A DNA stretch of 55,578 nucleotides from positions 1-55,578 of the IMG/VR virus record IMGVR_UViG_3300045120_000280; one strand, given 5' to 3'. The notes under the pieces are model-generated. The model was given only the letters and a program-made list of their open reading frames with translations. It did not search any database and had not been told where the DNA came from. Position numbers and translations under genes: made by a program. Of the stretch, positions 1 to 55,578 are shown piece by piece. Position 1 is the stretch's first letter. Each line of letters starts with the position of its first letter. The stretch comes from a virus.

Positions 1-316
1 TTTTGACTTCAACGATGCCCGCCAGGAACGGCGGCGGGATTGTCCCGTCACCATTGACCCATAACCAGTTCCATTGGTGAACGCCCAGCTTAAGAACGGT
101 GGTCTGCTCCTTGGTGAGACTCATCGTGGTTTCCCCGGGGTGGTTCGTCTGGTCAGGAGTTTTCCTGGCATTCAGGCTGAACTGGGCTGTCGTGGCGACC
201 GGCGTCCAGTCACCAAGAGGGATGGGATGACCATTACGGTCTTTCCATTTGAGAATGACAGCCTCCCAGGTGCATCCGCGCCAGATTGTGGGGAGATCGA
301 CTGGTGCTGGTTTCAT
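1..316 (-). CDS. Tail-associated beta-domain protein, 5' part (runs off the left edge; completed at 55410-55578)
   Basis: The ATG at 316 overlaps the stop of the upstream gene (ATGA). The reading frame is open to base 1 and continues in the same frame in the repeat at the right end, giving a 112-residue protein that stops at 55410. It contains the pattern RGCTWE, then a short loop, then IPLGDWTP, and later [12 protein letters not shown]. This resembles the small beta-sandwich proteins often encoded beside phage tail fibres; that is inference from memory. The left copy encodes Ile where the right copy encodes Thr in the AG(I/T)VEVK segment, and three neighbouring codons differ silently. Confidence 0.8.
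   Translation of the reverse strand, partial: MKPAPVDLPTIWRGCTWEAVILKWKDRNGHPIPLGDWTPVATTAQFSLNARKTPDQTNHPGETTMSLTKEQTTVLKLGVHQWNWLWVNGDGTIPPPFLAGIVEVK
21..146. repeat. Left copy of the 126-bp terminal direct repeat
   Basis: Bases 21-146 are identical to 55453-55578. Extending left, bases 1-20 match 55433-55452 except at positions 11, 15, 17 and 20. The repeat lies inside one coding sequence that reads through the junction, so it marks an assembly overlap of a circular or circularly permuted genome rather than a gene duplication. Confidence 0.9.
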
Positions 317-762
317 GCTTTCTTCCAGACTTCGTTGGTTCCACCGACGCCCTGATTGGTAATATCCACCGGGCTTCCATCGGCAATGAGCGACACCTGG
401 AAGTCATTCCCGCGCGCGGCAATCACATAGTAGTAAACGCCAGCCGCCAGCGGAGCGGGCAGCACATTCTCCGGCTCAACGCCAAGGGCGAAACGCACCA
501 TGGTTCCATTCACCATGCCGTGGTTGTTTATGATGATGGTGTTGTTGGACACGCCAACGGTGAACACTCCCACCTTCACATCGGTTGCACTCTGGCCCGC
601 GCTCCTTCCCATGATAAAGGCGGTCTGAACCTGTCCCACCGGGCCTGTGCGGGAATTTGTGTTTACCAGCTCCCAGCCTTCGGCGGCCTTCCTGTTGACT
701 TCTGTCAGGTCAAGCTCTCCCGAGGAGTAGAGCACAATGTATTCTTTGATTGTTACAGCCAT
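313..762 (-). CDS. Structural protein with a head/tail beta module (149 aa)
   Basis: This is the first gene after the major capsid gene in the late operon. Residues 1-40 include EGWELVN, similar to small DUF4177-like domains. Residues about 75-145 form a beta-rich module (HGMVNGTMVRF, then GVYYYVI, then GNDFQVSL) that also occurs in the 633-residue nozzle-like protein at 40784-42685 (HNLAASDLVSF, then GIHYYVL). Shared modules of this kind are common in phage neck and tail proteins. The stop overlaps the start of the next gene by ATGA. The exact role is unknown; a head decoration or neck protein is likely. Confidence 0.75.
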   Translation of the reverse strand: MAVTIKEYIVLYSSGELDLTEVNRKAAEGWELVNTNSRTGPVGQVQTAFIMGRSAGQSATDVKVGVFTVGVSNNTIIINNHGMVNGTMVRFALGVEPENVLPAPLAAGVYYYVIAARGNDFQVSLIADGSPVDITNQGVGGTNEVWKKA

Positions 763-780
763 AAGTGATGTGGTTATCGA

Positions 781-807
781 CCAGCACCACGACGGGCGTA
801 ATGCTGG
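781..807 (-). other. Short hairpin just after the capsid gene
   Basis: CCAGCA at 781-786 pairs with TGCTGG at 802-807 across a 15-base loop, in the 60-base gap between the capsid stop (823) and the next start (762). There is no T-run, so this would at most slow or process the late transcript. It may help keep capsid mRNA in excess. Confidence 0.3.
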
Positions 808-822
808 CGCATAACTACACTC

Positions 823-2034
823 TTATGAGTAACAACTCGTCTTGGGCACCCTTAGCGGAGGGCAGTTCAAGTGAGCGATGGCGTAACCCAGGTAGGTTTG
901 ACCGGGCTGAGACGCGCTCGCATAGAGCGCATCGAAGAAGCCCATCTCACCGCGCGGGTTACAAGCCTTGTCCGTAATGACAAGGAACTGGAACTCGCCC
1001 ATATGGGAGGCGTAATCGAACTTGATGCTGCCACCGGGATTGGTGGACGGTCGCTCCATCAGACTGGTGTACACCGTGGGGATGAAGACAAAGCTAATCT
1101 GGTACTTCGCATAGATGTAGCCAGGGTTCACATCGGTCTTGAATCCTACAGTGGTGCTTGTGGGCGGCAGGTATGGGTAAACCCTCAGTCCTGCGTTGTC
1201 GTAACGCGGCGGGAATTTGATCCAGACATGCTTAAAGCCGTTGTAGCTGTAAGGCGTGCCTAGAGCATTGATGAGTTTATCCGGGTCAGCGTAGCGGAAA
1301 TCCATCCGAAGCTCGGGGTCTTGACGAATCAGGTCGCGGGAGGTAACCGCATCGGTAAAGAGGGCAAAGATCGGTTGATCGTTTTGTCCTCTGCCGATTG
1401 CGCCACTTGTGGCGACCGCTCCGTCAAGAACGAGCTGGGTATAGATTTGCTCCAGCGTTCCCTGAACGAGCCGACTGGTGATGGCAGCCGTACTGGGTGC
1501 AATCGTGGCGGGAGTAAACGGTGCGCTTACTCCTACGTCAGCGATTGCGCCTGATCCGCTCTCTGTAATGTGATGCAGAGAATTGACCAGGTACTCGTTC
1601 TGATACCTGTTGCTCCAGACCCATTCTGTGACGTTCTCCAGCTGATCCATGACGTTGCCCAGGGTCTGGGCGATCATGAAGTCGTTCTGGAGATCGTTGA
1701 TACAAAAGTTCTCGGTCTGGATGTTCCTCCGGTACATTGTGAACGGCCTTAGAGTCTGGCCGAACTGCAAGATTTCCGGAGGAGGCAAACAGTTGTTGTT
1801 CGTCCCCGACACGGAAGGTGTCGCAGCCGTCCAACCACTGCCGTTCTCCTTGGTTCCGTCTGTCAACGTGCGCTCCAGCATCATCGAGTTAATGGTGAAG
1901 CCCATACCGGTGGGCCACTCGCCCTTTTCGATATAGCCTACCCACGGATCGTTGAGGCTGATGCGGTTGTAGAGACGGGGAGAAACCTGTCCTGTGAGAG
2001 CGTAGAAAGCGTTTTTGATGTTTTCGCAAGCCAT
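823..2034 (-). CDS. Major capsid protein (403 aa)
   Basis: Length, position after the portal and scaffold-like genes, and its own structured leader all point to the major capsid protein. The start at 2034 has a good Shine-Dalgarno (AAAGGA) and begins MACENIKNAFYAL. The protein is a soluble alpha/beta protein with no signal peptide or membrane segment. Landmarks are MLERTLTDG near residue 51, a long helix-rich stretch around residues 110-150 (NDFMIAQTLGNVMDQLENV) and a C-terminal half rich in aromatic strands. I do not recognise the exact capsid subfamily. Assignment rests mainly on size and gene order; the only rival candidate in the window is the 420-aa protein at 2687, which looks like a scaffold instead. 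Confidence 0.8.
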   Translation of the reverse strand: MACENIKNAFYALTGQVSPRLYNRISLNDPWVGYIEKGEWPTGMGFTINSMMLERTLTDGTKENGSGWTAATPSVSGTNNNCLPPPEILQFGQTLRPFTMYRRNIQTENFCINDLQNDFMIAQTLGNVMDQLENVTEWVWSNRYQNEYLVNSLHHITESGSGAIADVGVSAPFTPATIAPSTAAITSRLVQGTLEQIYTQLVLDGAVATSGAIGRGQNDQPIFALFTDAVTSRDLIRQDPELRMDFRYADPDKLINALGTPYSYNGFKHVWIKFPPRYDNAGLRVYPYLPPTSTTVGFKTDVNPGYIYAKYQISFVFIPTVYTSLMERPSTNPGGSIKFDYASHMGEFQFLVITDKACNPRGEMGFFDALYASASQPGQTYLGYAIAHLNCPPLRVPKTSCYS

Positions 2035-2048
2035 GAAAAAGTCCTTTC

Positions 2049-2149
2049 TCTCAAACAGTTGGGCTGGATGATGTTCCTACTCCAAAGGAGAAGGCATTCA
2101 GCTTTTTCCGGGTGGCTGGCTTCCGGTATTCAGCCGCTACTGTTTGAGA
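2049..2149 (-). promoter_or_regulatory. Structured leader of the capsid gene
   Basis: An 11-base perfect inverted repeat (TCTCAAACAGT at 2049-2059, ACTGTTTGAGA at 2139-2149) encloses 79 bases. On the minus strand its 3' arm ends directly before the capsid Shine-Dalgarno AAAGGA. Inside are a GGCT/AGCC hairpin and a CTCC-TTT-GGAG hairpin. The arrangement predicts a multi-branched RNA fold in the capsid 5' UTR. Function is unknown; it may stabilise the abundant capsid mRNA or gate its translation. Confidence 0.5.
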
Positions 2150-2250
2150 ACGGGACTATTTCTCGACCGCGTTACGCCCTTCGGTGGATGATTCCGCTTA
2201 ACATCCAAGAAAGATTTGTAGTTTCCCCGGGGTAAGTGTCAAGCGACATT

Positions 2251-2269
2251 TTTGGTTGTTGCAACCAAA
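2251..2269. promoter_or_regulatory. Operator-like inverted repeat upstream of the antisense gene
   Basis: TTTGGTTG and CAACCAAA form an 8-bp perfect inverted repeat with a 3-base centre. It lies 27 bases before the plus-strand start at 2296. A weak promoter, TTGCAA at 2259-2264, 17 bases, then TTCGAT at 2282-2287, overlaps it and has the same 8-base distance to the ATG as stronger promoters in this genome. A protein operator is the simplest reading. Confidence 0.4.
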
Positions 2270-2295
2270 GAACTTATGTGTTTCGATTGCAGGTC

Positions 2296-2475
2296 ATGGA
2301 CAAAAATCACAAGTCAGACCACAAACACGGTGAACCGGAGATCGAGCGCGATCATCTGGGCCAGGGGGTGAACCCGGCCATCGAGCTGGAGAAGAAAAAC
2401 ATGGCTGAAGCAGCCGAGAGGAACGAAAAAGCGGCCAAAGATGCCGAAAAAGCAGAGAAATCCAAAGCAGCTTAA
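2296..2475 (+). CDS. Small charged protein, antisense within the late operon (59 aa)
   Basis: This is the only plausible plus-strand gene inside the long minus-strand late operon. It sits between the capsid gene and the 72-aa gene, with its own inverted repeat and weak promoter upstream. The start at 2296 (MDKNHKSDHKHGEPEIERD) was preferred over the longer ORF from 2236 because the extra N-terminus overlaps the operator. The protein is highly hydrophilic and ends in a lysine/alanine/glutamate repeat likely to form a helix. Its stop overlaps the convergent gene at 2472 by four bases. This layout is typical of a moron, a late-acquired, separately transcribed gene. Function unknown. Confidence 0.5.
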   Translation: MDKNHKSDHKHGEPEIERDHLGQGVNPAIELEKKNMAEAAERNEKAAKDAEKAEKSKAA

Positions 2476-2690
2476 GCTACTTCGTCGCCATCCGAAGCGG
2501 AAACCGGTGCGTAGGGCCGTGGCGGCGGTATAGAGGTGTCCGTGGGGACGTATTGAGCGATCCCCATGTAATAACCGATCTTTTTGCGTAAAATCGGGGC
2601 GCACACCGTCACTTCACCCTTCCTGACCACAAAAGCAGCGCAAATGTGGTTGGTTGTCACTACATAAAGGCCGTCTTTTAGCTGGATCAT
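2472..2690 (-). CDS. Conserved small phage protein (72 aa)
   Basis: The start overlaps the stop of the 420-aa gene (ATGA-type overlap at 2687-2690). The sequence MIQLKDGLYVVTT followed by ICAAFVVRKGEVTVCAPILRK matches a small family I remember from many metagenomic phages, with the conserved pattern C-A-x-F-V-V and C-A-P-I-L-R. Residues 1-45 should form a compact beta domain; the last 20 residues are proline-rich. There is no known function. Its place between scaffold-like and capsid genes is constant in such phages as far as I recall. Confidence 0.75.
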   Translation of the reverse strand: MIQLKDGLYVVTTNHICAAFVVRKGEVTVCAPILRKKIGYYMGIAQYVPTDTSIPPPRPYAPVSASDGDEVA

Positions 2691-3949
2691 CGGTTTCTGG
2701 CCTGCGACTTGTGGTATTCCCGTAGAAACACCTGCGCGAACGGCTGTTTCAGGTCTTCCTTCATCTGTCCTTCGGGCATCAGGTTGCCCGCATTCCCGCC
2801 GGACTCGCTTAATGTAGGCTCATTCCCCAGTCTTTCACGGATAATCTTGTTCAGCTCGCTAACTTTCTGCTGGGATTTGATGAACAGCTTCCGGTAGGCG
2901 TCTGCGGTCGGGGCCAGCAGGCAGGCGAGTGCAACTTTGTCCATGTCGGTGTTTTCAAGGAACAGCTGGCGTCCCTGTTCAATCAGCTGGTCACCCTGAT
3001 CGTTCCACCATTTGGTTTGGGGATCATCGGTTTTCATGAACACTTCCACCTTGGCCTCGTCCCGCAGCCTTGCGAGCGCGCGGTCAAACATCTGCGCCAT
3101 TCCGGTGCGCTGCTGCTGAAGTTCCTGGTATTGGCGCGCTGATTCGCGCTCCCGGATCGTTTCCAGAGTCTTGGGCGCGTTAGCCACGGCGCGCTGCCGC
3201 GCATCCTCGTAACGGCGATAAGTCCGGAGTGCGTCATTGGCCTCTGTCTTGGCACTCTCCGGCATCTCCGCGAAAAGCTGGTCAAGGGCTTCAAACTGCT
3301 GTCGGCCCGATAGCGACATTGCGGCGGCCAGCTGGTTGGGGTCAGCACCGGCCTCGGCCACGATCCTCACCGCTTCGTTCCATGAACCGGTGAGAGGCGC
3401 AATGATCTTCTGCTGGAACTCCTGCGAATGCTCGACACCCACGCGGGACAGCATTTCGCTCATCTGCTTGTTCTGGTTTTCCAGGAACAGGAGACGCCTT
3501 TGCTCAATGGGGTCGCGGCTGGGCTGGTTACGTAGCTCGCTGACTTCGGTTTTGAGTTTCTTGTATGCCTCACGCAAACCTTTGATGCGACTCTGCTTCT
3601 GCTCCGGTGGAAGATCGTCCGGGAATTCCTCGTCCGGATCGGGCTGCGGCGTAGGAGGAGTTGACGGAGCATCCGCCTTTAGTGCATCCTCAAGGAATGA
3701 AGGCAGCTTATGTTCTTCTGCTGGTGCTGGTGGCGTTGGTGACTCTGGGGTCGGTGGCGTGGCTGGTGTGGGTGTGCTCGCAGGAGCCGGAGGACTTTCT
3801 GTAGGAGGTTTCGACGGCTTAACATCGGGATAAGCGGTATCGAAGGCGCGCTGCACGGCGTCCATCCCCGGGGAGGTGTCGATTGGAGCCGGAGGCGCGT
3901 TGGATGGCTGGTAGACTGTTGGCGTTGGCGGTACGATTTGGTCAGGCAT
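2687..3949 (-). CDS. Putative scaffolding protein (420 aa)
   Basis: The N-terminal 110 residues are extremely rich in proline, threonine and alanine and should be disordered. The rest is charged and helical, with a coiled coil near residues 130-170 and long helices between 180 and 390. Gene order (portal, 102-aa gene, this gene, small gene, capsid) places it where phage scaffolding proteins normally lie, and high charge with coiled coil fits that role. No protease motif was seen. It overlaps the preceding gene by eight bases. An internal head protein is the main alternative. Confidence 0.65.
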   Translation of the reverse strand: MPDQIVPPTPTVYQPSNAPPAPIDTSPGMDAVQRAFDTAYPDVKPSKPPTESPPAPASTPTPATPPTPESPTPPAPAEEHKLPSFLEDALKADAPSTPPTPQPDPDEEFPDDLPPEQKQSRIKGLREAYKKLKTEVSELRNQPSRDPIEQRRLLFLENQNKQMSEMLSRVGVEHSQEFQQKIIAPLTGSWNEAVRIVAEAGADPNQLAAAMSLSGRQQFEALDQLFAEMPESAKTEANDALRTYRRYEDARQRAVANAPKTLETIRERESARQYQELQQQRTGMAQMFDRALARLRDEAKVEVFMKTDDPQTKWWNDQGDQLIEQGRQLFLENTDMDKVALACLLAPTADAYRKLFIKSQQKVSELNKIIRERLGNEPTLSESGGNAGNLMPEGQMKEDLKQPFAQVFLREYHKSQARNR

Positions 3950-4250
3950 TGGGTTTTAACTCTGGTTCTTCTGATTGATAGGTTGGCAGTCCGATGTTTT
4001 CCGCCGGACGCAGGGGCATCGCAAGAATCCGAAGGGTGTCGCCGTACTTGGAGTATCCCCGGGTGAGGCCGAGTTCGATGGCTGCTCTGGTAGGTGAAAC
4101 GTCCTCGTCCTTGTCCCCCCGGATCGCGTATCGCGCCGGATGATTGTCTTCCATGAGGCCGAGGACTGTTCGCAGGATTCCATTGGTTTCGAGTTCCTTG
4201 GCCCACTGGCCTGCGAGAAATTTATGTCTCCGGAATTCTTCAATGGTCAT
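3942..4250 (-). CDS. Small conserved head-region protein (102 aa)
   Basis: It starts four bases inside the portal stop (ATG at 4250) and ends overlapping the scaffold-like start, so it is translated as part of the head operon. It is a soluble, mostly helical protein beginning MTIEEFRRHKFLAGQWAKEL. The central segment SPTRAAIELGLTRGYSKYG is compact and the C-terminus acidic. No motif was recognised. Conserved position suggests a head assembly factor. Confidence 0.65.
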   Translation of the reverse strand: MTIEEFRRHKFLAGQWAKELETNGILRTVLGLMEDNHPARYAIRGDKDEDVSPTRAAIELGLTRGYSKYGDTLRILAMPLRPAENIGLPTYQSEEPELKPNA

Positions 4251-6868
4251 TCACTTTTCGGCTTCTGGTTTTCCGCTTTTCTGGCCGCCCTCTCCTTCAG
4301 TGAAGCGTCATGGCGTGCCTTGCGCTCGGCAATCGACATGGCGTGCTTGGTTTTGGTTGCTTCCACTCCCATGCTCTGTCCTGTGCGCGCGGCCTCGATG
4401 TCCATGCCCTGCCGTGTCCTGGCCTGCTCCAGCTTCATGCCGGTCGCGGTTCGCTGTACATCCGCCCCGGTTCTCACCGTGTCGCGTTGGATTCCGGCGG
4501 CGGTTTTCTTGTCGGCCAGCGTCTCGTTGAAGGTCTGCTTACGGACTTTCAGCTCATGATCGGCCTGCATCTTCTGTTCCTTGATGGCGAGATCGCCTTT
4601 GACCTTGGTCATCTTGGCCACCATGTCCGGGTCGGGCTGTTCCTGCGGCTGCGGTGCGTTGGCGGCCTGTGCTTTCATCTGCTCGGTGACCTGTTGATGG
4701 AGCTGATCGGAAATCTTGCCCAGCTGTGAAAGCTGCTGCTGGAAAGCCGTGACCTGATCCTTTCGGGTGGGATCGCCGGACAACGCCTGAAGATGCTGGG
4801 TCATGTGCGGCCCCGCGTTTTCAAGATGCACCAGAACTTCCCCCGGGCTGGCCGCAGGCGCGGGCGGCTGCTGCTGGCCGTTCCCGTTTTGCTGCTGCGG
4901 CGGCATCATGCCGTTCCCGTTTCCGTTCATTCCGGGCTGTGGAACATTCTGCTGGCCCATCGCTCCGCCCACGGCACCCTGCGCGTGTTGCATCGCGTCC
5001 TGCATGTGGACACCAAAATGGATGGCGTGATTCTGCATCGGCTCGACCAGTGCCTTGCCGCCCTGCTGCCTTAGCGCATTGTTTTCAAGGACAGCCAGGG
5101 CGGCGTGCGCGTTGGGGACGCCGCTTTTCTCGATAGGCGGAAAGAAGGAATCAACCGAGTGCATGCCTATCCCGGGAAGGGCGCATGCCCGGGCGCGCAG
5201 CGCGTGGTTCCTCGAAATCTCGTCCATGTAAGGGATCATCGACATCAGCTGCGTCGTGGCGATGTCGCGGAGCTGCGGAGAGCCGTAACCGATACTGCGG
5301 GTGGAAATGACCCGCTGGATCAATTTGAAATCCATGGCCTGCTGCGGGATGCCGCGCGCGATGCAGCGTTGGACAAAGTGCATGGCGTCCTCGCCGCCGG
5401 GGACGGACTTGCTCTGGGCCGGGTCAAGGAGTCGGCGGAGCGTTTCACGGTGGAACTTGTCGAGGTTATTGTAGTAACGGTTGGTGCTGCCCTTGGTCAG
5501 CATGCCCTGTTGCTGCTGAACCAGCTCGGCCTGCCCCAAGGTCGGCTCGGCCTTGTTACCGCCTTCATCCGTCCTTTGCCGGTAGGAACCGGTGTTGGCT
5601 TGCAGGGTGCCGTGCAGCTCCCGGCGCATGGCCATCGCGCCTTCCAGGCTTTCCGCTATCCGCGTCTGGACAACTTTGTATCCCGGTGAAACTACAGCGG
5701 CACCTCCTACAAGAGCTATCTGCGTTTCCTCGATGGCGTTGGCATCCTGGCTTTCCAGCGTGATGCCGCTTCCTATGACGCTGCCATCGAGCATCTGGCA
5801 GAATGTTCTGTTACTAACGTCGCAGAAGTCGTAAATCTTCGGCCCCAGTCCCTTGATGGCGTGCCATGTGCCATCCGGGCCGGAGTCGTAGAAGAACGGG
5901 CAAAGAACCTGCGCGAAGGAGTCGAACTTGTTACGCCGCTTGAAAATATAACCGGTTTCCTCATCGGTTTCGCCACTGACCTCACTGGTGTGACCCAGGT
6001 TCTGGTCGGTCACCATGTAGTGTGAAACTTTGCCGCCGAACTCCTTGACGAACAGCGAAGCAACAAAAACTCGGTTAGAACGATGAATACCATAAAAGAG
6101 ATCACCAGTGCGAATAGCCCTTTGGTAGAGATCATAGTTTTCGGTTCCAAAGGTTTGGCGCATCTCGCGCATGGCGCAATCAACGATGGCCTGTTTGCAC
6201 AGGGGCGCGTTCCAACCGTCGCCGGTTGGATCATCTGTTGCGCCTTTTTTGATGAAAGCCTCCAGCTCATCGGCCCGGTAGGAATGCAGGACGACGCACA
6301 GCTCCAGGTCGCCCACGTTGGCGCGCGTCTCCTGCGGGACTAAGACCTTGCGGCTTTTGACGGCTTCACTCTGCCATCCGATGTAATGCGGCCAGAACAA
6401 GGGGCCGACACCGTTTACCACCATCTGCCACTGGTGCAGCTGCATCTGGTGATCGAACCCGTCCCACAGGTTCAGCACATCGGAGTATTCCTCGGAAATG
6501 ATGTCGTTCCACTGGTCGAGGAGGTATTGCTCCACTCCTTCGATCCCGTACTCGATCCGGGCAAAGGAAGGGACTTCAAAGACCAGGTCGTAGTAGGGCG
6601 TTTTGGCGGCTTCAACAATGCCTTCGCTTTCCCTGAGGTTGAAGTTGGCCCGGTGTCCCTGACCCAGATCATTGAGCTTCTGGGAACTCCATGGAGGATT
6701 GCCATCCATGAGTCCCTGGAACTTGGTGTAGCGAAACATCCGCGTCTCGTCCTCGTATTTGAGGCGGCTGACCAGTGAGCGCGCGTTACCGGCGTTGCCC
6801 AGTCGGCTGGCTGGCCGCTCGAAAGTTTCCGGATCGAGTGTCGCCAGTCCTGGGTTCGCGTCTAACAT
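4247..6868 (-). CDS. Portal protein (873 aa)
   Basis: This is the largest head protein, placed between the terminase and scaffold-like genes, and should form the dodecameric ring for DNA entry. Residues 30-640 are a mixed alpha/beta portal core. It includes LCVVLHSYRADELEAFI, the segment DGTWHAIKGLGPKIYDF (which resembles the wing/stem approach of podovirus portals) and a helix with DGSVIGSGITLES. Residues about 645-690 are a Gln/Asn/Pro/Gly-rich linker. From about 715 to the end is a long charged coiled coil with repeated ARTxQGMDIEAA-like units, suggesting an extended barrel or internal helical crown. The exact portal family was not recognised. Confidence 0.85.
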   Translation of the reverse strand: MLDANPGLATLDPETFERPASRLGNAGNARSLVSRLKYEDETRMFRYTKFQGLMDGNPPWSSQKLNDLGQGHRANFNLRESEGIVEAAKTPYYDLVFEVPSFARIEYGIEGVEQYLLDQWNDIISEEYSDVLNLWDGFDHQMQLHQWQMVVNGVGPLFWPHYIGWQSEAVKSRKVLVPQETRANVGDLELCVVLHSYRADELEAFIKKGATDDPTGDGWNAPLCKQAIVDCAMREMRQTFGTENYDLYQRAIRTGDLFYGIHRSNRVFVASLFVKEFGGKVSHYMVTDQNLGHTSEVSGETDEETGYIFKRRNKFDSFAQVLCPFFYDSGPDGTWHAIKGLGPKIYDFCDVSNRTFCQMLDGSVIGSGITLESQDANAIEETQIALVGGAAVVSPGYKVVQTRIAESLEGAMAMRRELHGTLQANTGSYRQRTDEGGNKAEPTLGQAELVQQQQGMLTKGSTNRYYNNLDKFHRETLRRLLDPAQSKSVPGGEDAMHFVQRCIARGIPQQAMDFKLIQRVISTRSIGYGSPQLRDIATTQLMSMIPYMDEISRNHALRARACALPGIGMHSVDSFFPPIEKSGVPNAHAALAVLENNALRQQGGKALVEPMQNHAIHFGVHMQDAMQHAQGAVGGAMGQQNVPQPGMNGNGNGMMPPQQQNGNGQQQPPAPAASPGEVLVHLENAGPHMTQHLQALSGDPTRKDQVTAFQQQLSQLGKISDQLHQQVTEQMKAQAANAPQPQEQPDPDMVAKMTKVKGDLAIKEQKMQADHELKVRKQTFNETLADKKTAAGIQRDTVRTGADVQRTATGMKLEQARTRQGMDIEAARTGQSMGVEATKTKHAMSIAERKARHDASLKERAARKAENQKPKSE

Positions 6869-7116
6869 TATAATCCGTTTCCGGGTATGATGATCCTGCT
6901 TGGTTCGTCCGGAGTCTTCTCATGCTCCATGGGAAAGCGTCTTTGCTTCTCCGCCTCCTCGTTAAGCACGTTGCGGAGGCGGCTGGTCAGCTGCTGCATG
7001 GAGGAAGCCTTGATTCCCTTCTGCCGCTCGTTTACGACGTCAAAGAGTGCCGCGCCGTAGCCGCGCTCGGGATCAAACCCGATGTCGATGCGGTACATGA
7101 GGATCGGGTTAGCCAC
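6868..7116 (-). CDS. Small conserved phage protein (82 aa)
   Basis: The gene lies between the zinc-binding protein and the portal; its stop touches the portal start. I chose the GTG at 7116, which overlaps the upstream stop; an ATG at 7098 (MYRIDIGFDPERGYGAALFD) is almost as likely and would give 76 residues. The pattern of a short beta-hairpin (DIGFDPERGYGA) followed by a helix with LTSRLRNVLNEEAEKQRRFP recalls a small family often found upstream of phage portals. Function unknown. Confidence 0.65.
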   Translation of the reverse strand: MANPILMYRIDIGFDPERGYGAALFDVVNERQKGIKASSMQQLTSRLRNVLNEEAEKQRRFPMEHEKTPDEPSRIIIPGNGL

Positions 7117-7732
7117 GGTAATTCTCGCTTTCCTTGTTGAGCCAGCAGAAGCCCGGGTACATCTCTTGCATCTTTTCGTTGTCCGTGTCAAGAGTCTCTA
7201 TCGGGAAATGCACTTTCGCCTGAAGGAAACATTTACAAACGGCGCAGGACTTGAGAACGGCGTCGTATTTACTTTTTTTGTCAGCGATGACCTCCTTGAC
7301 GGCCTGGCCGCAGCCGGAGCAGCCCGAAACGCCGACATTCAGGTAACAACGGGAGCATATCTCTGCGCGACGGTCTGCTTCAGCCTGGGAGACGTACTTG
7401 CATCCTTTGGCTATCCATCTTGCGAAAGTTTTGAGGCCGCTACTGACATCGTTCCATGACAGGCCCACCGAAGGACGGGGACGATTGGGGTCGTCATAGA
7501 GACAGAACCCCGGCCTCAGGGTCAGGCAGAGTTGATGCTGCATATCTGCTTCAAGCGTGGCGGGAATTTCTCGATTATTTGCGCGCAGATGAGCTTTCTC
7601 CTCGTTTATCCAGTCGGCATAACTCCAGGCGTGTGCTACAAATCCGGATACGGGATCGACGTACCGGTAGCCATCCGGAGGGCAATCTCCCCGAAGCGGG
7701 TTAATAAGCTGGAGCTGCATAGGAGCTTTCAA
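7109..7732 (-). CDS. Cysteine-rich zinc-binding phage protein (207 aa)
   Basis: Residues 1-90 include a helical segment (GFVAHAWSYADWINEEKAHL). Residues about 125-170 carry CSRC, then CSGCG, then CAVCKC, enough ligands for one or two zinc ribbons. This matches a cysteine-rich family I remember beside phage terminases. It overlaps the large terminase gene by 32 bases and precedes the portal, so it may help terminase docking or head completion. That role is inference. Residues near the end (MYPGFCWLN) include an additional cysteine. Confidence 0.7.
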   Translation of the reverse strand: MKAPMQLQLINPLRGDCPPDGYRYVDPVSGFVAHAWSYADWINEEKAHLRANNREIPATLEADMQHQLCLTLRPGFCLYDDPNRPRPSVGLSWNDVSSGLKTFARWIAKGCKYVSQAEADRRAEICSRCYLNVGVSGCSGCGQAVKEVIADKKSKYDAVLKSCAVCKCFLQAKVHFPIETLDTDNEKMQEMYPGFCWLNKESENYRG

Positions 7733-9374
7733 GGGCGCGTTTTTTCAGGAATCGTTTCCACGGCGAATCGGGCCTGTCCTCCGAAGTGGAAATCTCGTTA
7801 GGCGAAAGGCGGCAGCGCGCGGCGGCCACCTGCGCCGTCACGACGTCTGCATCGGCCAAGTCCGGGCTTCTGCGGGTGCGATCCTTCATCTTGGCCTTGG
7901 TTTCAAGGACGATGTAAGGCCCGCGCAATTCCCACCATCTCCGGCAGAATTCCATGGCCGATTCGGGGTCTAGTCCTCTAATTTGTCCGTTGAGCAGAAG
8001 GAGCCGGAAGAAGAACCAGAGTTCAGTAACTTTTCGGTCATATTCTTCGTCGCATCGTTTCGGGTTCGTACCAGAGACAGGATGGCGGGATGGTCTTCCT
8101 CCAAATTCCACACATAGGATTTCCCGGCTCCATTCCCTTTGGAATATCGAAGCCAGACCGCCACCTTCCCCGGTACTGTCGAGGCCGAAATAGTAAGGTG
8201 TAACTCCTTCATTCTTGCATAGCTCCTTTGTTTGCCGCACGATCTGGTAATGCGTTGGATCGTCAGCTTTGACCTTGGTTTTGATGAAGACCTTGCGCTC
8301 CAGGCGCAGAGTCATTTTACCATTCACCTTTCCGCACTTAGCAAACCGAAGGACACAACGGTCATCCCCTTCAAAGGCCGGATCGAGTCCGGCGACGGGA
8401 TTGACCTCCTGGTCGAAGGAACAGTCCTCAAAGGAGTTTGATCGCATAATCATCGGCATGGAGAGCACAGTCTTGGTAATTCCCTCCGGTGCCCAGTATC
8501 CGCGCCTCATCTGCCAGAATTGCGGCGAATCGACGCCGTAAACGTCCGTTGTCGTCTTAATGTCGGCCTGGGTCAGCAATCCGGGATAATTCTTGGTTTT
8601 ATCAACGATATTCGGGCTTTTGAGGCCATCGAGGTGGATACAGACGCCCCGGCGCGTCTTCCAGCTCTCAGACTCGACATCCACGCTGTCCCAGCCCATT
8701 TCCGGCTCGCTCATGCGCCCGTGCGGGTCAAGCATGTCATCCGCGTTGCCTAATCCGATGAACTGGAAGGATTTTGCCCCTGTTTCGAGGTTGACGCAGC
8801 TCTCCACGATGGCTTCGGGCGTATACGGCATCTCATCCACCACCACGACCATGTTTGGCGCATGGAACCCGATGATTTTCCCTATTGCCTTGTCTATTTC
8901 ACCCTTGTCAGTGGCAAGTCCAAAAATTCCCGCATCATCGTGGCCTTTTCGGTATTGGATGCAGTTTCTGGACTGAACCATGTGGCCGAAAAGGGGACGG
9001 AGCCTGTGGAAGTGGGATATTTCCTTCCATACTCGACGGCGTAATCCATCCAGAGTGGTTGAAGTGACGATAACAACGGTGTCCTTGGGGCTTGCATAGT
9101 ATTTGGTCAGGGCAAAGATGCCCGCCGAGGTGGTTTTCCAGCTCGCGGCGGGGCCAGTGACGGTACACCACGGATTTTCAGCAAACGTGCGCTGCATCCA
9201 CTCGCTCCAGTCGTTCCAGATGTAGGTATTGGGAACGTGCTTGTTCCAGATCAGGTCAATGGCGTTCCTGAGATGCTGGTAACGCCCCAGACCGGTGCGG
9301 GGATCGTTGGCAAAACACCAAAGCTCAATCGCCCTCTGGTCTTGCGTCGGGAAGTTCAGTCCGTACATCGTCAA
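7701..9374 (-). CDS. terL: Terminase large subunit (557 aa)
   Basis: It packages DNA into the prohead by ATP hydrolysis and cuts the concatemer. Visible motifs are an atypical Walker A (GPAASWKTT, residues 74-82), a Walker B (NMVVVVDEMPY, near residue 185) and an RNase H-like nuclease with GLDPAFEGDD near residue 325, GLDSTGEGGG near residue 405 and SPDLADADVV near residue 525. Length is normal for the family. The start at 9374 overlaps the small-subunit gene by 50 bases; the ATG two codons later (9368) is possible. The substitution of serine-tryptophan before the P-loop lysine is unusual and worth comparison with relatives. Confidence 0.93.
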   Translation of the reverse strand: MTMYGLNFPTQDQRAIELWCFANDPRTGLGRYQHLRNAIDLIWNKHVPNTYIWNDWSEWMQRTFAENPWCTVTGPAASWKTTSAGIFALTKYYASPKDTVVIVTSTTLDGLRRRVWKEISHFHRLRPLFGHMVQSRNCIQYRKGHDDAGIFGLATDKGEIDKAIGKIIGFHAPNMVVVVDEMPYTPEAIVESCVNLETGAKSFQFIGLGNADDMLDPHGRMSEPEMGWDSVDVESESWKTRRGVCIHLDGLKSPNIVDKTKNYPGLLTQADIKTTTDVYGVDSPQFWQMRRGYWAPEGITKTVLSMPMIMRSNSFEDCSFDQEVNPVAGLDPAFEGDDRCVLRFAKCGKVNGKMTLRLERKVFIKTKVKADDPTHYQIVRQTKELCKNEGVTPYYFGLDSTGEGGGLASIFQREWSREILCVEFGGRPSRHPVSGTNPKRCDEEYDRKVTELWFFFRLLLLNGQIRGLDPESAMEFCRRWWELRGPYIVLETKAKMKDRTRRSPDLADADVVTAQVAAARCRLSPNEISTSEDRPDSPWKRFLKKRALESSYAAPAY

Positions 9375-9843
9375 TCATCCTTGCCCGGGCTTCTACCTCC
9401 TCGGGATTCACGGTCACCTGCGCGCCACCAATCAAAATCGCCCCTTCAATCAGGCCGCCTTCCTCCTCCGGCGGGTAAAGAACCTGGTAAACACCCGCAA
9501 CATCACGGACTTTGCGCGCAACCTCCAGTGGATCATGGTGTTTTGCCGCCTTTTCAGAGGCATTTTTCACGTAAGCAGCCAGGTTGCGCTCCGAGGATTC
9601 CCTGTTTGCCGCAATCTCCTTGGCAATCAGCTCCGCCGCGTCGATTGCCCGCTCCGACATCTGCTCCTGCGGATTGAATCCAGTGGCCTTCTTCCACTTG
9701 TACTTCGCAGCAATGCAAAGCATCGTCCCCGCAGGCACTTTCGCCATCCGTGCCGCCCCGCGAGCACCGTAAAGCGTAATCAACGCCTTGAGCGCAGCCA
9801 ACTCCTGCTTCTCAAAAGGCTTGGCGTGCTTCTTTTTCGCCAT
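9325..9843 (-). CDS. terS: Terminase small subunit (172 aa)
   Basis: It lies directly upstream of the large subunit and is the first gene of the late operon. The N-terminus is very basic (MAKKKHAKPFEKQE) and is followed by a helix-turn-helix-like segment, LKALITLYGARGAARMAKVPAGTMLCIAAKYKW, the expected DNA-recognition domain. Residues 80-130 are helical and could form the oligomer ring; the acidic tail could contact the large subunit. A sigma70-like promoter ends nine bases before the ATG, so the transcript is nearly leaderless. The intergenic block upstream carries iteron-like repeats that are candidate recognition sites. Confidence 0.75.
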   Translation of the reverse strand: MAKKKHAKPFEKQELAALKALITLYGARGAARMAKVPAGTMLCIAAKYKWKKATGFNPQEQMSERAIDAAELIAKEIAANRESSERNLAAYVKNASEKAAKHHDPLEVARKVRDVAGVYQVLYPPEEEGGLIEGAILIGGAQVTVNPEEVEARARMIDDVRTELPDARPEGD

Positions 9844-9881
9844 TAGTCAAAGTCTCTACCCCAGACTTTGAACAATGACAA
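9844..9881 (-). promoter_or_regulatory. Late-operon promoter with overlapping operator
   Basis: Read on the minus strand: TTGTCA (9881-9876), 17-base spacer, TAGAGA (9858-9853), then nine bases to the ATG at 9843. A perfect 8-bp inverted repeat, CAAAGTCT at 9848-9855 and AGACTTTG at 9863-9870, straddles the -10 box and could be a repressor site. The short distance to the ATG predicts a transcript with almost no 5' leader. This is the best candidate promoter for the terminase end of the 35-kb late operon. Confidence 0.6.
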
Positions 9882-9919
9882 GCTCCTTAAATGCGTTTAA
9901 GACGCTACCCCGGGGTTAA

Positions 9920-9994
9920 AACTAGACAGAAGATGGCGTCCCAGCCGTCCCAACTCGACAGAAACTCGACTGAATCGGGAGAAACTAGACAGAA
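9920..9994 (+). repeat. Iteron-like repeats upstream of terS
   Basis: Four 12-base copies of AACT(A/C)GAC(A/T)GAA start at 9920, 9952, 9963 and 9983. Start-to-start distances are 32, 11 and 20 bases, close to three, one and two DNA turns, so all copies would face the same side of the helix. Such phasing is expected for a DNA-binding oligomer, for example the small terminase or an origin-binding protein. Confidence 0.6.
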
Positions 9995-10134
9995 AGTGGG
10001 CTTTTGGGACTTTTGGGGGACAACATTTACCCCGGGCTTGCATGGTACGCATGGTCAGCATGGTGTTTTGAACACAGGGTGGAAATTCTTAAAGCTCCTC
10101 CTCGCGCGCGTTAAGTACCTTCCCCGGGTTCCTG

Positions 10135-10158
10135 ACCTACAGGAAATTTCCTTCAGGT
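10135..10158. promoter_or_regulatory. 24-bp imperfect palindrome
   Basis: AGGAAATTTCCT (10141-10152) is a perfect 12-base palindrome, flanked by ACCT on the left and AGGT on the right with two unpaired bases each side. The two-fold symmetry and AT-rich centre suggest a site for a dimeric DNA-binding protein. No partner can be named. Confidence 0.45.
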
Positions 10159-10468
10159 GCGGGCCTTTCTTACAGGTAACCGCCCGGGTTCTGCATCAAG
10201 TAGAATTTGTCCAGGTAACTAGCCCCCCCTACCCCCCCGCTGGAACAAAAAAGAGATTCCTTGGCGCGGGGGTGCCCGCCTACCACCCTCGGTCATGACC
10301 GGCAGCCATTAAGCATGCTATCCCTCCGCTGCTTGTCGGCTCCGGTGCCGCATTGATGCACACCCTTTGAGCAGTAGGAAGGCCATGACCTAATGAGTAC
10401 GCATCATGACTGATTGCTCTATGATTACGCGTGATGCTGTGTCCCAAGCGTGGCACCGGTACAGCATG

Positions 10469-10502
10469 AAGCCCGAAGGTGTACTTGTGACCCTTCGGGC
10501 TT
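10469..10502. terminator. Strong hairpin, possible terminator of the AAA/VWA cassette
   Basis: AAGCCCGAAGG (10469-10479) and CCTTCGGGCTT (10492-10502) form an 11-bp perfect stem with a 12-base loop. It lies about 170 bases beyond the stop of the last cassette gene (10675) and upstream of the terminase promoter. There is no U-run on either strand, so it may be a weak or Rho-type terminator, or a structural site. Confidence 0.45.
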
Positions 10503-10674
10503 ATGACTGAGACTTATTGCTTTTACTCTCGGAGTTTCACGCGCTCAGTTGTGCGTCATCCTCAAGGCTTGTTATCGGTCAGCCTACCCGTTTGCAAATT
10601 CGTGAGCCGTTTAACCGTCGATGCTCAGGACGACCGCTCCACCGTGCAAGACGAATGGCGCGGCTTGAGCCTTT

Positions 10675-11604
10675 TTATGACTTGCTCGTGTCTCGGTCAA
10701 TGCTTTCGGCGTTCAGTTGATCTTCAGTCTCACAGCTTCCGCGTCTCAGTTCATCGCGCTCATCCAATGCGCTCGCCAATGACGCGCGAAGCGCGGAGAG
10801 TTTGCCAAATTGTTCCTCAATCTGCTTGCGCGCTTCGCGGTATGCTTGCTCCCATTTGTCCACCTTGCGCGCGTATTCCATCGAGCGCGCTTGTGCGTCA
10901 TCGCGTTGGCGTTCGCAAAGGTGCAGTTCATCGGTCATCGCGTTCATTACTTCTTCGGCTTGCTCTTTGTGCTCGCGCTCGGTGGCGACTTCAGCCTTCA
11001 AGCGTTCGACATCGCGCACCAGTGAAGCGACTTCGGCTCTCGCGTTGCGCTTGATCTCGCTGACCGTATCAGTGAAGAACACCGTTATGGCTTCGCGGTC
11101 TTTGCGCTCGCGCTTGGCTGTCTCAGTCCATCGGACTAATTCACTGATTAACGTGCCTTTGTCCAACATCTCCAGCTTGGCGCGCTCAATGTCGCGCTTG
11201 TGCTCTTTGTTGCGCTCGTTCGTGGCTTCCAATTCCGCGCTGAGTCGCTCCCGCTCTTTGGTCAACCGCTCAATCTCAATTTCAAGCGGTGCGGGTTCCG
11301 GATTAAATTCCGGCGTCCTTGGCCCGTTGTAATTGCGAACCTTGGCAACCGTCTTTCCATCCTCAATGGCGTCAATGCCTTCGGGCGAACCGTGAAGGAT
11401 TGCATCCGGCCAAGTTTCGCGCACGAAGGTGATGGCATCGGTCAAGCTGTCCTCTACGATGCTGTCCCGCGTTGCGTCTCCCGCTTCATGTCCCCATGAG
11501 CAGTCTTTAGTCACCCAAAAGGTGACGCTGTATTTTGTGCTGTATTTTGGTTTTGTATTCATCATTCGCCCCACCGCTTTCCAGTGAGGCGCGGTGATGA
11601 ACAC
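10675..11604 (-). CDS. Coiled-coil protein of the AAA/VWA cassette (309 aa)
   Basis: Last gene of the four-gene cassette, four bases after the VWA gene. Residues 1-100 form a small globular domain (KYSVTFWVTKDCSWGHEAGD). Residues about 105-300 are an almost continuous coiled coil rich in Glu, Arg and Lys (IERLTKERERLSAELEATNE). No membrane segment or signal peptide. An ATG at 11565 or 11562 is an alternative start because the first 13 residues are poorly supported and a G-rich stretch precedes those codons. It may be a substrate adaptor or scaffold for the ATPase-VWA pair; that is inference from gene order only. Confidence 0.7.
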   Translation of the reverse strand: MFITAPHWKAVGRMMNTKPKYSTKYSVTFWVTKDCSWGHEAGDATRDSIVEDSLTDAITFVRETWPDAILHGSPEGIDAIEDGKTVAKVRNYNGPRTPEFNPEPAPLEIEIERLTKERERLSAELEATNERNKEHKRDIERAKLEMLDKGTLISELVRWTETAKRERKDREAITVFFTDTVSEIKRNARAEVASLVRDVERLKAEVATEREHKEQAEEVMNAMTDELHLCERQRDDAQARSMEYARKVDKWEQAYREARKQIEEQFGKLSALRASLASALDERDELRRGSCETEDQLNAESIDRDTSKS

Positions 11605-11607
11605 CGT

Positions 11608-13062
11608 CTAAATATCCGCTACGGCGCGATTGACTTCTCTCTCTCGCCGCCGCTCGGCGCGCTCCGCAATCGCATTGGCGCGCTCTTTGCGATACTTCGC
11701 CGCCTCGGCATCGCCAAGGTTGCCTTTGCCCCCGAATGCCTCGTAGGCTGCATCGAGTGAGCGGTAGACGGTCAATTCGCCGCGAGCAACCGCGCGCTCA
11801 ACAAGAGCATGAGCAACGATTTCACTTCCAAGCACTCCGCCGCAAAATTCCAAGTCACTGACCAGAACCCATGGCTTCGGATGCTTCATCAGCCATTTAA
11901 CAGCCGGAAGGTCAACCGCGTTTCCGCCCATCAGCGTGTCTACGGGCAATTCGCCATTGTAGCGTTTACCCTCAACCGCATAACGGGTTAGCGTCCCGTG
12001 TCCATCGCGGTTTCCGCCGCTGTAATAGGCAACCGTCGCAGTCGGTACCAAAGCGCAAAGCGCGCTCAGGTTTTCTTTGCTCGCACCCATCGAGCCGGAA
12101 GCGTCAATGACGACGCATCCCCCCGCTTTGGCGCGTACTCGCCGCTGAAACAAGCCATTGGCATCGCCGCAAATTACGGCATTCAAGAACCGCGTTGGGT
12201 TGATGATGACACCGTTAGGCGCATGTTTCCGCGTGATGGATTTTTCCTTGTCACAAGGAACCGTCTTTGGACGCAAGTCCCGAATTGCCATATGACCGTC
12301 GATAGCGTCTCCGCTATTGACCGGTGCCATGATGTCGCCTTCAGGCACTTCCGGCGTTTCCTCGCGCTCAGTTTCCGGACTCTCCGGAGTTTCCATCAGC
12401 GCAACAAGCACCGAAATGGCGCGCGCACGTTGACGGGAGTTTTTCGCAAGTTTGATGACGGTTGCAACCGCGCCAAAGGTTTTGTCCCCCACCGCGTTTT
12501 TCACCGCCAAGTATCCGCGCTCCCGCACGAATGCCTCTTTGCCGCCTTGCCCGTAACTGTGCAACATTGCCGTTGTCCGGACTGCGTTCAGAAGCTGACC
12601 GTTGCGAAGCGCGATAGAATCCGGCGCGGTCTTATTGTCAACCGCGCGCTTGTTTTTCTTAAGCGTCCGGACTCCATCCATGGCAACCGCCAAGTGTGCG
12701 CGCTTGTAGCCAATCAGGCTTTCAAGTTTCGGGAGCGGTGTGCATTCGATGTTTACGTCGTCCACGATCTGTGAAGCAATCGCTTCGTTTTCGGTCATTG
12801 GCTTCCGCCGCTTGACCGTGTGCCGCGTTGCGTGGCGCGTCTCATGGCCGCGAATTGTGATGCCCTTGGCATCATCAGCCGCTGGCGCACCGATTTTGAT
12901 GACGTTGCCACCGTTGGCGCGGTCGTACTCGGTAAAGCCGCCAATTTGCGCGCCTTTTAATTGCGCGTTGTCAGCAAGCACGATCTTTGCCCGTTTCAGT
13001 TTCCCTTTGGGGACGCTGGCTCGGATTGCATCGCGTACTGTTTTTCGATTAGGTTTTCTCAT
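11608..13062 (-). CDS. VWA-domain protein with N-terminal HExxH metallopeptidase-like motif (484 aa)
   Basis: The N-terminal third has GHETRH at residues 72-77, a HExxH zinc motif, followed by DDVNIE near residue 101, as in the metallopeptidase-plus-VWA family related to CobT. Near residue 318 comes VVIDASGSMG, a complete DxSxS metal-binding (MIDAS) signature. VDTLMGGNAVD and VLVSDLEFCGG supply the other expected MIDAS positions. The C-terminus is a basic helix. Proteins of this type work with MoxR/CobS AAA ATPases, and the partner is encoded two genes upstream. In this phage the target is unknown. Rich in GCG and CGC codons. Confidence 0.85.
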   Translation of the reverse strand: MRKPNRKTVRDAIRASVPKGKLKRAKIVLADNAQLKGAQIGGFTEYDRANGGNVIKIGAPAADDAKGITIRGHETRHATRHTVKRRKPMTENEAIASQIVDDVNIECTPLPKLESLIGYKRAHLAVAMDGVRTLKKNKRAVDNKTAPDSIALRNGQLLNAVRTTAMLHSYGQGGKEAFVRERGYLAVKNAVGDKTFGAVATVIKLAKNSRQRARAISVLVALMETPESPETEREETPEVPEGDIMAPVNSGDAIDGHMAIRDLRPKTVPCDKEKSITRKHAPNGVIINPTRFLNAVICGDANGLFQRRVRAKAGGCVVIDASGSMGASKENLSALCALVPTATVAYYSGGNRDGHGTLTRYAVEGKRYNGELPVDTLMGGNAVDLPAVKWLMKHPKPWVLVSDLEFCGGVLGSEIVAHALVERAVARGELTVYRSLDAAYEAFGGKGNLGDAEAAKYRKERANAIAERAERRREREVNRAVADI

Positions 13063-13065
13063 AAT

Positions 13066-13257
13066 TTAGCTTTTCTCCGCTTCCGAAAGCATCGCTTCCA
13101 GTTTTCCAATTTCCTCTTGCCAGTAGATGTCCCGCGTGAAGTGAAATTCCTGCTCGCATTGTGCGATTTGGCGTTTCAGTCCCGCGATCACGTTTTCCTT
13201 TTCAGCTTGACCGCTGGCATGTCGCCAAGCCTCGTTGATGTATTGCTTCGTACTCAT
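13066..13257 (-). CDS. Small helical protein of the AAA/VWA cassette (63 aa)
   Basis: The ATG at 13257 (MSTKQYINEAWRHASGQ) follows the ATPase stop by two bases; the longer ORF from 13422 lies inside the ATPase gene and is rejected. The protein is charged and should be two helices (VIAGLKRQIAQCEQEF and EEIGKLEAMLSEAEKS). No family recognised. Tight spacing on both sides (two and three bases) suggests it acts with the ATPase and VWA protein. Confidence 0.7.
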   Translation of the reverse strand: MSTKQYINEAWRHASGQAEKENVIAGLKRQIAQCEQEFHFTRDIYWQEEIGKLEAMLSEAEKS

Positions 13258-13259
13258 AA

Positions 13260-14012
13260 TTAGGCTTTCAGTTGATTGCGCGCCGCGTCCACCATGGACA
13301 TCAGCACCGTTTTTCCCTGACCCTCGCCAAAGACCAATTCTGCGGCCAATTCCTGCGAGATTCCTTCCGCTTTCAGTTGCTCGAAAGAGAGCATCCGGCG
13401 CGGTGTAATCGTGGGAACCCACTCGTCAGTTTGTGGCTCGTTAGCCATTTTGTTCAGAATGAATGCCGCAGACTCCGGCGACAGCCGCCGAAGGATTCCG
13501 GCGTGTGGCGTGTCGCATCGCAGAACGATGTCGAACCGATCCAGCACCGCTTCCGCGAGTTGATCCGGCGAACCGTTCATTGTGGCAATTACGCGGTAGC
13601 CTTCGCTCGGTGTGACGGTTTCGCCATTGTCGAGGTTCAGCTTGCAGATTGCCGCATCATCCAACACACTCTGCAAAGGTGCGTCTAATTCGCCCCCCGC
13701 TTTGTGAATTTCATCCAGCACTAACGGGCAACCTTTGATCGCCGCCCTAGTGGCGCATGCGTTACTCCAATGCGTCGAACCGTCTCTCAGCAAAAATTTG
13801 CCAAAGAGAGCATCCGCGAATTGGGATTGATTTAATGTCACTCGCTCGTACTCCGGAGAGAAAGAGCAAGCCGCCGTAGTTTTGCCGGTGCCGGGTTTAC
13901 CGAACAACAGCCAACGTCGAGGCGGATTCCGAAGCGCGCTCAGTATTTCGAGCACCTTCGGCCAATCAGTAATGGCAACCTTTTCGGTGCCAATAAGTTT
14001 TGATGTGTTCAT
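13260..14012 (-). CDS. MoxR/CobS-like AAA+ ATPase (250 aa)
   Basis: Walker A GKPGTGKTT lies at residues 38-46, Walker B PLVLDEIHKAG near residue 95, and sensor 1 in VIATMNGSPDQ near residue 145. DRFDIVLRCDTP gives the typical arginine-finger region. The order of motifs and small size match the MoxR/CobS clade, whose members remodel or load metal onto partners together with a VWA protein. That partner is encoded in the same operon. It has its own promoter divergent from the early region. In a phage it could act in host takeover, capsid maturation or defence; none of these can be shown from sequence. Confidence 0.85.
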   Translation of the reverse strand: MNTSKLIGTEKVAITDWPKVLEILSALRNPPRRWLLFGKPGTGKTTAACSFSPEYERVTLNQSQFADALFGKFLLRDGSTHWSNACATRAAIKGCPLVLDEIHKAGGELDAPLQSVLDDAAICKLNLDNGETVTPSEGYRVIATMNGSPDQLAEAVLDRFDIVLRCDTPHAGILRRLSPESAAFILNKMANEPQTDEWVPTITPRRMLSFEQLKAEGISQELAAELVFGEGQGKTVLMSMVDAARNQLKA

Positions 14013-14050
14013 CGTTGACCTATTGTAATGCCATACGGGTTGGGATGCAA
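14013..14050 (-). promoter_or_regulatory. Promoter of the AAA/VWA cassette
   Basis: Read on the minus strand: TTGCAT (14050-14045), 17-base spacer, TACAAT (14027-14022), then nine bases to the ATG at 14012. It is close to the sigma70 consensus and predicts a leader of about two bases. It is divergent to the early promoters at 14080-14178. Confidence 0.65.
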
Positions 14051-14079
14051 GTGGAAAGTTTAATTTATTTTTGCCTCGG

Positions 14080-14178
14080 TTGTTCTAGTACCTCTCCCCC
14101 CTCTATAGTCTCCCCCCAAGGTTCGATTTATTCCTTTTTCAAGAACGGGTTGGCATCATTCCTGCTCCAATGTATAGT
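14080..14178 (+). promoter_or_regulatory. Tandem early promoters
   Basis: The proximal promoter is TTGGCA (14150-14155), 17 bases, TATAGT (14173-14178), then eight bases to the ATG at 14187, so the message should start at or next to the start codon. A weaker upstream pair is TTGTTC (14080-14085), 18 bases, TATAGT (14104-14109). Together they would drive the early plus-strand region. Confidence 0.6.
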
Positions 14179-14186
14179 GAGACATC

Positions 14187-14378
14187 ATGAAACACACACC
14201 AAAAAGTAACAGCGACAAAACGCGCACGGTTTCGGAGCACTTCGCGGAGCTGGGCCGCCGGTCGGGAGCTGCCCGCCGCGCCCGCCGCGCCTCGCCCCCA
14301 CCCCGCGCGGGCCGAAACGTACTAGCACAATCCGAGCCTGAAATTGACAGGAGTCCCTTAACATGCGAACCTGTTTAG
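14187..14378 (+). CDS. Small basic KGG-like protein (63 aa)
   Basis: First gene of the early region. HFAELGRRSGAARRARRA resembles the LGRKGGxARA pattern of small basic proteins common in phages and bacteria. The rest is proline- and arginine-rich. There is no Shine-Dalgarno; the promoter ends eight bases before the ATG, so translation is probably leaderless. A similar small protein follows at 14383. Possibly DNA-binding. Confidence 0.6.
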   Translation: MKHTPKSNSDKTRTVSEHFAELGRRSGAARRARRASPPPRAGRNVLAQSEPEIDRSPLTCEPV

Positions 14379-14382
14379 CATT

Positions 14383-14550
14383 ATGAATACGACCCCATCA
14401 GTCAAAGACTATTTAAGGAAGATCGGGAGCAAAGGCGGGAAGAAATCCGCACAGCACCCCAACCGTCCACAATTAAACAAAGAGGCCGCCATTGCACGAT
14501 GGCGCAAGCATATACCCACACCGAAAGCCATTGAAAGCACTCCGAAATAA
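14383..14550 (+). CDS. Small basic KGG-like protein (55 aa)
   Basis: ATG at 14383, four bases after the previous stop. The protein has KDYLRKIGSKGGKKSAQHP followed by KEAAIARWRKH, the arrangement of the small family with a GxKGGK motif and terminal ARW that recurs in phage genomes. It is related in pattern to the preceding gene, suggesting an old tandem duplication. No Shine-Dalgarno is visible; translation is probably coupled. It may bind nucleic acid. Confidence 0.6.
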   Translation: MNTTPSVKDYLRKIGSKGGKKSAQHPNRPQLNKEAAIARWRKHIPTPKAIESTPK

Positions 14551-14564
14551 AATTACAATAACAC

Positions 14565-14592
14565 TTGCCAAGCTGCTAGGCATGGCTATAGT
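14565..14592 (+). promoter_or_regulatory. Early promoter before the 69-aa gene
   Basis: TTGCCA (14565-14570), 16-base spacer, TATAGT (14587-14592), then eight bases to ATG 14601. The -10 box and the distance to the start are the same as in the promoter at 14150-14178. No ribosome binding site lies between, so the message should be leaderless. Confidence 0.55.
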
Positions 14593-14600
14593 CCTAGCAT

Positions 14601-14810
14601 ATGAAATCAACACCGATCAAAGCAGGAGCACGACCACAATCATGCGTCTTGTGCGCTGCACTATTCACTGGGTACGGCAATAACCCCGCGCCATTGGCGC
14701 AAGCGGGCCGTTGCTGCGACACCTGCAATTCAACAAAGGTCATTCCCTACCGGATGGCTCCCCTCATGATGGAAATCATGATGGACAGACTGCCGAGGAA
14801 TAACCAATGA
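14601..14810 (+). CDS. Small zinc-finger phage protein (69 aa)
   Basis: C15-x2-C18 and C38/39-x2-C42 flank GYGNNPAPLAQ, giving a treble-clef-like zinc site. The pattern CVLC, NNPAPL, CCDTCN, KVIPYR is one I remember as a very common small phage protein of unknown function. The start at 14601 is set by the promoter; an upstream frame-mate at 14492 is a different frame. The stop overlaps the next start (ATGA). Confidence 0.75.
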   Translation: MKSTPIKAGARPQSCVLCAALFTGYGNNPAPLAQAGRCCDTCNSTKVIPYRMAPLMMEIMMDRLPRNNQ

Positions 14811-14977
14811 AGGCTCAGGAATCAGTCGCAGACTTCAAGCAGCGCATCGCCATTATGATGCGGGAGAGGGAGACAGGAAAGAAGTACTCCATCATTGGAG
14901 CAGCACGACCACCGGAATGGTGCCGAAAGAAAGACTTGACTACTCCCAAGCCGGATGGTATTATACAGCATGACTAA
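14807..14977 (+). CDS. Small hypothetical protein (56 aa)
   Basis: The ATG overlaps the preceding stop, so it is translationally coupled. The protein begins MKAQESVADFKQRIAIMMRE and ends PKPDGIIQHD; a basic helix is followed by a short proline-containing tail. Its 3' end contains the promoter of the next gene and overlaps it by eight bases. No family recognised. Confidence 0.5.
   Translation: MKAQESVADFKQRIAIMMRERETGKKYSIIGAARPPEWCRKKDLTTPKPDGIIQHD
14936..14964 (+). promoter_or_regulatory. Strong internal early promoter
   Basis: TTGACT (14936-14941), exactly 17 bases, TATTAT (14959-14964), then five bases to ATG 14970. It is among the closest matches to the sigma70 consensus in the window. 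Transcription would start at the A of the start codon, giving a truly leaderless mRNA. Confidence 0.7.
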
Positions 14978-15221
14978 GAAACACTTTATCGAATTGGCCA
15001 ACACCATTCGTGACGAGAACGCGCACCGAGAATCAGCGGGACTTCCGCTGATGTTCGACAAGGCCGCTCAGATCGCGCTGGCTGATTTTTGCATCCAGCA
15101 GAACCCACAGTTTCGCAGAGGCCGCTGGCTCGATTACATCGAAGGCAGATGCGGCCCGAACGGTGGGGAGATTAAGACCACCGCAACAGCACCAACAGAC
15201 CCCTCGGACTCACTATTATGA
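14970..15221 (+). CDS. Small conserved phage protein (83 aa)
   Basis: MTKKHFIELANTIRDEN, followed by AQIALADFCIQQNPQFRRGRWLDYI, matches a short helical family found in many phages (pattern TKKHF, LADFxxxxNPxFxRxRF). The start at 14970 was chosen over 14955 because the promoter -10 box ends at 14964. The C-terminal 15 residues are low complexity. Function is unknown in the family. Confidence 0.75.
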   Translation: MTKKHFIELANTIRDENAHRESAGLPLMFDKAAQIALADFCIQQNPQFRRGRWLDYIEGRCGPNGGEIKTTATAPTDPSDSLL

Positions 15222-15901
15222 ACACACTAACATCGAACAGAATCTTACAGAAGGGGGACGAGTACCGGAAGAACGGAACATGGATGCCTGTGCCAAAGGA
15301 TGACTTTGGCTTGCAGATCATGTTTACCAAGTACGCCGAAGTGCGTCGTCCCTCAGAGGAATCAAAACCAATCTCGCCGGACAGTGAAAGGCCCGAAGCT
15401 GCAAAGCCTAGCGCAACGGTAACTGCAAAGGCAGAGAAGGTGAACGTCCCTGTCCCTACACCTTCGGGGACAGGGACAACCCCTGCCGAGGAAGCACCAA
15501 TGACAGGTACTGCCACAGGCAGCAGCGCAGAGTACTTGCCCACCGTGGTAAGTAAAAAGGCGCACACTAAGGAAATGACCCCTACTGAGTACCTGCAAAC
15601 CTTGGTGAAAACGAAGGCCGCAGACCCGAAACCCGTTGTGCTTGCTGGCACGACTGAAACACGCGCCAACATCACTTGGCCCATGCACTCAAAGGCTATG
15701 CCCGCATGCAGATGGATTGGCCGCAATGGCACGTTCCGTTGCCGTGGAGTCAACCTTGAATTACGCAAAGACGTAGCAGGAAATGGCATCATCGCCGTTC
15801 TGCCAGTGGGAGCGCGCGGCGAAGCCAAGAACGCGGAGATTGAGTTTCCGGCGGCTGCCATTCCTCAGGTCATTAACTTTCTAAACAAGCACAAACCATG
15901 A
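15218..15901 (+). CDS. Hypothetical early protein with disordered middle (227 aa)
   Basis: ATG at 15218 overlaps the previous stop. Residues 1-40 (GDEYRKNGTWMPVPKDDFGLQI) look like a short beta motif. Residues 45-120 are Pro/Thr/Ala/Glu-rich and disordered. Residues 140-227 form a globular beta domain (ACRWIGRNGTFRCRGVNLELRK) with two cysteines and a conserved-looking strand LPVGARGEAKNAEIEF. No family recognised. Confidence 0.65.
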   Translation: MNTLTSNRILQKGDEYRKNGTWMPVPKDDFGLQIMFTKYAEVRRPSEESKPISPDSERPEAAKPSATVTAKAEKVNVPVPTPSGTGTTPAEEAPMTGTATGSSAEYLPTVVSKKAHTKEMTPTEYLQTLVKTKAADPKPVVLAGTTETRANITWPMHSKAMPACRWIGRNGTFRCRGVNLELRKDVAGNGIIAVLPVGARGEAKNAEIEFPAAAIPQVINFLNKHKP

Positions 15902-16158
15902 TAACAAACACCGAAGAATTACTACTGGACGCAACCAACCAGATCACAAGGCTCAACGCCGAGCTGGCTGAAATGCGTAAGATCAATAAGCAGCAAATGG
16001 CGTTCTTTCAGGACGCGGCTGCATTCATCAGGGGAGAATGGGGCAATGATGTTGTCCTCTCCACCCTGATTCACGACATCAACGGCCTTGCCGAAGATCA
16101 ACCCTGCTTCCAACCCCGGGTATCCGGGTATGCAAAGCGGGAGCGGGAGACATCATGA
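15898..16158 (+). CDS. Small coiled-coil protein (86 aa)
   Basis: The ATG overlaps the previous stop. Residues 5-35 (LLLDATNQITRLNAELAEM) form a short coiled coil, followed by a helix with FFQDAAAFIRGEWGNDVV. The C-terminus is basic. It is followed by an overlapping start with a good Shine-Dalgarno. Function unknown. Confidence 0.6.
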   Translation: MITNTEELLLDATNQITRLNAELAEMRKINKQQMAFFQDAAAFIRGEWGNDVVLSTLIHDINGLAEDQPCFQPRVSGYAKRERETS

Positions 16159-16508
16159 GCGACGAGCACGGAGTGGAAACCATCGAAGAAAGTGGTGGCG
16201 GGGAAAGTTACATGAACCTTTACGACGTAGCCAAGAAAGTCTGCCATGACTCCGGACTTCCCTACACTGACCCCCGCACCGGAGAGACTACCATCCCGAG
16301 TACTAGCACAGTCCGACACAAGAATATGTTTAACATACTAACAACACAGGAAAACCAAGCTGTGCGTAGCGCAATCCGTGGGTCAATCGACCTTTATACT
16401 CGCTACGTCACCCTGAGGCCGGAAGATGCCGGAATGGCACGGAAGCAGGGACAGAAACGCCGACAACTGACATTGCTTAAGTCAGCAATGCTCAAACTGA
16501 AAGACTAA
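16155..16508 (+). CDS. Hypothetical early protein (117 aa)
   Basis: The start at 16155 has GGGAG seven bases upstream. Residues 20-45 (YMNLYDVAKKVCHDSGLPYTDP) look like a helix-turn-helix N-terminus. Residues 55-117 are helical and very basic (MARKQGQKRRQLTLLKSAML). A nucleic-acid-binding regulator is possible but not shown. Confidence 0.6.
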   Translation: MSDEHGVETIEESGGGESYMNLYDVAKKVCHDSGLPYTDPRTGETTIPSTSTVRHKNMFNILTTQENQAVRSAIRGSIDLYTRYVTLRPEDAGMARKQGQKRRQLTLLKSAMLKLKD

Positions 16509-16511
16509 CCT

Positions 16512-16937
16512 ATGAACGAACACGAAACCAACGGCTTCATCCCCAATGATGATGCTGCAACAGAGACGGTAAACCCGTTTTTCTGCCCCAAGTGCGACAA
16601 GTCATTCAAGAACGCAGTCGCGCTCAGGATGCACGACATTCGCAAACACCAGAACAGGGGATGGAGCACCACGCAGAATTTCGGCAAGAGGCAAAGCCGA
16701 GAACAGGTGCTCGCCAAAAAGCGGGAGTACAACCGCAAGTGGCGGCTAAAGCATGGCATGAAAGTCAGGCCCGCATCGCTCATGCAACCCCAACGTAAAA
16801 GGCTGCAAACCCTTAAACGCAAAGCCTTGGCTCCCATTCCGGCCCCGCCTACCCCGGGGTTGGTTACATACTGCCCTCGCTGCGGTTGCAACATCAAGGT
16901 CGTATCAGCGGCCATTGCCTTCGGAGACAAGCAATGA
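16512..16937 (+). CDS. C2H2 zinc-finger protein (141 aa)
   Basis: Residues about 17-45 contain FFCPKCDKSFKNAVALRMH followed by DIRKH, an exact C-x2-C-x12-H-x4-H classical zinc finger with the conserved aromatic and leucine core positions. Residues 50-105 are strongly basic. A second cysteine pair, YCPRCGCN, lies near residue 120. This fits a DNA-binding early regulator. C2H2 fingers of this form are mainly eukaryotic but known in some phages and in Ros/MucR-type bacterial regulators. The stop overlaps the next start (ATGA). Confidence 0.75.
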   Translation: MNEHETNGFIPNDDAATETVNPFFCPKCDKSFKNAVALRMHDIRKHQNRGWSTTQNFGKRQSREQVLAKKREYNRKWRLKHGMKVRPASLMQPQRKRLQTLKRKALAPIPAPPTPGLVTYCPRCGCNIKVVSAAIAFGDKQ

Positions 16938-17224
16938 AGAAAACATTCATGGAAGGCAACGTGCAGCAAAAAGCACGAAGGGTGGACTTCTACATCTACA
17001 AAGAGGATTTCGAGGCAGCCCTCATGGGGTCACTCGGACAATCGGCTGCGGCCATATCGGCCAAGACCGGACTAACCAAAGGCAAGGTCACCTACCGGCT
17101 CAGAAAGGCCGGTGTGCGCCTTGGAGACTACAGGAGCGGGGAGAGCAGCATTGCCCGACTCGTTCTACGCAACATGCGCCCCACCTTGGAGCGCGAATTA
17201 TACGCACACTTAAAATCACTATGA
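16934..17224 (+). CDS. Helix-turn-helix DNA-binding protein (96 aa)
   Basis: The start at 16934 has GGAGA seven bases upstream and overlaps the previous stop; the longer frame from 16886 lies inside that gene. Residues 35-65 (SAAAISAKTGLTKGKVTYRLRKAG) make a clear helix-turn-helix with recognition helix KGKVTYRLRKAG. The C-terminus is a helix with SIARLVLRNM. It is probably an early transcription regulator acting with the adjacent zinc-finger protein. Confidence 0.7.
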   Translation: MKKTFMEGNVQQKARRVDFYIYKEDFEAALMGSLGQSAAAISAKTGLTKGKVTYRLRKAGVRLGDYRSGESSIARLVLRNMRPTLERELYAHLKSL

Positions 17225-17532
17225 AACCACCAAAAGACTCACTTATGAACCCAACGGCAGGGCCGCGCCCTGCAAAGCTAATCAAAACCACTGGCGAAGT
17301 GCTCGCAGTCCTTCCGGAAAACGGCACCGACTTCAAGCTGGAAGAATTGAACCGCTTTGTGGGCGGCTACATCGAAGTCATTCACCCGCCCCATCAGGAC
17401 GGAAAGATCATGATTATCAACGAGGAAGGGAAGCTGAAAGGTTTGCCCTATAACGCGGCTGCCACAGCAATCTGGACGCATGACGACATTGTGGGCAATG
17501 CCCTGCTATGCGACGACGATCAAGTCAAATGA
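17221..17532 (+). CDS. DUF3846-like protein (103 aa)
   Basis: GGYIEVIHPPHQDGKIMIINEEGKL, then LPYNAAATAIW, then DDIVGNALLCDDD match the DUF3846 pattern (GGxIExV, NEEGKLxxLPxN, DxIvGNall). The family is common in phages and mobile elements and has no settled function. The ATG at 17221 overlaps the previous stop; the ATG at 17245 is an alternative that removes eight residues. Confidence 0.8.
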   Translation: MKPPKDSLMNPTAGPRPAKLIKTTGEVLAVLPENGTDFKLEELNRFVGGYIEVIHPPHQDGKIMIINEEGKLKGLPYNAAATAIWTHDDIVGNALLCDDDQVK

Positions 17533-17810
17533 AATGGATTAAGACAGACAACGGCTACCATGCCGTGGTGCCCATCATCACCTACGCGGAACAACCCGAC
17601 GCCAGATACGAGATACACGCGCAGCGGCGTCCAGTTTACTGTGACCGTGGTGACTGGCTGATCTACATGGATGGAGTCAACGACATTGACCACGCTGACG
17701 GTTTCCCTCGCTACTTCATTGGCAGCGACGAGGAAATGAAAGACCAGATGGAGCGGTGGGTGAACCGCCGCGCAGCCTACCGGAAATACCTTCAACGTGA
17801 ACACGCTTAA
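17529..17810 (+). CDS. Hypothetical early protein (93 aa)
   Basis: The ATG at 17529 overlaps the previous stop; the frame open from 17508 is not needed. It is a compact alpha/beta protein: MKWIKTDNGYHAVVPIITYA, then RPVYCDRGDWLIYMDG, then a helical C-terminus. The aromatic and acidic pattern suggests a small enzyme inhibitor or host-interaction protein, but no family was recognised. Confidence 0.65.
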   Translation: MKWIKTDNGYHAVVPIITYAEQPDARYEIHAQRRPVYCDRGDWLIYMDGVNDIDHADGFPRYFIGSDEEMKDQMERWVNRRAAYRKYLQREHA

Positions 17811-18018
17811 GACTTCACTCGGATGCCTGTTCATCGCGCTGATGTTGCGAAGCGGATTCATGCTGGCTCAGGGCGAGCTGCCATGGCTGCAATTAAACTG
17901 TCACAATCCGAGCAACAACATGACACTGAAACCCAAGTGGACGGTCATCATCAGCTCGGTCAGGCCGAACGTGAAACAGATCAGAGATAATCGTTGGGAA
18001 ATTGAATTTATCCCTTGA
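17797..18018 (+). CDS. Small exported or membrane-anchored protein (73 aa)
   Basis: GTG start at 17797, overlapping the previous gene by 14 bases. Residues 1-25 (lysine, then GCLFIALMLRSGFMLAQG) form a signal peptide or single membrane anchor. The remaining 48 residues are polar with one cysteine and a beta-strand end (KQIRDNRWEIEFIP). It is the only early protein with a clear export signal, so superinfection exclusion or envelope modification is possible. Confidence 0.55.
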   Translation: MNTLKTSLGCLFIALMLRSGFMLAQGELPWLQLNCHNPSNNMTLKPKWTVIISSVRPNVKQIRDNRWEIEFIP

Positions 18019-18043
18019 CAGATTATCCGAACCCGCTTAGTAT
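18015..18043 (+). promoter_or_regulatory. Consensus internal early promoter
   Basis: TTGACA (18015-18020), exactly 17 bases, TAGTAT (18038-18043), then five bases to ATG 18049. The perfect -35 and correct spacing make this a strong sigma70-type site. The message would be leaderless. It overlaps the stop region of the exported-protein gene. Confidence 0.7.
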
Positions 18044-18048
18044 TCAAC

Positions 18049-18249
18049 ATGAGAATAAAACACACACTATGGCGCGTGAAGAACGGATGGCTGCTCGTTC
18101 CCGAAGGGGACAACGGCATCATCAAGTCTGAATGCGCCGACGAAATCATGGTGTTCAAAACACTAAAAGAATTTGCGGAATTTACCCCCAAGAGGGTGCG
18201 AAACCGCAAAGCAACAAAGAAAGAACCAGAACATGCCAATATCAATTAA
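18049..18249 (+). CDS. Small hypothetical protein, leaderless start (66 aa)
   Basis: The start is fixed by the promoter whose -10 box ends five bases upstream. It is a basic alpha/beta protein (MRIKHTLWRVKNGWLLVPEG, later FKTLKEFAEFTPKRVRNRK). The pattern of a short beta sheet with a final helix resembles small phage proteins of unknown function. It overlaps the next gene by 17 bases. Confidence 0.6.
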   Translation: MRIKHTLWRVKNGWLLVPEGDNGIIKSECADEIMVFKTLKEFAEFTPKRVRNRKATKKEPEHANIN

Positions 18250-18496
18250 CGTCAACGTCGAGAAGATCGACAAAGACCGTTTTTTCCAAGGAAAGAAAGG
18301 TCGATACATGGACTTGGTGCTGTTTGAGACACCGGAATCCGAATACGGAGACTACATGGTGAAGCAGCGCGGGGACAAAGGTGAGAAGATGCCGATTCTC
18401 GGTAACGGGAAATACTTCAAGCCAAAAGACAAGGAAGGAAAAACCGATGAACCAGCCAGCGGCGGAGACAAACCAGCCAAAAAAGACCCCTGGTAA
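18233..18496 (+). CDS. Hypothetical early protein (87 aa)
   Basis: ATG at 18233 (MPISINVNVEKIDKDRFFQ); the upstream frame from 18173 lies within the preceding gene. Residues 1-60 are a small beta domain with YMDLVLFETPESEYGDYMV. Residues 60-87 are a lysine/proline-rich tail. The pattern is common in phage early regions; a single-stranded-DNA-associated role is possible but not shown. Confidence 0.65.
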   Translation: MPISINVNVEKIDKDRFFQGKKGRYMDLVLFETPESEYGDYMVKQRGDKGEKMPILGNGKYFKPKDKEGKTDEPASGGDKPAKKDPW

Positions 18497-18692
18497 TCCC
18501 TGCCCCGGGTGTGGTTGCCCTTATCCGGGCGACCACACTCAGGATTGCAAGTGGACTACGGAACAACGCATCAAGGCATTGGAAGGCCAAGTACTGGTGC
18601 TGGCTGACCTGACCAGCAAACTGGCAGACCAGCTTTGCCATCATCAGGAGAGTTTCCTGAGATTACTCAAAGTGATGCAACCCAATGGCTGA
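18447..18692 (+). CDS. Small protein with cysteine cluster and coiled coil (81 aa)
   Basis: The start at 18447 follows GGAAGG; the frame from 18381 is inside the preceding gene. Residues 17-32 contain CPGCGCPYPGDHTQDC, four cysteines and a histidine suited to zinc binding. Residues 40-75 form an amphipathic helix (RIKALEGQVLVLADLTSKLA). It overlaps both neighbours, as is usual in this tightly packed region. Confidence 0.6.
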   Translation: MNQPAAETNQPKKTPGNPCPGCGCPYPGDHTQDCKWTTEQRIKALEGQVLVLADLTSKLADQLCHHQESFLRLLKVMQPNG

Positions 18693-19137
18693 TGACGATC
18701 AGGGTGACCTGTTCAGCTGGAACGGCCACAGGCGAAAGACCAGAGCAGATCAAATCTACGCTGCCTTCCGCAAATACCACCTAGCCAACCCAATCGTATA
18801 TGAATTGATTGAGAAACAGGCTCTTGAAAGGATTCGGCAGGGATACAAGAATTACGGAATTGCCAAGTGCATTGAGGATATTCGCTGGACAACCCCAAGT
18901 CATCTTATTGCCAAAGCTGGTGGCCTCAAAATCCGCAATGACTTCCGCGCCTATTATGCCCGCATGTTTCATGCACACCATCCGGAGCATGCAGGATTCT
19001 TCCGAACCCGAAAGAGGCCAAGCACAGACAGGCCGGAATTTCCCGGTGACCCTGACCCCAAGATTGACCCACCTGACCTTCCCCCGGACATAGATTTGGA
19101 CAACAAACTGAGAGCACTAATCACCGAAACACTATGA
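18685..19137 (+). CDS. Conserved phage hypothetical protein (150 aa)
   Basis: Residues 25-110 contain AFRKYHLANPIVYELIEKQA, IRQGYKNYGIAKCIEDIRW, DFRAYYARMFHAHHPEHAG and FFRTRKR. These match a family I remember from many phages (FxxYHxxNPxV, IxxGxxxYxxxxIxExIRW, YYARLFxxxHPExxGFFRxR). The family has no proven function. The C-terminus is Pro/Asp-rich. The start at 18685 overlaps the previous gene by eight bases. Confidence 0.75.
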   Translation: MADDDQGDLFSWNGHRRKTRADQIYAAFRKYHLANPIVYELIEKQALERIRQGYKNYGIAKCIEDIRWTTPSHLIAKAGGLKIRNDFRAYYARMFHAHHPEHAGFFRTRKRPSTDRPEFPGDPDPKIDPPDLPPDIDLDNKLRALITETL

Positions 19138-19337
19138 AACAACCCGAAGTGAAACTTAAACCCGAAGCGCACAAAGCGAGACATGAGGAATTACACGCTG
19201 CTCTGGATGAATTGTTTGCCGACTACATCAACCATCACCCCGACCAGCATGGTTTCCTTAACATGCCAATCCTCCAACTGATTGAGTGGAGTAAAACACA
19301 AACAGAACACCCCGATGAAACTTACGAATCGTTTTAA
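19134..19337 (+). CDS. Small acidic hypothetical protein (67 aa)
   Basis: The ATG overlaps the previous stop. The protein is mainly two helices: EELHAALDELFADYINHHPD and MPILQLIEWSKTQTEH. No family recognised. It overlaps the nuclease gene start by 23 bases, suggesting translational coupling. Confidence 0.55.
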   Translation: MKQPEVKLKPEAHKARHEELHAALDELFADYINHHPDQHGFLNMPILQLIEWSKTQTEHPDETYESF

Positions 19338-20238
19338 CCTACCCGAACCCTTTGTTGCCGCTGTCAGCAGCGACGATTACGAACGCGGAACCGCCGAGTA
19401 CACTGCGACTGAGCTAATCAAACCCAGTCGCATTGTTGCGTACTCCAGAAAGTACGACGCTGAAATGACCGAGGATGCCTCTGATCGGGTCTGGCGTTTC
19501 CAAGGGCAGACAAAGCACGTTGTCCTTGAGCGCATCGCCAAGACCCATCCCGAGCGTTACATCGTGGAAGAACGCTTTCAAGCCACCATGCCCGGTACTG
19601 GCGCGATCATCAGCGGCAAGATTGACCTTTACGACAAGCAAGACCGCATCCTTTATGACTGGAAAGAAACCAGCGTGTGGAAATTTTTGATCGGGGACAC
19701 AGAGGAATGGGAGTGCCAAGCGAACATAAATTTATATCTAATGCGTCAGGCTGCCCATCATCCGGTGAGTCTCATGAACATCGCCATTCTAAAAGACTGG
19801 AAGGCGCGAGAGGCACGGTTCAGCCGGAAGCCTGACTACCCCAAGTGCGCTGTCCATGTCATGCCGCTCCCGATGTGGAGCATCGGACAGGCTCAGGATT
19901 ACATCAACAAGCGGGTGGAGAAACACCGCGCAGAGGCGGCTAACCCTCCGGTCTGCAACAAAAAGGAACGCTGGCAGCGAGACGCAAGTTTCGCTGTCAT
20001 GCGTACCGACCGGAAAAGGGCCGTGAAACTCTGCATGTCGCGCGATCAGGCCGAGGCAGTCATGATGCACTCCATGAAGATCGCTCCCCCGGGGGACGCC
20101 AAGAAATTCTTCATTGAGGAACGCGCAGCCGAGCCGGTGCGCTGCCTCGACTTTTGCGGAGTGCAACTACAATGCGACTTCGGCATGGAAGCGGAAACCA
20201 AATGGAAGGAAAAACATGAGTCTAAAAAAGAGGATTAA
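19315..20238 (+). CDS. RecB-like PD-(D/E)XK nuclease with putative Fe-S cysteines (307 aa)
   Basis: Residues about 95-150 carry GKIDLYDKQDRILYDWKETS, the D...DxK signature of the PD-(D/E)XK fold, followed by a glutamine-containing helix (ECQANINLYLM). One cysteine near residue 220 (PPVCNKK) and three near the C-terminus (CLDFCGVQLQC) match the four-cysteine iron-staple arrangement of Cas4/AddB-type nucleases. It probably acts as a DNA exonuclease in recombination or host DNA breakdown. The start at 19315 (MKLTNRFNLPEPF) fits the family better than 19282. Confidence 0.8.
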   Translation: MKLTNRFNLPEPFVAAVSSDDYERGTAEYTATELIKPSRIVAYSRKYDAEMTEDASDRVWRFQGQTKHVVLERIAKTHPERYIVEERFQATMPGTGAIISGKIDLYDKQDRILYDWKETSVWKFLIGDTEEWECQANINLYLMRQAAHHPVSLMNIAILKDWKAREARFSRKPDYPKCAVHVMPLPMWSIGQAQDYINKRVEKHRAEAANPPVCNKKERWQRDASFAVMRTDRKRAVKLCMSRDQAEAVMMHSMKIAPPGDAKKFFIEERAAEPVRCLDFCGVQLQCDFGMEAETKWKEKHESKKED

Positions 20239-20335
20239 ACTTTTCTGGCACTGCCTGATTCGCTTTCACCGGCCAGCCTACGACAACCTTTACCCCGACA
20301 AGTCCTTTTGTTGGGACTGTGACTACATGCCATGA
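20216..20335 (+). CDS. Very small protein with CxxC (39 aa)
   Basis: ATG at 20216 preceded by GGAAGG. Sequence MSLKKRIKLFWHCLIRFHRP, then a short segment, then FCWDCDYMP. The CWDC pair with nearby Cys/His could bind zinc. A basic amphipathic N-terminus suggests membrane or nucleic-acid contact. It sits between the nuclease and the 73-aa gene with overlaps on both sides, which supports a real gene. Confidence 0.5.
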   Translation: MSLKKRIKLFWHCLIRFHRPAYDNLYPDKSFCWDCDYMP

Positions 20336-20553
20336 GCGACCAACCCAAACCCGCGTCAGGCATGGAAACTGAATTGCCCACCGAGATTCACGTTAAGATT
20401 GACCCATCACTCTTACCCAAACCCGCGACAGGCGAATGGACGGTGTATTCAGTGATGAAACTGCGACAGAAGCACTGGCACGAAGAAGATAAAAACAACG
20501 CCATAGCTATTGCCCACAACGCCGCACTCGCCGCCGAGAGGAAGAAGAAATGA
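20332..20553 (+). CDS. Small hypothetical protein (73 aa)
   Basis: The ATG overlaps the previous stop and the stop overlaps the next start, as in a coupled operon. The first half is proline-rich; the second half is a helix (KNNAIAIAHNAALAAERKKK). No family recognised. Confidence 0.55.
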   Translation: MSDQPKPASGMETELPTEIHVKIDPSLLPKPATGEWTVYSVMKLRQKHWHEEDKNNAIAIAHNAALAAERKKK

Positions 20554-20903
20554 TAGACGACGACGAAATCAAAGACATCGAGAAGAAGATGCAGGAGTGC
20601 ATCGCTGATCTTCGCAAAGCCGCTCCGCACGTTGGGGCAGCACGACAGGTCAAGGAATTTTCAAGTGACCAGCGCAAGAACGCCATGGCCGCCGAGCAGA
20701 TCAAATTCATTTCACGCGGGGAATCCGTGTCGGCGGCTGAGAACCTTGCCCGCTCCAGCCCTGTCTATCTGGAGAAATTCAAGCAACTGGAGAAAGACTA
20801 CGCCAATGCCTGTGCCACCATAGCCAACTGGGAAGCCACCTTATCCAGATTTGAAGCGTGTAGGTCTATGTTAGCGATGGCCCGTCAAACCCTTGGTTTA
20901 TGA
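20550..20903 (+). CDS. Conserved phage helical protein with recoded C-terminus (117 aa)
   Basis: The protein is almost entirely helical (coiled coil near residues 75-105) and ends FEACRSMLAMARQTLGL. As I recall, a widespread family of small phage helical proteins ends in a related ExxRSxLS motif, so this tail belongs to the gene. The final 13 codons (20862-20903) encode exactly the same residues as the last 13 codons of the next ORF, yet all eleven codons other than the two ATGs are different. The ending here therefore looks like a replacement copy brought by an inserted element. Confidence 0.75.
   Translation: MIDDDEIKDIEKKMQECIADLRKAAPHVGAARQVKEFSSDQRKNAMAAEQIKFISRGESVSAAENLARSSPVYLEKFKQLEKDYANACATIANWEATLSRFEACRSMLAMARQTLGL
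20862..20903 (+). repeat. Recoded copy of the 13-codon target ending
   Basis: Codons agg tct atg tta gcg atg encode RSMLAM, and the next seven encode ARQTLGL, then tga. Compared with 21260-21301, the amino acids are identical but all eleven codons other than the two ATG codons differ. Nucleotide identity is low while protein identity is 13 of 13. Confidence 0.85.
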
Positions 20904-21259
20904 GATTAGGTTCCAAAATGTCAAAGCAGCAGAGAATGAACGTAGGCACAGGAAGAAAACGTGCTTGGGACTCTTTGCCTGTAGAGGAACAAAAGCGGAT
21001 AGCGGATAAACTAATAAAAGACCGTTCAGAATATCTGAAGACGCACCCGGGGAATAGGGCCGGTCAAATAACTCCGGATGCGGTCAGGCGCAAACTCTCA
21101 CGCGCTACCAAGCGATGGAGAAACTCTGTTCGGAACGAATGTATGGTTTCACTGAATGGTAAATGGTCTCGACGTTTTGACCATTGCACTGTTTGTGGCA
21201 CACGATCTTATCGTCACAGCAGCCATGGCGTTTGCACTTCCTGTGACTGTAAAAGACGC
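20862..21259 (+). mobile_element. 398-bp inserted element that duplicates and recodes its target's 3' end
   Basis: The element lies between two copies of the 13-codon ending of the gene at 20550. It supplies a synonymous 3' end (20862-20903), then a zinc-finger ORF (from 20900), which runs in frame into the displaced native ending (21260-21301). Both junctions keep the ATGA/GTGA stop-start overlaps, so operon coupling is undisturbed. The ORF is richer in A-ending and AT codons than its neighbours. No terminal inverted repeats were seen. The layout matches homing-type insertions rather than a transposon. Confidence 0.65.
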
Positions 21260-21301
21260 CGCTCCATGCTGGCCATGGCGAGGCAGACACTGGGACTGTG
21301 A
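20900..21301 (+). CDS. Zinc-finger protein of the inserted element, fused to the displaced target ending (133 aa)
   Basis: ATG 20900 overlaps the upstream stop; ATG 20918 (MSKQQRMNVGTGRKRAWDS) with AGG seven bases before it may be the true start. Residues 20-75 are basic helices (LPVEEQKRIADKLIKDRSEY), and residues 90-120 hold CTVCG...HGVCTSC, a zinc ribbon like those in DNA-binding homing proteins. Residues 121-133 are the native tail RSMLAMARQTLGL of the neighbouring gene. No HNH, GIY-YIG or LAGLIDADG catalytic motif is obvious. It may be a minimal homing nuclease, a partner of one, or a regulator. Confidence 0.7.
   Translation: MRLGSKMSKQQRMNVGTGRKRAWDSLPVEEQKRIADKLIKDRSEYLKTHPGNRAGQITPDAVRRKLSRATKRWRNSVRNECMVSLNGKWSRRFDHCTVCGTRSYRHSSHGVCTSCDCKRRRSMLAMARQTLGL
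21260..21301 (+). repeat. Displaced native copy of the 13-codon target ending
   Basis: Codons cgc tcc atg ctg gcc atg and the following seven encode the same 13 residues as 20862-20903. Codon choice here (ctg, gcc, cag, gga) fits the GC-rich habit of neighbouring genes better than the upstream copy (tta, cgt, caa, ggt), supporting this as the original. Confidence 0.8.
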
Positions 21302-21438
21302 GTTTCCTCGTAAGCTGGATGGCATTCATCGCCTGGAACTGGTGGATGATTAACTTCTACCGCGACACCCGGGGCGAGTCGATCAGGGACGTCTGCAACC
21401 GCGCTGCGGATTGGCTTTACGATATTGGGAACAAATAA
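21298..21438 (+). CDS. Small membrane-associated protein (46 aa)
   Basis: GTG at 21298 overlaps the preceding stop (GTGA). Residues 2-20 (SFLVSWMAFIAWNWWMINF) are strongly hydrophobic and aromatic and could span the membrane; the rest is polar (GESIRDVCNRAADWLYD). The overlap with the displaced native ending suggests it was originally coupled to the gene at 20550. Function unknown. Confidence 0.5.
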   Translation: MSFLVSWMAFIAWNWWMINFYRDTRGESIRDVCNRAADWLYDIGNK

Positions 21439-21469
21439 TTGACAAACCCCGGGTACGGGGGCTTAATCG
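21439..21469 (+). promoter_or_regulatory. Promoter before the 63-aa gene
   Basis: TTGACA (21439-21444) is followed after 17-19 bases by a -10 region reading CTTAATCG; TAATCG (21464-21469) is the best box with 19-base spacing. GTG 21476 is six bases further. The perfect -35 and start-codon distance match other leaderless promoters here, although the spacer is long. A CCCGGG lies in the spacer. Confidence 0.5.
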
Positions 21470-21475
21470 TACTCC

Positions 21476-21667
21476 GTGAAAACTACTCATACCAGCGCAA
21501 TGGGCGGAGGATACGGAATCAATCGCAATCTTAAGGCGGCCTCGCATCTCGGGGTGGCATGCACACCGCATGCTGGAAAAGGGTGTGTTGTGCCGGGATT
21601 GAACAAGCAGATGCCGGGAACCAGGAAGTCAGGCTACGCTAAGATCAGCGTTAAGAAGAACGCTTGA
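21476..21667 (+). CDS. Small glycine-rich protein, leaderless GTG start (63 aa)
   Basis: GTG at 21476 lies six bases after a -10 box and has no Shine-Dalgarno. The protein is basic and glycine-rich (AMGGGYGINRNLKAASHLGV, later GLNKQMPGTRKSGYAKISVK). No family recognised. It precedes two proline-rich proteins that look like virion parts, so it may belong with them. Confidence 0.5.
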   Translation: MKTTHTSAMGGGYGINRNLKAASHLGVACTPHAGKGCVVPGLNKQMPGTRKSGYAKISVKKNA

Positions 21668-21681
21668 GGGAGTAATTCCCC

Positions 21682-22314
21682 ATGACGTACGACGAATGGG
21701 AACAATCTCAATTCGATAAGAACCCGTCTCCAGTCGGCGGGATGACCATGGGGGGAAACTCGCCCCCGCTGCCACCACCGAACAACGCAGGTGGACTGCT
21801 TCCAAGTTTCGGATACGACACCGGGAGCAAAATTTACAACGCTTTCCGTGGTGTGGAGAACTTCCTTCGTCCACGCCCCACCACCAATCCTTCCTTCGCT
21901 CCCATGGGCGGCGGCCAGCCTTCCTTTTCGGTGCCGCCGGGAGAGCGACAGGCACTTCAGATGCCCGGTCTTCAGCGCGTGATGGACGCTCGACGCCGAA
22001 TGCTCGATCTGGCCGACCCTCAGGTTAGGGCAGGAATTCCTCCACCTAGTTTACGGAAAACTTTAAGAAACTGGTGGGATCGCACCGGATACCAGGAGCC
22101 ACCAAACTTCAGGGCCATGCCAAGAATGAACTCCGGGCCTGAGGCGACACCATATCCACGGCCTCCGTGGCTCAATATGCGGAACTGGATGGACACCGGC
22201 GAGCGAGGGCCGCTTCCATTGCAGTCATACCGCCCCGGGGGTTATCCAGCTCCAGCCAATCCGCAGATGCCGGAGGCATACGACACCTTGACCTCAGGTG
22301 GCGCATTGGCATGA
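21682..22314 (+). CDS. Proline-rich probable virion protein (210 aa)
   Basis: GGGAG nine bases before the ATG. The N-terminus MTYDEWEQSQF resembles MSFEEWYDQHF of the next gene, suggesting a shared targeting or docking tag. The rest is Pro/Gly/Met-rich with several NFRAMPRM-like and RPPWLNMRNW segments, typical of extended proteins packed in capsids. No enzyme motif. Function is inferred only from composition and the shared tag. Confidence 0.6.
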   Translation: MTYDEWEQSQFDKNPSPVGGMTMGGNSPPLPPPNNAGGLLPSFGYDTGSKIYNAFRGVENFLRPRPTTNPSFAPMGGGQPSFSVPPGERQALQMPGLQRVMDARRRMLDLADPQVRAGIPPPSLRKTLRNWWDRTGYQEPPNFRAMPRMNSGPEATPYPRPPWLNMRNWMDTGERGPLPLQSYRPGGYPAPANPQMPEAYDTLTSGGALA

Positions 22315-22320
22315 CGCGCC

Positions 22321-24270
22321 ATGAGTTTCGAGGAATGGTATGACCAGCATTTCGGGTCAGCCGACCCAAATGTAGTCAAAGCCGGAAACATCGACCTTGG
22401 CGACCGTCCGGCGGTCTACAACGAAGACGGCACGGTAAGCACCGAAAGATCGTTCTCCATCGGAGACGAGTATGGCCGCGAAACCCTGATCCCTCAGGTT
22501 GTCGGCGGGAAGATGCTCAGTAAGAAAGACGCCATTAAGCACTATCGGGAGACAGGAGAGCACCTTGGAATCTACAAGGATATTCCCACGGCCAACGCTT
22601 ACGCCGACGCGATTCACAACCGGACTCCGAGGCTCGACACACCGGAAACATTTCCGGCAGGAAACCTTTTTCAGTCCGTCCGGGACTTGCCGGGATGGGC
22701 GGCCTATCGAATGTATCGCGGTGCCACCCGCAACGACTTGCCCGGGGAAGGCCCAAGCGCGCGGGAGCAGGAAGCTGCCGGTGTTATTCCACCGCCGTAC
22801 CAGCGGGGATCATTCAGTGTTGATAACGCCCGCGCCAACCTCAGGGACATAAAGAATGCGATTCTACCACCGGGGTTCTCAGTCCAGCGTGGACTTGATA
22901 GTGCCTTAGCTCCAGCCAAATGGTTGTTCAACGAAGTTCGGCAGGGCGTGTTACCCGATGAAGCCATCGAGGAAATCAAACGCAATCCCTATTCGCCTCG
23001 CTCCATTGAGTACATGACGCAGGCCGCCATCAGTCTAAGCGGCGGTAAAGGCGGCAGGGAAGTGCCGATGGGGCCAAGACCTGTGCCACGACGGGTATGG
23101 GATATGTGGAATCCCACAGATCATCCCGGGGTAAAGGTGGATGAGATGGGAAATCACTACGAGGCAACCGGCACCCATTACGATAAGGCCACGGGCGAAT
23201 CTCACATTGTCGTTAAGCCAACGGCTCCCGTTCCGCCACCTGAAGGAACATCCACTGGCATAAGTCCCAAGGAAGCACCACCAGGTACTGACCTCTTAAA
23301 GAAAACCATCGGTGATGCCTACGACGCGGCGGGTAAATCGTACAATCCCACGACATGGGAAGAACTAACACCGTGGCAGAAAGAGTGGTTTGAGAATCAA
23401 TGGAAGCTAGGTAACAGCCCATCCATGAAGGATGTGCCAGCCGAAGGAACAGGATTCGGGTCAGGGTTAGTTAAACCTGAAGACTGGCAGGATAATCCTT
23501 TCCAGAAGTTTATGGAAAAGACGTACCCCGGAGGAACGAGCGGGCCGTTTCCAGACCCTGAAACGCTTCCACCGGGTGAACTGTCTAAGCCATCTGAGCC
23601 TCTGAAGCCAGAACCTGGCAGCGCGATGGATGACCTTCAGAAGTCGCAGGAGTTACAAAAGGCGGTGGAAGACTGGAAAAAGAAACATGGCGGGCTAAAT
23701 CCATTTGAGCCACCGCCGTCAGTCGGAGACGATTTTCCGGAAATGCCACCCGGTGTTACGCCTGAAGATTACTGGAACCAAAATAAACCGGAAGGTGCAG
23801 GAAAGTACTGGGACAACCTCAATGACCCGAAATACTGGGATAGGAAGGACTCAGGGCCGCTCACAGGCCAGGCATGGGCGGATATTTATGCTACCCCGGA
23901 TGTGGAGTTCACGGTTGGGCCTAAGAAGCCAGCGGAACCCGGGACTCCGGAGTACCTGGACGAGACGCTCGACATCTTTAAGAACTTTGCTGACAAGTAT
24001 GGCGTTGAGCCTTATTCTCCGCCACCATCCGATTATCCCTCTGGAACGATACTGCCACCAGACCCAGGAGAATCACCGGCTGATTGGTGGAAACGGTACA
24101 CCTATCACAGAACGTGGCATCATCCTGGTGATAAATCATTCCCTGAACCTCCAACTGGGCCTACAAAAACGCCAAAGCCGCCAGCAAACTGGGACGACCT
24201 TTCACCAGAGCAACGGCAGGCTTGGTTTGACCGCTGGAAACCGCCAGAGCACGGCGGGAACAATCTCTAA
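22321..24270 (+). CDS. Large proline-rich probable virion protein with GNID module (649 aa)
   Basis: Residues 1-20 carry the MSFEEWYDQHF tag. Residues about 22-100 form the module GNIDLGDRPAVYNEDGTVST ... LIPQVVGGKMLSKKDAIKHY ... TGEHLGIYKDIPTANAYADA, which recurs in many phage structural proteins and in the 1904-aa protein of this phage (near residue 1223). The remaining 500 residues are Pro/Trp/Gly-rich with repeats of the type PPxxWDDLSPEQRQAWFDRW and PEDYWNQNKP. It is probably packaged or part of the virion although encoded on the early strand. Confidence 0.65.
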   Translation: MSFEEWYDQHFGSADPNVVKAGNIDLGDRPAVYNEDGTVSTERSFSIGDEYGRETLIPQVVGGKMLSKKDAIKHYRETGEHLGIYKDIPTANAYADAIHNRTPRLDTPETFPAGNLFQSVRDLPGWAAYRMYRGATRNDLPGEGPSAREQEAAGVIPPPYQRGSFSVDNARANLRDIKNAILPPGFSVQRGLDSALAPAKWLFNEVRQGVLPDEAIEEIKRNPYSPRSIEYMTQAAISLSGGKGGREVPMGPRPVPRRVWDMWNPTDHPGVKVDEMGNHYEATGTHYDKATGESHIVVKPTAPVPPPEGTSTGISPKEAPPGTDLLKKTIGDAYDAAGKSYNPTTWEELTPWQKEWFENQWKLGNSPSMKDVPAEGTGFGSGLVKPEDWQDNPFQKFMEKTYPGGTSGPFPDPETLPPGELSKPSEPLKPEPGSAMDDLQKSQELQKAVEDWKKKHGGLNPFEPPPSVGDDFPEMPPGVTPEDYWNQNKPEGAGKYWDNLNDPKYWDRKDSGPLTGQAWADIYATPDVEFTVGPKKPAEPGTPEYLDETLDIFKNFADKYGVEPYSPPPSDYPSGTILPPDPGESPADWWKRYTYHRTWHHPGDKSFPEPPTGPTKTPKPPANWDDLSPEQRQAWFDRWKPPEHGGNNL

Positions 24271-24277
24271 ACAAAAA

Positions 24278-24309
24278 GGGCGGCAGGTACACCGATGAAC
24301 CTACCGCCC
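24278..24309 (+). terminator. Intrinsic-type terminator after the 649-aa gene
   Basis: GGGCGGCAGGT (24278-24288) pairs with ACCTACCGCCC (24299-24309), an 11-bp stem with one mismatch and a 10-base loop, eight bases after the stop. It is preceded by an A-run and followed by AGTTTCGTCT, a modest U-rich tail. It separates the proline-rich gene pair from the replication operon. Confidence 0.65.
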
Positions 24310-24375
24310 AGTTTCGTCTCACTTCATCTACGATGAACACTTAACCTGAGGCGAAAAATAAATCTGAAAAAAAGT

Positions 24376-24404
24376 TTGTCAACACATCCGGAAACGTGTT
24401 TAGT
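24376..24404 (+). promoter_or_regulatory. Promoter of the replication operon
   Basis: TTGTCA (24376-24381), 17 bases, TTTAGT (24399-24404). Eight bases later an ATG at 24413 opens a 39-codon leader ORF. The transcript would start near 24411 and contain the long helix at 24436-24521 before the 107-aa gene. Confidence 0.6.
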
Positions 24405-24412
24405 GCGTTTCC

Positions 24413-24532
24413 ATGCACGTAAGGAACACTTCGCTCCAACCTTCCGGTGGGTGCTCTGTGTGTATCTCATGCGACAAGTGTGACCTACGTGCAAAGCACG
24501 GAGTACCCACCGGAGGGGTGGCGCATGTCTGA
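24413..24532 (+). CDS. Possible leader ORF with four-cysteine cluster (39 aa)
   Basis: ATG at 24413, eight bases after a -10 box, stop at 24530-24532 overlapping the start of the next gene. The peptide contains CSVCISCDKC (C-x2-C-x2-C-x2-C). It runs through the RNA helix at 24436-24521, so its translation would open the helix and expose the next gene's Shine-Dalgarno. It could equally be non-coding sequence constrained only by RNA structure; the cysteine run may be chance. Confidence 0.4.
   Translation: MHVRNTSLQPSGGCSVCISCDKCDLRAKHGVPTGGVAHV
24436..24521 (+). promoter_or_regulatory. Structured RNA that sequesters the Shine-Dalgarno of the replication operon
   Basis: Bases 24436-24456 pair with 24501-24521: 20 of 21 positions pair, two as G-U wobbles, one A-G mismatch. 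The core is CTTCCGGTGGGTGCTC against GAGTACCCACCGGAGG. The 3' arm contains GGAGGGG, the ribosome binding site of ATG 24525. Within the loop, CGTGC-AAA-GCACG (24488-24500) forms a second hairpin. The wobble pairs keep RNA but not DNA symmetry, which points to RNA function. It could be a riboswitch-like, protein-bound or leader-translation-controlled element. Confidence 0.65.
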
Positions 24533-24848
24533 GATTCAGGGAGCGTTCTTTCAGGAATGCACCCATCCGCACAAGGTCGTTGTAGCGGAAAAGCGCGGGC
24601 CGCACACAGCCAAGCTGGTTTGTAAACACTGCAAGAAATTCTTCCAGTGGGTGCCATCCGCTGAGAACGTCCAGCAGCGCAAAGAGAACACTGAAATTTT
24701 AACTGCGCTCGCCAAGCTGGAGCTGCCAGCATGGGAGCGCGAATTCGTGAGGACACTCGTCACTCACAGAAACATCAGTCCCAAGCAGCAGACGAAGCTA
24801 CTTGAGCTGCGGGACATCTACCTGAAAGACAAGAGGACTCACGTATGA
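24525..24848 (+). CDS. Small zinc-binding protein ahead of the primase (107 aa)
   Basis: The start at 24525 follows GGAGGGG; the upstream frame to 24447 runs through the RNA helix. Residues 10-45 contain ECTHPH and CKHCKKFFQW, a possible C/H zinc site. Residues 50-100 are helical (ENTEILTALAKLELPAWERE). A zinc-binding helper of the primase-helicase is plausible, since the stop overlaps the primase start by four bases. Confidence 0.7.
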   Translation: MSEIQGAFFQECTHPHKVVVAEKRGPHTAKLVCKHCKKFFQWVPSAENVQQRKENTEILTALAKLELPAWEREFVRTLVTHRNISPKQQTKLLELRDIYLKDKRTHV

Positions 24849-26767
24849 CCGTATCCATGGTGAAACGCTGTCACCAGACCGAAACCAGCCCCATCACGTT
24901 TGAGGAAATCTGGTCGGTCACACGCAACGGAGATCACGGACTCAAAGAGAAGATCACGCAAATACGTAACCGCTACGAAGCTGAACGGGATATAACCGGA
25001 GATGCGGTGAAGGCCAAGAAAGCTGTGGCCGACCTGAAGATGGAGCTGCCGGGATTCCTGCCTTCGGGGACGTTCACCACGCGCAACAATAACGCTCTGG
25101 TGGAATACTCCGGAATCCTGTGCGCCGATCTGGACTCCCTTGGTGACCGGTTGACCGCCATCAGGAACACGCTCAAGGACATGCCGTTTGTCCGGGCTAT
25201 CGCGCTGTCGCCATCAGGAGACGGGCTGAAGGTTTTCTTTAACGTCATTAACGATCCACTCAGGCATGAGGACTCGTTCCGAAACATCAAAATAGGCATC
25301 CGGGAGAGCCTGGAAGTGGATATTGACGAAAAGTGCAAAGACCTGGCCCGAATCTGCTTCTTTACGTACGATCCTGACCTTTGGGTCAGAATGGACGGCA
25401 ACGAGATATTTCCGCCTGCGGAGCCGTTGCCCCGGGGTAGGACATTTGTAGGAAACGCTCCGCATGATCCTACAAGTCTGACGTCAGCCGACGTCAACTC
25501 GCGCGAGCAGATCGCGTTCAGGCTCCTTGGGGAATTGCGGCCCGCGCCGGAGAAGGGCGGCTTCTTCGTGGCTTGCCCCGGGGTTGGCTTCCACACCAAC
25601 AAGAGCGGGGATAAGCACACCATTTTATTTCTGGAAACTGTCCCTACATTGCATTGCCAGCATTTGAGTTGTTCCCATGTTGTTGAGTCCTTCAACAAGG
25701 TGCTCCGCTCGGAAATCGCCAAAGCCGAGTTTCGGCCCGAGCCGCCGAAAGACCCGTTTGGGAAGAATGGAGCGGCAGTCGAGGACGACACCAAAAAAGA
25801 AGACGAATGGGCGGAATCCCTTGGTAAATCGTTCGTTACGTCGAAAGAACTGAAGGGACTCACCATCGTCCCGAGGAAGAAACTCATGGACGAGTGGTTC
25901 CGCGAGGGCGATTTGGGTTACATCTTCGGATTCCGTGGAGTGGCCAAAACATGGTTTGCCCTTGGACTGAGCACCGCGTTATCCACAGGGGCGAAATTCG
26001 GGGAATGGCCAGCGCACGAAGCCGTGGAAGTGGCCTATCTGGATAGCGAAATGCCAGCCGAGGACATTCGTTCCCGCGTCCTGGGGCTTGGATTGGACGA
26101 AAGCGAGCATTTCCACCTTCTGAACCATGAGCTGCTGTTTGAGCGCACCGGCAAGGTGGTCAACGTCAACAACATCGTCATCCAGAAGGCGATTACGCGC
26201 TATTGCATCCTGAACCGGATTCAGGTGCTGGTCGTGGATAACCTTTCCACGGCGGCCTACGGCATGCGGGAGAATGAGGCCGATAGCTGGGAGCAGATGA
26301 ATCGCTGGCTGCTTGAGTTACGGCGCGAGAAGATTTCCGTGGTCATCGTCCACCACGCGGGCCGCGCGGGCAACATGCGCGGCACTTCCAAGCGCGAGGA
26401 TGCGGCATTCTGGATCATTCAGCTCGATGACGCCAAGAAAGACTCCGACGACCGCAATGGCGCGCGGTTTATCACCCGATTCACTAAAGCCAGCCGGAAC
26501 ACCCAAACGGACGTTCCAGCCTACGAATGGCACTTCCTGACCGACTTCGCCACCAACGAAGTGTCCGTAACCTGCAAGAAAAGCGAGGGATTGGCCGTAT
26601 TCCATGCCGTGCTGGAGTCCGGAGTCACCAAACCCAGTGAGATCGCCAAAGTGATGGGAATTCAGGATTATCAAGTTTCCAGGCTCGCCAAGAAAGCCAT
26701 CGACATGGGGTGGTTGGAAAGAGCCAGCCGAGGCGAATACCGACTGGTTGAAATTAGCCCATCATGA
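24845..26767 (+). CDS. Primase-helicase: VirE/BT4734-like primase domain plus RepA-like ATPase (640 aa)
   Basis: Residues 60-210 match the VirE/BT4734-like N-terminal domain: PSGTFTTRNNNALVEYSGIL, the metal pair in CADLDSL and SPSGDGLKVFF. Residues 245-310 include a CPGVGFH...HCQHLSCSH zinc-finger-like segment typical of phage primase-helicases. From about 355 comes a RecA-type ATPase with P-loop GFRGVAKTW (alanine instead of the usual glycine before K) and Walker B IQVLVVDNLS. The last 60 residues form a winged helix (PSEIAKVMGIQDYQVSRLAK). It probably starts replication at the adjacent iterons. Confidence 0.82.
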   Translation: MTVSMVKRCHQTETSPITFEEIWSVTRNGDHGLKEKITQIRNRYEAERDITGDAVKAKKAVADLKMELPGFLPSGTFTTRNNNALVEYSGILCADLDSLGDRLTAIRNTLKDMPFVRAIALSPSGDGLKVFFNVINDPLRHEDSFRNIKIGIRESLEVDIDEKCKDLARICFFTYDPDLWVRMDGNEIFPPAEPLPRGRTFVGNAPHDPTSLTSADVNSREQIAFRLLGELRPAPEKGGFFVACPGVGFHTNKSGDKHTILFLETVPTLHCQHLSCSHVVESFNKVLRSEIAKAEFRPEPPKDPFGKNGAAVEDDTKKEDEWAESLGKSFVTSKELKGLTIVPRKKLMDEWFREGDLGYIFGFRGVAKTWFALGLSTALSTGAKFGEWPAHEAVEVAYLDSEMPAEDIRSRVLGLGLDESEHFHLLNHELLFERTGKVVNVNNIVIQKAITRYCILNRIQVLVVDNLSTAAYGMRENEADSWEQMNRWLLELRREKISVVIVHHAGRAGNMRGTSKREDAAFWIIQLDDAKKDSDDRNGARFITRFTKASRNTQTDVPAYEWHFLTDFATNEVSVTCKKSEGLAVFHAVLESGVTKPSEIAKVMGIQDYQVSRLAKKAIDMGWLERASRGEYRLVEISPS

Positions 26768-26773
26768 CCACAC

Positions 26774-26962
26774 TCTTGCAAACATCTTGCATCAACTCTT
26801 GCAGTAGGAGAGGCCAGTTCTTGCGTTCTAGCAGCCTATACTGTTGTGCAAGATGCAAGAACTCAGTTATCGTTCATTTTCAACGCTTTATGAGCCTAAG
26901 CCAAAAAGTCCGTCTTGCACTCTTGCAGGAGAGCCGTTTTGCACTCTTGCATAGTTCTTGCA
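26774..26962. repeat. TCTTGCA iteron cluster, candidate replication origin
   Basis: TCTTGCA occurs directly at 26774, 26785, 26797, 26913, 26921, 26945 and 26956, with a one-base variant (TCTTGCG) at 26819, and inverted (TGCAAGA) at 26847 and 26854. Several neighbours are 11-12 or about 22-24 bases apart, i.e. on one face of the helix. AT-rich stretches lie around 26861-26910. The cluster directly follows the primase-helicase gene, the classic place for an iteron origin. It also covers most of the 240-base gap before the methyltransferase. Confidence 0.65.
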
Positions 26963-26976
26963 TCTACGCATAAAAC
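26947..26976 (+). promoter_or_regulatory. Possible promoter and 9-codon leader before the methyltransferase
   Basis: TTGCAT (26947-26952), 18 bases, TAAAAC (26971-26976), then five bases to an ATG at 26982 that encodes MVLNQIPTE and stops at 27009-27011, overlapping the methyltransferase ATG at 27008. The distance matches other leaderless promoters. The -35 box is formed from an iteron, so origin binding could also regulate this gene. Confidence 0.35.
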
Positions 26977-27007
26977 GTAAAATGGTGTTGAACCAAATTC
27001 CTACGGA

Positions 27008-28057
27008 ATGACCCCCACCCCCACAATTCTAATAGGGGATGCGGCGGAAATCCTTTTGACGCTGCCTGACCGGAGCGTTCAAATGTGCGTTACGTCGCCC
27101 CCATACTACGGCCTCAGGGATTACGGTGATCCGCGCCAGCTCGGAGCTGAAGCCTCACCGGAGCTGTACATCATGCGGCTTGTCGAAATCAGCCGGGAGA
27201 TTCGCCGGGTTCTCAAGGACGACGGCACCTTCTGGCTGAACCTTGGAGATTCCTACTACAACTACAGGCCCGGGGCTGGGCAGGCACTGGTCAAGCAGAC
27301 CGTTTCGTCAAGTGGACAAGACCTTCCCCAGCTTTGTCCACGGCGGGGCAATGTCCTTTCCGGTTTCAAAGAGAAAGACAGGATGATGATTCCGGCGATG
27401 ACTGCCATAGCCTTGCGGGGCGATGGCTGGTGGCTGCGGGACGAGATCGTGTGGCACAAACCCAACCCGATGCCGGAGTCCGTGACCGACCGCACCACCA
27501 AGGCGCACGAATTCATCTACCTTTTGACCAAAAATCAGGACTACTACTACGATGCCGAGGCGATCAAGGTGCCGTATTCACCGGCAACCATGCCGCGCAT
27601 GGCGCGCGGCGTCAGCGATCACCACAAGAATGTTGACGGTGCCCCGGGGCAGACGCCACATTCAATGAACCAGCCTCGCCTCCACAGTGACTACAGCGGG
27701 CAGGCTACGAAGGATTACGAGCTGGCACTCGCGCAGAATCCCAGTGATTCCAAGCGGCGTATCGAAGAATCCATCCTCAATGGCACGGGCGCGAACAAGA
27801 AAAGCGTGTGGACTGTGGCCACTTCACCCTATCCCGACGCTCACTTCGCCACCTATCCTCCCGACCTTATCAAGCCCTGCATCCTGGCGGGCAGCAGGTA
27901 TGGCGACACGGTGCTTGACCCTTTCGGCGGGCGAGGTACAACGGGCGAAGTGTGCATTGAACTGGGAAGGAACGTCATCCTGATAGAACTGAACCCCAAG
28001 TTTGCCGCGTTGTGCGAGCACAGTGTCAACACCACGCCGGGTCTGCCCTTCCTATGA
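27008..28057 (+). CDS. DNA methyltransferase, beta class, N4-cytosine/N6-adenine type (349 aa)
   Basis: TSPPYYGLRDYG near residue 30 is catalytic motif IV. DPFGGRGTTGE near residue 300 is the S-adenosylmethionine motif I, followed by ILIELNPKF. Motif IV before motif I defines the beta class; SPPY is more usual in N4-cytosine enzymes but also seen in N6-adenine ones. No restriction partner lies nearby, so it probably protects phage DNA or alters host methylation. The target is unknown; CCCGGG is frequent in the genome and is one candidate. Confidence 0.88.
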   Translation: MTPTPTILIGDAAEILLTLPDRSVQMCVTSPPYYGLRDYGDPRQLGAEASPELYIMRLVEISREIRRVLKDDGTFWLNLGDSYYNYRPGAGQALVKQTVSSSGQDLPQLCPRRGNVLSGFKEKDRMMIPAMTAIALRGDGWWLRDEIVWHKPNPMPESVTDRTTKAHEFIYLLTKNQDYYYDAEAIKVPYSPATMPRMARGVSDHHKNVDGAPGQTPHSMNQPRLHSDYSGQATKDYELALAQNPSDSKRRIEESILNGTGANKKSVWTVATSPYPDAHFATYPPDLIKPCILAGSRYGDTVLDPFGGRGTTGEVCIELGRNVILIELNPKFAALCEHSVNTTPGLPFL

Positions 28058-28275
28058 GCCGCAACAAGCCTGCCGCCTACCATGCCGCCAAAAAGAAGAT
28101 GAAGCTGGAACGCCTGGTGGAAAAGTATTATGGGAAGCTGGCATTGTTGCAGGCATGGGAAGGCAGACGAGATGCCGACCCTGCTTACATCAGAGAATTG
28201 AAAGTGAAAGTCAGAATGTACAAAAACGACCTTACCTACCGAGGACACGACGATGTTAGTGATATACCCGTTTAG
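28054..28275 (+). CDS. Small basic protein (73 aa)
   Basis: ATG 28054 overlaps the methyltransferase stop. It is lysine-rich and helical (MSRNKPAAYHAAKKKMKLER, later IRELKVKVRMYKNDLTYRG). Overlap with the next gene by 23 bases. It may bind DNA or assist the methyltransferase; unproven. Confidence 0.6.
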   Translation: MSRNKPAAYHAAKKKMKLERLVEKYYGKLALLQAWEGRRDADPAYIRELKVKVRMYKNDLTYRGHDDVSDIPV

Positions 28276-29977
28276 CATAACCGATGAAGATCAGGCGTTG
28301 AAGAACGCTGAGTGGATTGCGGAGCTGGGGCCATATAAGAACCATGACATCGTTATCCTGTCCGACCGGCGATGCGACATTGGCATTTCTCAGGGAATCG
28401 TTGACGCGCTGACTCCAGTTTTCAAACACGCCCAACACCAGATCGCTCCGGCTGACATAGACGGGTGGCCGCAGGGAGCCAACTATATGTTCGGCTACAG
28501 CACCTGCATGATTGCGAACAACCCGCACGAATGGCCTTACTTCCTGTGGCTGGAGCCGGACGCCATTCCCATGAGGCGGGGCTGGCTTGACGATCTGGAC
28601 GCGGCATACCAGCGGGGCGGAAAGCCTTTCATGGGCGAGAAGGTTGACCTTGGAGAGAAGCGACCCGACGTACCAATCCATATGTCCGGGGTAGGCATCT
28701 ACCCCAACCCGATTGTGAACTACGCCGGTGAATGCTCCCGAGCGCACGACGTCGCGTGGGACATCGCCGCCAAGGATCAGATCCTGCCCAAGTGCCACTT
28801 CACAAAACTGATTCAGCACTACTGGAAGCATGGAACTTTCATCAACCTGAATCCTATCAGGGAAGAAACCGTGCTGTTTCATTCTTCAAAGGACGGGAGT
28901 CTCATAGATGTCCTTCGGAAGCAGGCTGCACCGGGCCTTAATCAAAACTCTGTCCCGACAGAACCGACGAGTGATAAGTCCTCGCGCGAAGAAATCGGAA
29001 CTCGGGCGGTGCAGCCTTCCATTAAGAAACTTCGTGACGGAACATGGGTTTTGGAGAACGATACGATCAGCGGCCAGATCATAGACACAGGACGCCTTGA
29101 TTTTGATCCCCTCATTCCTCACATCCTCAAACTCATCAGACCCGGTGATACCGTGGTTGATGCTGGTGCTTTTATTGGGGATCATACTGTTGCGTATGCT
29201 GACGCGGTAGGCAAAGAGGGCGAAGTCTACGCCTATGAACCAAACCCAGTGGCGTTCCAGTGCCTGGTTCATAACACCAACGGCATGTCGAACGTCTTCG
29301 GGTTCTGCCACGCACTGGGAGCGCAGGATGGTGTAGCCGGTCTGGTGGGAGAGTGGCCCGCAAACTTCGCCTCGCATTTCATTTCCCATAACAACTCCGA
29401 GCATGGCCCGGTCATACAGGTCAGGCGACTGGACATTGACGCGGCCCTGTTTCACCGGCTTGACCTTATCAAGATAGACGTTGAGGGCTACGAGCTGAAC
29501 TTGCTTAAGGGCGCGGAACAAGTCATCGAAAAATTTCACCCCACAATGGTGATTGAGATTAACGAGATTGCCCTCAAGCGACAGAACGCCACCGCCGAAG
29601 ACGTCATCAGCTGGGTGGTTCGCCATGGATATGAAGTGAGCGTTCTTCATCGCCATGGCGAGGGTGTTCCCTTCTACGACATTCTAGCTTTGCCAGCGGC
29701 AAAACCACCGGAGGATGTCAGCAGCACGGCTGCCCATGCACCGAATCAGTTCGTGACTGCTCCTCCAGTGGTGCCGACTGTTAAGGAAGAAATCGAATGG
29801 CACGTTGGAGTGCTGAAACAATTCTGTGAAAACTCACCACAAACCAAGGCTATCGTTCATCAGAAACTGGTGTATGCTGGTCTTAGAAAACCTAACAACA
29901 CAAAGAAACATGCCTCAAAAACTCATCGCACAACCAACGGGCAACGTAGGCCCGCTGCTGAAGAATGCCAAACCTGA
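28253..29977 (+). CDS. Glycosyltransferase-like domain fused to FkbM-family methyltransferase (574 aa)
   Basis: Residues 1-230 look like a GT-A glycosyltransferase: IVILSDRRCD early and LWLEPDAIPMRRGWLDDLD near residue 100, the acidic sugar-nucleotide/metal motif. Residues about 270-480 are an FkbM methyltransferase: DTVVDAGAFIGDHTVAYA (SAM loop), VYAYEPNPVAFQCLVHN, LDLIKIDVEGYELNLLKGAE and a C-terminal strand. Residues 500-574 are a basic tail. Such fusions could decorate virion proteins, phage DNA or host surface sugars; the target cannot be told. It is the last clear early gene. Confidence 0.8.
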   Translation: MLVIYPFSITDEDQALKNAEWIAELGPYKNHDIVILSDRRCDIGISQGIVDALTPVFKHAQHQIAPADIDGWPQGANYMFGYSTCMIANNPHEWPYFLWLEPDAIPMRRGWLDDLDAAYQRGGKPFMGEKVDLGEKRPDVPIHMSGVGIYPNPIVNYAGECSRAHDVAWDIAAKDQILPKCHFTKLIQHYWKHGTFINLNPIREETVLFHSSKDGSLIDVLRKQAAPGLNQNSVPTEPTSDKSSREEIGTRAVQPSIKKLRDGTWVLENDTISGQIIDTGRLDFDPLIPHILKLIRPGDTVVDAGAFIGDHTVAYADAVGKEGEVYAYEPNPVAFQCLVHNTNGMSNVFGFCHALGAQDGVAGLVGEWPANFASHFISHNNSEHGPVIQVRRLDIDAALFHRLDLIKIDVEGYELNLLKGAEQVIEKFHPTMVIEINEIALKRQNATAEDVISWVVRHGYEVSVLHRHGEGVPFYDILALPAAKPPEDVSSTAAHAPNQFVTAPPVVPTVKEEIEWHVGVLKQFCENSPQTKAIVHQKLVYAGLRKPNNTKKHASKTHRTTNGQRRPAAEECQT

Positions 29978-30059
29978 TGGAACGTGGGATTACAAACCCT
30001 TAAGCCGGTTGAAGCCGGTAGGTAAAATCTCCATCCGTCGCTGGGACGTCAGGCCATAG
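29910..30059 (+). CDS. Possible small ORF at the convergent end (49 aa)
   Basis: An ATG at 29910 opens MPQKLIAQPTGNVGPLLKNA and a basic tail in another frame, overlapping the end of the fusion gene by 68 bases and the convergent GH75 gene by 60. Its composition resembles small phage virion proteins, but the double overlap and lack of a Shine-Dalgarno make it doubtful. Confidence 0.25.
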   Translation: MPQKLIAQPTGNVGPLLKNAKPDGTWDYKPLSRLKPVGKISIRRWDVRP

Positions 30060-30569
30060 CTCGTAGAGATAGTTCCGGGCTTTGTCACCGGAATTGTGTT
30101 CGATGTCGGGATTGATTTGCTTGGCCAGCGCGTAACCGCACTCGCCACTGGTGTAATCAGGGCCAATCTCTCCGACCACGCCTTCCTTTACCACCTTCGT
30201 TATCAGGTTGGTAACACGGCCACGGCATCCCATAACAACCCCGGGCAGCTTGGCCCGAACCTGTGGAGGGACGACAATGTATTTGTCCACATCGGCGTTC
30301 AGGTATTTGCCGCCCTGTATACCGCCGGAATAGTATGCGGTCTGCGATTGGTGGTGCTGATCTCCATGCGATGGCCCGCTGCCATCGTTGCAAATATCCA
30401 GGTCACTTTTGAATTTGCAGTACGTTCCTTCCTTGTTCCTGTAGAAGTTCACCCCATCAATGGTGAGGAAAATATCCACATTTTCTTCTTCCACTTCCGG
30501 AGCTGCTGCTTCCTTGGGAACGGTGATAACAAGTACGTCCCCGGCTTTGAGTGTTATGTTCTTTGTCAT
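30000..30569 (-). CDS. GH75-like glycoside hydrolase, probable endolysin or virion hydrolase (189 aa)
   Basis: Residues 55-150 fit the fungal chitosanase GH75 fold: DLDICNDGSGPSH, the QTAYY strand, DKYIVVPPQV, then VVGEIGPDYTSGECGYALA, where E143 lies in the family's conserved GE(S/C) position. The first 35 residues form a small beta segment (LKAGDVLVITVPK). There is no signal peptide. It is the last gene of the late operon, directly after the giant virion protein. It could degrade cell wall glycan for lysis or entry. No other endolysin was seen, so it is the best candidate. Confidence 0.75.
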   Translation of the reverse strand: MTKNITLKAGDVLVITVPKEAAAPEVEEENVDIFLTIDGVNFYRNKEGTYCKFKSDLDICNDGSGPSHGDQHHQSQTAYYSGGIQGGKYLNADVDKYIVVPPQVRAKLPGVVMGCRGRVTNLITKVVKEGVVGEIGPDYTSGECGYALAKQINPDIEHNSGDKARNYLYELWPDVPATDGDFTYRLQPA

Positions 30570-33500
30570 TAGTGTCGTCCTCTGTGTGGTTTCCTCGACG
30601 GTGTTTTCACATGCGAGGAATAAGTATTCACGCTTGCCCCGAAATTTTCAAGCACAGCTATTGCCACTCCGGCAGCCAGTCCATGCTCCACGGTGGCCTT
30701 GTAAATGTCCATGCCGTTCAGCGGCAGCACTAGGCCACCCAGCTCCCCGGCCCATGTGGCAGGTTCTCCGGTCACCTTCTGGCCAGCCTGCGCGTTAAGT
30801 ATTGCCGAAGGTACTGGCGCAAACTTGGTTCGCAGGAAATCCCACACAACACCGGGAAGATTTCTTGCAGTGAATGGCCGACCCGGCCCCTGCTTGAGCG
30901 AAACTATCTGCCCTGATGAAGTTTTGGTGTTATGCGTCCCGAACCGGCTCATGATTGTCAGTGTCTGTGCCAGTCCCGCCAGCAGGTCAATGCGGGTGTT
31001 GCCAATCTTGATCTTCCCGAAGTCGGTGGAGAGAGGGTTCTTCTCGATGCTGACTCCAGCCTGCTTTCCGAGCATGTTAATCAACCCGTAAACCACTGAG
31101 TACCCCACCAGTGTCCTGCCATACTCCCATGCGATGGCTTTCCTGACAGCGGCATCCTTGGCGTAACGAAGTGGCTGGAAGGTCAACGCCTGAAAGCGCG
31201 ACATCACATACCGTGGGGCGAAGAACAACTCGTTGAGTGCCGCTATGCCTCCGGCGTACTGCTCCGGTATGTGGCCGCGCCCGGTGAAGACATTGATGAA
31301 ATTGGAAAGTCCCTTGGCCTGATCCAGCGTGAGCTGCGCCCCGGCCTTCTCTGCAACTGAATCCGCCATGACGTCAAAGGTATCCGCACGCAGCCGGTTC
31401 AGGAAATAAACGTAGGCGCGCTGGCTGTGGTTAAGCAGCGGGATTTTGTCCACCCACGCGCTCATGTAGGCTTCTTCCAGCTGTGACATCTTGGGATTCT
31501 TGATGTCGGTCAGGCCGAGCTTGGACTGCTGGTACAATGGAGCATTGGGACGCTCCCTGATGTCCTGCATCAGCTTGAAGTAATTAAAATCACTCTTGGC
31601 GGAACTGAAGGTGTCCTTCATCAGTCCAAGGGAACGCAGCGGATGACCGGAAAAGAGTAGCCCGCCCTGCCGGAGCAGCGCGCTGGTCAGGTCAGCGGTC
31701 ATGATCGACCGGGACACGCCAGCCACGTTGCGGTAAAAACGGAACGTCTTCTGGAGCTTATTCTGGTGCTTCAACACCTGATTGAAGACCGTTTCATCCA
31801 GTGCCTGCTTGGCCTTGAAGACGTCCTCCTGCCTGTGGCGCACCTGCCCGACGTCGCCGCCCTTGCCCTGACCGGGCCGCCATCCTGAGCTGACCTTTTC
31901 CCGCTCCAGTGCAGCCTGCGCCCTGCCCAGCTTGGCCACCTTGCGCGTGAGGTCTGCCGTCTCCGCCGGAGTCACGGGTTCTCCCTGCTTGGCGATTGCC
32001 AGCTTCTGCTCCATGGCCGGAACGTCGTAGTCCTTGGCCCTGAACTGATGCCATTGTAACTGGTTGGCCTTGCCACGGATTTTGTCTCCATTATTGGTGG
32101 CCTCCTCCATCTGCCGGATTCCGTTGTCGGCCTTTTCAAAATCAGCCGCCGCGCTGGCCCTCTCACCCGGTGTAATCTTCGCGTTCAACGCCACCTTGCC
32201 CGCCTGATCGCGCGAATTGGCGAGCAGCCCCCTTCGATCCACAACTGCCTGCTCCTCGATGGGATCGAGATGTGTTCGCTCACCTGTTCCCAGCTCCTTG
32301 ACCAGCCTGTCCGGGTAATAAGGGTTGGCTGCCGTTCTGGCACGCGCCTGAGTTTGAATATCCTCCCGTGACAGCACCGGCCTTGGTTCATTTGCCGCTA
32401 TGAAATCGTTGGCCGCGCCATTGTCGCTGAACACTCCAAGATGCTGGCCCGTGTCCCTGTAACGGGAAATGGCCTGCGGGACAGTGAGCGGATGACCGGC
32501 TTCATCCACGGTGGGAATGACCACGCTGCCTCTTTCATTCCGGATTGGAATCGAGCGTACGGCGGGCGCATCATCATTGTAAACCGGTGCCCGAGTGTTG
32601 TAGTCGATGTTGCCGCGCTCGACCATGCCCGGGGTATCATTGACGCGAGGGCCGTAATTGGGCTTGGCCTTTGGCTCGGCAATCATGCCGGGTTCGGACG
32701 GCGGCCTTGCCTGCGCGCGTGATTCCGGCCTTGGTGCTTCCACTGATTCCACTGGTAGGCCGGGGCCGGGACGAGCTGCTCCACCGGCGGCAACTTCTTC
32801 AGCTCCGGCTGCCTGCCGTTGCTGCTGGTCGCTGGGCGGTGCTGGCGGGGGAGGCAGTTTTTTGGGTGGAGGTTTCAGCGAGGTGGGAGGAGGCTTCTCC
32901 ACTTTGCCGCCCGTCATCGACGGATTGCCCTGTGCATCCACGTAAACCCATCTGCCATTGACGAATGTCTTCTGTCCAGTGCGTTCAAAGGATGGTTTCC
33001 AGAAAGCGGTAGTGTCGGTCTTGGGTTCTCCCCCAGCCGGTGGAGCGTCCTCAGGGAGAGGCTGGGTTGACCGGCCAGGTAATCCATACTCCTGACTGTT
33101 GAAAGTGGCCCGCAGGTCGCGCTTCCACTGCGGCATATCCTTCTCGTTGTCCAGAAGGTATTGACCGATGTTGGCGACGGCGGTTGAGCCTTCTCCCTGC
33201 GCCGAGGGCGCGCGGTTGGTTGCCCCGAAGCGCACCGTGCCTCCGGCATACAATCCATCCATAGGGACGTTGGTTTTCGCTCCGGTGAACCCGACGTTCT
33301 CCCTCTTGAGAACCTGTAACTTGTCATTGGTTACGATTGCTCCAAAGGGTTTCACCTTACTCCTGAGTGCCGCAGCGGGCATAAAATCAGAGGCTGGAAT
33401 ACCTCCCATGAACTGCGCCAGCGTGTCAGCTTTTACGGTTGCGGCTTCGGTTACCGGATTCTTGTCGGAATCCAGTTTTACGGAGCCATCGGCATTGGTG

Positions 33501-36283
33501 ATTGTTTTACGGGTATGTGCAATCACCCTGTTCCCATTCGCATCACTGGGAGCTTCTATGGAAACTATCTGTTCATAAGGATGCAGCACCAGTTTCTTAT
33601 TTTTAATGGCATCTTCCAGTCGGGGTCGAAGGTAATCGCTGGCCTCCGGAATCCCACTCCTGTAAATAACATGCACCGGGCCAGCTCCTGATTCGGCGGC
33701 TGATAGCGCGCCCTGAATTGACGAGTTCGCTCCGCCGAGAAAAATAGCTGACCCTTCCTTGCCAGCGGCTTTCGCTTTTCTCATGGCGGAAATCGCGCCC
33801 GTGGCCTTGTCGTAGATTTTAACCCCGCTTTCGTCTCCCGGAGTTCCGGTCACGCCACGCTCGGTAACGATCTTATTATTAGAGTCCACAATATCGAAAG
33901 GCAGGCCGCGTCCCCTCACGCCGGTGGCAACCAGGATGGTTCTGCCAGTAAATGTTTGACCTCCTTCTCCATTAGGGCCAGGCCCAAGAGTTCTGATCGT
34001 CCACATTTTAGTCACCGGGTCTTGGACAGGCTCACCTGCAATGCCGCGAACCTTTTCAAACTGCGCTCCCATCCGCATGGCCCGCTGGCGGCTGTTCAGG
34101 GCCACGCTTGCTCCCATGTCACCGAAGGGATTTGTTCCCATGGTGTTCTCAAGGACAGTTTGATTGGTGGCACCGCCATAGTCAGGGCCGGACTCCAGAA
34201 CGGTTACGTTGTGTCCTTCCGCAGAGGCGGAAATTGCTCCCTGTAGTCCCGTGTTTCCGGAACCAAGGATGATTACATCCTGATCCTTACCCCCGGGCAG
34301 CTCGGACTCCAAGGCACGCTGCTGCTTGCGGATTTCTATCTGCCGCTCCACGATGGGCTGCTGCTTGTCCCTGTTGCCGGAGAGTTTCACGCCCTCGTTG
34401 TCCAGCCTGCCCCATTCGGCCTCCAGTGCCTGGTAAGTCTTCCACTTGTCGGGAGATAAAAGTTTCTCAATGGGTGCATCATGCGTGTCCGGAGTGTCCG
34501 GCGGCGATTCCTTTAGCGGCGTGGTGTTCTCCTTTGTAGCCGGAGGCGGAGCCTGCTTGCGCTCAAACGGCGTCATGTCCACGCCCTTTTTAGTGAGGTC
34601 GTTGTAGTCCGACTCCATCATGCTCTGCATGGTGTCGGGAATTGGCTGACCGCTGTCCCTGAGAGCAGTCGCTTCCTGCATTCGCTTAATGGCGTTCTGG
34701 GTCGGGACATCATATACCCAGATCGGCCCCATCCCCATGTCTCTTTGCTCAAGACCGCTTGCCTTGGCCTGGTTATCCTCGGCTTTCTGCCTTTCTTCGT
34801 GCGCTTCCTTGAGAGTTTTCGCTACGAAAAGCGGAGGGATATTCCGCTGCCTTTTGTCAACAATGTTGTAAGTGCCATCGGCATTTGCCTCAATGGCGAT
34901 GTCAGGGCCAGCGGCGGTTTTAGCCGTTGCGGCTTGTGATGCCTGCTCTGACTTGTCAGCCTGCTTCTTGTTCAGGTAATCTGCCTGCGCCTGTGCGCGT
35001 TCCTGACCCTGATCCCCGGTGAACCGGCCTTCATCCAGGTCAGGCGGGTCACCCTTTTTTACTACCAGCCAGACACCCTGTTGCTTGATGACACCGTATT
35101 GTCCTACCGGGACTTCCGCCGTTGCTCCAGTGCTATCGCCACCATCTGCTGGTTTGCTTTCAGTTGTCCGAACTTTTTCAGCGTCCGTTGATACTGCGGC
35201 CCCTGCCGCAGCTCCTTCAGATTTTGTTTCATCACCTGTTTGCTCTGTCCCTGTTTTAGCGGCATCTGCTGGTTCTCCTTTTTTTGGTTTGTAGTAACGG
35301 GTTTCGTTTCTTATCGGATCATGGACTGCGATAATGTCTCCGATCTTGACCTGTGCTTCGACGTCAGCGGGGATGTCCGACCCTTTAAGTTCAACCATCG
35401 TCTCACCGACTGATTCACCGGGCGGCTTCTCCTCGTTGGGAGTGGTGTACTTAACCCCGGGTCTTTCGCGGGTGAACGCCAGCGGCGGCACGATGTAGCC
35501 CTTGCCAGGAAGTGGCACCGGTTGGAAAGACGTAGTAGGGAAGGCTTTCTTGGCTGCCCAATGCGCTCCCGGAACTAACAACGCGGCGTCTTCCCATGCC
35601 GTCTGGGCTGACTCCGCTGGTGAAAGCTGGTTCGTTGCGGCCCGCCAGTTCTTCTTTAGAAAATCTATCCCCCCGGGCGCAAACTCAGCACCCAGGAATG
35701 CCAGTCCAGCTGGTGGAAACAGGGCAGTTGCTCCCAGCTCCAGCAGGCCACGCGGGGAGGTGACAAAATCACTCAGGGCAGCTCCGGTATTGGCAGCCCC
35801 TCTTGCTTGCGTCTGGACAAAGTTTCCGGTTTCCGGAGTTTTTCCGAACAGGTATTGCGACCACACTGGAGCGTCAGCACCGCCCGGTCTGGGAAACGGG
35901 CCTGCCACTGGCCGCCCTGTTAGCTCCATGATGTTGCCGAAGTTCACCTGATCCGCAGACGCACCCGGCACAAAGTTCTTCCTGGCCAGAGCGACTTCAG
36001 GGCCAGGCTGAGTCAGGAGCTTGTTCAGGAACGACCCCGGATCGCTCATTATGTTTATTGCCTTGTCTGTCTCCGGGGTGCTTGGCGGAGAAGGAGAAGG
36101 CGACATCCCTTGTGGCGGGGATGCCTGTGGAGGCGGAGACGAACCCGTCGAGGGTTGTGGCCCGAGATCAGATAAATCTACATCCCGTCCCTGACCACCG
36201 GCCTGTGATTCAACTGGCGGCGGGCCGAGGTCGGAAAGATCAGGATCACTGTTGGTCTGTGATGACTGTGAGACCGGGGTCAC
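30569..36283 (-). CDS. Giant polyvalent virion protein with thioredoxin-reductase-like domain (1904 aa)
   Basis: No cysteine was seen in any of the 1904 residues. Residues 1-60 have two DLSDLGP repeats in a Pro/Ser-rich lead. Residues about 665-1060 form a flavoprotein-like fold: VIILGSGNTGLQGAIS (first Rossmann), AIFLGGANSSIQGALSAAES (second, near 844) and GLYAGGTVR...SAQGEGSTAVANI near 1010, where a usual Asp (GD) is replaced. There is no CxxC. Residues near 1223 carry the GNID module shared with the 649-aa protein. Residues about 1500-1904 are a helical large-polyvalent-protein-type tail with hydrophobic segments. It is probably ejected with DNA. Confidence 0.8.
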   Translation of the reverse strand: MTPVSQSSQTNSDPDLSDLGPPPVESQAGGQGRDVDLSDLGPQPSTGSSPPPQASPPQGMSPSPSPPSTPETDKAINIMSDPGSFLNKLLTQPGPEVALARKNFVPGASADQVNFGNIMELTGRPVAGPFPRPGGADAPVWSQYLFGKTPETGNFVQTQARGAANTGAALSDFVTSPRGLLELGATALFPPAGLAFLGAEFAPGGIDFLKKNWRAATNQLSPAESAQTAWEDAALLVPGAHWAAKKAFPTTSFQPVPLPGKGYIVPPLAFTRERPGVKYTTPNEEKPPGESVGETMVELKGSDIPADVEAQVKIGDIIAVHDPIRNETRYYKPKKGEPADAAKTGTEQTGDETKSEGAAAGAAVSTDAEKVRTTESKPADGGDSTGATAEVPVGQYGVIKQQGVWLVVKKGDPPDLDEGRFTGDQGQERAQAQADYLNKKQADKSEQASQAATAKTAAGPDIAIEANADGTYNIVDKRQRNIPPLFVAKTLKEAHEERQKAEDNQAKASGLEQRDMGMGPIWVYDVPTQNAIKRMQEATALRDSGQPIPDTMQSMMESDYNDLTKKGVDMTPFERKQAPPPATKENTTPLKESPPDTPDTHDAPIEKLLSPDKWKTYQALEAEWGRLDNEGVKLSGNRDKQQPIVERQIEIRKQQRALESELPGGKDQDVIILGSGNTGLQGAISASAEGHNVTVLESGPDYGGATNQTVLENTMGTNPFGDMGASVALNSRQRAMRMGAQFEKVRGIAGEPVQDPVTKMWTIRTLGPGPNGEGGQTFTGRTILVATGVRGRGLPFDIVDSNNKIVTERGVTGTPGDESGVKIYDKATGAISAMRKAKAAGKEGSAIFLGGANSSIQGALSAAESGAGPVHVIYRSGIPEASDYLRPRLEDAIKNKKLVLHPYEQIVSIEAPSDANGNRVIAHTRKTITNADGSVKLDSDKNPVTEAATVKADTLAQFMGGIPASDFMPAAALRSKVKPFGAIVTNDKLQVLKRENVGFTGAKTNVPMDGLYAGGTVRFGATNRAPSAQGEGSTAVANIGQYLLDNEKDMPQWKRDLRATFNSQEYGLPGRSTQPLPEDAPPAGGEPKTDTTAFWKPSFERTGQKTFVNGRWVYVDAQGNPSMTGGKVEKPPPTSLKPPPKKLPPPPAPPSDQQQRQAAGAEEVAAGGAARPGPGLPVESVEAPRPESRAQARPPSEPGMIAEPKAKPNYGPRVNDTPGMVERGNIDYNTRAPVYNDDAPAVRSIPIRNERGSVVIPTVDEAGHPLTVPQAISRYRDTGQHLGVFSDNGAANDFIAANEPRPVLSREDIQTQARARTAANPYYPDRLVKELGTGERTHLDPIEEQAVVDRRGLLANSRDQAGKVALNAKITPGERASAAADFEKADNGIRQMEEATNNGDKIRGKANQLQWHQFRAKDYDVPAMEQKLAIAKQGEPVTPAETADLTRKVAKLGRAQAALEREKVSSGWRPGQGKGGDVGQVRHRQEDVFKAKQALDETVFNQVLKHQNKLQKTFRFYRNVAGVSRSIMTADLTSALLRQGGLLFSGHPLRSLGLMKDTFSSAKSDFNYFKLMQDIRERPNAPLYQQSKLGLTDIKNPKMSQLEEAYMSAWVDKIPLLNHSQRAYVYFLNRLRADTFDVMADSVAEKAGAQLTLDQAKGLSNFINVFTGRGHIPEQYAGGIAALNELFFAPRYVMSRFQALTFQPLRYAKDAAVRKAIAWEYGRTLVGYSVVYGLINMLGKQAGVSIEKNPLSTDFGKIKIGNTRIDLLAGLAQTLTIMSRFGTHNTKTSSGQIVSLKQGPGRPFTARNLPGVVWDFLRTKFAPVPSAILNAQAGQKVTGEPATWAGELGGLVLPLNGMDIYKATVEHGLAAGVAIAVLENFGASVNTYSSHVKTPSRKPHRGRH

Positions 36284-37271
36284 GTTCCTTTGCCTCCTGA
36301 AGTTTGTTGGCGTAAATCGGCATCTGCTTTCCGGAAGATGTCCTGACCGTCACCACACCTCCTGAAGCCGGAACAACACCGATGTCGGGATGGTTAATGG
36401 GTGCAGCCATGTTTTTCCAACGGGCATCCAACTCTGCCCGTTTCTGCTGGAAAGAGTTTATCGTTCCCATGTCCACCTTGGCCAAGACATTACCGTTGAC
36501 GTCCTTGATTATCTTCCTGCCGGTTGGCGTTGCGCCATAGCTGGTGCCAAGGTATCCGCCCACCTTCTCGTCCTCCAGGTCTTTCGGACTCATGTACCAG
36601 TTCTTGTTCTGTAGCAGGGCATTTCCGCCACCGAGCGTTTGCCCGATGTTGTCATTGAACAGCTGTTCGTCCGTTTTCAGGGCGCGATAATTCTGGTCGC
36701 GCACCGTGTTGGCCTGACGCATCAGGTTAGCGGCTGCCGTCTGAATAGCGGCTGACGTACCGGGTAGTTTTCCCCACTCTGACTGAAGTTTCAGAATGTC
36801 CCGTTCGTACGGCGGCGTGCCTGGCTGGCTATCAAGCAATGAAGCTGCCTGATTGAACCCGGCGGTGGCTTCTGCCTCGTTCCTTTTGAGTGAGTCCTGG
36901 TTATCAAGCCTTGTTTGCCTGATCTGAATCGCCCAGTCCCGGTTATCCTGCGCCCTGTCCCTGTCCTTGCCAGCTTCAATGTCTTTTGCCTTGTCCCAGT
37001 TCAGCCGGTCGTAAAACTCCTTCATCTGGGTGTCCTGCTTTTCCTTATCCCACTGGAATTTTGCTTCCCTCATTGCGTTCTCATGCTGCATCTGTGAAGC
37101 GCGAAGATTGTACTGAGCTAACTGGTTTTCGTAGTACTGCTGTTTGGCATTGTTATTGGCGTGAGCCTGCCAGGCGTTTGTTCCTTCCCGGAATCCGGAC
37201 ATGACGGCTCCCGCGATGTCGGGTGACGCCACTGTGGGTATTTGAACTGATGGTGAGAATTCGTTAGCCAT
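36246..37271 (-). CDS. Internal virion or ejection protein, coiled coil (341 aa)
   Basis: Residues 35-130 are a long charged coiled coil (NAKQQYYENQLAQYNLRASQ onward). The C-terminal 120 residues are a mixed domain (RKIIKDVNGNVLAKVDMGTI). It overlaps the giant protein gene by 38 bases and follows two similar-sized virion genes. The order connector, nozzle, internal proteins, giant protein is typical of podovirus ejection sets. No enzymatic motif was seen. Confidence 0.65.
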   Translation of the reverse strand: MANEFSPSVQIPTVASPDIAGAVMSGFREGTNAWQAHANNNAKQQYYENQLAQYNLRASQMQHENAMREAKFQWDKEKQDTQMKEFYDRLNWDKAKDIEAGKDRDRAQDNRDWAIQIRQTRLDNQDSLKRNEAEATAGFNQAASLLDSQPGTPPYERDILKLQSEWGKLPGTSAAIQTAAANLMRQANTVRDQNYRALKTDEQLFNDNIGQTLGGGNALLQNKNWYMSPKDLEDEKVGGYLGTSYGATPTGRKIIKDVNGNVLAKVDMGTINSFQQKRAELDARWKNMAAPINHPDIGVVPASGGVVTVRTSSGKQMPIYANKLQEAKERDPGLTVITDQQ

Positions 37272-37272
37272 G

Positions 37273-38271
37273 TTAGATGTTTCCTCCCGGGATGTTTAAG
37301 TATCTTTGATTGGGATCATACCCTGGTTGATACGAAATGGGATTGTATGACCCGCCTGCCGGGTTGACGGAACTGGGCGGCGGGACTGAGTTAAATGAGT
37401 TAGGAGGCGGCGGGTAGTACAGGCTGCCATCCGGATTGGTCTGGAATGGAGTCGCGTTATACTGGATGGTGGCGTTCGCACCACTGTCACTGCCGCCTAT
37501 CTCATACGGCTGTCCGGTAAGTTTAGCCCACTGTCCCGAAATGCTGTCGCTAGAAGGGACACTCTTGATTGCTGATGCACCTGTCTGGGCTGAATTCATT
37601 GAGTTACCAGCTCCAAAGCCGCCTCCCGCGTACGCACCAAGAATGCTTCCTGCCAGTCTCCCGCGATCAGCCCATGCCGGGTCTGGTTGGGCATTCTCGA
37701 TTGCCTTTTGCAATTTTGCATCACGCTGGGCCGCATACTGTTTCGCCATGAAGTCGGTGTACCACTGCGGGCTGTAAAGATATGCGTTCTCAGGCAGCAT
37801 GGTGCCCTTGGCTATCTGCTGCCATCTCTGTGTTGCGTTGCCACCGGCGGCAGCGGCGTCTATCCCGGCTTTCTGGTAATCCAGTAGCCCGCCCGGGCCA
37901 GCGAAGAAATTACGAATCTGGTTCGCTCCTCCTGCGGCTGGATTCCAGAACCCCATTCCGCTTGTCAGGTTCTGCTGCGCCCCGAATCGTCGCAGGGCGT
38001 CCTGAGCTTCCGGTGGAATGTCTCCCTTCTGCCATGCCAGCGCGTTCTTTTCTGTCTGGAGAGCATTCTCTCCACCGGCAGCCAGCAGACCGGGAAGGTC
38101 AAATCCCATCTCGCTAAACTGGTTCTGCTGGAACAGCTGGCTGAGTTGCTGAATCTCCGGCCAGTCGGTGATCTCCCCGTTGAGGAGCCTTTTAAGCATT
38201 TCATCGGGATCGGTTTTCTTAAAATCCGGAACCTTGACCTTCGTACCATGAATCAGTGTTGATAATGACAT
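37273..38271 (-). CDS. Probable internal virion protein (332 aa)
   Basis: Residues 20-60 are helical (DEMLKRLLNGEITDWPEIQQ). The middle is Gly/Ala/Gln-rich, and the C-terminal 100 residues are Pro/Ser/Asn/Tyr-rich (SLYYPPPPNSFNSVPPPSS), an extended tail. The protein has no recognised domain. Position between the connector-like and ejection-like genes and low-complexity composition suggest an internal or tail-associated virion protein. Confidence 0.6.
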   Translation of the reverse strand: MSLSTLIHGTKVKVPDFKKTDPDEMLKRLLNGEITDWPEIQQLSQLFQQNQFSEMGFDLPGLLAAGGENALQTEKNALAWQKGDIPPEAQDALRRFGAQQNLTSGMGFWNPAAGGANQIRNFFAGPGGLLDYQKAGIDAAAAGGNATQRWQQIAKGTMLPENAYLYSPQWYTDFMAKQYAAQRDAKLQKAIENAQPDPAWADRGRLAGSILGAYAGGGFGAGNSMNSAQTGASAIKSVPSSDSISGQWAKLTGQPYEIGGSDSGANATIQYNATPFQTNPDGSLYYPPPPNSFNSVPPPSSVNPAGGSYNPISYQPGYDPNQRYLNIPGGNI

Positions 38272-38274
38272 ATT

Positions 38275-39723
38275 TTAGCTCCCGTAACCGCCGACATCGC
38301 CCAGTCCAAAACCATAGGTCTGGATATGGACGGTGTGCCTGATTCCTGACAGGTAATTTTTGAGTTCCTTGTCCAAAATGTCCAAAGCCTGCTGCTGATC
38401 CACCTGTGCCAGCTGGGCAATCTGAGGATTAGGATTCTCCTCTTTCATTTTGGCTGACACCATCAGCCTCAGGGCTTCGTAATTCCTGATAACCATCAGG
38501 TCACCAGGTTCTTTCAAGACCCATTTCAATTTACAGACTGCGGTGAATGAAGTCCCAACGTCGCAGCTGGCGATCAGTTTGTAAGCCCTGCGCGGAGCGT
38601 TAAACCCGGGCTGCAACTTGTTGCCTTGGTCAATCAGCATGGAACAGCCCGGAGCACCGCCAGGCCCGTTCTCCAGAAACTGAAAGAACTGGCTTCTGAT
38701 GGGGATAGGCCGTCCACAAAGATCAACCGCCAGAACCGATTCCACGCTGGTGGGCATGTAAAGGAGGCCGCCAAGCACCGTCCCGTGGATGGTAACCACG
38801 GTGTCTTTCCAGATGCCGCGCTCCATGAGCCTGCGCTCGGCCTGCTGGATTGTCCATGTAAGGTCACGCTTGGACATGCGGAGAGCTTCCGGGAGATCGA
38901 GCGCGATCTGGGCGCGCACCCAGCCCAGCGTGTTTTCCCTGAAGTTCACAATGTCCTCCAGATACCCGGACTTGCGGTGCATGTAGTTGCGGGGATCGAA
39001 GATGTGCTTCTTGACCTCGGCCTGAAGGATGTCCATCCCGCTCTGCCGGTACTTCTGGGCCTCGTCCGGGGAGTTGTTCTCGTAACGCTCGATGGAAAGG
39101 ATGATGCACTTAATGGCCTCGATGTTCTGGATGATGAGGTAATCCTCGTCCCCCTTGAGCGGGAGGTAACGCTTCGCTCCGGTCACCTGGATAACTGCAT
39201 TGGCCGGGTTGAGGCCGGGGTAGAAGTAGATTCTCCTGACATCCTCTGGGTCTTCAGGGTTTCCGTTCAGGCCGAAGTCCAGCAGCGGGTTGTCCATGGC
39301 CGAAGCGGGATCGAGATACGCCGACTGGCTCACGATCTCATACCAGACCTGAGTGGTGTCCTTCTTGTTATAGGCAGCGGTCGAGTCTGCGGGAGTCAGC
39401 GGATGCGCCTCAATGATGTTCTCCATGTTCGGCGGGAGCACCAGGAAACGGCTTATGGCGGTGATGTTACAGACCATCATGCCACCAACAGGGATCATGT
39501 AATCCATGATGATTTTCGTGGCCTCGTTCAAACGAACCAGGACACGCGGGTCATCAAATCCCACGCCATTGTCCACGATCCCTGCGATCATGGGGGCAAC
39601 GTCCTTGAACTGCATTCCCCCGGGTATGGGAAGGAAAGCCTGCGGCGGCGGGAACACAATATCCGCCATCTCTGCTGTGTCTGGTGATGTAATCATGTTC
39701 GGTACCCCAGGAAGATTATCCAA
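38275..39723 (-). CDS. Head-tail connector or adaptor-like protein with internal duplication (482 aa)
   Basis: Two halves (about residues 60-255 and 285-475) show the same order: a helix starting with a RLNEATKIIMD/QQAERRLMER-type motif, a strand region with PPNMENIIEA/MPTSVESVLAV, and a final long helix pair with IEAIKCIILSIERYEN / YEALRLMVSAKMKEEN and SGMDILQAEVKKHI / QALDILDKELKNYL. It therefore arose by duplication. Position next to the nozzle-like gene suggests a neck adaptor. Confidence 0.65.
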   Translation of the reverse strand: MDNLPGVPNMITSPDTAEMADIVFPPPQAFLPIPGGMQFKDVAPMIAGIVDNGVGFDDPRVLVRLNEATKIIMDYMIPVGGMMVCNITAISRFLVLPPNMENIIEAHPLTPADSTAAYNKKDTTQVWYEIVSQSAYLDPASAMDNPLLDFGLNGNPEDPEDVRRIYFYPGLNPANAVIQVTGAKRYLPLKGDEDYLIIQNIEAIKCIILSIERYENNSPDEAQKYRQSGMDILQAEVKKHIFDPRNYMHRKSGYLEDIVNFRENTLGWVRAQIALDLPEALRMSKRDLTWTIQQAERRLMERGIWKDTVVTIHGTVLGGLLYMPTSVESVLAVDLCGRPIPIRSQFFQFLENGPGGAPGCSMLIDQGNKLQPGFNAPRRAYKLIASCDVGTSFTAVCKLKWVLKEPGDLMVIRNYEALRLMVSAKMKEENPNPQIAQLAQVDQQQALDILDKELKNYLSGIRHTVHIQTYGFGLGDVGGYGS

Positions 39724-40466
39724 GCCAAGGCGACAAATGGCGGGATGATGCTAATAGGATCAGGAGTTGTATTACCGCCTGTCGCTTGAACGGGAACGGC
39801 TATATTTTTGGTCGGGTCACCAATAGCCACTTTGCCAAATAAGGGCTTGGTTCCATCGAGTGTTTCTCCTCCACCTGGCGTAATTCCATATCGGCCAACC
39901 TCAAACTGCCCAATGTCACCAGCGGTATCCTTGAACATATTAGCCGCAGCCAGTGTGACATCTTTCTCTCCACCAACGTGCTTTCCCGTGTCGTCGCCAA
40001 TCCAGCTCACCCATTCGTTGTCCACATAACCGGAGTGGCCCTCGTTGTTCATATGCGCTCCAATCATGAACTGGTCGCTGTAATCCGGTGCGCCATCGTT
40101 ACCGTTGCACAGATGCCAGCCATCGTATTCGCCGCCCACATTCCCCCATCCAGTGGAGTCGAAGTCGGTGCCGGGGTTTCCGTTGTAGCCACGGATTTCG
40201 TTCATCATCCCGTTGTAGATTCGCCGCCATGTGCCGTTCCAGTGAACCTTGATGGCAATCGGGCGGCCCTGTGAATCCAGCTGAAACCACACCTTGTCCT
40301 GGTCGTCAGCCCCGGGTTCTCCATTCTGGAGCACGTAGGGCGTGTAGTCCCCTACGATATTGGAAATGAGGTGGAGGTTCAGCAGCGTGAACAGCTGCTG
40401 AAGATTCAACGGTGCCGCGTTTGGATCGGGCATCGAGACTTGAGTTGTAACTGTGGGGCTGGGCAT
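39693..40466 (-). CDS. Tail collar-like domain protein with C-terminal hydrophobic segment (257 aa)
   Basis: Residues about 115-145 read GWHLCNGNDGAPDYSDQFMI, matching the phage tail collar pattern (GWxLCDG, PDLRDRFxxG). The final 20 residues (PDPISIIPPFVALAWIIFLG) are hydrophobic and may anchor or insert into the particle or membrane. It overlaps the next gene by 31 bases. Likely a short tail fibre or collar component. Confidence 0.7.
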   Translation of the reverse strand: MPSPTVTTQVSMPDPNAAPLNLQQLFTLLNLHLISNIVGDYTPYVLQNGEPGADDQDKVWFQLDSQGRPIAIKVHWNGTWRRIYNGMMNEIRGYNGNPGTDFDSTGWGNVGGEYDGWHLCNGNDGAPDYSDQFMIGAHMNNEGHSGYVDNEWVSWIGDDTGKHVGGEKDVTLAAANMFKDTAGDIGQFEVGRYGITPGGGETLDGTKPLFGKVAIGDPTKNIAVPVQATGGNTTPDPISIIPPFVALAWIIFLGYRT

Positions 40467-40469
40467 AAT

Positions 40470-40784
40470 TTAGACCTTGGCTGTGCTTTTTTCTATCTGC
40501 CTCTGGGCGTGAAGCCTGAACCGGTCTATGACAATGTGGCCGGTGCCTGAGAACTTGACCTGAAAATCGTAACCACGGCGCAACCTCCGGCCAGTCGTTA
40601 GATCAACGTCGTTGGCTGGTTTGCCCAGCGGCACGCGGGGCGCGAAACCAGCGCGCACGGTGGGATTGCCACCGGCATCAATAGCCCCGGCCTTCCCGAT
40701 CATGGTGAACTTGTCGGTGAAGTCCCTCCAGAGCGTCCAGTACGGGTAATTGTCCGGACGGTAATGAATTCTTAAATCGTGCAT
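40470..40784 (-). CDS. Small structural protein (104 aa)
   Basis: A beta-rich protein (RIHYRPDNYPYWTLWRDFTD, then RRGYDFQVKFSGTGHIVIDR) located between the nozzle-like gene and the collar-like gene, with one-base overlap upstream. The pattern resembles small phage neck proteins that follow the nozzle. Exact function is not recognised. Confidence 0.65.
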   Translation of the reverse strand: MHDLRIHYRPDNYPYWTLWRDFTDKFTMIGKAGAIDAGGNPTVRAGFAPRVPLGKPANDVDLTTGRRLRRGYDFQVKFSGTGHIVIDRFRLHAQRQIEKSTAKV

Positions 40785-42685
40785 TATTCGATAATGTCCT
40801 TCAGCCAGAGGTCGCCATCGTAGAGTTCATTCTCGGTGAACACGGTGGAGTCCTGCGGGTTGAGTTTATTGAAATCAAAGGAGCGGCTGGTCATGTCCCA
40901 GCTAATGCGATTGCCATCAAAGTCATCCTTGTCGTCCTTCGACAGCTCAAAGAGTTGATTGGCCAGAAACGGTACGCCATTGTCGTCCAGCTGTGTTTCC
41001 AGTCCAAACACGAATGCGCGCGTCGTTCCCTGAAACGTCCCGGTCAGCATGGTGACGGGAAGAAACTGCTCGCTGTACCACTGGCCTTCCCATGCTGGTT
41101 TACTGGCCTGAGGAGCCTGCACGCTTCCGCCAAAGGAGCTAAGGACATCGAAGTCCACCACCGCCATGCCAGCGTGAATGGGCCGTCCATTGTTCCACAT
41201 GGGCGAAGTGGTGACCAGTACGCGGTTGTCGAAGTAAATGGCGGAGCAGTATTTGAGCAGCCAGTCGCTGTCGTTCCCGAGGTACTGTTTAACATTGGTG
41301 GAAAGCGGGATGTGCGCCCAGCCGCTCTGTTCGCTGCGCGCCTGCCGGTAGGAACGCATTCCGTCATCCGCCCTGAACCAGAGGTCTTCGTTCACCACGG
41401 ATATAGAGCGATGCCCGCGAAGCCCGGTGGTGAGGAGTGCCAGTATCTGGAAGGAGCTGGTTTTCCAGAGCGTCCTTTCCAGCGACATGAAGAAGCTGGT
41501 GGCACCGCGCTCGGCAAACACCATGAGCTGGCCGTTGCCGGTGGAAGTGTCCAGCTGCGGGAAGAAGATCATTCCCGTGGCGATTCCCTGCGTGAATGGA
41601 ATGGCGGCATCGAAACCTTCAGCCAGGAAATTTCGCTCAGTGAACAGGATCAGCGAATCAGCCGGGTCGGGAAGATCGTGGCTGCCATGGAGATCACCGA
41701 AAGCCACATCGCGCTTGTTTACGATCACGCACAGGCGTCCCATCCCGTAGGCCATGATGGTGCCGACAGGAATCTCGGTGTTGTTGATGTCCACGCTGAC
41801 CTTGGCCCGACGCGCCTTTATCGAATTGTAAATGATGGCATTGGCTTTTCCGTCCTGCGCGATCAGCCATTTGTCGGCCTGCACCATGTAGGCAATCGGA
41901 CTGTTCTGCATGTTGCGAAGGTTCCTGTCCTCGTCCTGAATGACGACTTCAGTGACCCTGGCACTGGTAACGTGCGGGACGATCTTGAACATGCGGCCAC
42001 CGATCATGGCGATGATGCAGTCTTCGCCATTGTGCGGCGAGTAGGCGATTGCGCTTTGCAGGATGCCGTGCCTGTAAATGTACTCGGAATTCTCGTTGGT
42101 GAAACAAGTGTCGACGGCGACGAACTTCAGGATCGTATGCACGCCACTCCCGTGGTGAACGAACCCGATGGGCGTCCCTCCGTCCGTATGGGAAATATAA
42201 AGCCTGGTCGCGGTCAGTCCTTGCGCCAGAACGTAATAATGGATGCCAGGGCTTATGTTTGGAGGAAGTATCCCAGTGGTGGTAAACGACACCAGATCAG
42301 AAGCGGCCAGGTTGTGAGGAACGCTCACCCTGATGGTCGGCGGATGAGACGGGTCATTGGCAAAGGAGCAGGTTCCGATAGTGGCGGATGCGCCAACCGG
42401 GATGTTGTCCGGCTTGTATTCGCCCTCGATGAAATCGCGCGCGGGAGCAGGCAGCGGATAAGAGCGAGGAGCGTTGAAGCACCATTTCTGTCGGGTGCGA
42501 GGTTGAGGGAAGGTTTCCTTCAGCTTCCTAAACCCGGGCCGGGTAGTCATGCTCCCGCCACGGAAGGTGACATTGCGAGCCTCATGGGACTGATTGATTT
42601 CCAGCGTGTCTGGAAGGCGGCCAGCGTCCACGCCGCCCTCCAGTGACAACCAGCCATCAAAAACTCTATTCTTGTCAGTAATCAT
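40784..42685 (-). CDS. Tail nozzle-like protein (633 aa)
   Basis: Length, all-beta composition and position fit the podovirus tail tube/nozzle (T7 gp12-like). Motifs include EARNVTFRGGSMTTRPGF near residue 35 (typical of these proteins), repeated beta segments with IIAMIGGRMFKI, and LWFRADDGMRSYRQARSEQS near residue 430. Residues about 115-180 hold a beta module (HNLAASDLVSF, GIHYYVLAQG) shared with the 149-aa protein at 313. It probably forms the tail tip before DNA release. Confidence 0.75.
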   Translation of the reverse strand: MITDKNRVFDGWLSLEGGVDAGRLPDTLEINQSHEARNVTFRGGSMTTRPGFRKLKETFPQPRTRQKWCFNAPRSYPLPAPARDFIEGEYKPDNIPVGASATIGTCSFANDPSHPPTIRVSVPHNLAASDLVSFTTTGILPPNISPGIHYYVLAQGLTATRLYISHTDGGTPIGFVHHGSGVHTILKFVAVDTCFTNENSEYIYRHGILQSAIAYSPHNGEDCIIAMIGGRMFKIVPHVTSARVTEVVIQDEDRNLRNMQNSPIAYMVQADKWLIAQDGKANAIIYNSIKARRAKVSVDINNTEIPVGTIMAYGMGRLCVIVNKRDVAFGDLHGSHDLPDPADSLILFTERNFLAEGFDAAIPFTQGIATGMIFFPQLDTSTGNGQLMVFAERGATSFFMSLERTLWKTSSFQILALLTTGLRGHRSISVVNEDLWFRADDGMRSYRQARSEQSGWAHIPLSTNVKQYLGNDSDWLLKYCSAIYFDNRVLVTTSPMWNNGRPIHAGMAVVDFDVLSSFGGSVQAPQASKPAWEGQWYSEQFLPVTMLTGTFQGTTRAFVFGLETQLDDNGVPFLANQLFELSKDDKDDFDGNRISWDMTSRSFDFNKLNPQDSTVFTENELYDGDLWLKDIIE

Positions 42686-44454
42686 GTTGGTAAAGTCGGT
42701 GGCGTTCCGCGACCAATGCGTTCTCCCGGCAGGCTCGGCCCCTGTCCGGCCTTTGGCATAGAACTGACAAGGCTGTTGTAGTAGGCGGGATTGGCGCGAA
42801 GGATGTCGCCCAGCTGAACCTGTCCGGCATGGAACGCATTCCAGTTTCCTCCGGATGGCCCTGATGGGGTATTAGGGAACGGACTGGGCATCAGTGCTTT
42901 CATGCCGCCGAACTGGCCTGGGCTGGTGTAACGTCCCCTCATCATGTTCTTAAGGTATTGCCTGTCCAGAATGCTTAACGCTCCGCTGCGCGCTCCCAGC
43001 ACATTGGCATTCGTCATGTTATTGCCGAAGCCTCCCGCTGTTGCCCCGGCCACCGAGGTCGCTCCATGCACCGGAAAGTTGTAACCACCGGGATTCATGG
43101 TGCTTGGGCCACGGTCAAAGATTCCTGTTCCAGCGTTGGTGAGAGTGGTGTCATGGAAGAAACTTCCTCCCTGACCGCCAACACCATAATCACCCACATC
43201 GTATGCGCCTGCGGTCGGGCCGGTGACCTGAGAAGGGAACTGACTGTTCGTTCCCTGTCCCTCCCTGTAGCCAATGCTGGTCAGATAGGCAGGATCAGTG
43301 TTCCGTGGATCGTTCATTATGTTGTGATACAAATCCTCGCCCGCCTGAATGCCTCCCTTGATGATATTGCCAGCGGCATCAACGAGAACTCTGGTTCCAT
43401 CTGACATCAGTTTCACCATCGTCTGCCCGGGGTGAAACGCATCATGCCAGCTGTATCGGGGATCAATCGGAGGCGGATTGCGCTCAAAGTTGCGAATCGC
43501 CGCTTCATCACTCTGAGAGGTTTCCGTGCCGGGAATAACCTTTCCATCAGCACCAATCATTCCGGGGCTTCCACGGGTTACTACATCCCCGCCTGAAGCA
43601 GACTGATTGCCACCTCCACCTGTTCCAAGCAGTCCGGTGGCAGATGTCCCCGGGAACTGGTTGACGTAGAAAGGATATTGATACGGCTGACTTGGTGGAG
43701 TGAACGGGCGATTCACTGGTTCTGTCCCCGTCTCGTCATAGGAAATAGTTCCCGGCGCGCTGCTGCCTGCATCAGCAGCATTTGGCTGATCTTCCCAGCC
43801 CCAGATTTGCTGGTAGATGTCCGGTGGCATCGGCTGGATTCCGGTAATCATCCCCGGGTCTGTGGTCGAGGAGTAATCCGGCGGCAAATCCGGCGGGAAG
43901 TAACCACCTTGCTCATTGGGACGCATCGCATCGTTAGTCACCGGGTTCTGGATGGGATCAAAACCCGCCGGGGGCGGTTCATTAGCGTAATCCGGTGGCG
44001 GTTCATTGGGGAAATCCGGAAACGGGTCTTCATTGAAACCCGGCTGAGTGGCGTAAGAGGTATCAGGATCGCCCAGGTAATACTTGCCATCGGGATACAT
44101 CGTTTCATTGATGGGGATGTTCCGCGTTGGGTCGTTGGTGTTGATAGGAGGCAGTTCTCCACCCCAGAAATTGGGAGGGTAAGTTACGTTGGGAGGATTG
44201 GTTTCAGAAAAGATGTTCACCTGACCCGGTACGTCCGGGGTGGGATCAGGAAACACGCCGGGTGGAACGTCGAACCCAGAGTGTGGCACATTGGGCGGAA
44301 AGTAGTTTCCCTGGAACACACTGGGTGGAGCATTAACAGCCTCATGCGGGTAATTGTAACCTCCCGGCGTGGGAGATGGCAGCGGAGGAGGTTCAATCCC
44401 GGGATTGGAATAACCCAGCTGCTGCCTCAACAAATCCAGTTGCTGTTGCGTCAT
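42682..44454 (-). CDS. Proline/glycine-rich structural protein (590 aa)
   Basis: Residues 20-250 are dominated by NFPP-, FPPDLPPDY- and NEPPPDY-like repeats, with many PNFWGGELPP-type segments. The C-terminal 200 residues are Gly/Asn-rich with a helix (LSILDRQYLKNMMRGRY). No domain was recognised. The extended, repetitive character and place between fibre and nozzle genes indicate a virion protein, perhaps an internal core or fibre attachment protein. Confidence 0.6.
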   Translation of the reverse strand: MTQQQLDLLRQQLGYSNPGIEPPPLPSPTPGGYNYPHEAVNAPPSVFQGNYFPPNVPHSGFDVPPGVFPDPTPDVPGQVNIFSETNPPNVTYPPNFWGGELPPINTNDPTRNIPINETMYPDGKYYLGDPDTSYATQPGFNEDPFPDFPNEPPPDYANEPPPAGFDPIQNPVTNDAMRPNEQGGYFPPDLPPDYSSTTDPGMITGIQPMPPDIYQQIWGWEDQPNAADAGSSAPGTISYDETGTEPVNRPFTPPSQPYQYPFYVNQFPGTSATGLLGTGGGGNQSASGGDVVTRGSPGMIGADGKVIPGTETSQSDEAAIRNFERNPPPIDPRYSWHDAFHPGQTMVKLMSDGTRVLVDAAGNIIKGGIQAGEDLYHNIMNDPRNTDPAYLTSIGYREGQGTNSQFPSQVTGPTAGAYDVGDYGVGGQGGSFFHDTTLTNAGTGIFDRGPSTMNPGGYNFPVHGATSVAGATAGGFGNNMTNANVLGARSGALSILDRQYLKNMMRGRYTSPGQFGGMKALMPSPFPNTPSGPSGGNWNAFHAGQVQLGDILRANPAYYNSLVSSMPKAGQGPSLPGERIGRGTPPTLPT

Positions 44455-46010
44455 GGCATATTTTCCAGTTTCTCAAACAGCACCCACTTTGAAATGTCGT
44501 CGTTGTAGACGAACCGTGACGCCATCCGGGTGAATGGCCCCATCAGGGTGACCAGTGGAATGGCGGTCGAGGCCGTGAACTTTGGCCCCCAGGCGATGGA
44601 GGTTCCAACCGGGCCTAACGCTCCGGCAGAATTGAAAATCCAGATCAGCAACTCCTGTCCGTTATCCGCGCCCCCGGTCATGTTGTCACTCATCGACACG
44701 ATGTTGTCGGTAAGGTTGGTGATGTGAAACACATCCATGTTGTCCGTGTTGATGCCCGGTTTCGGGTTGGAAGCGATCTTCACCGTTCGCTTGACGATGT
44801 GCTTGTTCTTAAAGGTTTCCGCTCCGCTGGTGGTAGCCACTTGTCCCGCGACAGGAAGGGTCAGACTGGTGTTGTCGGTCAGTCTGAAGGTCAGGGAGTT
44901 GGCTGAAACAGCATCGAGAATATCAACGGTCTTCAGGTCGCCATTTATCATGAGACGACCAGCATTGGCATGCCCTGTTCCGCCAATCAGTGGACTAAGC
45001 AGTGTTGCCTGCCATGTCCCTGTCGTGACCACACCGAGAGTCACAATGGAATCCTGGCCGACGTAGGCGGGGTCAATGTCAACGCTGTCCGGGTTCACAG
45101 CGATTCGCCCTGCCGTTCCTCCCACGTTAAGCGTCGTTCCATCAGCAGTCAGACCTGTTCCTGCTATCAGGGCGGAGATAATAGACTGCGCCGAGGAAAA
45201 CTGAACGAAATGCACGTTGTCGCCTATGCCGGGAGGATCATTAACGAAAGCGGGCGTTGTCTGAACCCAGCTTGTTCCGGCGTTTTGAGTGCCTTCCAGC
45301 ACAGTGCAGTACGCTCCCAGGAATTCCGGGGAAGTATCGCAATCATCTGCCCGATCCCAGTTACCCGTTTCGGTAACTACCCAGATACCATTTTCGTATG
45401 GTCTTGAGTGCTGGTTTTTAACCAGTATTCGGTCGTCTACCTCCGTTTCAAATCCATCAATGAATCGAGTCCCTTGCAAGATAATATCCCCGGAGGTGGT
45501 GGCTAACCTGACTGCTTCTTTTGGAACCAGTCCTTGCAGCAGGCTGTCCATAAATCCCATGTTGACCGCATCCCCTGGGTCTACCGGGTTGGCGACATTG
45601 ATGAGGCGTTTGAAGTTCAGGTTTACGTCGCCCTGGGGATGACGGATGAACTCAAGGCTGGGCACCCTGTCCGGATCAAGAGGCGTCCCATGCCACACTC
45701 CGGAACTGATAGTTCCCACCTGTGCAATCCTGCCTTGCTGCTGCGGCGTCAGGGTTCCGTTGTCCGGGCCAATGTCCACGAATTGAGGCCGCCTTGAATG
45801 CCACACAAGCGGGTCTGCCATGTCGAAATCATGTATCCATTCATTGGCCGGAGGATGAAACGCTGGCGGCTGACCGAACGGTGGAAGGTTGCTGGTGTCC
45901 AGATGGAGCAGGCGATGGTTCGCCATGTCTACGTCGTTCTGCGCCAGTCCGTCGTAGATGAGCGTGCGCCCCGTGAGCATGTCGGGTGGTGCTTCGATTT
46001 CGTCGTCCAT
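44451..46010 (-). CDS. Tail fibre protein (519 aa)
   Basis: Residues about 110-240 contain a fibre module (NLNFKRLINVANPVDPGDAV, then DRILVKNQHSRPYENGIWVV) that also occurs in the 524-aa protein at 50943. Residues 260-350 repeat GTGLTADGTTLNVGGT, VDIDPAYVGQDSI and VTTGTWQATLLSPLIGGTGHA, typical triple-beta fibre repeats. The C-terminal 130 residues form a distinct beta domain. It likely takes part in receptor binding. Confidence 0.8.
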   Translation of the reverse strand: MDDEIEAPPDMLTGRTLIYDGLAQNDVDMANHRLLHLDTSNLPPFGQPPAFHPPANEWIHDFDMADPLVWHSRRPQFVDIGPDNGTLTPQQQGRIAQVGTISSGVWHGTPLDPDRVPSLEFIRHPQGDVNLNFKRLINVANPVDPGDAVNMGFMDSLLQGLVPKEAVRLATTSGDIILQGTRFIDGFETEVDDRILVKNQHSRPYENGIWVVTETGNWDRADDCDTSPEFLGAYCTVLEGTQNAGTSWVQTTPAFVNDPPGIGDNVHFVQFSSAQSIISALIAGTGLTADGTTLNVGGTAGRIAVNPDSVDIDPAYVGQDSIVTLGVVTTGTWQATLLSPLIGGTGHANAGRLMINGDLKTVDILDAVSANSLTFRLTDNTSLTLPVAGQVATTSGAETFKNKHIVKRTVKIASNPKPGINTDNMDVFHITNLTDNIVSMSDNMTGGADNGQELLIWIFNSAGALGPVGTSIAWGPKFTASTAIPLVTLMGPFTRMASRFVYNDDISKWVLFEKLENMP

Positions 46011-46011
46011 A

Positions 46012-47154
46012 TTATGGAAGTGGGTTGGGAGTCAGGTCTGAGATTGGTGTCATGACCGTCCATTCTTCGATGTCGCTGTTGTTGTATCCCTGCTTTGCGG
46101 CGTAAGCCTCAATGAACTCAAATTCATTCACCTCAAGAGTGATATGGGGATCATCCGGCGTTTTATCGTAAAGGGCTTCCTGGAAGTCGTCCGGATGAAT
46201 AACGTGCTGCGGCGTCACCCGATAGAACAGACGGGAATCCTTCAGCAATGACCGGATGGTGACATGCGCCTTGACCAGCGAAGGATCATCATCGGTGGGG
46301 TCATGCTTTTCCCACCAGTCCAGCACAATGGTGACATCGGGAACGTGCGGCTGTTTCGCCGCCGCAGGATTAGTGACCACGAAATGATGCCACAGCATGT
46401 CCCTCCCAAGATAGTTTGTAGCTCCAGTTGATCCCGGGTTTGGAACGTATCCCTTCCTTGAGGTCGATGGAGGCACAGGCGGAACACCCTTGCCAAGAGC
46501 TACGGGGAAAAAACGATAAGGAAATTTCCCGCCAGTGAATTTGCTGCAAGGCAGACTAAACATCCCGGCGTTAAATGCCTGCGTCACAAAGAAGGGATAG
46601 ATAAATTCATGATGCTGGGGATCAAACGTCCCATCCGACCCGAACCAGGCATGGGTGGATGGATGATCCCACGTAAAAACGAATGTGCCGCTGTTGGTGA
46701 TTTGGGCCGGGGTCACATGAAGCGGCGGCCTGATCGTAATACCGATTGAGCTGATAGAACCTACGGCGTCCCCCGGGGTGAAGTGAGCCAGAGGAATTTT
46801 ACCGCCCGCGTCGAGCGCAGCGTAGCCGTTGTGCGCTCCTTTACGGGAAAGGAACTCAGCTTTGCTCCCGCGCGCAGCCACCGGAGCATCGGAGATGAAT
46901 ACCAAACCGTCAGTCAACCACGGCGAAGGCATGACACCATTCAGACTGAGCTTACTCTGGTCGATTGCGGCGGTGGCATTCACACTATCGTCGGTCACTG
47001 AGCCGGGAGCTGGCGTTCTTCCTCCTGTCAGCCTGGGGTCATCAATACCTACCAGTCCGTCCGGCACAGGGTCTAACAGGCTGACGTTCCTGATGTCGTA
47101 GTTCTGGCAATCCAGATCATTGGCCAGCACTGCGTTTTCAAGGATAGGGGTCAT
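46012..47154 (-). CDS. Tail fibre-associated protein, first of a tandem pair (380 aa)
   Basis: The first 190 residues are homologous to those of the next gene (MTPILENAVLANDLDCQNYD and AAIDQSKLSLNG here). The C-terminal part is unique, with two aromatic beta segments (VTIVLDWWEKHDP) and an acidic end. The pair is a tandem duplication with diverged tips, the common way phages diversify adhesins. It overlaps neighbours by a few bases. Confidence 0.75.
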   Translation of the reverse strand: MTPILENAVLANDLDCQNYDIRNVSLLDPVPDGLVGIDDPRLTGGRTPAPGSVTDDSVNATAAIDQSKLSLNGVMPSPWLTDGLVFISDAPVAARGSKAEFLSRKGAHNGYAALDAGGKIPLAHFTPGDAVGSISSIGITIRPPLHVTPAQITNSGTFVFTWDHPSTHAWFGSDGTFDPQHHEFIYPFFVTQAFNAGMFSLPCSKFTGGKFPYRFFPVALGKGVPPVPPSTSRKGYVPNPGSTGATNYLGRDMLWHHFVVTNPAAAKQPHVPDVTIVLDWWEKHDPTDDDPSLVKAHVTIRSLLKDSRLFYRVTPQHVIHPDDFQEALYDKTPDDPHITLEVNEFEFIEAYAAKQGYNNSDIEEWTVMTPISDLTPNPLP

Positions 47155-48152
47155 GGCCAGGGAAGAACGTGAACCGCATTGGAATTGTTCCAGCCGACGC
47201 GGGATGAATATATCCAGACACCCGTGGAAGAATTAGGAACAGTGACATACCCGGGGTTAGGAAACTCAGCAAAGCCAGTTGAGTTGGAGGTAACTGAATA
47301 GAAAAACACCACATCTCCCACCGTGCTTCCGGCAAAAACCTTGGTGTTGCTGCTGCCATCGGCCTGTTTGGAAAAAGTCGGGTCTGGCAGCTGGGGCTGG
47401 TATCCAACGGCGACAATGGGAGCCGCCATAAAAGTCATATTGCGAGCCAGGTAATCAGTGGGATCGCCAGTGCTCGGCCCGGGGTCTGGGACAGCTCCAG
47501 GAGCGGAACCTGCTCCATAGATTGCGACAGTCATCCTGTCCGAAGGAAACTGCCCGCTGGTTACCTGTGCCGCGTTGAGGTTTGGGACAAGCGATATTGG
47601 GATCGGAGTGTACTGGAAGGTTGGTGCTCCACTTCCCGAAATGCGACCAAACCACGCCGCATCAGACATTGGCAGCCATCCAATTTTGAATACTCCGGAG
47701 CCGGTTATGGGATTTGTGCTCCCGGGCAACAGTACCAGTTCCGGAGGCAGTGTAATTCCCACCGAGGTAACGGTGGCCAGCCCGACTGAATCAGGCAGCA
47801 TGGACACCGGTATTTGCCCGGTGTTGTCCAGTCCGGCGTAACCACCCGGCTGATTCTTATTGGAAAGGTATTCGGCCAAATCCCCAGGGGCTGCTGTACC
47901 TGCCGTAGTACCCAGCCACGCCGTGGGGATTGAGCCGTTCAAATTGAGTTTAGACTGGTCAATGGCGGCATCGGGAGCTACCGAAGCATTGACGACGCTC
48001 CCTGGGATTGGCTCACGGACGTCAGTCAGCCTGATGTCATCACTTGTGGCCAGGTTGAGGGGAACCGGGTCAAGGGATTTGACGTTAAGCAAGCTGTGAA
48101 ACTGAGCATCGAGATCAGTTCCCAGCACTGAGTCTTCAATGATTGGTGTCAT
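47151..48152 (-). CDS. Tail fibre-associated protein, second of a tandem pair (333 aa)
   Basis: The N-terminus MTPIIEDSVLGTDLDAQFHS and the repeat AAIDQSKLNLNGSIPTAWLG match the gene at 46012. The segment GGYAGLDNTGQIPVSMLPD is a typical fibre linker (compare GYAALDAGGKIPLAHF in the partner). The C-terminal 130 residues differ from the partner and may carry a different binding specificity. Confidence 0.75.
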   Translation of the reverse strand: MTPIIEDSVLGTDLDAQFHSLLNVKSLDPVPLNLATSDDIRLTDVREPIPGSVVNASVAPDAAIDQSKLNLNGSIPTAWLGTTAGTAAPGDLAEYLSNKNQPGGYAGLDNTGQIPVSMLPDSVGLATVTSVGITLPPELVLLPGSTNPITGSGVFKIGWLPMSDAAWFGRISGSGAPTFQYTPIPISLVPNLNAAQVTSGQFPSDRMTVAIYGAGSAPGAVPDPGPSTGDPTDYLARNMTFMAAPIVAVGYQPQLPDPTFSKQADGSSNTKVFAGSTVGDVVFFYSVTSNSTGFAEFPNPGYVTVPNSSTGVWIYSSRVGWNNSNAVHVLPWP

Positions 48153-48781
48153 GGTGTTCTTGCTGCCAGGAAGTAATGTTGCCCGGAACGCGGTGTTGGG
48201 TTCACCGACAGAGTGAAATCGCTGATCGTTTTGGCTGTCACCTGAACCCGTATGATGGCCTGACCGGCAGGCGGATCGAGCAGGTTCTCCACGCGCAGTT
48301 CACTGAACCCGTAATCAGTGTTGCTGCGCGGATTAGTGAATGGAACAACCATCGTGCTGGAAGGCGGCATCAGGAGATAGATGCTTTCCGGTGCATCAAT
48401 CTGGACAAGAGAGCTTGTCCGGACAACGGTGACCCTCCAGTGCAGGACATAAACTGATCCGGGCGGTGCCTGTGGACTGGGCGGGGGAACGCCAGCGGCA
48501 AACACCACTTGGAAACCGTAGGTTTTCCTGACTGTCGGGACAATATGAAGTCCTCCTGCGTGCGGGATTCCCTCCGCATCCACGTAGAGATACTCAAAGT
48601 TGTAGTTGATGCTGATCTTAGGAACCCGGAACAGAATCTCTGCGTGAGTCTGTCCCGTGACCAGCTCCAGCTCCCCGCGTTCATCCAGGTCACTGGTAGT
48701 GCCAGCAACATCGACTAGGAAGTCGCCCTCCGGCTCAAGGAGCTGAATCGTATCGCACTCGATTGATCCCGGGCTGCTCAT
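48149..48781 (-). CDS. Beta-sandwich structural protein (210 aa)
   Basis: Residues 5-100 form a beta domain (CDTIQLLEPEGDFLVDVAGT); residues 105-210 a second (YVLHWRVTVVRTSSLVQID, then VRVQVTAKTISDFTL-like strands). Overlaps upstream and downstream genes by four bases. No cysteines in a metal pattern and no signal peptide. Probably part of the tail or baseplate-like assembly. Exact family not recognised. Confidence 0.65.
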   Translation of the reverse strand: MSSPGSIECDTIQLLEPEGDFLVDVAGTTSDLDERGELELVTGQTHAEILFRVPKISINYNFEYLYVDAEGIPHAGGLHIVPTVRKTYGFQVVFAAGVPPPSPQAPPGSVYVLHWRVTVVRTSSLVQIDAPESIYLLMPPSSTMVVPFTNPRSNTDYGFSELRVENLLDPPAGQAIIRVQVTAKTISDFTLSVNPTPRSGQHYFLAARTP

Positions 48782-48942
48782 TGATGACCCTGTATTGCGT
48801 GGATTGCCCCGCCTCCCATCAGGAATGCAAGAAGTCCTGTCCAGAACATGATCCGCCCGACCTCAACGATCTTGGGATTCGATGACAGGACGTACATCAG
48901 CAGTCCGATTATGGAGACTAGGAGTGGGAGATAGATTATCAT
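48778..48942 (-). CDS. Holin-like small membrane protein (54 aa)
   Basis: ATG at 48942 on the minus strand; 54 codons, stop overlapping the next start. Residues 2-20 (IIYLPLLVSIIGLLMYVLS) and 30-46 (IMFWTGLLAFLMGGG) are two membrane segments joined by a short polar loop (SNPKIVEVGR). The pattern is common in small phage membrane proteins near lysis genes. It overlaps the start region of the coiled-coil gene at 48863. A holin is the best inference. Confidence 0.65.
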   Translation of the reverse strand: MIIYLPLLVSIIGLLMYVLSSNPKIVEVGRIMFWTGLLAFLMGGGAIHAIQGHQ

Positions 48943-49156
48943 GGTTGTTGTCTTTCTGTGTTGATGGTTGAACTAACTGCTGCAATTCCCGGAGTGCGCC
49001 ACTTATCTGGGCAAACCGGGTCTGGTTTTGAACTACCTGCTGTTGAAACTCCTGGTTAATTTTCTGGTTCTGCTGCACCATCGCGTTGTGGGCTGTCTCC
49101 AGCGTATTGCGCTCATTGACCAGTTCCGTGATTCTTGCTTGGATTTGTTCGTTCAT
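48863..49156 (-). CDS. Coiled-coil protein of the lysis-like group (97 aa)
   Basis: Residues 1-65 form a Gln/Asn-rich coiled coil (NEQIQARITELVNERNTLET onward). The last 30 residues are disordered and overlap the holin-like gene by 80 bases in another frame. The start overlaps the 110-aa gene by four bases. Such nested frames recall Rz/Rz1-type spanin pairs, but no lipobox or membrane anchor is visible here. Confidence 0.6.
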   Translation of the reverse strand: MNEQIQARITELVNERNTLETAHNAMVQQNQKINQEFQQQVVQNQTRFAQISGALRELQQLVQPSTQKDNNHDNLSPTPSLHNRTADVRPVIESQDR

Positions 49157-49485
49157 GGTTTTCTTTCTAGCGTCTGGAGTCGCGCACGTAAATCTTCAAG
49201 TTGCTTGTCCCTGATCTGCTGTTCCAGGTCGATGAGCTTGGCTTCCTGCCGTGCCTGGGTTCGCAGATACTCGTCGTGGAACAGCTTGAAGGAAGTGGTT
49301 CCCTGACTGTCCATGCGCTCGATTCGCGGAGCAGTCTCCGTTTTCCAGTCCACGACCTCTGCAATTTTATTGGTGCGCTGTCCGACGCCGTAAAAAAACC
49401 CGAGGACACCAACGGCAGCAATGATAATCGGGAGGCCGATAGCAACCCACTTTGCCTTTCCGTTCCCGTTATGTTGTTCAGCCAT
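49153..49485 (-). CDS. Membrane-anchored coiled-coil protein, spanin-like (110 aa)
   Basis: A short polar lead is followed by one membrane segment at about residues 12-33 (KWVAIGLPIIIAAVGVLGFF), then an external or periplasmic coiled coil (EAKLIDLEQQIRDKQLEDLR). Single-span proteins with a coiled coil are typical inner-membrane spanins or phage membrane anchors. It sits directly upstream of the coiled-coil and holin-like genes. Confidence 0.65.
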   Translation of the reverse strand: MAEQHNGNGKAKWVAIGLPIIIAAVGVLGFFYGVGQRTNKIAEVVDWKTETAPRIERMDSQGTTSFKLFHDEYLRTQARQEAKLIDLEQQIRDKQLEDLRARLQTLERKP

Positions 49486-49489
49486 GTCA

Positions 49490-50941
49490 TTAGAAATACT
49501 CTGTTACGATGATTCCCCCTGCTGCTCCTGCACCGCCAGCAAACCCCGTTGCGCTGTTGGACGCTGCTCCAGACCCGCCTCCACCAAACGAACGACCGAC
49601 ACCACCAGCAGCCGCATTTACGGCACCTACAGTTGTTCCTCCCCATTGTGACGAACCGCCAGTGCCTCCCTTTCCGATGCCCCCCCCTTGGACAATTCCA
49701 TGATCTCCGTAGCTTCCACTAAATCCATAATTACCAAGGCTGCCCGTTCCACCAAGTCCACCTATGCCAGCAAAGGTAGCAACGGTGCTGCCCGTTGCGC
49801 TGTTAAGCCCACCAACGCCACCACCCGCCGTGCAAACGCTCGGGCTGTCAAAGGTCGTACTTCCTCCTGTGCCGCCGTCAGTGGGAGTAGCTGCTCCAGC
49901 AGTTCCGCCAGCACCAATCACCACCGTGTAGCTGGCTTTAAGGCCACTGGTTAAAAGAGCAACCTCGTATCCCCCACCGCCACCGCCGCCGCCTGTCGTG
50001 CAGGTTCCAGCACTCGCTTTCGCTCCTCCGCCTCCTCCTCCGCCACCGAGGCATTCAACCTTGATGGAGCGAACACCTGTCGTGCATGTAAAAGTGCCGG
50101 ACGCGGCTATGGCGGTAACCTTGGGCGGCGTCAGGGCGTAAAATCCCTTCGTCCCACTGGCGTTGGTTCCGTAGTACTGACTGTTGCCCGGGGAAGCGGT
50201 GGAAATGGTATCCAGATCAGAATCCCATGCCTGAACATTGGTGCCTATGACAAGGCCAAGGCTGGTGCGCCCCGTGGCGGCGACAAGGCTGGTTGCGCCA
50301 CCGTCCCACCGAAGGTTGTTGGTGAACGCCGTGTCCCAGTTGGATCGGTTATCAGCCACGACGGCATAAACACCACTCGCTACAGTAACGAGGCCCGTGC
50401 CTGTTCCTGCCTGAATAGACTTGCCACCCGCGCCATTGAACACACAAATTTGACCCGAGGACACCGACACCGGAAAGTCGCTGGCTTTGATCTGCGCGTC
50501 ATTGGTGACGTTGTTAAGACCAATGCTGGTCAGATGCGTTGCTGCACTCTCGGCTACTACGGTATTGCCTACCAGAATCTTCGGAAACGTGACTGCATTT
50601 GGATTTGTGAGCGTGAATAAACTTTGACCAACGGTTGTGCCACCAAGGCTGGTTCTGCCAGTGGCGGCAGTCAATCCCGTCGCGCCTCCGTCCCACTGTT
50701 TTGTGGTATCGGCAACACCTTGAATATGTGTGGCGTCCGTCCACAAAGCTATTTGCCCTACGGTCGGGACGCCTGAATTGCTGACGTTACCGCTGGAGCT
50801 GGCCAGTCCCAGCATGACCCAGTTTGTGCCATCGTGGTAATAGAACTGCTTGTCGGTCGAGTTGAAATACAACTGCCCTGACAAACCAGATGGTGCGCTG
50901 GCGTAGTTCGGTATCCTTAGACTGGTGGTAACGTCAGGCAT
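49490..50941 (-). CDS. Tail fibre with polyglycine-rich C-terminal adhesin (483 aa)
   Basis: Residues 1-280 are fibre-type repeats (GQLYFNSTDKQFYYHDGTNW, WDGGATGLTAATGRTSLGG twice). Residues about 285-483 are extremely glycine-rich, with an eight-glycine run, GYEVALLTSGLKASYTVVIG and repeated GGTGGS segments. This matches the polyglycine sandwich adhesins at the tips of some long tail fibres. It is a strong candidate for primary receptor binding. Confidence 0.82.
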   Translation of the reverse strand: MPDVTTSLRIPNYASAPSGLSGQLYFNSTDKQFYYHDGTNWVMLGLASSSGNVSNSGVPTVGQIALWTDATHIQGVADTTKQWDGGATGLTAATGRTSLGGTTVGQSLFTLTNPNAVTFPKILVGNTVVAESAATHLTSIGLNNVTNDAQIKASDFPVSVSSGQICVFNGAGGKSIQAGTGTGLVTVASGVYAVVADNRSNWDTAFTNNLRWDGGATSLVAATGRTSLGLVIGTNVQAWDSDLDTISTASPGNSQYYGTNASGTKGFYALTPPKVTAIAASGTFTCTTGVRSIKVECLGGGGGGGGAKASAGTCTTGGGGGGGGYEVALLTSGLKASYTVVIGAGGTAGAATPTDGGTGGSTTFDSPSVCTAGGGVGGLNSATGSTVATFAGIGGLGGTGSLGNYGFSGSYGDHGIVQGGGIGKGGTGGSSQWGGTTVGAVNAAAGGVGRSFGGGGSGAASNSATGFAGGAGAAGGIIVTEYF

Positions 50942-50942
50942 G

Positions 50943-52517
50943 TTACGAGGGTTGTGTGCCGCCTCCCGCAGCTTGCAGGCCGATGAGCGTTGCCCGTATG
51001 GCGTTTGCAGACTGACTTGCTGAAAAAGTTATGGTGACATTCCCTGTTCCCGGTGCCACAACGACATCAGGAAGAATGATCGCTCCGGTTGCTTCAAGCT
51101 GAACCTGAACAACAATGGCTGCACTTGCGACCATCAGATGGGTGCTTTGCAGAATTGTCCATGTCGTTCCACCCGCTGCCCAGAGCGAGGTGTACCATGT
51201 AGGAACACCGAGATTTGCCCGGGCCTGCGTAGCAGACGTACCATTTGTGCCGCCATGCGCTATGTCGATTGCGGTGGCCATCCACTTCCCAGTGGTAATT
51301 CCAGTGGTTGCCGAAACCGTGGTGATCGAAGACTGACCGACGTAGTTGCTGTCAATGTCGATGCTGTCAACACCTACGAAGATGCGATTGGATGTCCCTA
51401 CGGCATCAATGGTGTTGCCGGTTTTGGTAAGACCGTTTCCTGCGATTGCTGATCCGGCGGAGGAAAACTGAGTCCACAAAATAGCAGTCGCATTGATCGT
51501 CCCGCCCTGGTCTGAAATGCAAGTCCAGCCAGTGTCCTGGTTGATGGTTCCTGTCTCAACCCAGACGTAGGCCGATGGAACTTCAGCCCATGTGTCCTGA
51601 TCCAACGCCCTGACCCATGTTCCGGTTGCACCGGTTCCGGCGGATTGAACATAGTAAATACCGTTATCTTTTTGAAGTGTCTGGTCTTTGACCAGTACGC
51701 GGTCATTGGCAACAAGGGTTACGCCATCGAGAACCTGCGGAGCACCGCCGACAAGGGTGATATTCGCGCCCACTGTCGCCACCCGACACGAAGGATGCGA
51801 GTCCAGCCCCTGGGCAAAAGTATCGACGTAATTCTTTGTGGCGGCTTCCTGTGGGTTAAGAGGATCGCCAACGCCAGTGATGCGCTGACCGTTGAATGGA
51901 ACCGGCGCGGTAGGCGGGTTATTGGTGGCAATCAGGTCAAACCTGGCATCTCCGGGCATTGCCTTCTGGCCCGTTCCTGCCCCGAACGCCAGAGTTCGCA
52001 TGCAAAATGTTCCTACCGCTCCATCCTTGTTAGCCGTAGCCACCTTGGCATCCGTGATAGCCAGAGCCGCCACTGTCGGGTTGGGGTATGTGGAACCGGT
52101 GAGATCACCACCGGCAGTTCCTGTCGGGGTGCGGGAATCACTCAGGCGCGAGTCGTTTCCGGCGCACGCTGTAATCCCGGTTACTCCCAGTGAACGGAGT
52201 GAAGCTGTGCCAGCAGCCTGGTCGCTCATCGACGCATTGCACTTGGCGAGCGTGACAACGCTGGCGGCAATTACGGGGTTGGGATAAGTGCTTCCAAGAA
52301 GGTCACCACCAGCCGCGCCCGTGGGCGGGCCTCCAACACCGGAGGAAGCGTCAGCCGAACGCCATGCCGTTCCGTTCCACCAATAGAATGTGTTGTCGCC
52401 AGTGTTGTAATACATCTGGCCCGTGACCGGGGATGATGGATTTGACCCGAGCTGGTGAAGTCGTTCGTTGCGGATTTCCAGTTTGGCGCAATCGAGTGGT
52501 GCAGCGAGTGTTGGCAT
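50943..52517 (-). CDS. Tail fibre protein (524 aa)
   Basis: N-terminal NPSSPVTGQMYYNTGDNTFY and GGDLTGSTYPNPTVAALAIT (present more than once) are standard fibre repeats. Residues about 215-350 include the module NGQRITGVGDPLNPQEAATK, then NDRVLVKDQTLQKDNGIYYV, shared with the 519-aa fibre at 44451. Later GVDSIDIDSNYVGQSSITTV repeats the partner's VDIDPAYVGQDSI. The C-terminus is a small beta domain. Likely a fibre shaft or branch. Confidence 0.8.
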   Translation of the reverse strand: MPTLAAPLDCAKLEIRNERLHQLGSNPSSPVTGQMYYNTGDNTFYWWNGTAWRSADASSGVGGPPTGAAGGDLLGSTYPNPVIAASVVTLAKCNASMSDQAAGTASLRSLGVTGITACAGNDSRLSDSRTPTGTAGGDLTGSTYPNPTVAALAITDAKVATANKDGAVGTFCMRTLAFGAGTGQKAMPGDARFDLIATNNPPTAPVPFNGQRITGVGDPLNPQEAATKNYVDTFAQGLDSHPSCRVATVGANITLVGGAPQVLDGVTLVANDRVLVKDQTLQKDNGIYYVQSAGTGATGTWVRALDQDTWAEVPSAYVWVETGTINQDTGWTCISDQGGTINATAILWTQFSSAGSAIAGNGLTKTGNTIDAVGTSNRIFVGVDSIDIDSNYVGQSSITTVSATTGITTGKWMATAIDIAHGGTNGTSATQARANLGVPTWYTSLWAAGGTTWTILQSTHLMVASAAIVVQVQLEATGAIILPDVVVAPGTGNVTITFSASQSANAIRATLIGLQAAGGGTQPS

Positions 52518-52526
52518 AGTGCTTGT

Positions 52527-53003
52527 TTAGTTGAAGTAGGCTTTACCGGATGTGGCTGACCCAAACAGGAGGGTTACATTGTTAGCGTCGATGTAATGGA
52601 TGTCTGCGATGATGACGCTTCCTCCGCTGTCCACGATCTCAACCGAAGGAAATTTCCCAAGGCCATGCGTCACCGGCCATGATGCTGAAGGCGCAAGCTG
52701 GGTATAAACGAAAGTCACATCTCCGGAAGCCCCGGGCGGCCCGGTTGGGCCTGGAGGGCCAGGTTCTCCAGGTGTTCCAGGTTCTCCCGGCGGGCCTTCT
52801 TCTCCAGGTATGCCCGGGGTTCCTGGTGATCCTGGCGAACCAGTCTCACCGGCAGGAGAACCGACCTTGACTATGAGTGCGCCACCTGGCTCCTCGATAA
52901 ACACTCCGCCAAAGGGCGAGTCTGGGAAGATAATGTCCACCTGCGCTGGCAGCGGGAAATTCTCCAGCTCCTCAAATTCAATGGTTGGTGTCGGTGACTT
53001 CAT
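52527..53003 (-). CDS. Short collagen-like tail protein (158 aa)
   Basis: Residues 20-46 carry [20 protein letters not shown], an anchor motif shared with the 570-aa protein. Residues 48-93 are Gly-X-Y repeats rich in proline and glutamate that should form a collagen triple helix. Residues 95-158 form a trimerising beta head ([20 protein letters not shown]). A second fibre with a compact tip. Confidence 0.78.
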
Positions 53004-53701
53004 GTGAACATAAAAAATCCTGCCATTTGCTGAACGCTCGGGCCAGCGGGAGGAATTACCTTGAAGGACGCTGCCGCCAGCACCAGGCCAGTGATGTTGT
53101 TCGTCGTGGATAACGTCATCACTGCTGTATCCGCACTGGCTTTCGCCGTGGTGACGCCATACCCGTTTGAATAATGGTTCGTGGAGGTAGCCCCGTTATT
53201 GTTGCCTGCTGCCGTGATGGTGGAGTTGTTGGATGTCCACGTATCATTTGATGCCCGGGCAATGCTGCGAAGGTCAGCTCCGGTCATCACGATCAACTCT
53301 CCCGAGAGAGCGTCTACCGCCGCGAAGGTGCCAGTCAGAGGCGAGCCAGTGCCGCTCGCGCTGCCGGTCTGATCCAGTGGCGATGCCGCGAGATTGCCGG
53401 AAAACTCCGCGAGCTGGGCTGCGATGACGCCGCTGGTAATGGCGGCAATGGTGGGAGCTGTATCCGCGCCAGCCGCGAGCCTGTAATAGATCGTCGCTGA
53501 ACACGACGTTCCGGCTTGCTGTTTACCAATCGACCAGCCTGAAGGCGTGACCGGAAGGGTGGCTATTCCCGACACCGCAACGAAACAGATAAGCAGGTTG
53601 CCGAGGGTTCTGCTTTCGCCCGTTCCAAACGTAGGGCTGACAGCCGCGCTTGCCGCTCCCTGCACCGCTGTTCCTATTGTTCCTACAAGCGCGTAAGCCA
53701 T
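53000..53701 (-). CDS. Ser/Thr/Ala-rich beta protein of the fibre block (233 aa)
   Basis: The protein is nearly all beta, with repeats of the type [39 protein letters not shown] and [20 protein letters not shown], resembling lectin-like or concanavalin-like sandwich domains in tail-associated proteins. One-base overlap with the large collagen-like gene. It may cap or decorate the fibres. Confidence 0.68.
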
Positions 53702-55413
53702 TAGAAGTTCTCCATCTTGGCGATGTTATCCCACTTGGTATCGAGGCTGTTAAAAATGAATCCCAGATAAGTCGTCTTGCTGGCGATCAGCGTGGTCGGC
53801 GCAGCCATGTCGCTTGAGAAGCGGTATTGAGTTCCCCAACCTGAGAGGGCGCGAGCTGTGCCATCGCACTTCACGCGGAACACCATTGTCTGTCCGTCCA
53901 CCGGGGTTCCTGAAGGATTATTGATGAGCGTCACCGCTGCGGCCTGCGCGGTAGTGATGGTGAAAACATCAGTGGTATCGGCATTGGGCGACCAGGTTGC
54001 ACCGGAAGCCTGCGCGACCACTCGCGGCACAAGTTCCTTATTGCTCAAAACCTGGGTATCAGTGGTTCCGACAATCGCTCCTGTTGGAGCTGTGGCCGCT
54101 GCTGCGCTGCCGCATCCGATGTAAGTGCGAACTGCCGGGCCATCGACCTGTTTAAGTAAATCCCTGCCGTAAGCTGTGGTGGCAATGGCGGCAATGGCGG
54201 TCAGGTCAGCATCAATGGGCTGATAAGTTGCGGTGGCGAAAGTCGTGGTTACCGCGTCCGTGATTCCGTATCCAGCCACGGTTGTTGGCGTTCCAGTCAG
54301 CGCACCCCATGTGCCATTGAAATTGCTTGTCCCCGCTCCAATGTAAGTCCGGGCTGCGGTGGCATCAGCCAGCGGCAGGAAACCACGCCCGAACGCTGTC
54401 GTGGTGAGAGCGGCTATAGCAGTCAGGTCAGTGTCAATCGGCTGGAACGCGGTATTGGCTTCAGTCTTGGTGTAGCAATCGCTGATGCCGTAGCCAGCGA
54501 TGGTGGTCGGAGTGCCGGTTATTGACGACCATGAGTTCGACTCGGCCTGCCATGAATAATTGTAGTTGGTGCCGTCTACCTTCTTGAGCACCTGTCCGGT
54601 GGTGCCGCCCGTGGGAACTGATCCGCTGCCCGTAATGGCACCGATAGGCACTTGCAAGCCAGCACCGGAAACGGTCACTACTTCCGATCCGCCAGCGAGA
54701 AAAGAGAACAGAGGTGTTGAAAAGTAAAATCCAAGCCTGTTGGGAAAACCAGAGCTAACTCCTCCAATGAACAGGCTGCCGAGTTGCCCCGTGGAGTTGT
54801 ACATGACAATGCCCGGGGTCTTGGCGGGATTGTTACTTGTGATATTAAACCGTGGATCATCTCCAGTAAGATTGAGTCCATTGGTCGCGGCGTTGCTGGT
54901 GATGTAGAGTATGTCGTTGGTCTTGTCCCAAGTCAGTCCCGTGTCACCGGCAAACGCACCAGCGTCATTGAACTGAAGCTGCGTGGTCGCACCGCCAGGA
55001 GTTCCGCCTCCGCCTGTTCCCGGCGGGCCTGTTGCTCCGGTGTCGCCAGTGTCGCCTTTCGGGCCTGTTGGCCCAGTTGGGCCTGTTGCCCCGGGGATTC
55101 CCTGCGGGCCTTGCGGGCCGGTTGCTCCTGCCGGGCCTGTTGGCCCTATTGGCCCTGTCGCTCCTGGTGGCCCTGCGGCTCCGGGGTCGCCCTGTGCTCC
55201 ATCCCTTCCATCTTCTCCATCTGCCCCCGGCGGGCCTTCTGCTCCGGGCGGGCCTGGATCACCTTCCGGGCCTTCTGGCCCTTCTGGCCCTTCCGGGCCT
55301 TCGCCTGCTGGAAGTTTAACAGTGATGGAACTCCCCGGAGGCTCGATCTGAACGCCGCCAAACTCAGAGGTCGGGAAAAGCACCTCAACTTCAACTGGGG
55401 AAGGAAAGCTCAT
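53701..55413 (-). CDS. Large collagen-like tail fibre (570 aa)
   Basis: The N-terminus [20 protein letters not shown] is shared with the 158-aa protein and probably docks to the same tail site. Residues about 38-148 are Gly-X-Y repeats (EGPEGPEG then [14 protein letters not shown]). Residues 290-440 have two long repeats containing [13 protein letters not shown] and [15 protein letters not shown], common in fibre shafts. The C-terminal 130 residues form a beta tip. The start at 55413 overlaps the junction gene by ATGA. Confidence 0.82.
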
Positions 55414-55578
55414 GAAGCACTTAAGACCGGGTTTTTGACTTCCACGGTTCCTGCCAGGAACGGCGGCGGGATTGTCCCGTCACCATTGACCCATAACCAG
55501 TTCCATTGGTGAACGCCCAGCTTAAGAACGGTGGTCTGCTCCTTGGTGAGACTCATCGTGGTTTCCCCGGGGTGGTTC
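55410..55578 (-). CDS. Tail-associated beta-domain protein, 3' part (continues from bases 1-316)
   Basis: The frame entering at the right edge encodes the same residues as the left copy and ends [13 protein letters not shown] with TGA at 55412-55410, overlapping the start of the 570-aa gene. Joined with 1-316 it makes a complete 112-residue protein. The Thr allele is seen here where the left copy has Ile. Confidence 0.8.
55453..55578. repeat. Right copy of the 126-bp terminal direct repeat
   Basis: Identical to bases 21-146. The adjacent 20 bases (55433-55452) differ from bases 1-20 at four positions. The unique genome length implied is about 55,432 bp. Confidence 0.9.

Follow-up and report, generated by a model that had tools for sequence, protein, structure and literature searches.

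A 55,578-nt stretch of viral DNA (IMG/VR record IMGVR_UViG_3300045120_000280, positions 1 to 55,578; hereafter the window) probably carries a small homing-type mobile element that replaces the 3′ end of its target gene and encodes a putative nuclease. Comparison with related phages shows the predicted element to sit after codon 104 of the target gene, to supply the rest of the gene and to displace the native 3′ end, which now lies downstream in frame with the element's zinc-finger ORF. The insertion model put forward in an earlier note on this DNA is supported by relatives that lack the insert and by a second insertion, in the phage contig L006, with a replacement ending and a native remnant of its own.

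Results

The target gene (20550..20903, plus strand, as are all features below) encodes a small helical protein of 117 aa, native to about codon 97–104 and then continuing into a foreign 3′ end. This gene and the next ORF (20900..21301) share the terminus RSMLAMARQTLGL, followed by TGA. The two 39-nt copies encode the same 13 residues and are identical at 24 of 39 nucleotides, and all 11 codons other than ATG are unlike; under this phage's codon usage, the chance that a random synonymous encoding shares none of these 11 codons with the downstream copy is P = 0.006. The upstream copy (the replacement ending with its stop codon, 20862..20903, apparently brought by the element) is composed of rare codons, with a codon-adaptation score of 0.40, a value as low as this being reached by random synonymous sequences at P = 0.0013. 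The downstream copy (the displaced native ending with its stop codon, 21260..21301) uses codons common in the phage (0.83), forms the tail of the second ORF and is joined by a GTGA overlap to the next native gene. Thus, the duplicated ending, complete codon change, overlap and coordinates given in the earlier note are all present in the sequence, and its description of an atypical upstream copy and a downstream copy in native style matches the codon-adaptation scores. Its word "recoded" is perhaps too strong, since long divergence of a foreign allele could give the same result and, in L006 (below), the replacement ending departs from the native one in protein sequence as well. No second recoded tail duplication was detected in the window when ORF tails were scanned against the following 3 kb.

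The whole inserted element spans 398 bp (20862..21259, with the right end loose by about 6 bp) and has a GC content of 0.48 vs. 0.55 for the phage. Its 133-aa ORF starts on an ATGA overlap, contains a CxxC...CxxC zinc finger (HCTVCGTRSYRHSSHGVCTSCDCKR, 21185..21259) and terminates at the displaced native stop codon; its codon-adaptation score (0.57) is below those of all 24 other genes scored (0.68–0.80). The return to native sequence is marked by the next gene (46 aa, 21298..21438), which matches that of the nearest relative, L002, at 125/138 nt.

IMG/VR was searched with the target protein, target alignments and the neighboring exonuclease; all gave the same contigs, among which seven distinct relatives of the locus were recognized. 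Six element-free lineages, namely L002 (with its near-copy L001), L003 (with L004), L005, L010, L011 and L022, have no zinc-finger ORF and a single native-style ending, as had been predicted for relatives without the insert. The earlier note had regarded its model as vulnerable on two points, and here the tail proved to be present in the relatives, and no copy of the zinc-finger ORF turned up elsewhere in the phages examined. L002 is identical to the window at 270/291 nt over codons 1–97 and at only 12/21 nt over codons 98–104 (20841..20861), and the atypical segment therefore starts near 20841; codons 98–104 are likely either a co-converted donor flank or the start of the replacement segment. 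The native end of L002 is closer to the downstream copy (34/39 nt) than to the upstream copy (26/39 nt), so the downstream ending is the native one and the upstream ending is foreign. The 13-codon recoded segment and 398-bp insert originally proposed are thereby refined, the atypical stretch being longer than 13 codons and the right boundary loose by about 6 bp.

A single native ending followed directly by the GTG gene had also been predicted. The single ending was found, and the direct junction is not visible in L002 because a different ORF occupies that place. This ORF (L002:4355–4875, also present in L001), which lies between the target and the next gene, encodes up to 188 aa, MRELREKAICKDGCH..., and is unmatched in Pfam and NCBIfam. 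Most relatives differ in what follows the target gene, and this region appears to be a hotspot of small insertions. Separately, the left flank of the insert (window:20850–20878) matches the L003 lineage (L003:4292–4354) at 25/29 nt and the sister L002 at 19/29 nt, a possible trace of an L003-like donor phage, though 25/29 nt is too short a match to rely on.

In the second carrier, L006, the target gene is followed by a homologous zinc-finger ORF (140 aa, 48% aa identity). The sister of L006, L022, is without the zinc-finger ORF and has the single ending SMLAMSREVMKTLDSSTY. Identity between L006 and L022 drops from 95% over codons 92–104 to 38% over codons 105–117, because the L006 target gene terminates in the foreign, AT-rich RSLLSMSKETLKLL and that of L022 in RSMLAMSREVMKTLDSSTY. 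The L022-type ending is nevertheless kept in frame in L006, as the C-terminus of the zinc-finger ORF (MLAMSREVMRTLEG); the L022 ending matches this displaced copy at 32/39 nt vs. 15/39 nt for the replacement copy. In L006 the protein encoded by the replacement ending is similar to the native one and not identical, as it is in the window; as this replacement alters the protein too, that the ending functions is an assumption, which weighs against the model. Both insertions fall after codon 104, and both ORFs start on an ATGA overlap with the replacement stop codon. The frame shift is equal in both carriers, and through it the element ORF reads into the displaced ending and uses its stop codon. 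Mismatches in codons 98–104, 5′ of the insertion, are seen in the window; there are none in L006. In this contig (L006:4784–4837), a perfect 15-nt direct repeat, ATTCCAAATGAGCGA, with a spacing of 39 nt, immediately follows the displaced ending and lies around the start of the next small ORF.

In a tree built from the flanking exonuclease and the target gene, the window with L002 and L006 with L022 form separate supported pairs, each carrier thus having an element-free sister. The two carriers and six element-free lineages constitute a presence/absence polymorphism at a single site among close relatives. Because the carriers belong to separate supported pairs, at least two changes are needed, which would be either two gains or many precise losses.

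The zinc-finger ORF products (133 aa in the window, 140 aa in L006) comprise helical stretches and the CxxC...CxxC motif, which follows SLNGKWSRRF; the finger and this segment just 5′ of it are the parts best conserved between the two element copies. Identities by codon position between the two ORFs (0.62/0.67/0.45) and the presence of whole-codon indels in their alignment suggest that the ORF encodes a protein under selection. No meaningful match to it was found in Pfam, PHROGs, NCBIfam or PDB, the Pfam and NCBIfam matches obtained all being below cut-off and mutually unrelated. Profiles from Pfam, PHROGs and NCBIfam detected no HNH or GIY-YIG domain in the ORF, and no intein-like LAGLIDADG endonuclease match to the 133-aa ORF was found in Pfam or NCBIfam. 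Two AlphaFold models, from the two sequences, consist of helices and a zinc ribbon at low confidence (pLDDT 58–59) and yield no fold of use; searching PDB structures with the first model returned nothing significant. The finger weakly matches ribosomal protein uS14, and these matches suggest that it may be a zinc ribbon. We consider the product a candidate site-specific DNA-binding protein or nuclease. The ORF showed neither a motif nor a fold of a nuclease, and both its cleavage activity and its identity as a nuclease are what we infer from the anatomy of the insertion.

Searches beyond these relatives gave little. A tblastn search of 50,697 phage records with the target and zinc-finger proteins had no match, and fragments of the finger gave none or chance-level matches. 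One scan of genome contigs was empty and the other returned a lone 13-residue match inside an unrelated gene. Four contigs considered as relatives (L008, L014, L036 and L037) were rejected on inspection as having unrelated frames. The window encodes a further zinc-finger-like protein (window:16512–16937), located 5′ of the exonuclease region, with weak C2H2 and CpXC matches below cut-off and no sequence kinship to the element ORF. Portal- and terminase-like genes, recognized by eye (window:4247–9374), lack a Pfam match and gave nothing convincing in PHROGs, which places this phage group far from described phages.

The longest DNA run invariant in the six native genes is the 12-nt ATGCTGGCCATG (codons 107–110). 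It is intact in both displaced endings and altered in both replacement endings (ATGTTAGCGATG in the window, CTTTTAAGTATG in L006). In the window it occurs in the displaced ending only (21266..21277), where its left-hand context is element sequence. From this distribution we propose ATGCTGGCCATG as the core of a putative target site; its conservation may in part reflect protein constraint, and the replacement endings could be diverged alleles that were not selected for resistance.

Discussion

The proposed mechanism would operate in a mixed infection, with an element-bearing and an element-free phage in the same cell. The native 3′ end of the element-free genome, with its core ATGCTGGCCATG, would be cut near codons 104–107, most likely by the zinc-finger protein. 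Repair of the double-strand break would then copy the element, using the 5′ part of the target gene as the left arm and the displaced native tail as the right arm, and the product would be a chimeric target followed by the element and the recipient's own displaced ending. If a nuclease recognizes the native 3′ end, as we infer, simply restoring the gene would bring the cut site back, and the restored part must therefore differ. The replacement ending would keep the target's C-terminus yet be without the site, and the right junction would have lost the site's left-hand context; recutting is therefore expected at neither junction. The mismatches over codons 98–104 in the window would fit co-conversion of the donor flank.

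Two established classes of element were rejected. No terminal inverted repeats or short target-site duplication, as for a DNA transposon or insertion sequence, are present at the boundaries. A self-splicing intron is not indicated, there being no Rfam match at 20400–21700 and the gene being complete upstream of the ORF; folding detected no RNA structure at the left junction (z = +1.2).

Ordinary phage mosaicism could also bring foreign sequence to this position, if a block comprising a donor's target gene and zinc-finger gene were moved by homologous or short-homology recombination with no element-encoded cutting, the zinc-finger protein being an accessory DNA-binding regulator. The different small ORFs that follow the target gene in different relatives would be expected under such exchange, as would the absence of a recognized nuclease in the zinc-finger ORF. 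However, a simple block replacement should erase the recipient's ending, whereas it persists, in the same frame, in both of the insertions, which share their codon position, and we consider mosaicism unlikely. We give still less weight to cutting in trans by another phage nuclease, in which, as in collaborative homing, the zinc-finger ORF would just assist or be carried along. An ORF that has no catalytic motif, and for which AlphaFold returns only helices and a zinc ribbon at low confidence, is compatible with that role; nevertheless, no homing-type nuclease was recognized among the window proteins scanned (part of the genome), and conservation of the ORF at the same site in two phages favors a direct role. 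The least probable account, to which we attach very little credence, has no separate insertions, the tail having been duplicated in one lineage with drift of one copy, or a single ancient insertion having been inherited vertically and lost elsewhere. While vertical descent would likewise give each carrier a displaced ending resembling that of its own lineage, it needs four or five losses, each restoring the native end, vs. two gains, and local duplication does not explain why the upstream copy is foreign and the downstream copy resembles that of the sister.

A homing-type element replacing the 3′ end thus remains our preferred reading, although the known carriers number only two. Its most specific form is more tentative, and we put it at slightly less than an even chance: a previously undescribed phage homing element that replaces a gene's 3′ end, driven by a predicted minimal endonuclease of about 120 residues with a terminal zinc ribbon, bringing its own cut-resistant rescue and borrowing the displaced native stop codon. 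If correct, this would extend to bacteriophages a homing strategy of yeasts and fungal mitochondria, with a selfish element escaping self-cutting via a rewritten target-gene end and without an intron or intein. It would also be a natural counterpart, in about 400 bp, of engineered gene drives with a recoded rescue. The small protein family is perhaps a new nuclease, and such insertions would offer one route to phage genes that are chimeric at their 3′ ends.

The earlier note knew of no described phage example of this completeness, and no phage precedent was found in the literature searched, in which subscription journals are mostly outside coverage. Its fungal mitochondrial precedent holds, although not as the closest one. 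Mitochondrial mORFs replace gene C-termini in Allomyces (atp6) and Glomus (atp6, atp9, cox2 and nad3), and relative to sister species their inserted endings have 64–81% and the displaced native ends 91–98% nucleotide identity, with the protein conserved (PMC3630166). The phage endings are alike in this respect (67% inserted, 87% displaced, relative to the sister), but mORFs are LAGLIDADG or GIY-YIG proteins in mitochondria, whereas here the setting is phage DNA and the protein belongs to a different, unrecognized family.

Free-standing homing endonucleases of T4-like phages (seg and mob) share the phage setting, homing in mixed infections and a start that overlaps the upstream stop codon (UAAUGA for mobE), and some phage homing enzymes likewise have a zinc-binding module (PMC2988022). 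In contrast, these are intergenic GIY-YIG or HNH enzymes that cut at a distance of at least hundreds of bases, and no replaced gene ending was found described for them. The synthetic HomeR home-and-rescue gene drives (PMC7968924) likewise combine a drive inside the target gene with a rescue that is recoded and cut-resistant; being Cas9-based and built for insects, they serve as an analogy only, by which the element resembles a miniature gene drive of natural origin that brings along a copy rescuing the gene it targets.

The yeast WHO elements are closer. In Torulaspora and Lachancea these occupy a host gene's 3′ end and bring an allele of it that resists their own endonuclease (Coughlan et al., 2020; PMC7282813). 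As in the phages, the host 3′ end is replaced, the old end persists downstream as a fragment serving as a homology arm, there is no splicing, and a zinc finger is present, at the C-terminus of the WHO endonuclease (PMC7282813). Unlike the phage protein of 133 aa, which has no recognized nuclease and is fused to the displaced ending in an element of less than 420 bp in all, the WHO product is a long, intein-derived LAGLIDADG-type protein of the eukaryotic nucleus for which cleavage has been shown. By analogy, then, the predicted phage element would work like a WHO element or an mORF, yet its protein does not belong to the WHO family.
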